Below are positions 1-22,907 of a stretch of DNA of 22,907 nt, piece after piece. The stretch is from a virus. The notes under the pieces are model-generated. The model did not search any database and was not told the origin of the DNA. It was given only the letters and a program-made list of their open reading frames with translations. The stretch covers positions 1 to 22,907 of IMG/VR virus record IMGVR_UViG_3300025083_000246, one strand, 5' to 3'. Position numbers and translations under genes: made by a program. The number at the start of each line of letters is the position of its first letter. The stretch's first letter is position 1.

Positions 1-62
1 CAGCGTTATATCGTTGGCCTTTTGGAAAGTCGTATGAATCATGCACACAAGGTAAAGAATAA
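1..62 (+). CDS. 3' end of upstream gene (portal expected), partial
   Basis: Frame 3 is open from the window edge to a TAA at 60-62, giving the tail ALYRWPFGKSYESCTQGKE. The TAA overlaps the ATG of the next gene as TAATG, the same junction seen at four other plus-strand gene borders here, so this frame is the likeliest end of the preceding gene. In T7-type order the gene before the scaffold is the head-tail connector (portal), but the 19 visible residues are too few to show that. Another frame is open to 87 and would overlap the scaffold by 26 bases, which is less likely. Confidence 0.45.
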   Translation, partial: ALYRWPFGKSYESCTQGKE

Positions 63-778
63 TGGAACAAGAAGCACAAGCAAGTGAAGCACCAGTAGAA
101 GCACAGGTTGATGCAACACCAGAGGCAACACCTGATCGTCCTGAATGGCTTCCTGAAAAGTTTAATGACCCAGCTGATCTGGGTAAAGCATACAAGGCTC
201 TTGAGTCTAAGCTAGGCGAAAAGGAAGAAGATGTTCGCAACCGTTTAATGGAAGAGTTGCAAACTCAAGCATCTGAGGGCGTTCCTGCAAGCGCTGGTGA
301 ATATGAGTTGCCAGACTTTATTGATAGTGAAGAGGCACTCCAAAGCGATATGCTCCAGAAGTGGGCAGAGCACTGTCACGGAAACGGATATACCCATGAG
401 GAGTTTCAAAAGGGTATTGAGATGTATATGAGTGGCATGGGGCCAGAGCCAGATATGGAAGCTGAAGCTGCAAAGCTAGGCGAAAACTCTACTGCTAGGA
501 TTGAAGCGGCCAACTTGTTTGCAAATCAATTCTTTCCAGAAGAAGCTATTCCAGCAATTGAACGTATGTGTGAAACATCTGAAGGCATTATCGCGCTTGA
601 GGCAATTATGTCAGCTATGAAAGATCCAAGCGTTTCAGAGCAAAACAATATTGCTGCAAACTTTAGTGAAGTTGAATTGCAAGATATGATGAAGGACGAA
701 AGATACTGGAACCCAGCAAGGCGCGATGACAATTGGGTTAATAAAGTTAATGAGGGGTATCAGAAACTTTATGGATGA
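62..778 (+). CDS. Capsid assembly scaffolding protein
   Basis: The 238-residue product is very acidic. It has a low-complexity Glu/Ala/Pro N-terminus (about residues 1-28), then a segment with W29-L30-P31-E32-K33-F34 and an 'LGKAYKALESKLGE' helix, a pattern common at the start of podovirus scaffold/capsid assembly proteins. The remainder is predicted helical and charged, and the C-terminus (about 215-238) is richer in basic and aromatic residues, as expected for a capsid-binding tail. Scaffolds guide procapsid assembly and are released before or during packaging. Position supports the call: the major capsid gene lies one gene downstream. A weak purine-rich ribosome site (aaggtaaagaa) precedes the ATG, which overlaps the previous stop. 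Assignment rests on composition, motif and order, since scaffolds diverge strongly. Confidence 0.75.
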   Translation: MEQEAQASEAPVEAQVDATPEATPDRPEWLPEKFNDPADLGKAYKALESKLGEKEEDVRNRLMEELQTQASEGVPASAGEYELPDFIDSEEALQSDMLQKWAEHCHGNGYTHEEFQKGIEMYMSGMGPEPDMEAEAAKLGENSTARIEAANLFANQFFPEEAIPAIERMCETSEGIIALEAIMSAMKDPSVSEQNNIAANFSEVELQDMMKDERYWNPARRDDNWVNKVNEGYQKLYG

Positions 779-1289
779 AATTAAAATCATGCAAAGGGGG
801 TCTTACTATTTGACTCCCTTTAACGAGGATCATGTGTATGAGTTCGTACACGTTATTCATCCAGAAAATGTTCGAGAAATATATAAGCTCGGTCACACCA
901 GCGTTATTGATGCCCTTAAGGAAATGACTGAGATGAGCGAGGTGTACCTTGTTAGGGATGGTCAGGGAGAGATTGTTTTTGTTGGCGGCCTGTTGTTTGA
1001 CCAAAAGATTCCACAGATGTTTGCAATGTTTAGCAGCAAATTAAAAAGTAACTTTACTGTGCTGGCTCGCGGCTCAAAGATGTTAATAAACTTTTTCGAT
1101 CAGTCTTACCCTTCACTTTCTATGACAATCCAAGCTGATTATGAGGCAATGCTGAACTGGGCTGCATGGCTTGGGTTCGAACCTGTTTGCACCGCTGAGT
1201 ACAAAAATACACAATATGTTGAATTTGTGCGTTGCAATCCTGTGAAAAATTATGTTTCACATGAAACATCACGGCCCGTAATGCACTGA
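771..1289 (+). CDS. GNAT-fold acetyltransferase-like protein, T7 gp13-like
   Basis: I choose the ATG at 771, which overlaps the scaffold stop by 8 bases and has a GAGGGG ribosome site at about 752-757; the longer frame from 726 would run inside the scaffold gene. The product is 172 residues. Its pattern (a central strand 'EVYLVRDGQGEIVFVGGLLF', then 'MFAMFSSKL', a helix, and a late 'WAAWLGFEPV' before a C-terminal strand) matches the GNAT-like small phage proteins of the gp13 type, where a 'lgF' element ends the acyl-CoA fold. T7 gp13 is needed for virion morphogenesis, but no enzymatic activity is established there. I do not see a clean acetyl-CoA pyrophosphate-binding loop (R/QxxGxG/A), so catalysis is doubtful. 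Function is inferred from fold pattern and position between scaffold and capsid genes. Confidence 0.6.
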   Translation: MDEIKIMQRGSYYLTPFNEDHVYEFVHVIHPENVREIYKLGHTSVIDALKEMTEMSEVYLVRDGQGEIVFVGGLLFDQKIPQMFAMFSSKLKSNFTVLARGSKMLINFFDQSYPSLSMTIQADYEAMLNWAAWLGFEPVCTAEYKNTQYVEFVRCNPVKNYVSHETSRPVMH

Positions 1290-1367
1290 GAAGCCCAATA
1301 GGATACCTTCGTTGATGATGCCGAGCGGATACCCCGATGCCCGTAACAACAACTTAGGAACTGTAAA
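1290..1367 (+). promoter_or_regulatory. Capsid-gene leader with repeated GGATACC/GATGCC motifs
   Basis: This 78-base gap is one of the few non-coding stretches in the structural block. It contains GGATACC at 1301-1307 and 1327-1333, and GATGCC at 1317-1322 and 1336-1341, so it reads like two copies of a GGATACC...GATGCC unit with different spacers. A ribosome site (TTAGGAA, about 1354-1360) precedes the capsid ATG at 1368. I see no sigma-70 -35/-10 pair. A leader affecting capsid mRNA start, stability or translation is an inference. Confidence 0.4.
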
Positions 1368-2177
1368 ATGGCTAATACAATCGACCAAGCCTTTATCAAA
1401 CAGTTTGAAACCGATGTGCATCTTGCTTATCAGCGCATGGGTTCCAAGCTTCGCAATACTATCCGCTCAACAAACGTGACTGGTTCTGTCGCTCGTTTCC
1501 AAAAAATTGGAGCCGGTGCTGCATCAACTAAAACACGCAATGGTGACGTTACCGCAATGGAATTAGCGCACACCAACGTTGAAGTAACCATGGCAGACTT
1601 CTACGCCGCAGAATACATTGACAAACTTGACGAGTTGAAAATCAACATCAACGAGCGTCAAGCTGTTGCCGAGTCTGCTGCTTCTGCATTGGGTCGCAAG
1701 ACTGACGAGATTATTACAACAGCAATGGACGCTGGTGCTAACTCAACTCAGATTGCTGACACTACTGGTGCCTTAGCAAAAGCTGACTTGCTTTCAATCT
1801 TTGAAACATTCGGCTCTGCTGACATTCCAGAAGACGGACAGCGCTATATTGCGATGGCCCCTGCTGGTTTTGCTGACTTGTTTAACATTAACGAGTTTGC
1901 ATCATCTGACTTTGTTGGTCCACAAAACTTGCCATTTGCTGGCGGCATGACAATGAAAGAGTTCTTGGGCTTCAAGATCTTCTCAACGTCTGCGGTAGCT
2001 GGTGGTAAGAACTTTGCGTACCACATGCGAGCAGTTGGCATTGGCGTAAACTCTGATGTCACGACTGAAGTAAACTATGTGCCACAAAAAGTGTCACACC
2101 TTGCGACATCAATGATGTCTATGGGTTCTGTTGTTATTGATGACAACGGCGTTTACGAAGTCCTAGACAACAACTAA
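1368..2177 (+). CDS. Major capsid protein
   Basis: The 269-residue product starts MANTIDQAFIKQFETDVHLAYQRMGSKL and continues with the 'NVTGSVARFQKIGAG' and 'VEVTMADFYAAEYIDKLDELKIN' segments. This arrangement is typical of major capsid proteins of marine podoviruses and related phages that are presumed to adopt the HK97 fold: an N-terminal arm, a strand-rich E-loop region, a helix with 'AASALGRKTDEIITTAMDAG', then the P- and A-domains. It is short for an HK97-type capsid protein (T7 gp10A is about 345 residues), with no obvious extra domain. The gene has its own leader upstream and a GC-rich hairpin just after its stop, as expected for a protein needed in hundreds of copies. Codon use is noticeably cleaner (more C-ending codons such as AAC, GAC, TTC) than in the neighbouring tail genes, consistent with high expression. 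Confidence 0.85.
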   Translation: MANTIDQAFIKQFETDVHLAYQRMGSKLRNTIRSTNVTGSVARFQKIGAGAASTKTRNGDVTAMELAHTNVEVTMADFYAAEYIDKLDELKININERQAVAESAASALGRKTDEIITTAMDAGANSTQIADTTGALAKADLLSIFETFGSADIPEDGQRYIAMAPAGFADLFNINEFASSDFVGPQNLPFAGGMTMKEFLGFKIFSTSAVAGGKNFAYHMRAVGIGVNSDVTTEVNYVPQKVSHLATSMMSMGSVVIDDNGVYEVLDNN

Positions 2178-2183
2178 TGAGTT

Positions 2184-2199
2184 GGGGGCTTCGGCCCCC
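2184..2199 (+). terminator. GC-rich UUCG hairpin after the capsid gene
   Basis: A perfect six-base-pair stem GGGGGC/GCCCCC closes a TTCG tetraloop (C-UUCG-G, an exceptionally stable loop), 6 bases after the capsid stop. The sequence after the stem is TTCTCCCTTTC, which is pyrimidine-rich but not a clean T-run, so termination is probably partial. Its place matches the attenuating terminator that follows gene 10 in T7. It could instead protect the capsid mRNA 3' end. Confidence 0.7.
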
Positions 2200-2222
2200 T
2201 TCTCCCTTTCAGAGGATTAGAC

Positions 2223-2816
2223 ATGGCGGTTTCTAGTACACACGCAAGCTCACCAATAGATGTTTGCAGTAGATCCTTAATCCTGATTGGGGCAGAGCCA
2301 ATTACTTCATTTGATGATGGCAACAACGAAGCATTGATTGCATCAAATATGTATGAAGATGTTGCTCGATCTTCTTTGGTAAATTGCCGCTGGCGCTTCG
2401 CAACAAATCAAGTCGTATTAAATAGATTAAGTGATGCGCCAACTGGTCGCTATGATGCAGCATATCAGCTTCCTAGTGGCTGGCTAATGACACACGCTGT
2501 TACCGTAAATGACTCACCAATTAACTATCAGACATATGGAAACAAATTGTTTTGTGATGAAGCTGCTGCTTCTGAATTAGTATTAGATTATACATATCGC
2601 GCTGAAGAACAGGACTGGCCTTCATATTTTACTGTAGCAGTTCAGTACGAACTGGCTGCGGTGTTTGCTGTTGGGCTAGCAAGAGATCAAGCGTTGGCTG
2701 GATTGATGGCGCAGCAAGCTCAAATATTTATGATAAAAGCTCGAAACCTAGACGCGCAACAACAAACAACACGGAAGTTAAACACAAGTCGGTTTATATC
2801 AAATAGGCGTACATAA
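2223..2816 (+). CDS. Tail tubular protein A (adaptor/gatekeeper)
   Basis: The 197-residue product carries the family's N-terminal pattern: 'SPIDVCSRSLILIGAEPITSFDDGNNEALIASNMYEDVARSSLVNCRWRFA' (about residues 10-61), with the alternating helices and conserved W-R-F-A seen in T7 gp11-like tail tubular A proteins. These form the ring joining the portal to the tail nozzle. A mid-protein 'YQLPSGWL' and later 'YTYRAEEQDWPSYFTVAVQYELA' are also typical. Length is close to T7 gp11 (196). The start is supported by an AGAGGA ribosome site at 2211-2216. Its TAA overlaps the next ATG (TAATG at 2814-2818), so tail tubular B is probably translationally coupled. Confidence 0.85.
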   Translation: MAVSSTHASSPIDVCSRSLILIGAEPITSFDDGNNEALIASNMYEDVARSSLVNCRWRFATNQVVLNRLSDAPTGRYDAAYQLPSGWLMTHAVTVNDSPINYQTYGNKLFCDEAAASELVLDYTYRAEEQDWPSYFTVAVQYELAAVFAVGLARDQALAGLMAQQAQIFMIKARNLDAQQQTTRKLNTSRFISNRRT

Positions 2817-5059
2817 TGCGAAAGATTAAAGTTCCATTAACAAACTTCCAGTTTGGTGAAGTTAGCCCCTCTTTGTATTCTAGAACCGACACTCCGATCT
2901 ACAATCAATCAGCTCAACGTGTTGAAAATTTCTTTCTTAGATCTGAGGGTGGGATTGTAAAGCGTTCTGGCTTGCAGAATATTTACCAGTACGACATATC
3001 AATCGATACATCCAAGCGACAGCAAAGCAGATTATTGCCTTTTATTTTTTCCGATGACGAGCAATATATTATTTCGCTTGAGCATGAGAAAATACGCGTC
3101 TTTCAAATAAGCCCATCAACTGGTGTTGTTTCATTAATTCAAACAATCACAACAGATGTAAGTAGCGGAACTCTTCCGTTCGATCATAATTATTTACATG
3201 AATATACATATGCCCAAGCTGGCGATGTTATGTTTCTATCCCACCCAACATTTGTTCCACAGCAACTTGTAAGAACAGGGCTTACTACATTTGTTGTTGA
3301 GTCATTTCAATTCGATCAAAAGTCTGATGGAACAAAAGTCTACCAGCCATATTATAAATTTCAAGGCGCTGGTGTAACTCTCGATCCATCTTCATCTTCT
3401 GGCAATGGGATTACATTAACTACAAGTAGCCCATATTGGGATACGAATAGTCCATCGAAGCATGTGGGCACAACGATTAGATACAACGGAAATGAAATTG
3501 AAATCACAGGCGTAACAAGCTCTACTGTCGCAACGGGTGATGTTCTTGATGCTCTGAAGGTTACGCTTAGTGCAAACTCAATTAAAACCAATGAAGGCTC
3601 AAATGTTGTTGAGGTTATACTTGCAAATCATGGCTTATCAGTTGGCGATCTTATTGCGATAGAAAACATTGGAACAATTGGTGGTATTTCAATAAATCAA
3701 TTAAATGGCGGCCGCACAGTTCTTAAGGTTCTTAGTGATGATAAGTTTACCTTTACTGCTGGATCTAATGCCAATGCTTCTGAGCTTGGTGGTGGAACAC
3801 CTGACATAACTACACATGCTCCAACAACAACATGGGATGAGCAATCCTATTCATCTCTGCGTGGCTTTCCTTCGGCGGTTACATTTCATGAGAATAGATT
3901 AGTGTTTGGAGGAACATTAGGGCAACCAGATTCAATATGGTTTAGTAAGATTGCGTCTTATTATAATTTTGATGTTGGGGATGCTAAGGATAATGAGGCG
4001 ATTCACCTTACTGCATCTGTCGGTGAGATACAGCAAATCCGTCACTTGATATCTAATCGTGATCTTCAAGTGTTTACTGCGTCTTCTGAGATGTATGTTC
4101 CAGCGTTTCAGAACCAGCCGATAACCCCAACTAATGCACAAGTTAGGCGACAAACACCTTTTGGTTCTGGTTATGAAAGACCGCAAGCAATAGATGGCGC
4201 AACACTATTTATTCAAAAGGGCGGTCAGATTGTTAGGGAATATATCTATAGTGATGGCGAGGCTGCTTATGTTGCCAACCCAATATCAACAATATCATCG
4301 CATTTAATTAAATCACCAGTAGAGATGAACACTTTATATGGAGCCTTAAGCAGATCTGAAAGCTATGTATTCGTATTGAATGAAGATGGGACAATGGCTG
4401 TCTTTAATTCCAATCGGGCAGAGCAACGCGCTGGCTGGGTTGAGTTCACTACAAATGGAGTATTTCATTCGACTATAACAATTGATGATCGTGTGTTTGC
4501 TAATGTTGAGTATGACTTAGGTGATGGCACAAAAAAAATTGTTTTGTGTGAGTTTGATTCTGATTTTAACACTGACATGGCTAAGAGTTATACTGGGACT
4601 GCTGGTGTGTTTAATGTGTCTTCTGACTTTAATGATGGAGCAATTGTTGAGGTTATAGATGGCAATAATTTTGTTGGTAGGTTTACTGTAGCCTCTGGTA
4701 ATGTGGATGTTTCCAGCGTTGATTCTTCCTTAACTACTGTTGAGATTGGCTATAAGTTTAACGTAGAGCTAACAACAAATCCTATTGATGCTTCAGCTGG
4801 AAACGGGCCTTTAACTGGAACGCCTAGAAGTTTAGGTAGTGTTTACTTAGATTTAAACAGCACCCTGTCATGCAGTGTAAATGGAACATCTTTAATTATT
4901 CGTAACGTAACTGATGATTTGTCATTAAGCCCACAGGCTTTTACTGGGAAAAAAGAGTTTAGATTGTTGGGTTATAATCGTGACCCACAGATTACCATTA
5001 CGCAAGATGCACCATTAAACTTGCAAGTTAATGGATTAGTAGCGGAGTTAATATTCTAA
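2816..5059 (+). CDS. Tail tubular protein B (tail nozzle)
   Basis: The 747-residue product begins with 'PLTNFQFGEVSPSLYSRTDTPIYNQSAQRVENFFLRSEGGIVKRSGLQNI', a hallmark of podovirus tail tubular B/nozzle proteins (F-x-x-G-E-x-S-P-x-L...R-x-D, then ...G-x-x-x-R-x-G). Middle parts are strand-rich, including 'PSAVTFHENRLVFGGT' and 'TPFGSGYERPQAIDGATLFIQKGG', also recurrent in the family and assigned to the beta-propeller nozzle of T7 gp12. The length is near T7 gp12 (794). Overlaps TAATG with both neighbours. The C-terminal third (about residues 570-747) is rich in Ser/Thr/Asn/Val beta-type sequence and is less conserved by eye. Confidence 0.85.
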   Translation: MRKIKVPLTNFQFGEVSPSLYSRTDTPIYNQSAQRVENFFLRSEGGIVKRSGLQNIYQYDISIDTSKRQQSRLLPFIFSDDEQYIISLEHEKIRVFQISPSTGVVSLIQTITTDVSSGTLPFDHNYLHEYTYAQAGDVMFLSHPTFVPQQLVRTGLTTFVVESFQFDQKSDGTKVYQPYYKFQGAGVTLDPSSSSGNGITLTTSSPYWDTNSPSKHVGTTIRYNGNEIEITGVTSSTVATGDVLDALKVTLSANSIKTNEGSNVVEVILANHGLSVGDLIAIENIGTIGGISINQLNGGRTVLKVLSDDKFTFTAGSNANASELGGGTPDITTHAPTTTWDEQSYSSLRGFPSAVTFHENRLVFGGTLGQPDSIWFSKIASYYNFDVGDAKDNEAIHLTASVGEIQQIRHLISNRDLQVFTASSEMYVPAFQNQPITPTNAQVRRQTPFGSGYERPQAIDGATLFIQKGGQIVREYIYSDGEAAYVANPISTISSHLIKSPVEMNTLYGALSRSESYVFVLNEDGTMAVFNSNRAEQRAGWVEFTTNGVFHSTITIDDRVFANVEYDLGDGTKKIVLCEFDSDFNTDMAKSYTGTAGVFNVSSDFNDGAIVEVIDGNNFVGRFTVASGNVDVSSVDSSLTTVEIGYKFNVELTTNPIDASAGNGPLTGTPRSLGSVYLDLNSTLSCSVNGTSLIIRNVTDDLSLSPQAFTGKKEFRLLGYNRDPQITITQDAPLNLQVNGLVAELIF

Positions 5060-5490
5060 TGAGTTTTTTCCAAGTATTAGGAATGGGCTTAAACCTGATC
5101 GGCGGCAATCAGGCTGCTAGAGCGCAGGAAGAAGAGTCCAGACAGACCGCAGAGAGAATGATTACCGACAGAATTGTTGGTGAAGCACAAGCCATTCAAC
5201 AGCAGAATATGCGCTATCAACAGTACTTTGATGACCTAGCAAGCAACGAAGCGACATTGCTTTTCAACAGAGACATTGATTCTAGCATGGAGGCTTTTTT
5301 TAAAGATCAAAAGGAAGTTGCCTTTGATGACTTAGCAGTCATGCAAACTCAAGCTGGGTTAGAGTCTGGCAAAAGAACGCTGCAATCTTTGGCTGAAGTT
5401 CAGCGCGGAAAGAATCAAGCTAGAGCTACAAGGATTAGAACTTACTCTAACTTTGCGACTGGTATGCATGACTTAACGAGGACTTCATAA
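5059..5490 (+). CDS. Internal virion protein, T7 gp14-like
   Basis: The 143-residue protein has a short hydrophobic, Gly-rich N-terminus (MSFFQVLGMGLNLIGGNQAARAQ) followed by long, mostly helical Gln/Glu/Arg-rich sequence. This is the usual make-up of the smallest internal core protein of T7-like phages, which is ejected first and inserts in the outer membrane. The position directly after tail tubular B and before two roughly 1000-residue proteins matches the gp14-gp15-gp16 order. Overlaps both neighbours as TAATG. There is no enzymatic motif. The role is inferred mainly from order, size and composition. Confidence 0.65.
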   Translation: MSFFQVLGMGLNLIGGNQAARAQEEESRQTAERMITDRIVGEAQAIQQQNMRYQQYFDDLASNEATLLFNRDIDSSMEAFFKDQKEVAFDDLAVMQTQAGLESGKRTLQSLAEVQRGKNQARATRIRTYSNFATGMHDLTRTS

Positions 5491-8400
5491 TGGCCCAAAT
5501 AATTCGTAGAGCAAGACAGCAATTTAATCAGCCAATTGGTGTTGTTCGTGTAGATACTGGCGCTGCCGAAGTTGCTAATGCGTTTGCTGAAGCGGGTGAG
5601 TCAATTCGAAGACAGGCTTATCAGGTAGATGCTGAAGACGCTAAGAGGCGCGGCGAAGAAGCTGCGGCTGCTGCTCCATCTATAAAGCTAAGGGCATACA
5701 AAGATGGTCAGCCAGTAGATCTTAGTCCACCTGAAGGCTTTGGAAGAATAGCTAGAGAGTCTTATCGCGCTGTTATTGAGCGTAGATTCCTTGAAACTAT
5801 GGATACTGATATTCGCCTCAAGTCAAAAGAACTTGCTGGCAAGTATGATCGCAGTCCACTTCAGTATGAAAACGCAATGCAAGCTTACTTGGATGGGCTT
5901 GCTGAAAGCACTGAGGGTCGCTTTAAACAGTTTGTTGTTGACTCTGGTAGCGCGATTAAGGAAAGCACCCATCTTGGGTTAGTAGATGAAGCTCGCACTC
6001 GTGCTCGTGCAAATGCAGCGCAACACATTGTTGCAACAAATGCTGAGTTTAATAAGCAAATTAGAATGGAATCTAGAACTGGAAGCTTTGATTCTGTTGA
6101 TAAGATAATTGAAGAAAGAACACAGGCTACGCTCGAGGGCGAGGGCGCTGGGCTAAAGGTTGGATCAAGCTCTATTGTTGCTAGTGAAATGGCTGGCGCT
6201 GCTGCTGCTGAGTATCTTGTTACTCAGATGAATACATTGAGTGGGCCTAATAGAAAAAGAGTTTTAGCTGCTATTACTTCAAACTATCCGCTTCCTTCTG
6301 GTGGAGAGGCAGAGAAAGTCTACCAGAACGTTGCAAAGTATATTGATGCAAACAACAAGACGGGAGTTGTTGCTGAGTTAAACGCTGCAATGGGAGACTT
6401 AGATGCTCTTGATGCATCAATAAAGGCTGAAACAGCTAAGGCTGGGATTGCACTGCGACAAGAACAGCTCTTTGATTTAGATAGAACTGAAACAAGCATT
6501 CTTTATAATGCGGCTAGAACGGCAAATGAAGCTTTTTATACTGATAGTGAGTTATCAGTAGATATAGCCTTGTCCGGTGTTGCCAATACGTTGGTAGAAG
6601 AGCTTAAGCAGGTTGAAATATATAGGCGAAACAATAATCAGTTTAGTCAGGCTGATTATGAAAGAGAATCAGATGAGTTAAGGCGGGCTGCTTTATCCCC
6701 TTTTATTACTAGAGCTGTTGCCGAAGGGGGTTCTGAAACATTTCGCCAAGCTCTTGTAACCAGAAGCCCAGCTGCAATGGCCAAGCTAACAGAAAATCAG
6801 CAAGACGTTATTGCTGGCATTTATAAATATGGATTGTTTGATGGATCATCTGACGACATAGCTTTTGCAAGCCCATTAATATCTCAAGCTTCATCTTCAA
6901 TAGAAGAGGCACATTTAAGACAGCAAGCAGTTATTGATTTTGAAAATGGCTACAATGAACTTGTAACCAAGGGCGAAACAAATGGCTTTGATTCGATTGA
7001 TATGGACGCTTACCTGAAAGACTCAAAAGGTATTGATCCAACCATAGTAGAGCAACTCAATCAAAAATATAAATTCTTTGTTGCTAAAGAAGACTTCAGT
7101 GGAATAGCTACTGCTGCTGCTTCTATTGCACCTGATGGTGCTGGGTCTTTAGCTGTTGATAGTATTGTTGCCTACATAAATAGCGGTGGCAAAACAGATA
7201 TGAACGAAGAGGCTGCTGCGTTAATTGATGGCGCTTTAGACGGACTCTTGCCAATTCAACGTGAGAAGATTGAAACTCACCTTCGCAGCATTTCTTCTGG
7301 CTTAAAAAAAGAAGAAGCTGCTCAAGCTTCTGCAAGAAAGACTACAGCAAAGATTGCTGCGTTTAAGTCAGGTGTAATTAATAGAAGCTCAAAGGAAGCT
7401 CAGGATATTTCTGAAGCTTTAGTATTAAGTTCTGGATTTGATATATCTAACTTAGAAACCCTTACGCCAGAAATAGAACGGACCATGGCAAAGGCACTGC
7501 CTACATTCTTGGTAAATCAGCTTAAGAATATCTCTGCTGGTCAAGGGGATGCTAACGCTCAAAATGCTCTCTCTATTTATTCTAGGCTTAGAGATTATCA
7601 GATAACAATGTCTGAAGGGTTGGGGTTGCAAGCAAATAGAATTAATGCGCTTAATGATATTATTAGCGTTGATAATCAAATGATGCTTAATGAAATGCTT
7701 ATTGGCATGGAGGCTGGCATTTACTCTACAGCAAATGAAGCATCTATTGAAGTTGCTAAGTTGATGAAGACAAGCGCTTCTAAAGCTGCTGAAAATGTCT
7801 CTGCCTTTTTTAAGGATGATAAAGGTAATTCAATATCACCAGCGAAATATATAACTGAAATATTTGATGGTGACATGGATCCTTACTTAACAAAAGAATT
7901 TGGCACTATGGCTAAATTATTAGTTGCCAAAGGGTTTGATCCTGAGAAAGTTAAAGATCAATTGCTAAGTCAATATGATACCCGCTACAGAGATTCAAAG
8001 TATGTCTTTGATGGAGCTAGAGGTTTTAACAATCAAGGGCGCAGTCGTTTTGCATTAAGCGCAGGAATGCCTGATCCTAAAAGAGAATCATACTTTATTG
8101 ATAAAGTTGATAATCAGCTTCAAGATATGGGCTACACATTATTTAATCACAATGATGGCTCATCTGTATCACACTTAGATTTTTTTGAGCCTGTTGTTCT
8201 TGTGCCAATGTTTTCTGGCGTATCACCTGCACAGCAATTATATCAAGCCTATAAGGTTATAGATGAGGGTGACTCAAGACTTATTGAGCCAGTTGTATTA
8301 GAGGACGGATCAATGCCAGCCTTTAATATATCCGATGAAACAAAAGAATTTGTTTCTGATTTAGAAATAACTGAAGGCAAAACTTACGAACAATTGGAGA

Positions 8401-8507
8401 AGGATGCTAAGGTTCACAGATACCTTTCGGAAAATGGGCCTTTTGGCGGAGGCTATAGTACGGATGGATATTTTGGGCAAGTTGGCGAAGCGTTTGGATT
8501 GAAATAA
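5490..8507 (+). CDS. Large internal virion protein, T7 gp15-like
   Basis: The 1005-residue protein is soluble-looking, Ala/Glu/Ser-rich and predicted almost entirely helical, with no signal peptide or transmembrane segment. The N-terminus 'RRARQQFNQPIGVVRVDTGAAEVANAFAEAGESIRRQAYQVDAEDAKRRGEEAAAAA' is the typical start of large internal-core/ejection proteins in marine podoviruses. The size is larger than T7 gp15 (747) but within what related phages show. By position it should form the middle ring of the internal core and later a periplasmic conduit for DNA. I searched by eye for lytic transglycosylase or peptidase motifs and saw none. Coupled by TAATG to both neighbours. Confidence 0.7.
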   Translation: MAQIIRRARQQFNQPIGVVRVDTGAAEVANAFAEAGESIRRQAYQVDAEDAKRRGEEAAAAAPSIKLRAYKDGQPVDLSPPEGFGRIARESYRAVIERRFLETMDTDIRLKSKELAGKYDRSPLQYENAMQAYLDGLAESTEGRFKQFVVDSGSAIKESTHLGLVDEARTRARANAAQHIVATNAEFNKQIRMESRTGSFDSVDKIIEERTQATLEGEGAGLKVGSSSIVASEMAGAAAAEYLVTQMNTLSGPNRKRVLAAITSNYPLPSGGEAEKVYQNVAKYIDANNKTGVVAELNAAMGDLDALDASIKAETAKAGIALRQEQLFDLDRTETSILYNAARTANEAFYTDSELSVDIALSGVANTLVEELKQVEIYRRNNNQFSQADYERESDELRRAALSPFITRAVAEGGSETFRQALVTRSPAAMAKLTENQQDVIAGIYKYGLFDGSSDDIAFASPLISQASSSIEEAHLRQQAVIDFENGYNELVTKGETNGFDSIDMDAYLKDSKGIDPTIVEQLNQKYKFFVAKEDFSGIATAAASIAPDGAGSLAVDSIVAYINSGGKTDMNEEAAALIDGALDGLLPIQREKIETHLRSISSGLKKEEAAQASARKTTAKIAAFKSGVINRSSKEAQDISEALVLSSGFDISNLETLTPEIERTMAKALPTFLVNQLKNISAGQGDANAQNALSIYSRLRDYQITMSEGLGLQANRINALNDIISVDNQMMLNEMLIGMEAGIYSTANEASIEVAKLMKTSASKAAENVSAFFKDDKGNSISPAKYITEIFDGDMDPYLTKEFGTMAKLLVAKGFDPEKVKDQLLSQYDTRYRDSKYVFDGARGFNNQGRSRFALSAGMPDPKRESYFIDKVDNQLQDMGYTLFNHNDGSSVSHLDFFEPVVLVPMFSGVSPAQQLYQAYKVIDEGDSRLIEPVVLEDGSMPAFNISDETKEFVSDLEITEGKTYEQLEKDAKVHRYLSENGPFGGGYSTDGYFGQVGEAFGLK

Positions 8508-11500
8508 TGTTTGATGCATCAAAGGTAGTAATGCCGCAACTAGAAGCGGACGTTGGCTTAATAGCTGAAAGAGACAAGGCATCATTTACTGAAACCCTTG
8601 GCGCTTTAATAGGTCAGTATGAGCCTGTTGTTACAAACTTTGTAGATTCTTTTGATCGTGAGATGCTTCAAGAAGACCCTGACTTTGATGTAGCTAAGGG
8701 GGTTTTTGATTTACCAGAAGAGTATCACGAGTATAGCTCTGCGCTTCTCTACGCAAAGAACGATCAGCACCTAAACTATCTGGTTAATCGTGTTGATGGG
8801 ATGATCGAGCGCAGACAAACAATACAAAACTCTACGGTCGGCAATGTATTGCTGGCTTCTTTCTTTGACCCAATCAATCTTATTTCTCTGCCTATTGGTG
8901 TGACCACTGGCGTTGCTAAAAGCGCATTGCGTACTGGCGTTGCAACATCAGCTATTGTTGCCGGTCAAGAAGCCCTGTTTGCTACTACAGATCCAACAAA
9001 AACATTGGGTGAAGCTGCTATTGGTATTGGTACTGCTGGTATTGCTGGTGGAGCTTTAGGTGCTATTGGCGGGTTTGTTAAAGGTAAGTTCTCTGGCGAT
9101 GTTGTGACCAAGGTTGCAAATGATATTGACGATGAGGTGGAGGCAATGAGTGGCCCTGCTGATCCTACACTTGCTGAGAACTGGTGGACAGATAGTTGGA
9201 TGTTTAGGCTTGCCACGTCACCCTTTAAAAAGAACATGACAAACAAAAAAGCCCCAATCACTGTTAAACAATTTCACTATGGTATCTCTGGTGATAACGG
9301 GATGCTAACCAAAGCGCATCAGAATGGCAAAACATTAGGGCGCAGCGTAAACTTAGACAAAGCAAACTATCAGGCTGAAATGCACCAGCTATACAATGAT
9401 ATGTTCACTGTCTTTGCTAGAGCAGATAACAAAGGCGTTACTAAGATATTTGATTATGCTTTTGATGGGGTAAAGCCTCGTCAAAAAGATATGATGAAGT
9501 TCTTTGATATTGCTTCTCGTAAAAGAATTACCAAAGCAGAGCCAGCAAACGCATATGAAGCTGAGATGATTAGCTTGCTAGATAAGTTTTATGGCAAATG
9601 GGAAACCCGCCTAACTGAAACTGGCTTAATGGGTACAAGGACTTTCTATGAAAAGCAGCAGGAGTTCTGGGGTAAGATTATTGCTAGGCGTGAGGATGGG
9701 TTAAAAAGTTTAGAGCGCCGTAATGGTGTTACCAAAATAAACAATAAGCTTACAGATTATGGAAAGAAAATAGCTGAGTTTAAAAACAAGATTGCTGAAT
9801 ACAAGGCTCACCTAGATGAAGTGAATGAAACCGTTGAGTTCTTAAAGGGACAGGATGGAATGAAGCCACCCAATGAGGATGTGTTCTTTCCTCGTTATTG
9901 GAATGCTGATGCTATCACAAGGAACAGGGACAAGCTCGTTGCAATATTAGCTGACTGGTACAAGAAGAATCCTCAGACAATCATGTTTACACCTGAGAGT
10001 CCCATCACAAGAGTAGACCTTGATACTAGTCCTGAAGCTATTCTGCGCAGAGCTAATGAAACTGTAGATAAGATTATAAAGACTGATGATGAGGGTGCAT
10101 TTGAGAACGCCTTCTTTGGCTACGGAAAGTCTAAGCACTTCATGCATCGCGCTCTGGATATACCTAATGAGTTGGTCCTAGACTTTATTCATACTAATCC
10201 ATTTGAAGTTTCCATGCAGTACAATGCGCGTGTTGCTCCACGCTATGCATTTGCCAAGAAGTTTGATGGGCGCAGCTTTGATGAAATGCTTGATGAGCAA
10301 GTGTTTGATATGATGTTAAACACAAAGATGGATCTTGATGAAATCAATGAGGTCGCAGCTAATATCCGGACTGACTATGATCGGGTAATGAATGCAACAC
10401 TTCGCAAGCCTCACACCTTTTCACAGAAAGCTGTTCAGCGTCTTCGTGAGGTTGCTTCACTAAACTATCTTGGGTCTGCTGGTATTGCTTCTATTTCTGA
10501 GTTCGGCCGCATCATGGCAGAGCATGGTGTTGGTAAAACAATGAAGGGCTTGATTGCTAGGCATACAGATCAGAAGGTAAAGCTGTCAGTCAAGGAGGCT
10601 GCTAAAGCTGGTGAGGCTCTCGAGGGAATGTTCTTGAGCGCTGGTATGCGTTTCTCTGACGATCTGGCTTCTAACCCATTGTATCACAATCTGTGGGAAA
10701 GAGGCGTTGATGCGTTCTACATTCTCAATGGCTTGACCCCGATTACAAAGTATCTCAAGGAACTAGATGCTGTTGTAAGGCAGGATCACATTATAGATAT
10801 TGCAAAGCGTAAGCTTGATGGTGATGAGGTAGCGCAGTCTGAGCTAGAGTATGTTCGTCGCTATGACCTAGACGATAAGACATTAGATACTATTGCAAAG
10901 GCTAATTGGGAGCGCAGTGACAGTGGTCTTATCTATGCAAATACAGATGCATGGCAGAGCACATCACAAATAGCAGCAAAGGAAAAGCTTCAAACTGCAA
11001 TGAGCAGCGGGATTCTTAACACTATTATGACCGCTACACCGGCAGATAAGCCAAGGCTTATGGATGGCGTTGCTCTTGTTCCAATGAGTATAGCTAGAAA
11101 TATTCCGGGCCTTACACCTGATCCAAAGTACAAAGGCTATGCGCGAATTGAATCACCGCTTCTTGGCTTACCGCTTCAGTTCTATTCGTTTACCTTGGCT
11201 GCGGTGAACAAAACAACGACCGCCTATACAACGGGTCAAATGAAGTCTCCTTTATTTGGAACCATGTGGATGATGGGCATGGCTTACTTTGCGCTTGAGT
11301 TAAAGTCTCGCACCACCAAAGGCGGTGAACGTGCTTGGGATGACACTGCTATGTCGGACAAGTTGATTAGAGCCTTTGATTATTCGGGCGCTGCTGGGTT
11401 GTACTCAGATATGTTCTACACTTCGATGCATACTTCTATGGCATTGACTGGCAAGAACTACATGGAGGGTATTGTTAGCCCCAAGTTCCCTGAAGAGAAA

Positions 11501-11734
11501 AGTTATGTCGGTGCATTTACTGGCTTAGCTGGTGCTGGCCCTAGTATTGCTGCTGATTATGCTGCTGCAATGAATGAAATGCTTACTGGTGATTTAGGAG
11601 AAGGTACTAAGGATTTGGTTAGGAAGCTGCCCTACACTAAGCTTTGGTTTTTGTCTCAGCTAACCAATGAGTTCTCTTCTGCTTTAGGCAATAGCCTTGA
11701 TGATGATCGGATTGAGGGCTTTAGGCGATACTAA
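8507..11734 (+). CDS. Large internal virion protein, T7 gp16-like, with hydrophobic region
   Basis: The 1075-residue product has a strongly hydrophobic Ala/Gly-rich region at about residues 112-192 (VLLASFFDPINLISLPIGV ... AAIGIGTAGIAGGALGAIGG), able to form membrane-inserting helices. A charged coiled-coil stretch lies near residues 420-448 (KKIAEFKNKIAEYKAHLDEV). The long helical remainder ends with conserved-looking aromatic blocks such as 'SPLLGLPLQFYSFTLAAVNK'. T7 gp16 spans the inner membrane during ejection, and this protein is the natural counterpart. Unlike T7 gp16 I see no N-terminal soluble lytic transglycosylase signature, so any peptidoglycan-cutting activity in the virion must be absent or elsewhere. 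It begins by TAATG overlap and is the last gene before a 56-base hairpin gap. Confidence 0.7.
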   Translation: MFDASKVVMPQLEADVGLIAERDKASFTETLGALIGQYEPVVTNFVDSFDREMLQEDPDFDVAKGVFDLPEEYHEYSSALLYAKNDQHLNYLVNRVDGMIERRQTIQNSTVGNVLLASFFDPINLISLPIGVTTGVAKSALRTGVATSAIVAGQEALFATTDPTKTLGEAAIGIGTAGIAGGALGAIGGFVKGKFSGDVVTKVANDIDDEVEAMSGPADPTLAENWWTDSWMFRLATSPFKKNMTNKKAPITVKQFHYGISGDNGMLTKAHQNGKTLGRSVNLDKANYQAEMHQLYNDMFTVFARADNKGVTKIFDYAFDGVKPRQKDMMKFFDIASRKRITKAEPANAYEAEMISLLDKFYGKWETRLTETGLMGTRTFYEKQQEFWGKIIARREDGLKSLERRNGVTKINNKLTDYGKKIAEFKNKIAEYKAHLDEVNETVEFLKGQDGMKPPNEDVFFPRYWNADAITRNRDKLVAILADWYKKNPQTIMFTPESPITRVDLDTSPEAILRRANETVDKIIKTDDEGAFENAFFGYGKSKHFMHRALDIPNELVLDFIHTNPFEVSMQYNARVAPRYAFAKKFDGRSFDEMLDEQVFDMMLNTKMDLDEINEVAANIRTDYDRVMNATLRKPHTFSQKAVQRLREVASLNYLGSAGIASISEFGRIMAEHGVGKTMKGLIARHTDQKVKLSVKEAAKAGEALEGMFLSAGMRFSDDLASNPLYHNLWERGVDAFYILNGLTPITKYLKELDAVVRQDHIIDIAKRKLDGDEVAQSELEYVRRYDLDDKTLDTIAKANWERSDSGLIYANTDAWQSTSQIAAKEKLQTAMSSGILNTIMTATPADKPRLMDGVALVPMSIARNIPGLTPDPKYKGYARIESPLLGLPLQFYSFTLAAVNKTTTAYTTGQMKSPLFGTMWMMGMAYFALELKSRTTKGGERAWDDTAMSDKLIRAFDYSGAAGLYSDMFYTSMHTSMALTGKNYMEGIVSPKFPEEKSYVGAFTGLAGAGPSIAADYAAAMNEMLTGDLGEGTKDLVRKLPYTKLWFLSQLTNEFSSALGNSLDDDRIEGFRRY

Positions 11735-11743
11735 TTGTGCGTT

Positions 11744-11788
11744 GTGATTCCCCCCTTTGATTGTTATTCGAATAAAAAAGGGGATCAC
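11744..11788 (+). promoter_or_regulatory. Hairpin enclosing the tail-fibre ribosome-binding site
   Basis: GTGAT (11744-11748) pairs with ATCAC (11784-11788); after a one-base bulge CCCC pairs with GGGG (11780-11783), and the CTTT/AAA tract can extend the stem. The loop side contains a perfect 12-base palindrome TTATTCGAATAA at 11764-11775. The fibre gene's only good Shine-Dalgarno (AAGGGG, ending 11783) sits in the 3' arm, 7 bases before the ATG at 11791. The structure could hold fibre translation down, serve as an RNase III-type processing site, or weakly terminate transcription. Confidence 0.6.
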
Positions 11789-11790
11789 GG

Positions 11791-14253
11791 ATGACAATTA
11801 ACCTATCAGACAACTCTCCTCGCGTATCCTATAGTGTTGCTGCGGGGGTTACTCAGACATCATTTACTGTTTCGTTTGAGTTCTTTGATAATGATGACTT
11901 AAATGTGTATGTTGATGGTGTTCTGAAAACGCTAACAACAGATTACTCTGTGTCTGGTGGTGATGGATCTACTGGGACAATCACAATGTCTGTTACTGGA
12001 GCCTCTGGTGGCTCTACAGTGGTTATTACACGCGACATAGACTTAGACCGCACGACTGATTTCCCCTCTTCTGGCCCCTTTAATATCGCCTCTCTTAACA
12101 CAGAGCTTGATCGCTTTGTTGCTATTGCTGCTGACCTTAAAGATCAATCTGATCGAGCGTTGCAGCTTACAGATTATGACTCTGCCGTTGGCTTGACCCT
12201 ACCAGAAGTTGATGATCGCAAGGGTAAGACGTTAGCATTTAATTCAAGCACTGGTGCTGTTGAAGCTGGCCCTACTATTTCTGATGTCCAATCTGTTTCT
12301 GACGCTGCCGCTGATATTCAAACATTAGCACATATTGAGGATGGGACTGACGCTACCGATGCGATTCAAACTGTTGCTGGGATTGCATCTGATGTGCCCA
12401 CAGTTGCGGGTATAAGCTCAAACGTCACAACGGTAGCTGGCATATCTTCTGATGTAACTGCGGTTGCTGGCGATGCAACTGACATCTCAACTGTTGCTGG
12501 TATATCTACAGAAATAGGAAGGTTAGGCACTGCCGATGCGGTGTCAGATTTAAATACCCTTGGCACTGCTGATGTCGTAGCTGACATGAATACATTGGGC
12601 ACTGCGTTAAACGTAACAAATATGAACACAGTTGCTAGTTCAATTACAAACGTGAATACAGTTGCAACAAATATATCTGATATAAATAATTTTTCAGATG
12701 TTTATCGTGTTGATAGCTCAGACCCAACGACAGACTTAGACGAAGGTGATTTAGCCTACAATACTACATCAAACAATTTAAAGTATTACAACGGCACAAA
12801 CTGGGTTTCTATTGAGGCAGCTGGCAGCACAGTTCTTGTAAGTAATGATGGCACTACGCTTACAACAGCAGCATCACTATTAAACTTTACTGGCACTGGG
12901 GTTGTTGCATCAGGCACTGGCGCAATTAAAGATATTACCATTACAAATACCGAATATCCCCTTTCTGACTTTGCAAATAATGGCCTTATGTCATCAACTG
13001 ACAATCAAAAGCTGTATTATATTGAAGAGCTTGCTGAGGAAAATGTTCCATCTTTTAGAACAATTCAAGTTTCTGGTGAAACAGATGTAGTAGCTGGTAA
13101 TAAAGAAGATACTCTTACTTTTGAAGCTGGAACACATACTCAAATTTATACAAGTGCAGCAAACAAAAGGGTATCAATCAGATCAACACTTGTTGACGCA
13201 ACAACAAGCGTTGCTGGTCTTATGTCAGCAAGCGATAAAACCAAAATAAATGGCATTGATGCAAGCGCTAATAATTATTCCTTACCAACTGCATCGGCTA
13301 GCGTTTTAGGTGGAATTAAAATTGGTGCTGGTCTTTCGATTGATGGTTCTGGTGTTGTAACTTCTTCTGGTTCTGGTGGCCTTAGCAATGTTGTGGATGA
13401 TACTACGCCTCAACTAGGTGGTAATCTTGATGTAAATGGTAATGACATTGTCTCAACGTCTAATGGTGCAATTGATTTAGATCCAAATGGCTCAGGCAAG
13501 GTTACATTTAAAGGGAATGCCACACGAGGTGCTGGTCAGTTTGTTTTAAACTGTGAGCAAAACTCACACGGGATTACAATCAGGGGCCCAGCGCATAGTG
13601 CGGGTGCAAGCTATACGCTTACGCTCCCAGACAACGATGGATCTAGCGGCCAAAGTTTAATTACGGATGGCTCTGGGAATACATCTTGGTCAACTATAAG
13701 TGGCGGTGGCGGCGGTGGTGCTGACCTTTATGCTGCTAATGAAAGCTCACCTACAGCCCAGCCGAGTGCAACTGGCGCTAATGCTGTAGCGATTGGAGAC
13801 AGCTCATTAGCTGCTTTAGTCGGCAAGCTTGCCTATGCGAGTGGTCAATTTGCTGCATCTGGTGATGCACAGGGCGGTCAGTTTATTCTTCGTGCAGATA
13901 CTACAGACGCAACTGCAACAGTTCTTACAGCAAACAACAGTACAGCGGGAAGCGCCAACCAAATTGTAGCAGCCTCTGATACAGCTATCACCTTTGATGG
14001 CACTATCACTGCCATGCAAAACGGCGCACAAGCTTATGCATCATGGAAGATCGAAGGGTTGATAGTGAATGACGGCGGTACAACCACATTGGTTAATTCT
14101 GCAACCACAGTAATCTCAAATGCAGATAGCTGGGGAATGGCTCTCTCCACTGATAACACCAATAACGCGCTTGCCATTACATGCACTGGTGAAGCTGCGC
14201 ATAACATACGTTGGGTGGCTAACATTAGAACCACTGAATGTACGTTTTCATAA
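11791..14253 (+). CDS. Tail fibre protein with T7 gp17-like N-terminus
   Basis: The 820-residue protein opens with the tail-attachment domain (about residues 1-130: 'RVSYSVAAGVTQTSFTVSFEFFDNDDLNVYVDGVLKT...DYSVSGGDGSTGTITMS...VVITRDIDLDRTTDF...LNTELDRFVAIAADLKDQSDRAL'), the pattern of the T7 tail-fibre N-terminal family. Residues about 165-305 are a shaft of short repeats (VAGISSDV-, LGTADAV-, MNTVASSI-type units). Next come recognisable fibre modules: 'GDLAYNTTSNNLKYYNGTNWV', 'LMSASDKTKINGIDASANNYSLP...VLGGIKIGAGLSIDGSGVV' and 'VVDDTTPQLGGNLDVNGNDI'. A poly-Gly hinge lies near residues 637-642. The C-terminal domain has 'ATGANAVAIGDSSLA', resembling YadA-like beta-roll repeats. The protein should attach to the nozzle as a trimer and bind the host surface or scaffold further LamG receptor-binding proteins encoded downstream. 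Ribosome site lies inside a hairpin. Confidence 0.8.
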   Translation: MTINLSDNSPRVSYSVAAGVTQTSFTVSFEFFDNDDLNVYVDGVLKTLTTDYSVSGGDGSTGTITMSVTGASGGSTVVITRDIDLDRTTDFPSSGPFNIASLNTELDRFVAIAADLKDQSDRALQLTDYDSAVGLTLPEVDDRKGKTLAFNSSTGAVEAGPTISDVQSVSDAAADIQTLAHIEDGTDATDAIQTVAGIASDVPTVAGISSNVTTVAGISSDVTAVAGDATDISTVAGISTEIGRLGTADAVSDLNTLGTADVVADMNTLGTALNVTNMNTVASSITNVNTVATNISDINNFSDVYRVDSSDPTTDLDEGDLAYNTTSNNLKYYNGTNWVSIEAAGSTVLVSNDGTTLTTAASLLNFTGTGVVASGTGAIKDITITNTEYPLSDFANNGLMSSTDNQKLYYIEELAEENVPSFRTIQVSGETDVVAGNKEDTLTFEAGTHTQIYTSAANKRVSIRSTLVDATTSVAGLMSASDKTKINGIDASANNYSLPTASASVLGGIKIGAGLSIDGSGVVTSSGSGGLSNVVDDTTPQLGGNLDVNGNDIVSTSNGAIDLDPNGSGKVTFKGNATRGAGQFVLNCEQNSHGITIRGPAHSAGASYTLTLPDNDGSSGQSLITDGSGNTSWSTISGGGGGGADLYAANESSPTAQPSATGANAVAIGDSSLAALVGKLAYASGQFAASGDAQGGQFILRADTTDATATVLTANNSTAGSANQIVAASDTAITFDGTITAMQNGAQAYASWKIEGLIVNDGGTTTLVNSATTVISNADSWGMALSTDNTNNALAITCTGEAAHNIRWVANIRTTECTFS

Positions 14254-14263
14254 GGAGTAATCA

Positions 14264-15289
14264 ATGGCACTTGTCATAGACTATTCAACTGGGTTCTTCG
14301 AGGCCACACCTTCGGGTGAGGGTGTTGGTACAGATCCTGCAACCATAGGTGATCCCAGCTTTGGTGATGTAAGTTTGCTGCTTCATGGAAATGGCGCAAG
14401 CGGTAGTACGACATTTACAGATAGTTCATCTAACGCTGTTGTTGTTACAGCAAATGGAAATGCACAGATAGACACAGCGATTAAGAAGTTTGGAACAGGG
14501 TCTATTCAATTTGATGGGACTAATGATTATCTTTCGGCAGGAACGTCTCTTGGTAATTTTGGGACTGGCGACTTTACAATAGAAATGTGGGTTTACCCGA
14601 CTAATTCTAGTTACTACAGAGGTTTATTTAGCAAAACTACTTACACAGGCAGCGCTTCACCTCCCTCAATTTCTGCATACATGAATAATACTGCTCTTCT
14701 TGTTGGAGTTAATTCCGGCTCTGCTACAGGCTCATGGAATACTTGTTCTGCATTACCTGCTTTAAATCAATGGAGCCATATAGCAATTTGCAGATCAGGC
14801 ACTAACCTTCGTTGTTTTTTAAATGGTACATCTATTTTAAATGTAACAAATAATGCGGATGTAGATAACTCAGACACACTAAGGATTGGATATTGGCGCA
14901 ATTCGAGTGAACACTTTGAGGGCTACATGGATGATATACGGTTTAGCGGCACTGCCAGATACACCAGCACATTCACACCACCTACCGCTGCCTTCTTAGA
15001 CAATGGCCCAACGCTTGACCTTTCATCAGGTAACGTCTTCAGCCACGCCCCGTCTGCTAACGTAGCTTACGCCTTCACCAACCCGCCAAGCTCTGGCACC
15101 TCATACGACTTCACGCTTAAAGTCACGCCATCTGCCACGGTGACAATCACATGGCCCTCTTCTGTAGAATGGCCCTCTGGCACAGCACCCGCAGCCCCTG
15201 CCTCTGGAGAGACCGACGTATATACGTTCTTCACGACTGATGGTGGGTCTACTTATTACGGTAATCAAGTAGGGGATGCTGTGTCATGA
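14264..15289 (+). CDS. LamG/concanavalin-like tail protein, tandem paralogue 1
   Basis: The 341-residue product has three parts. A short N-terminal tag (MALVIDYSTGFFEATPSG) comes first. A LamG/concanavalin-like beta-sandwich follows, about residues 36-240: it starts 'DVSLLLHGNGASGSTTFTDSSSNAVVVTANGNAQIDT', then 'KKFGTGSIQFDGTNDYLS', 'FTIEMWVYP', 'WSHIAICRSGTNLRCFLNG' and 'GYMDDIRFSGTARYTSTFTPPTAAF'. A C-terminal module (about 245-341) has 'LDLSSGNVFSHAPSANVAYAF' and 'VTPSATVTITWPSSVEWPSGTAP'. LamG domains bind carbohydrates or proteins, so a receptor-binding or virion-decorating role is likely. An AGGAG ribosome site precedes the start. Ends in an ATGA overlap with paralogue 2. There is no catalytic motif. 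Confidence 0.75.
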   Translation: MALVIDYSTGFFEATPSGEGVGTDPATIGDPSFGDVSLLLHGNGASGSTTFTDSSSNAVVVTANGNAQIDTAIKKFGTGSIQFDGTNDYLSAGTSLGNFGTGDFTIEMWVYPTNSSYYRGLFSKTTYTGSASPPSISAYMNNTALLVGVNSGSATGSWNTCSALPALNQWSHIAICRSGTNLRCFLNGTSILNVTNNADVDNSDTLRIGYWRNSSEHFEGYMDDIRFSGTARYTSTFTPPTAAFLDNGPTLDLSSGNVFSHAPSANVAYAFTNPPSSGTSYDFTLKVTPSATVTITWPSSVEWPSGTAPAAPASGETDVYTFFTTDGGSTYYGNQVGDAVS

Positions 15290-16329
15290 GCGTAGTCTTA
15301 GATTATACAGGCGGTGTATTTGCTGCAAAGCCTACTGGTGGCAGCTTGGGTACTGACCCAGCAAGCATAGGTGATACTAACTTTGCTGATGTGTCTTTGC
15401 TTCTGCATGGTGATGGCACAAGCGGTAGTACGACTATTACGGATAGTTCATCTAACGCTGTTGCTGTTACTGCCAATGGAAATGCTCAGATTGATACGGC
15501 TATTAAGAAGTTTGGGTCTGGGTCTATAGAGTTTGATGGCACGGGTGATTACTTAACTTTAGGGTCAGGTACTCCTAATTATCCAAACTTTGGCACGGGG
15601 CCATTCACAATTGAAATGTGGATATACAACACAACATCTGGCTCACAAGCTCTATTCAATACACATCGTGCAGGTGTTTCTAGTGGAATGTATTTCAGTA
15701 TTAATACTAACAATGCTTTAATTCACGGTAGTTTTGGAAATGGTGATAATGGCAATAATATTACCGCTAACAATGTTATCTCCCTAAACACTTGGCATCA
15801 TATCGCACTTTGTCGTGAGGGAACTGGAACAAACCAAACTAAAATATTTGTCGATGGCACGGCTGTATTGACGTACACTGATGCAAGTAATTACGCATCG
15901 TACACTTACGGTCCGTATTTAGCTTCATATGACGCTGGGGGAACCACGGCTGAATACATTGGTTATGTAGACGAGTTTCGAATTTCTACTGTCGCCAGAT
16001 ACACTAGTAACTTCACCGCACCCACAGCCGCATTCAGCAATACCGGCCCAACGTTAGACCTTTCGTCTGGCAACACGTTTGTTCACGCACCGTCTGCTAA
16101 TGTGGCATATGAATTTGCTAATCCACCAGCCAGTGGAACAGCTATTGATTTCACACTGAAGGTTACGCCGTCTGCCACAGTGACAATCACTTGGCCTTCG
16201 TCTGTAAAATGGGCTGGCGGTACAGCACCATCAGCACCATCGTCTGGCGAGGCTGATGCGTTTACTTTTTACAGCACAGACGGCGGCAGCACATACTACG
16301 GCTTCCACGCAGGAGATGCATATTCATGA
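15286..16329 (+). CDS. LamG/concanavalin-like tail protein, tandem paralogue 2
   Basis: The 347-residue product repeats the layout of the preceding gene: N-terminal tag MSVVLDYTGGVFAAKPTG, a LamG core beginning 'DVSLLLHGDGTSGSTTITDSSSNAVAVTANGNAQIDT' and ending 'GYVDEFRISTVARYTSNFTAPTAAF', and the C-terminal module 'LDLSSGNTFVHAPSANVAYEF...VTPSATVTITWPSSVKWAGGTAP'. At DNA level a 22-base stretch at 15442-15463 is identical to 14420-14441, so the two genes share recent ancestry or exchange sequence. The middle of the LamG core, the likely ligand-facing part, is clearly different. It overlaps both neighbours by ATGA, implying translational coupling. Likely a receptor-binding or decoration protein; no activity is visible. 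Confidence 0.75.
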   Translation: MSVVLDYTGGVFAAKPTGGSLGTDPASIGDTNFADVSLLLHGDGTSGSTTITDSSSNAVAVTANGNAQIDTAIKKFGSGSIEFDGTGDYLTLGSGTPNYPNFGTGPFTIEMWIYNTTSGSQALFNTHRAGVSSGMYFSINTNNALIHGSFGNGDNGNNITANNVISLNTWHHIALCREGTGTNQTKIFVDGTAVLTYTDASNYASYTYGPYLASYDAGGTTAEYIGYVDEFRISTVARYTSNFTAPTAAFSNTGPTLDLSSGNTFVHAPSANVAYEFANPPASGTAIDFTLKVTPSATVTITWPSSVKWAGGTAPSAPSSGEADAFTFYSTDGGSTYYGFHAGDAYS

Positions 16330-17333
16330 GCGTTTTATTAGATTATAGCTCTGGTGCTTTTGCAGCCAATCAAGCGCAGGGTGTTGGGGCAGTCACGGCT
16401 AATGATGCTAGTTTTGCTGATGTAAGTTTGCTTCTGCATGGAGATGGCACAAGTGGAAGCACTACGATTACTGACAGTAGCTCTAACTCAGTATCTTTAA
16501 CTGTTACCGGTAATACGCAAATTGATACAGCGGTTAAGAAATTTGGAACTGGCTCTATACAATTTGATGGTTCAGGTGATCAATTATCCTTTACTAACAC
16601 TGGCTTTGGAACTGGTGACTTTACATATGAAGCGTGGGTTTATCCCGAAAGCCAAACGCAACGATTTCCAACCTGTTTTAGAGTTGTAAACGATGCTTTG
16701 ACAGCGAATAAAGTTACAGTCCAGTACGATCATGAGATTGCAGCAGATAAGTTTAGGTTTAATGTTGGTACCGATCTTATTTTAAGCGCTACAAAAACTG
16801 CCAACCAATGGTATCATATTGCCGTAGTTAGATCAGGTACAACTTTAACTTTTTATTTAGACGGTGTTTCTGTAGGCACTCACAGCTATTCTTACAACGT
16901 GCCTTCAAACACTGTTTTTATAGGCGGTGATGTTGCGGCTTCTTCCGATACGCCATTTAAAGGTTTTATCGACGAGCTTCGCATTACCAAAGGTGTGGCC
17001 CGTTACACATCTAACTTCACGCCGCCTACCGCTGCTTTCTTAAACTCTGGCCCTACATTGGATCTTTCCAGCGGCACCTACTTCAGCTACACCCCATCAG
17101 CCAACACCACGTTTGCATTCAGCAATGCACCAGCATCTGGCACGGCGGCTGGCTTTGCTTTGGCGGTTACTCCAAGCGCCACAGTTGCGCTAACTTATCC
17201 TTCATCAGTAGAGTGGCCCAGCGGCACAGCCCCAGATGCACCGGCTAGCGGTGAGACAGATGTGCTTGTTTTTCTGACCGACGATGGCGGTACGTCTTAT
17301 CAAGGTTTCCAAGCAGGAGATGCAATGTCATGA
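16326..17333 (+). CDS. LamG/concanavalin-like tail protein, tandem paralogue 3
   Basis: The 335-residue product has tag MSVLLDYSSGAFAANQAQG and a LamG core starting 'DVSLLLHGDGTSGSTTITDSSSNSVSLTVTGNTQIDT'. Inside the core are 'FTYEAWVYPES', 'WYHIAVVRSGTTLTFYLDGVSVG' and 'GFIDELRITKGVARYTSNFTPPTAAF'. The C-terminal module 'LDLSSGTYFSYTPSANTTFAF...VTPSATVALTYPSSVEWPSGTAP' matches the other two copies but is the most diverged of the three. It is ATGA-coupled on both sides. Same inferred role as the two preceding genes: virion surface protein with a sugar- or protein-binding fold. Confidence 0.75.
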   Translation: MSVLLDYSSGAFAANQAQGVGAVTANDASFADVSLLLHGDGTSGSTTITDSSSNSVSLTVTGNTQIDTAVKKFGTGSIQFDGSGDQLSFTNTGFGTGDFTYEAWVYPESQTQRFPTCFRVVNDALTANKVTVQYDHEIAADKFRFNVGTDLILSATKTANQWYHIAVVRSGTTLTFYLDGVSVGTHSYSYNVPSNTVFIGGDVAASSDTPFKGFIDELRITKGVARYTSNFTPPTAAFLNSGPTLDLSSGTYFSYTPSANTTFAFSNAPASGTAAGFALAVTPSATVALTYPSSVEWPSGTAPDAPASGETDVLVFLTDDGGTSYQGFQAGDAMS

Positions 17334-17986
17334 GCATATCAAGATTAATGCAAATGGGTGCGGCTGGGGTTACTAAAGTTTACTATAAAGCTACTCAAGA
17401 TTCTACGGAGGGAAGAAATTCATATGTAGACTTGGGCGCTAACTTATTTACAAACGCATACCCTACCTACACCGTAGAGGCTTGGGTTCGACCTTTGCGC
17501 ACACCAACTGGCTCTGGTTGGATTATTGACCAGCATCCAGGTGGTTCTGGTAGACTTATTATAGGCGCTAATAACGGCAACATAGGTGCGTTTTCTGGGA
17601 GTTGGTATGTAACAAGCACCAACTTTGGAAGCACAAGCACTTTTGCTCACCTTGCTTATGTTGCAAAGGGCGATGGAACTATGGAGTTTTTTAAAGATGG
17701 TGTGAGCGTAGGGACATCTGGCGTATATATCACCGTAGCCCCTAACGCACAAAATACATTATGGGGACAAGACACAAACTATGGCGATTTTGGCTGCGAG
17801 TACAGAGGGTTTAGAATTAACTCTACTGAATTATATACAGCCAACTTTACTCCACCCTCTATAGACGGAGGGCTGACAAATGTTTCAGGCACCGTTGCGC
17901 TGTGGAACGGTTTGTCGGGAAGTGCTGTTGATGCTTCTGGAAACAACACTTGGTCTGCAACTAACTTTTCTTTCTCGGAGGTATAA
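17330..17986 (+). CDS. Single-domain LamG-like tail protein without the shared C-terminal module
   Basis: The 218-residue protein starts MSISRLMQMGAAGVTKVYYKATQDSTEGRNSYVDLG, a beginning common in marine phage tail proteins. It then shows one LamG-like sandwich: 'YTVEAWVRPL', 'TFAHLAYVAKGDGTMEFFKDGVSVGTSG', 'EYRGFRINSTELYTANFTPPS'. The N-terminal tag and C-terminal 'PSATVTITWPSSVEW' module of the three preceding paralogues are absent, so it is a more distant relative rather than a fourth copy. It ends 'VALWNGLSGSAVDASGNNTWSATNFSF', also a frequent LamG-protein tail. ATGA overlap upstream; the next gene's ATG follows its TAA directly. Likely a receptor-binding or tail-tip component. Confidence 0.65.
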   Translation: MSISRLMQMGAAGVTKVYYKATQDSTEGRNSYVDLGANLFTNAYPTYTVEAWVRPLRTPTGSGWIIDQHPGGSGRLIIGANNGNIGAFSGSWYVTSTNFGSTSTFAHLAYVAKGDGTMEFFKDGVSVGTSGVYITVAPNAQNTLWGQDTNYGDFGCEYRGFRINSTELYTANFTPPSIDGGLTNVSGTVALWNGLSGSAVDASGNNTWSATNFSFSEV

Positions 17987-18517
17987 ATGCACGTTAAATT
18001 AACAAACGGTCAGCCCGACCAATTCCCTTACACCGTTGGGCAATTTCGCCGTGATAACCCACAGACCAGCTTCCCAAAGCAGATCCCTGACACAATCTTG
18101 CGCCGCTACGGCGTATATCAGGTGACTGAGCTTGAAAAGCCAACCCATGATCCACTGGTGCAAACACTTGTGGCTGGCACACCCGCAAGGGAAGTCATCC
18201 GCATGAAGACAGAGGAAGACTGCACTGACCCTGACACGGGTGAGGTCGATACAGATCAGGTCGGTCAGCCCCTGTATGGCAGCGAGTGGGAAGTAGAACA
18301 CACCGTGCAAAACATGGAGCAATCAACGGCAGAGGCTAACGTAAGATCCAAGCGTGATGGCTTGTTGCAAGAGACTGACTGGATGGCTTTATCTGATGTT
18401 ACAATGTCCGACACAATTACAGCGTATCGACAGGCTCTGCGTGACATCCCAAGTCAAGCTGGCTTTCCTTTCAGTGTCACTTGGCCTTCAAACCCACTTA
18501 GCTCAAATTGGCCATAA
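17987..18517 (+). CDS. Phage tail assembly chaperone-like protein
   Basis: The 176-residue product has an N-terminal part describing a small domain ('YTVGQFRRDNPQTSFPKQIPDTILRRYGVYQV') and a C-terminal helix-plus-motif block 'VRSKRDGLLQETDWMALSDVTMSDTITAYRQALRDIPSQAGFPFSVTWPSNP'. The R-x-x-L-L-x-x-T-D-W...Y-R-Q-x-L-R-D-I-P...W-P signature is shared by phage tail/fibre assembly chaperones and fibre-associated proteins. Family members are thought to help fold or attach tail fibres; here it directly follows the fibre and LamG genes, which fits. GGAGG lies just before the ATG. It might itself be a minor virion component. Confidence 0.7.
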   Translation: MHVKLTNGQPDQFPYTVGQFRRDNPQTSFPKQIPDTILRRYGVYQVTELEKPTHDPLVQTLVAGTPAREVIRMKTEEDCTDPDTGEVDTDQVGQPLYGSEWEVEHTVQNMEQSTAEANVRSKRDGLLQETDWMALSDVTMSDTITAYRQALRDIPSQAGFPFSVTWPSNPLSSNWP

Positions 18518-18532
18518 GGTATAGGTAAGAAT

Positions 18533-18724
18533 ATGGATAAGAGAACAGTACACTCAGCGCATGAACGCATCGACGGATTGGAGAAAGAAGTTGTGGCTAT
18601 TAAAACAGAAATGGATATTCAATTTAAAGATTTGTTTAACCGCGTAAAACGCTTAGAAGCTATTATGATTGGCACATCTGGCTTTATCATAGTGCTGCTT
18701 TTGCGAATGAATATGCTGGGATAA
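18533..18724 (+). CDS. Small coiled-coil protein with C-terminal membrane segment
   Basis: The 63-residue product is a charged amphipathic helix (residues about 8-44, HERIDGLEKEVVAIKTEMDIQFKDLFNRVKRLEAI) followed by one hydrophobic segment (about 44-60, IMIGTSGFIIVLLLRMNML). This layout resembles hemolysin XhlA-like and other small holin-accessory proteins that gather at the inner membrane. It opens the lysis cassette. An AGGT-type ribosome site lies upstream. Holin function is not shown by the sequence; it may modulate a holin encoded further on. Confidence 0.55.
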   Translation: MDKRTVHSAHERIDGLEKEVVAIKTEMDIQFKDLFNRVKRLEAIMIGTSGFIIVLLLRMNMLG

Positions 18725-18727
18725 GTT

Positions 18728-19189
18728 ATGCTAGCCGAGCTTGCCGCAGCAAACGCAGCTTACAGTACGATCAAGAAGTTTGTATCTAATGGTAAAGAGG
18801 TTAGTGATTTTCTTTCGCCTCTTAAAAATCTTGTTGGTGCAGAGGAAGACTTAAAAGCTCGTGGCAATCGTAAAAAAAATGGGTTGTTCTCTAAAGTTTT
18901 AGGTAAGTCTGCCGATGACTTTGATGAGTTCATTGCTTTGCAGCAGATACAAGAGCAGCGAAAAGAACTAGAATCTATTTGTAGATTGTACGGCAAGCCG
19001 GGGACATGGGATTCCTTCTTAGCTTTCGAGGCTAAGATGCGCGTTCAGCGCAAGAAAGAAGCAGAGCAAAAACAAAAACAAATAGCGGCTACAATTAAAT
19101 ATATTACTTGGGGCATTGCTGCTTCTCTATCTATTGGTGGTGTTGTTGTTTTGTATTTCTTCACTGAATTTTTGAAAGGTATCAGATGA
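18728..19189 (+). CDS. Tail-anchored membrane protein of the lysis region, function unknown
   Basis: The 153-residue product has an Ala-rich N-terminus, a highly charged helical middle (about 28-122, many Lys/Glu/Gln, including QRKKEAEQKQKQ) and a single C-terminal membrane helix (about 124-147, YITWGIAASLSIGGVVVLYFF). The topology is the reverse of an inner-membrane spanin, which has an N-terminal anchor, so I do not call it Rz. I recognise no domain. Proteins of this type occur near lysis genes in marine podoviruses, but their job is not established. It ends with an ATGA overlap with the next small membrane gene. Confidence 0.55.
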   Translation: MLAELAAANAAYSTIKKFVSNGKEVSDFLSPLKNLVGAEEDLKARGNRKKNGLFSKVLGKSADDFDEFIALQQIQEQRKELESICRLYGKPGTWDSFLAFEAKMRVQRKKEAEQKQKQIAATIKYITWGIAASLSIGGVVVLYFFTEFLKGIR

Positions 19190-19392
19190 CTATAGCTATG
19201 GAAAAGATATTGGCTTGGAAGATAATGCCGCGTGTTATGATGCTGGTTATGACCATCATGTATATCCGCGTCATAGAGTGGTTTATGTCTTTGCCGCAGG
19301 ATGTGGTAAGCACACAAGCTACAGCGCTTACAGCTACCGTTACAGGCGCTCTCACGGGTGCTTTTGCAGTGTGGGTTGGGTCTGAGAAATGA
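19186..19392 (+). CDS. Two-helix membrane protein, holin candidate
   Basis: The 68-residue product has two hydrophobic segments (about 12-34 PRVMMLVMTIMYIRVIEWFMSL; about 42-64 STQATALTATVTGALTGAFAVWVG), a short loop and charged ends. Size and topology match class II holins, and it lies three small genes before the endolysin. An alternative start at M5 (19198) exists. ATGA overlaps link it to both neighbours. Because a better-recognised holin follows, this may be a second holin, an antiholin or an unrelated membrane protein. Confidence 0.5.
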   Translation: MTIAMEKILAWKIMPRVMMLVMTIMYIRVIEWFMSLPQDVVSTQATALTATVTGALTGAFAVWVGSEK

Positions 19393-19733
19393 TTGGTCAG
19401 ATTATAGGTGCAGTTGGTGGGCTTGCTACTAGCTATATAGATGGCAAGGCTGCTGTTCAGAAAGCAAACGCTGAGATTAAACTTAAGCAAGCTACTGGTG
19501 AGATGGATTGGGAGCAGTCAGCCATCGAAGCTTCAAAGGATTCTTGGAAGGATGAGCTTTGGACTATAGTTTTTGTAGCTATTCTTTGCATGAACTTCAT
19601 TCCTTCTATGCAAACTGTAATGGCGCAGGGCTTTGCTAATCTAGAAACCACACCACTCTGGGTGCAGTGGGGTATGTATGCCTCTATTGCAGCTAGCTTT
19701 GGAATTAGAACGATGAAGGGATTAAAGAAATGA
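19389..19733 (+). CDS. 3TM holin, GTA-type
   Basis: The 114-residue protein shows the pattern of the three-TM holin family known from gene transfer agents: a Gly/Ala-rich N-terminus 'IGAVGGLATSYIDGKAAVQKANAEIKLK', a central 'WEQSAIEASKDSWKDELWTIVFVAILCMNFIPSM', and a C-terminal 'GFANLETTPLWVQWGMYASIAASFGIRTMKGL'. The S-W-K-D-E-x-x-T...F-I-P...T-P-x-W-x-Q-W...A-S-F-G-I-R residues are the key match. Holins form inner-membrane lesions at a set time so endolysin can reach the wall. It is directly upstream of, and ATGA-coupled to, the endolysin gene. The relation to the Rhodobacter GTA holin hints at alphaproteobacterial hosts, but the family is also wider. Confidence 0.75.
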   Translation: MIGQIIGAVGGLATSYIDGKAAVQKANAEIKLKQATGEMDWEQSAIEASKDSWKDELWTIVFVAILCMNFIPSMQTVMAQGFANLETTPLWVQWGMYASIAASFGIRTMKGLKK

Positions 19734-20188
19734 GTGAGTTTAAACTGAGCAGACGCAGCCTTGACCGGCTCGAAGGGGTCGATGACCGCTTAGTTTCTGT
19801 AGTTAAATACGCAATCACACTTACAAAAACAGACTTCGGAGTCATACAAGGGCTCCGCACAATTGAGCAGCAAAAAGAATTGGTTGCCAAGGGTGCATCA
19901 CAAACCATGAAGTCAAAGCACTTAGATGGTTTGGCTGTTGATCTTATGGCTTACATCAATGGCCGTGGATCTTGGGAGCTAAATCTTTATGACGATCTGG
20001 CTGACGCTATGGCTGAAGCTGCTGATCTTGTTGGCTGCCGTGTGCGTTGGGGTGCTGCTTGGCAGATTGATAACCTTGGTGATTGGGATGGCAGTGCTGA
20101 AGAAGCAATGAATGCTTACATTGATCTAAGAAGAAGTGAAGGCAGAAGGCCATTTATTGATGGCCCTCACTTTGAATTGATGGTATAA
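19730..20188 (+). CDS. Endolysin, M15-family peptidoglycan peptidase
   Basis: The 152-residue protein carries the zinc peptidase M15 signature: 'S62-K-H64-L-D-G-L-A-V-D71-L' and, at the end, 'G-P-H147-F-E149', giving H64, D71 and H147 as predicted zinc ligands, with E149 in the motif's last position. The N-terminal part has the family's 'FGVIQGLRTIEQQKELVAKGASQ' strand-helix (residues 36-58). These VanY/T5-endolysin-like enzymes cut L-Ala-D-Glu or D-Ala-D-Ala bonds in cell-wall peptides. No signal peptide or membrane anchor is present, so export should depend on the holin immediately upstream. The start overlaps the holin stop (ATGA). It is the last plus-strand gene, ending 10 bases from the end of the converging minus-strand gene. 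Confidence 0.85.
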   Translation: MSEFKLSRRSLDRLEGVDDRLVSVVKYAITLTKTDFGVIQGLRTIEQQKELVAKGASQTMKSKHLDGLAVDLMAYINGRGSWELNLYDDLADAMAEAADLVGCRVRWGAAWQIDNLGDWDGSAEEAMNAYIDLRRSEGRRPFIDGPHFELMV

Positions 20189-20194
20189 AACTTT

Positions 20195-20256
20195 GGGGTC
20201 AGCATTTAATTTTAATCTTAAACTCGCGGTTTTCGATCACTGAAGGTGCTGGCCCC
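20195..20256. terminator. Possible bidirectional hairpin at the convergent gene junction
   Basis: GGGGTCAGCA (20195-20204) and TGCTGGCCCC (20247-20256) can form a 10-pair stem with one G-U-type position and a 42-base A/T-rich loop. It lies across the stop of the last minus-strand gene, right after the endolysin stop. No strong T-run follows on either strand (TTTTAT appears a few bases beyond on the minus side). A weak shared terminator is plausible, but chance pairing is not excluded. Confidence 0.3.
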
Positions 20257-20531
20257 ACGATCTTATCTTCATGCCTATGAAGTACAGCAAGTGTTTTCTT
20301 TCTATTGTATCCTAAGAATGACATGCGTTTGCAGATAGCGTCCTTACTTTTACCTAGTAATGCCAGCCTGATAATCTCTTTTGTTTCTGGCTTACTATCT
20401 CTGCCACCCATATTATAATCTGGTGCCATGTTATGTTTTAAGGATTGGGTTTGACCATCGCGTTTTAGAATGCGTTGCTTGCCTTCTTTAGCTGACTTAA
20501 TCATTGCTTCACGTAGTTCGTCTTGCGTCAT
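20199..20531 (-). CDS. Small basic protein with possible HTH, unknown function
   Basis: The 110-residue product is basic. Residues about 49-88 (ETKEIIRLALLGKSKDAICKRMSFLGYNRKKTLAVLHRH) read like a helix-turn-helix: a first helix, 'LLGKSKDAICKRMSFLGY' as turn and second helix, then a basic recognition-type helix. The N-terminal third is Lys/Arg/Gln-rich and the C-terminus is short and basic (FKIKIKC). A DNA-binding role is inferred, not shown. Its ATG overlaps the TGA of the 59-residue gene (ATGA), so it is the last gene of a four-gene chain. I do not recognise the family. Confidence 0.55.
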   Translation of the reverse strand: MTQDELREAMIKSAKEGKQRILKRDGQTQSLKHNMAPDYNMGGRDSKPETKEIIRLALLGKSKDAICKRMSFLGYNRKKTLAVLHRHEDKIVGPAPSVIENREFKIKIKC

Positions 20532-20707
20532 ATGCTATACCCCATTTCTCTTAGCTTGTTTACAAACTGGTTTAATTCAGAACGCGCAGCCCATAGGTCT
20601 TGCTTAACATTTGGATGTGGGTCTGTTCTATTCTCTTCATCAATCAAGCGATCAACTCTGCGCTTAAGAAAGTCTAGCTCTACTTTATGCGCTGGCGTTA
20701 CCTCCAT
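20528..20707 (-). CDS. Small 59-residue helical protein, unknown function
   Basis: Reading the minus strand from the ATG at 20707 gives MEVTPAHKVELDFLKRRVDR, continuing with LIDEENRTDPHPN, a helix rich in W-A-A-R-S-E-L-N-Q-F, and ending REMGYSI before TGA at 20528-20530. The ATG overlaps the TAA of the upstream gene (TAATG), and its TGA overlaps the next ATG (ATGA). These tight couplings on both sides argue it is real despite its size. The sequence looks like two charged helices joined by a proline-containing turn. No family is recognised. Confidence 0.65.
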   Translation of the reverse strand: MEVTPAHKVELDFLKRRVDRLIDEENRTDPHPNVKQDLWAARSELNQFVNKLREMGYSI

Positions 20708-20877
20708 TACTCATCCTCCTGCTGTGGCTTCCGCTTGGGTCGCACAGTATTTGATTCTTCATACTGAATGACGCACTGCACTGGCCCGTATAAATTGTGT
20801 GGATATTTTTCTATGAGATCAGCGCATTCGTATGGTGATGAGAAGACCATGATTGCGACCCATGTTGTTTTTATCAT
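20707..20877 (-). CDS. Small protein with hydrophobic N-terminus, unknown function
   Basis: I place the start at the ATG at 20877: it overlaps the previous TGA (ATGA) and has GGAG 8-11 bases upstream. A longer frame from 20937 would sit inside the HTH gene. The 56-residue product begins MIKTTWVAIMVFSSPYECADL, a short hydrophobic stretch after a lysine that could be a signal peptide or weak membrane anchor, and has two cysteines (18 and 35) that might pair if exported. The tail is charged (RPKRKPQQEDE). Function is unknown; an envelope-directed peptide is possible. Confidence 0.55.
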   Translation of the reverse strand: MIKTTWVAIMVFSSPYECADLIEKYPHNLYGPVQCVIQYEESNTVRPKRKPQQEDE

Positions 20878-21134
20878 TTGTATTTCTCCACTGTGCTTTT
20901 GCTGATGCCAAGAAACATAGCTATAGATGTAACACACCAGCCTCTGTTTCTAAAATATTTTATGTCTGATAGTTCGTCATCGGTTAGCGGTTTGTTTCGC
21001 CAGCCTTTGCCATAACCTTTATGTGGTTCGGTTTCTTTTGGCTCTTTCTTTTTTCTTCTTGAGAGCCCGTTAATTTCTTTCAGTCTTTCATTGCAGCCTT
21101 TTGCATCGGCCATCATCTTTTCTAATTCAGTCAT
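20874..21134 (-). CDS. Small helix-turn-helix DNA-binding protein
   Basis: The 86-residue product has a charged N-terminal half with a Lys/Glu-rich linker (about 26-46) and a C-terminal helix-turn-helix. Residues about 50-85 (LTDDELSDIKYFRNRGWCVTSIAMFLGISKSTVEKYK) match the resolvase/sigma-like HTH pattern: 'L-T-x-x-E' entry helix, 'S-I-A-x-x-L-G-I-S' turn, then recognition helix 'S-T-V-E-K-Y'. The protein stops right after that helix. A transcriptional regulator of phage genes is likely; the target is unknown. The start is supported by GGAG directly after the T-run of the upstream terminator, so its mRNA must come from read-through or an unseen promoter. Confidence 0.65.
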   Translation of the reverse strand: MTELEKMMADAKGCNERLKEINGLSRRKKKEPKETEPHKGYGKGWRNKPLTDDELSDIKYFRNRGWCVTSIAMFLGISKSTVEKYK

Positions 21135-21144
21135 TCGTTACTCC

Positions 21145-21178
21145 AAAAAAAACCCTGCCTATAATTAAATAAGCAGGG
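21145..21178 (-). terminator. Rho-independent terminator downstream of the recombination genes
   Basis: On the minus strand CCCTGC and GCAGGG form a six-pair stem around a 14-base A/T loop, directly followed by eight T residues (plus-strand A-run 21145-21152). This is the clearest intrinsic terminator in the window. It lies after the DUF736-like gene and right before the ribosome site of the HTH gene, so it separates the recombination genes from the small-gene chain or sets its expression by read-through. Confidence 0.8.
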
Positions 21179-21225
21179 CAGTTGACAGGGCAGTACGTGT
21201 GAGGGTGTACCCTTGGAGAACACCC
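21174..21225 (-). promoter_or_regulatory. Structured leader with direct repeats and upstream hairpin before the HTH gene
   Basis: Two 9-base direct repeats CAGGGCAGT lie at 21174-21182 and 21186-21194, 12 bases apart; the first shares sequence with the terminator stem. A further stem GGGTGT/ACACCC pairs 21203-21208 with 21220-21225. On the minus strand both repeats offer a CCCTG that could pair with the terminator's 3' arm, so alternative folds are possible. The repeats might instead be an operator. No clear minus-strand promoter is visible. Confidence 0.4.
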
Positions 21226-21230
21226 CTATA

Positions 21231-21620
21231 CTAGAACGGTATGTCATCGCCTTGCAAGGGGTCATCTCTTTTTTGTGGCTCGCTAATTACAAAGGACAAG
21301 TAAGGCTTGCCATCTTTCATGCGCCGCCATGCTGCAACCCTACGATCTGATGTTGGCTGGGTGTATGGCATTTGCTTATCCGCTGTGTTGTAAACGGTTC
21401 CAGTGTAATTAGGTGCTGACTCTTTACTGTTGTCATTGGGAAACATAGCTCCCACTTTTTCGTAGATCTCCATGATCTCCTTGCCGTTCTTGGATTCACG
21501 GCGAACAACGCAGTACTTACCATCGCGTCCTTCGACATTGATCTTGCCTTGTAAGATCATCTTCATGTCATCGAATGGTGGGAATGCTGCGCCGTTATTT
21601 GTTGGATCGTAATCTGCCAT
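21231..21620 (-). CDS. DUF736-like protein with SSB-type acidic tail
   Basis: The 129-residue protein has a Pro/Asn-rich start, a strand region 'MILQGKINVEGRDGKYCVVRRESKNGKEIMEIYEKVGAMF' (21-60) and a segment with 'APNYTG...DRRVAAWRRMKDGKPYLSFVISEP' (69-115). The latter's A-P-x-Y, A-A-W, G-x-x-Y-L-S and final P resemble DUF736 proteins of phages and mobile elements. It ends 'DDPLQGDDIPF'; the last residues DDIPF are almost identical to the acidic tip of bacterial single-stranded DNA-binding proteins, which recruits partner proteins. Next to an annealing protein and exonuclease, a ssDNA-binding role is a fair inference. No complete OB-fold can be shown by eye. It is followed by a strong terminator. 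Confidence 0.55.
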   Translation of the reverse strand: MADYDPTNNGAAFPPFDDMKMILQGKINVEGRDGKYCVVRRESKNGKEIMEIYEKVGAMFPNDNSKESAPNYTGTVYNTADKQMPYTQPTSDRRVAAWRRMKDGKPYLSFVISEPQKRDDPLQGDDIPF

Positions 21621-21646
21621 GCTTCTGGCTCCTTTTGTTGTGTAGC

Positions 21647-22102
21647 TTACCAGCTACCGTTGCTGCTCTTGCTTCCACTATCTTGATCGTACTTGTTGCC
21701 ATCCATCTTACCTAAGAAGATATCAGCATCGCATCCGATATGTGACAGTGCTTTAGTAAGGCCATCAGTGATAGCCATCTTCGGTGCATCTTCAGCCATA
21801 CGGCCCTTAGCTGCATCAAAGAACTTACGGCACCCTGTGAAGGGGCCAAATGAATTAGAGGGTGTGCCATGCCAGACAGTCACATGCCCTAGCACAGCGC
21901 TATCTCCGTTGCTCACAGGTACAATCTCTGTTGTGTTGTGCCATCCCCAGCCTTCGCCTACAGCACCAAACTCTTCTGTCATTTTTTTGACTTGGTACTG
22001 CGGGTCAATCGCGGTGAATGAACGGCTGCCGAAGCTGACCTTCTTCAGATACTTGGGGTCTGAAGAGGCCAGCCTGTCCCATACGTCGAGGTTATTAGTC
22101 AT
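21647..22102 (-). CDS. Single-strand annealing protein, ERF/Rad52-like
   Basis: The 151-residue product has 'GWGWHNTTEIVPV' (51-63) and 'AEDAPKMAITDGLTKALSHIGCDADIFLGKMDGNKY' (103-138). The D-A-x-K-x-A-x-T-D-x-L-x-K-A-L-S-x-x-G-x-x-A-D-x-F-x-G pattern is shared by phage annealing proteins of the ERF/Rad52 grouping. These coat ssDNA made by an exonuclease and pair it with a homologous strand. The C-terminal tail (139-151) is polar and flexible. Its ATG overlaps the exonuclease stop (TAATG) and AAGGAG lies about 9 bases upstream, so it should be made together with the nuclease. Subfamily cannot be decided by eye. Confidence 0.65.
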   Translation of the reverse strand: MTNNLDVWDRLASSDPKYLKKVSFGSRSFTAIDPQYQVKKMTEEFGAVGEGWGWHNTTEIVPVSNGDSAVLGHVTVWHGTPSNSFGPFTGCRKFFDAAKGRMAEDAPKMAITDGLTKALSHIGCDADIFLGKMDGNKYDQDSGSKSSNGSW

Positions 22103-22872
22103 TAGTTGGTTCTCCTTGTTATGCGAAGTGATCCCCGCTTGTCTCGTTTGATTGTGAGTTGGTCGCAGTAAACTTCTCGTTCGTTATCACCGACCATTTG
22201 TTTGAGGTCTTTCTTAGCGTTCTCAAAGACACGGTTGTGTTCATATCCGTTGATATAGGTAATCGATGCGTCGATAAATTGGTTGTCTCTGCTGGCGTCA
22301 CGCTTGACCATGTTGTCCACCTCAACTTTGTCGATGTTGATTGCTGGCGTATCCACACCAACCGGCTCTTCATCGCGTACAACGTAACCCCAGAAGTCTG
22401 ACACCACCGTCCACATAGAATCGAAATAGCTTTTGTTGTACGATACATAGGCTGATTCCCACCTGCTGTTGCCAAAGATAACTGAGAAGTAAGCGCCATC
22501 AGCATCAGCTAGATGGCAGTACATTTGTATTTGCGGCATGTAGTATTCAATGACATCATCCATATTCTTGTATGGATTAGTATGCTTGGCTTCGACAATG
22601 CGCGTTGCCCACTTAGCATCAATCATACCCTTGGCTGGTACTGGCCCAATCATATCCTCATATTCATGCTGATGATTAGACAGCACACAATCATGCTCTT
22701 GCTCGAACCACTGAAGGTTGAAGTCTTCGGTCCAGCTACCAAGCTGCACTGCAATGTTGCGAGACAGATCATCCGATTCGACACGACCAGTTTTGATTTG
22801 CCAAAGCTCTAACCAATTGCCCTGCATAATTTTTACGCAGTCACTTCCTCCGATGAAACCCTTTCGTTCCAT
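22102..22872 (-). CDS. YqaJ/lambda-type exonuclease
   Basis: The preferred ATG at 22872 has GGAG 6 bases upstream, giving 256 residues; an in-frame ATG at 22884 has no ribosome site, and the frame stays open to the window edge. Counting from 22884, motifs are 'GFIGGSD' (9-15), 'LGSWTEDFNLQWFEQ' with E53, 'GMIDAKW' with D89, 'IVEAKHTNP' with E98 and K100 (the D...E-x-K active site), then 'YYMPQIQMYCHL', the Q-x-Q/H block of the YqaJ family. Such PD-(D/E)XK nucleases digest one strand of duplex DNA from 5' to 3' to give 3' tails for annealing. The annealing-protein gene follows with TAATG overlap, forming a Red-like pair. All predicted metal-binding residues are present. Confidence 0.8.
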   Translation of the reverse strand: MERKGFIGGSDCVKIMQGNWLELWQIKTGRVESDDLSRNIAVQLGSWTEDFNLQWFEQEHDCVLSNHQHEYEDMIGPVPAKGMIDAKWATRIVEAKHTNPYKNMDDVIEYYMPQIQMYCHLADADGAYFSVIFGNSRWESAYVSYNKSYFDSMWTVVSDFWGYVVRDEEPVGVDTPAINIDKVEVDNMVKRDASRDNQFIDASITYINGYEHNRVFENAKKDLKQMVGDNEREVYCDQLTIKRDKRGSLRITRRTN

Positions 22873-22907
22873 TGTGTTCTCCATTATTGTTTTGTTTATA
22901 ACTACTT

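Follow-up and report, generated by a model that had tools for sequence, protein, structure and literature searches.

Swapping of receptor-binding domains is well known, and its units and rules are mostly deduced from comparisons of distant phages. Closest in logic to the locus described here is the tailspike locus of the Ackermannviridae (S117/CBA120 TSP1-4; PMC11414711; PMC7506556), in which receptor-binding genes are adjacent, the assembly parts are conserved and the binding domains are exchanged by recombination. The conserved part of these large trimeric spikes is N-terminal (anchor, XD and TD domains). In engineered phages of this family, recombination between neighbouring spike genes, loss of a gene and a truncated gene keeping its assembly domains have been described (PMC11414711). 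Domain shuffling in tail fibres and spikes has also been surveyed across phages as domain mosaicism of receptor-binding proteins (PMC10684548). Among marine phages, the host-recognition module of Alteromonas phages A5/V22, a tail fibre with a lectin-like head plus its cognate chaperone, is exchanged between distant phages (PMC10579305), and the cobaviruses and RCA roseophages (Lentibacter phage ICBM2, Roseobacter phages CRP-9/CRP-13; PMC6775973, PMC8528129) carry a variable tail-fibre region with chaperones.

Here we analyse a locus of a marine bacterial virus in an IMG/VR virus record of 22,907 bases (the window, by which we mean the whole stretch of DNA analysed). The original prediction, made from its sequence, described three successive LamG genes with shared ends and diverged cores, and proposed either gene duplication with diversification or exchange of cassettes through conserved flanks. 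Comparison of this one locus in close relatives shows the rules of exchange directly: what stays, where domains enter, which cargo is permitted and the hopping of the same cargo from slot to slot. The locus is probably a rack of tail-associated adhesin genes, in which a constant chassis holds exchangeable cargo diversified by recombination.

Array of LamG genes in the window

The features of the window are given below with coordinates, strand where assigned, and identity.

1368-2177, capsid protein (PF19821)
11791..14253, + strand, tail fibre gene upstream of the array (PHROG tail fibre/tail protein matches)
14264..15289, + strand, slot 1 gene, 341 aa: tag, LamG cargo and C-module
14264..14347, + strand, slot 1 N-tag, 28 aa, conserved in slot 1 of relatives
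14348..15010, + strand, slot 1 site A cargo, a LamG domain (PF13385, E 4e-21)
15011..15286, + strand, slot 1 C-module, 92 aa (HMMs of its halves; PHROG tail-fibre C-termini phrog_9017/7760)
between 15130 and 15131, + strand, slot 1 site B, empty, inside the C-module
15286..16329, + strand, slot 2 gene, 347 aa
slot 2 parts: tag 15286-15369; LamG cargo 15370-16050; C-module 16051-16326; empty site B 16170/16171
16326..17333, + strand, slot 3 gene, 335 aa
slot 3 parts: tag about 16326-16403; LamG cargo to 17054; C-module 17055-17330; empty site B 17174/17175
17330..17986, + strand, slot 4 gene, 218 aa (PF13385, E 1e-9), without C-module
slot 4 parts: 13-aa tag 17330-17368, then LamG cargo
17987..18517, + strand, Phage_tail_APC tail-fibre assembly chaperone (PF16778, 71.2 bits against a cut-off of 26.6)
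19730-20188, Peptidase_M15_4 gene, after small genes downstream of the chaperone; probably the endolysin
21647..22102, - strand, possible Rad52/Erf-like annealing protein (PHROG 'exonuclease' family phrog_7838, E 5e-32)
22102..22884, - strand, YqaJ/RecE-like recombination exonuclease (PF09588, E 1.5e-8; phrog_434)

Slots 1 to 3 are ATGA-linked genes (14264-17333), each with an N-tag and a C-module around a diverged LamG core; the 4-nt ATGA overlaps that had been read from the sequence join these three genes, and the junction between slots 3 and 4 is built likewise. Laminin_G_3 (PF13385) was matched in all four genes, with E-values from 7e-25 to 1e-9 and scores of 38.9-88.3 bits against the curated cut-off of 27.6. 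Identity along the length of the aligned copies is mosaic, not evenly diverged. Between copies 1 and 2, amino acid identity is 75-95% in alignment blocks 20-80, 24-41% in 120-240 and 65-85% in 240-355, and the pairs 1/3 and 2/3 show the same profile, with middles as low as 5-12%. Taking the three copies together in 20-column blocks, the ends are 42-95% identical, the minimum being the first tag block, and the middles 5-47%, in agreement with the shared ends and diverged cores first described.

The 22-base run common to copies 1 and 2 (14420-14441 and 15442-15463) is exact, as had been claimed, and is the longest word common to the two, compared with 13 bases at most in codon-shuffled copies. 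The near-identical LamG opening block of the original prediction is present in the copies, but it is partly a feature of the LamG family, because LamG cargo from unrelated loci has this conserved block as well (consensus of A1). Likewise, the fourth gene carries no slot 1-3 tag and no C-module, as supposed, but it does have a conserved tag of its own, MSISRLMQMGAAG (about 13 aa), common to slot 4 of relatives.

The array lies between the tail fibre gene and the Phage_tail_APC chaperone, which closes the array in the window and is also found 3' of the array in relatives, and its C-module falls in tail-fibre PHROG families. On the basis of this gene order and of the PHROG matches, the products are predicted to be located on the virion. 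No match to the C-module was found in Pfam, and its matches in the PDB by sequence were at chance level (best E 0.036). The upstream tail fibre has a C-terminal part that is 75-91% identical in several relatives; its organization follows a similar logic, the last ~130 aa being kept while the body varies, with total lengths of 225 to 1226 aa in relatives.

The window is apparently a fragment, because its last minus-strand gene nears the end and the terminase was not identified. The gene at 21647..22102 is without Pfam match, and its possible identity as a Rad52/Erf-like annealing protein is read from motifs alone. The capsid protein has Pelagibacter phage Hodr as its closest cultured relative (52%). 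A 187-aa ORF (726-1289), lying between the genes for the capsid assembly protein and the capsid protein, possibly encodes a putative acetyltransferase, as described near the capsid genes of cobaviruses. Among cultured phages, the closest counterparts of the tag/C-module or the propeller are mostly in Roseobacter and Lentibacter phages, and a scan of genome contigs with the chaperone for the host gave no relative.

Chassis and cargo sites in related loci

With the first gene of the array, three empty chassis and the chaperone as queries, scans of IMG/VR gave 303 loci besides the window, or 207 sequences once overlaps were removed. Complete slot genes (n = 49, from 26 IMG/VR contigs) were parsed with HMMs of the C-module halves. 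All 49 contain a tag of 26-28 aa (9 aa longer in L168) and a C-module of 92 aa, both slot-specific, and inserts are located at two places. Site A lies where the tag joins the C-module, and site B follows C-module residue 40. Site A contains nothing, a LamG domain (215-236 aa) or a propeller (258-270 aa). At site B there is either no insert or a propeller, of 255-267 aa except in L125 (516 aa). The combinations of A and B were empty/propeller in 15 genes, propeller/propeller in 13, LamG/empty in 10, empty/empty in 9 and LamG/propeller in 2, and propeller/empty was found in none of the 49. Site B thus holds a propeller in 13 of 13 genes with a propeller at site A versus 17 of 36 others (Fisher p 0.0006, uncorrected for shared ancestry). 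In slot 4 of relatives the 13-aa tag is joined to a LamG, propeller, glycine-rich or other domain, without C-module, and ATGA overlaps are present at 52 of 53 neighbouring gene junctions.

Several variants of this plan were observed. The 516-aa insert at site B (L125:4710-6626) is ~2x the usual propeller, with about ten repeats and not five; in the empty slot 1 gene of L168 (6316-6705) nine residues of the tag are duplicated in tandem (PTGEGVGSI twice); and the slot 3 gene at L089:707-1949 lies in two reading frames, by a sequencing frameshift or as a broken gene. A C-terminal extension is present in two genes, L096 slot 3 and L306; the latter extension, of a slot 3 gene (9430-12267), is glycine-rich, as is the slot 4 cargo at L088:1389-2294. 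Between tail fibre and slot 1, several relatives carry a conserved gene of ~101 aa (MAIQNNIA..SQYGIAFNNAYYRIV), which is missing in the window (copies at L104:6454-6759, L112:1716-2021, L125:4405-4710, L234:7686-7991 and L117:1344-1649). The linkers of sites A and B in relatives also differ by state, for example TPSATVTI with site B empty and TGA...ATITYP with site B filled, and the exchanged unit therefore takes in some linker.

The number of chassis genes per locus is one in L104 and L125, two in L166, L288, L293, L103 and L305, and three in the window, L302, L118, L173, L090 and L010. Copy number across relatives is thus one to three slots, plus the tagged fourth gene, and is not fixed. The first gene of L305 combines a slot-1 tag with a slot-2 C-module, as a slot-deleting crossover would leave.

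Structure models

In the model of the slot 1 protein, residues 1-17 of the N-tag are predicted to be disordered (pLDDT <50). The LamG domain is modelled as a jelly-roll, and the model matches phage proteins of the LamG/ConA-like type as well as jelly-roll domains of solved structure; its top structure matches are toxin receptor-binding chains, a likeness of the general fold only, at 9-15% identity. Site B falls in a loop after the strand at 281-287. The propeller cargo is built of ~52-aa repeats. Residues 291-540 of L096 slot 2, modelled with AF2, form five four-stranded blades in a closed ring (pLDDT mostly 91-98), and propellers lead its PDB matches. Only the propeller of this protein was modelled well; the LamG domain and C-module were poor because of a mixed alignment. 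From the sequence and the slot 1 model, we argue that the propeller would be inserted into a folded C-module. LamG domains and propellers are general sugar- or protein-binding folds.

Movement of cargo between slots and phages

The ends of the genes are bound to their slots. In a tree built from the chassis only, the genes group by position, with 3 slot changes versus a mean of 21.7 with shuffled labels, and slot 3 forms one side of a branch (SH-aLRT 99). Among cross-genome chassis pairs with at least 80% identity, 101 of 106 occupy the same slot, and all five exceptions involve one hybrid gene. The cargo moves between slots and phages: at 65% identity or more, 15 cross-genome cargo pairs are in the same place and 18 in different slots or sites (n = 33).

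In L091 slot 3, the nucleotide profile follows window slot 3 at the ends (mostly 82-93%) and window slot 2 in the core (mostly 95-100%; 92% in amino acids). In the triplet test, 226 versus 8 informative sites lie inside one segment, a result equalled in 0 of 10000 shuffles. The same test, again with 0 of 10000 shuffles each, identified the window slot-3 core in L008 slot 2 and the L008 slot-1 core in L091 slot 4. The exchanged segments are codons 51-224 (L091 slot 3), 49-225 (L008 slot 2) and 72-215 (L091 slot 4). The window slot-3 core is present also in L091 slot 2 and, more distantly, in L103 slot 1, while L090 slot 1 has kept its ends with another core (31-52% nucleotide identity over most of the core). 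Propellers have moved as well. The one at site B of L302 slot 3 is 92% identical to that at site B of L305 slot 1, a change of slot, and the one at site A of L010 slot 3 is 92% identical to that at site B of L103 slot 3, a change of site. Within one genome, L090, the cores in slots 1 and 4 are 91% alike, and the slot 4 tag is kept in relatives while its cargo is replaced. The change is local: in L092, the downstream genes on the lysis side are 98-100% identical in amino acids to those of the window, but the slot 3 LamG is only 58% identical and the slot 4 cargo is different.

The crossovers fall at the cargo edges, within the opening and closing blocks of LamG and outside the tag and C-module, which refines the original proposal of exchange through conserved flanks. 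L168 slot 2 was rejected as a carrier of the slot-1 core, since only the shared opening block was covered and 1921 of 10000 shuffles were as good. Concerted evolution, that is gene conversion of the ends, was also rejected, as the ends resemble the same slot elsewhere and not their neighbours in the same genome. Based on near-identical cargo in different slots of relatives, cassette exchange is strongly supported: cores move and ends stay.

Empty chassis

Nine of the 49 genes are empty at both sites and encode proteins of 118-129 aa. In the pairs tested, dN/dS is 0.10-0.14 when empty chassis are compared with one another and 0.11-0.23 when they are compared with the ends of filled genes (a pair whose dS was saturated is excluded), indicating purifying selection. 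Empty chassis are therefore likely to be working proteins and not remnants, which raises the question of the role of a tail protein without a binding domain.

Proposed mechanism and alternatives

In the mechanism we propose, the N-tag would dock the protein on the tail, the C-module would help folding or assembly, and the downstream Phage_tail_APC chaperone would serve the array. The LamG or propeller cargo, judged from its fold, may bind glycans of the host or of particles, and it is plausible that several putative binding proteins are present on one virion. The pattern of exchange fits homologous recombination at the conserved cargo edges, which would move the cargo. The phage's own exonuclease/annealing pair is a plausible candidate for the agent; phage recombinases of the YqaJ/Rad52/Erf type tolerate diverged sequence (PMC3945230). 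With somewhat less assurance than the rack itself, we favour a fuller reading, in which position-specific chassis, functional even when empty, offer two sockets for unrelated ligand-binding folds and the cargo is copied within and between genomes. If so, one phage could load, unload and rearrange several binding proteins while virion assembly is undisturbed, and, if the proteins are on the virion, the locus would be a natural system for the evolution of host range or surface attachment.

The same rack might serve another purpose, the adhesins binding particles, mucus-like or free polysaccharides and so keeping virions where hosts live, while the tail fibre alone sets host range. This is unlikely, yet it agrees with the general sugar- or protein-binding character of the LamG and propeller folds and with the separate tail fibre upstream. 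The observations fit this purpose and receptor binding alike; a location next to the tail-fibre chaperone speaks for a tail role.

Duplication in tandem, after which the middles diverged faster under diversifying selection and no exchange took place, would also produce three tandem paralogues with conserved ends and diverged middles. As the sole process it is improbable and already contradicted by the triplet tests, because core and ends differ in history (a slot-2 core within slot-3 ends in L091, a slot-3 core within slot-2 ends in L008), and in relatives the cargo is absent or swapped for an unrelated fold. Tandem duplication remains true for the origin of the slots. Of the two processes originally proposed, exchange therefore stands and plain duplication is insufficient; it was not foreseen that the cargo may be absent or a propeller, and that the fourth gene is likewise a slot, marked by a tag of its own.

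Since the relatives all come from metagenome contigs, in which repeated domains confuse assemblers, the mosaics could in principle be chimeras from mixed phage populations. We regard this as very improbable: L087 (whole array) and L086 (slots 3-4) encode proteins identical to those of the window, so the array did not arise by misassembly of a single record; contigs from several samples show exchange, and its edges coincide in L091 and L008; and empty chassis are under purifying selection and the architectures recur.

A programmed switch of the cores by a diversity-generating retroelement, for which receptor-binding proteins are usual targets in phages (PMC10743442), or by an invertible tail-fibre cassette is scarcely credible, since whole domains change, even to unrelated folds, and the window bears no sign of it: in this 22.9-kb fragment of an incomplete genome neither a reverse-transcriptase-like ORF (the sole YxDD-type match lies inside the slot 1 LamG) nor a template repeat was found, and no long inverted repeats flank the cores in the window.

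Comparison with known systems

A literature search of partial coverage found no description of such an array. Among the cobaviruses and RCA roseophages, C-module relatives are found in CRP-4, CRP-9, CRP-13 and CRP-603 and propeller relatives in ICBM2 and CRP phages, all with less than 50% identity to the array genes. A tandem array of slots was not seen in the annotated stretches of their tail-fibre regions, and the propeller gene of ICBM2, unlike the array, has its own chaperone. In A5/V22 whole modules are exchanged, whereas here cargo smaller than a gene passes between neighbouring slots. The mosaicism survey (PMC10684548), the text of which does not contain the words LamG, propeller or tandem, covers many phages, while the present locus shows a fixed frame, entry sites and slot-to-slot moves at one place.

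With the Ackermannviridae locus, the array shares adjacent genes with conserved assembly and variable binding parts. XD and TD assembly domains gave no Pfam or PHROG match in the slots, and the N-tag is only 26-28 aa. By analogy, the array would work like the branched tailspike complex of the Ackermannviridae without being a member of that group. In contrast to those spikes, the cargo here is enclosed between a short tag and a C-module, two sockets are provided, empty genes occur naturally, and the cargo consists of LamG domains and propellers that move among neighbouring slots in nature.
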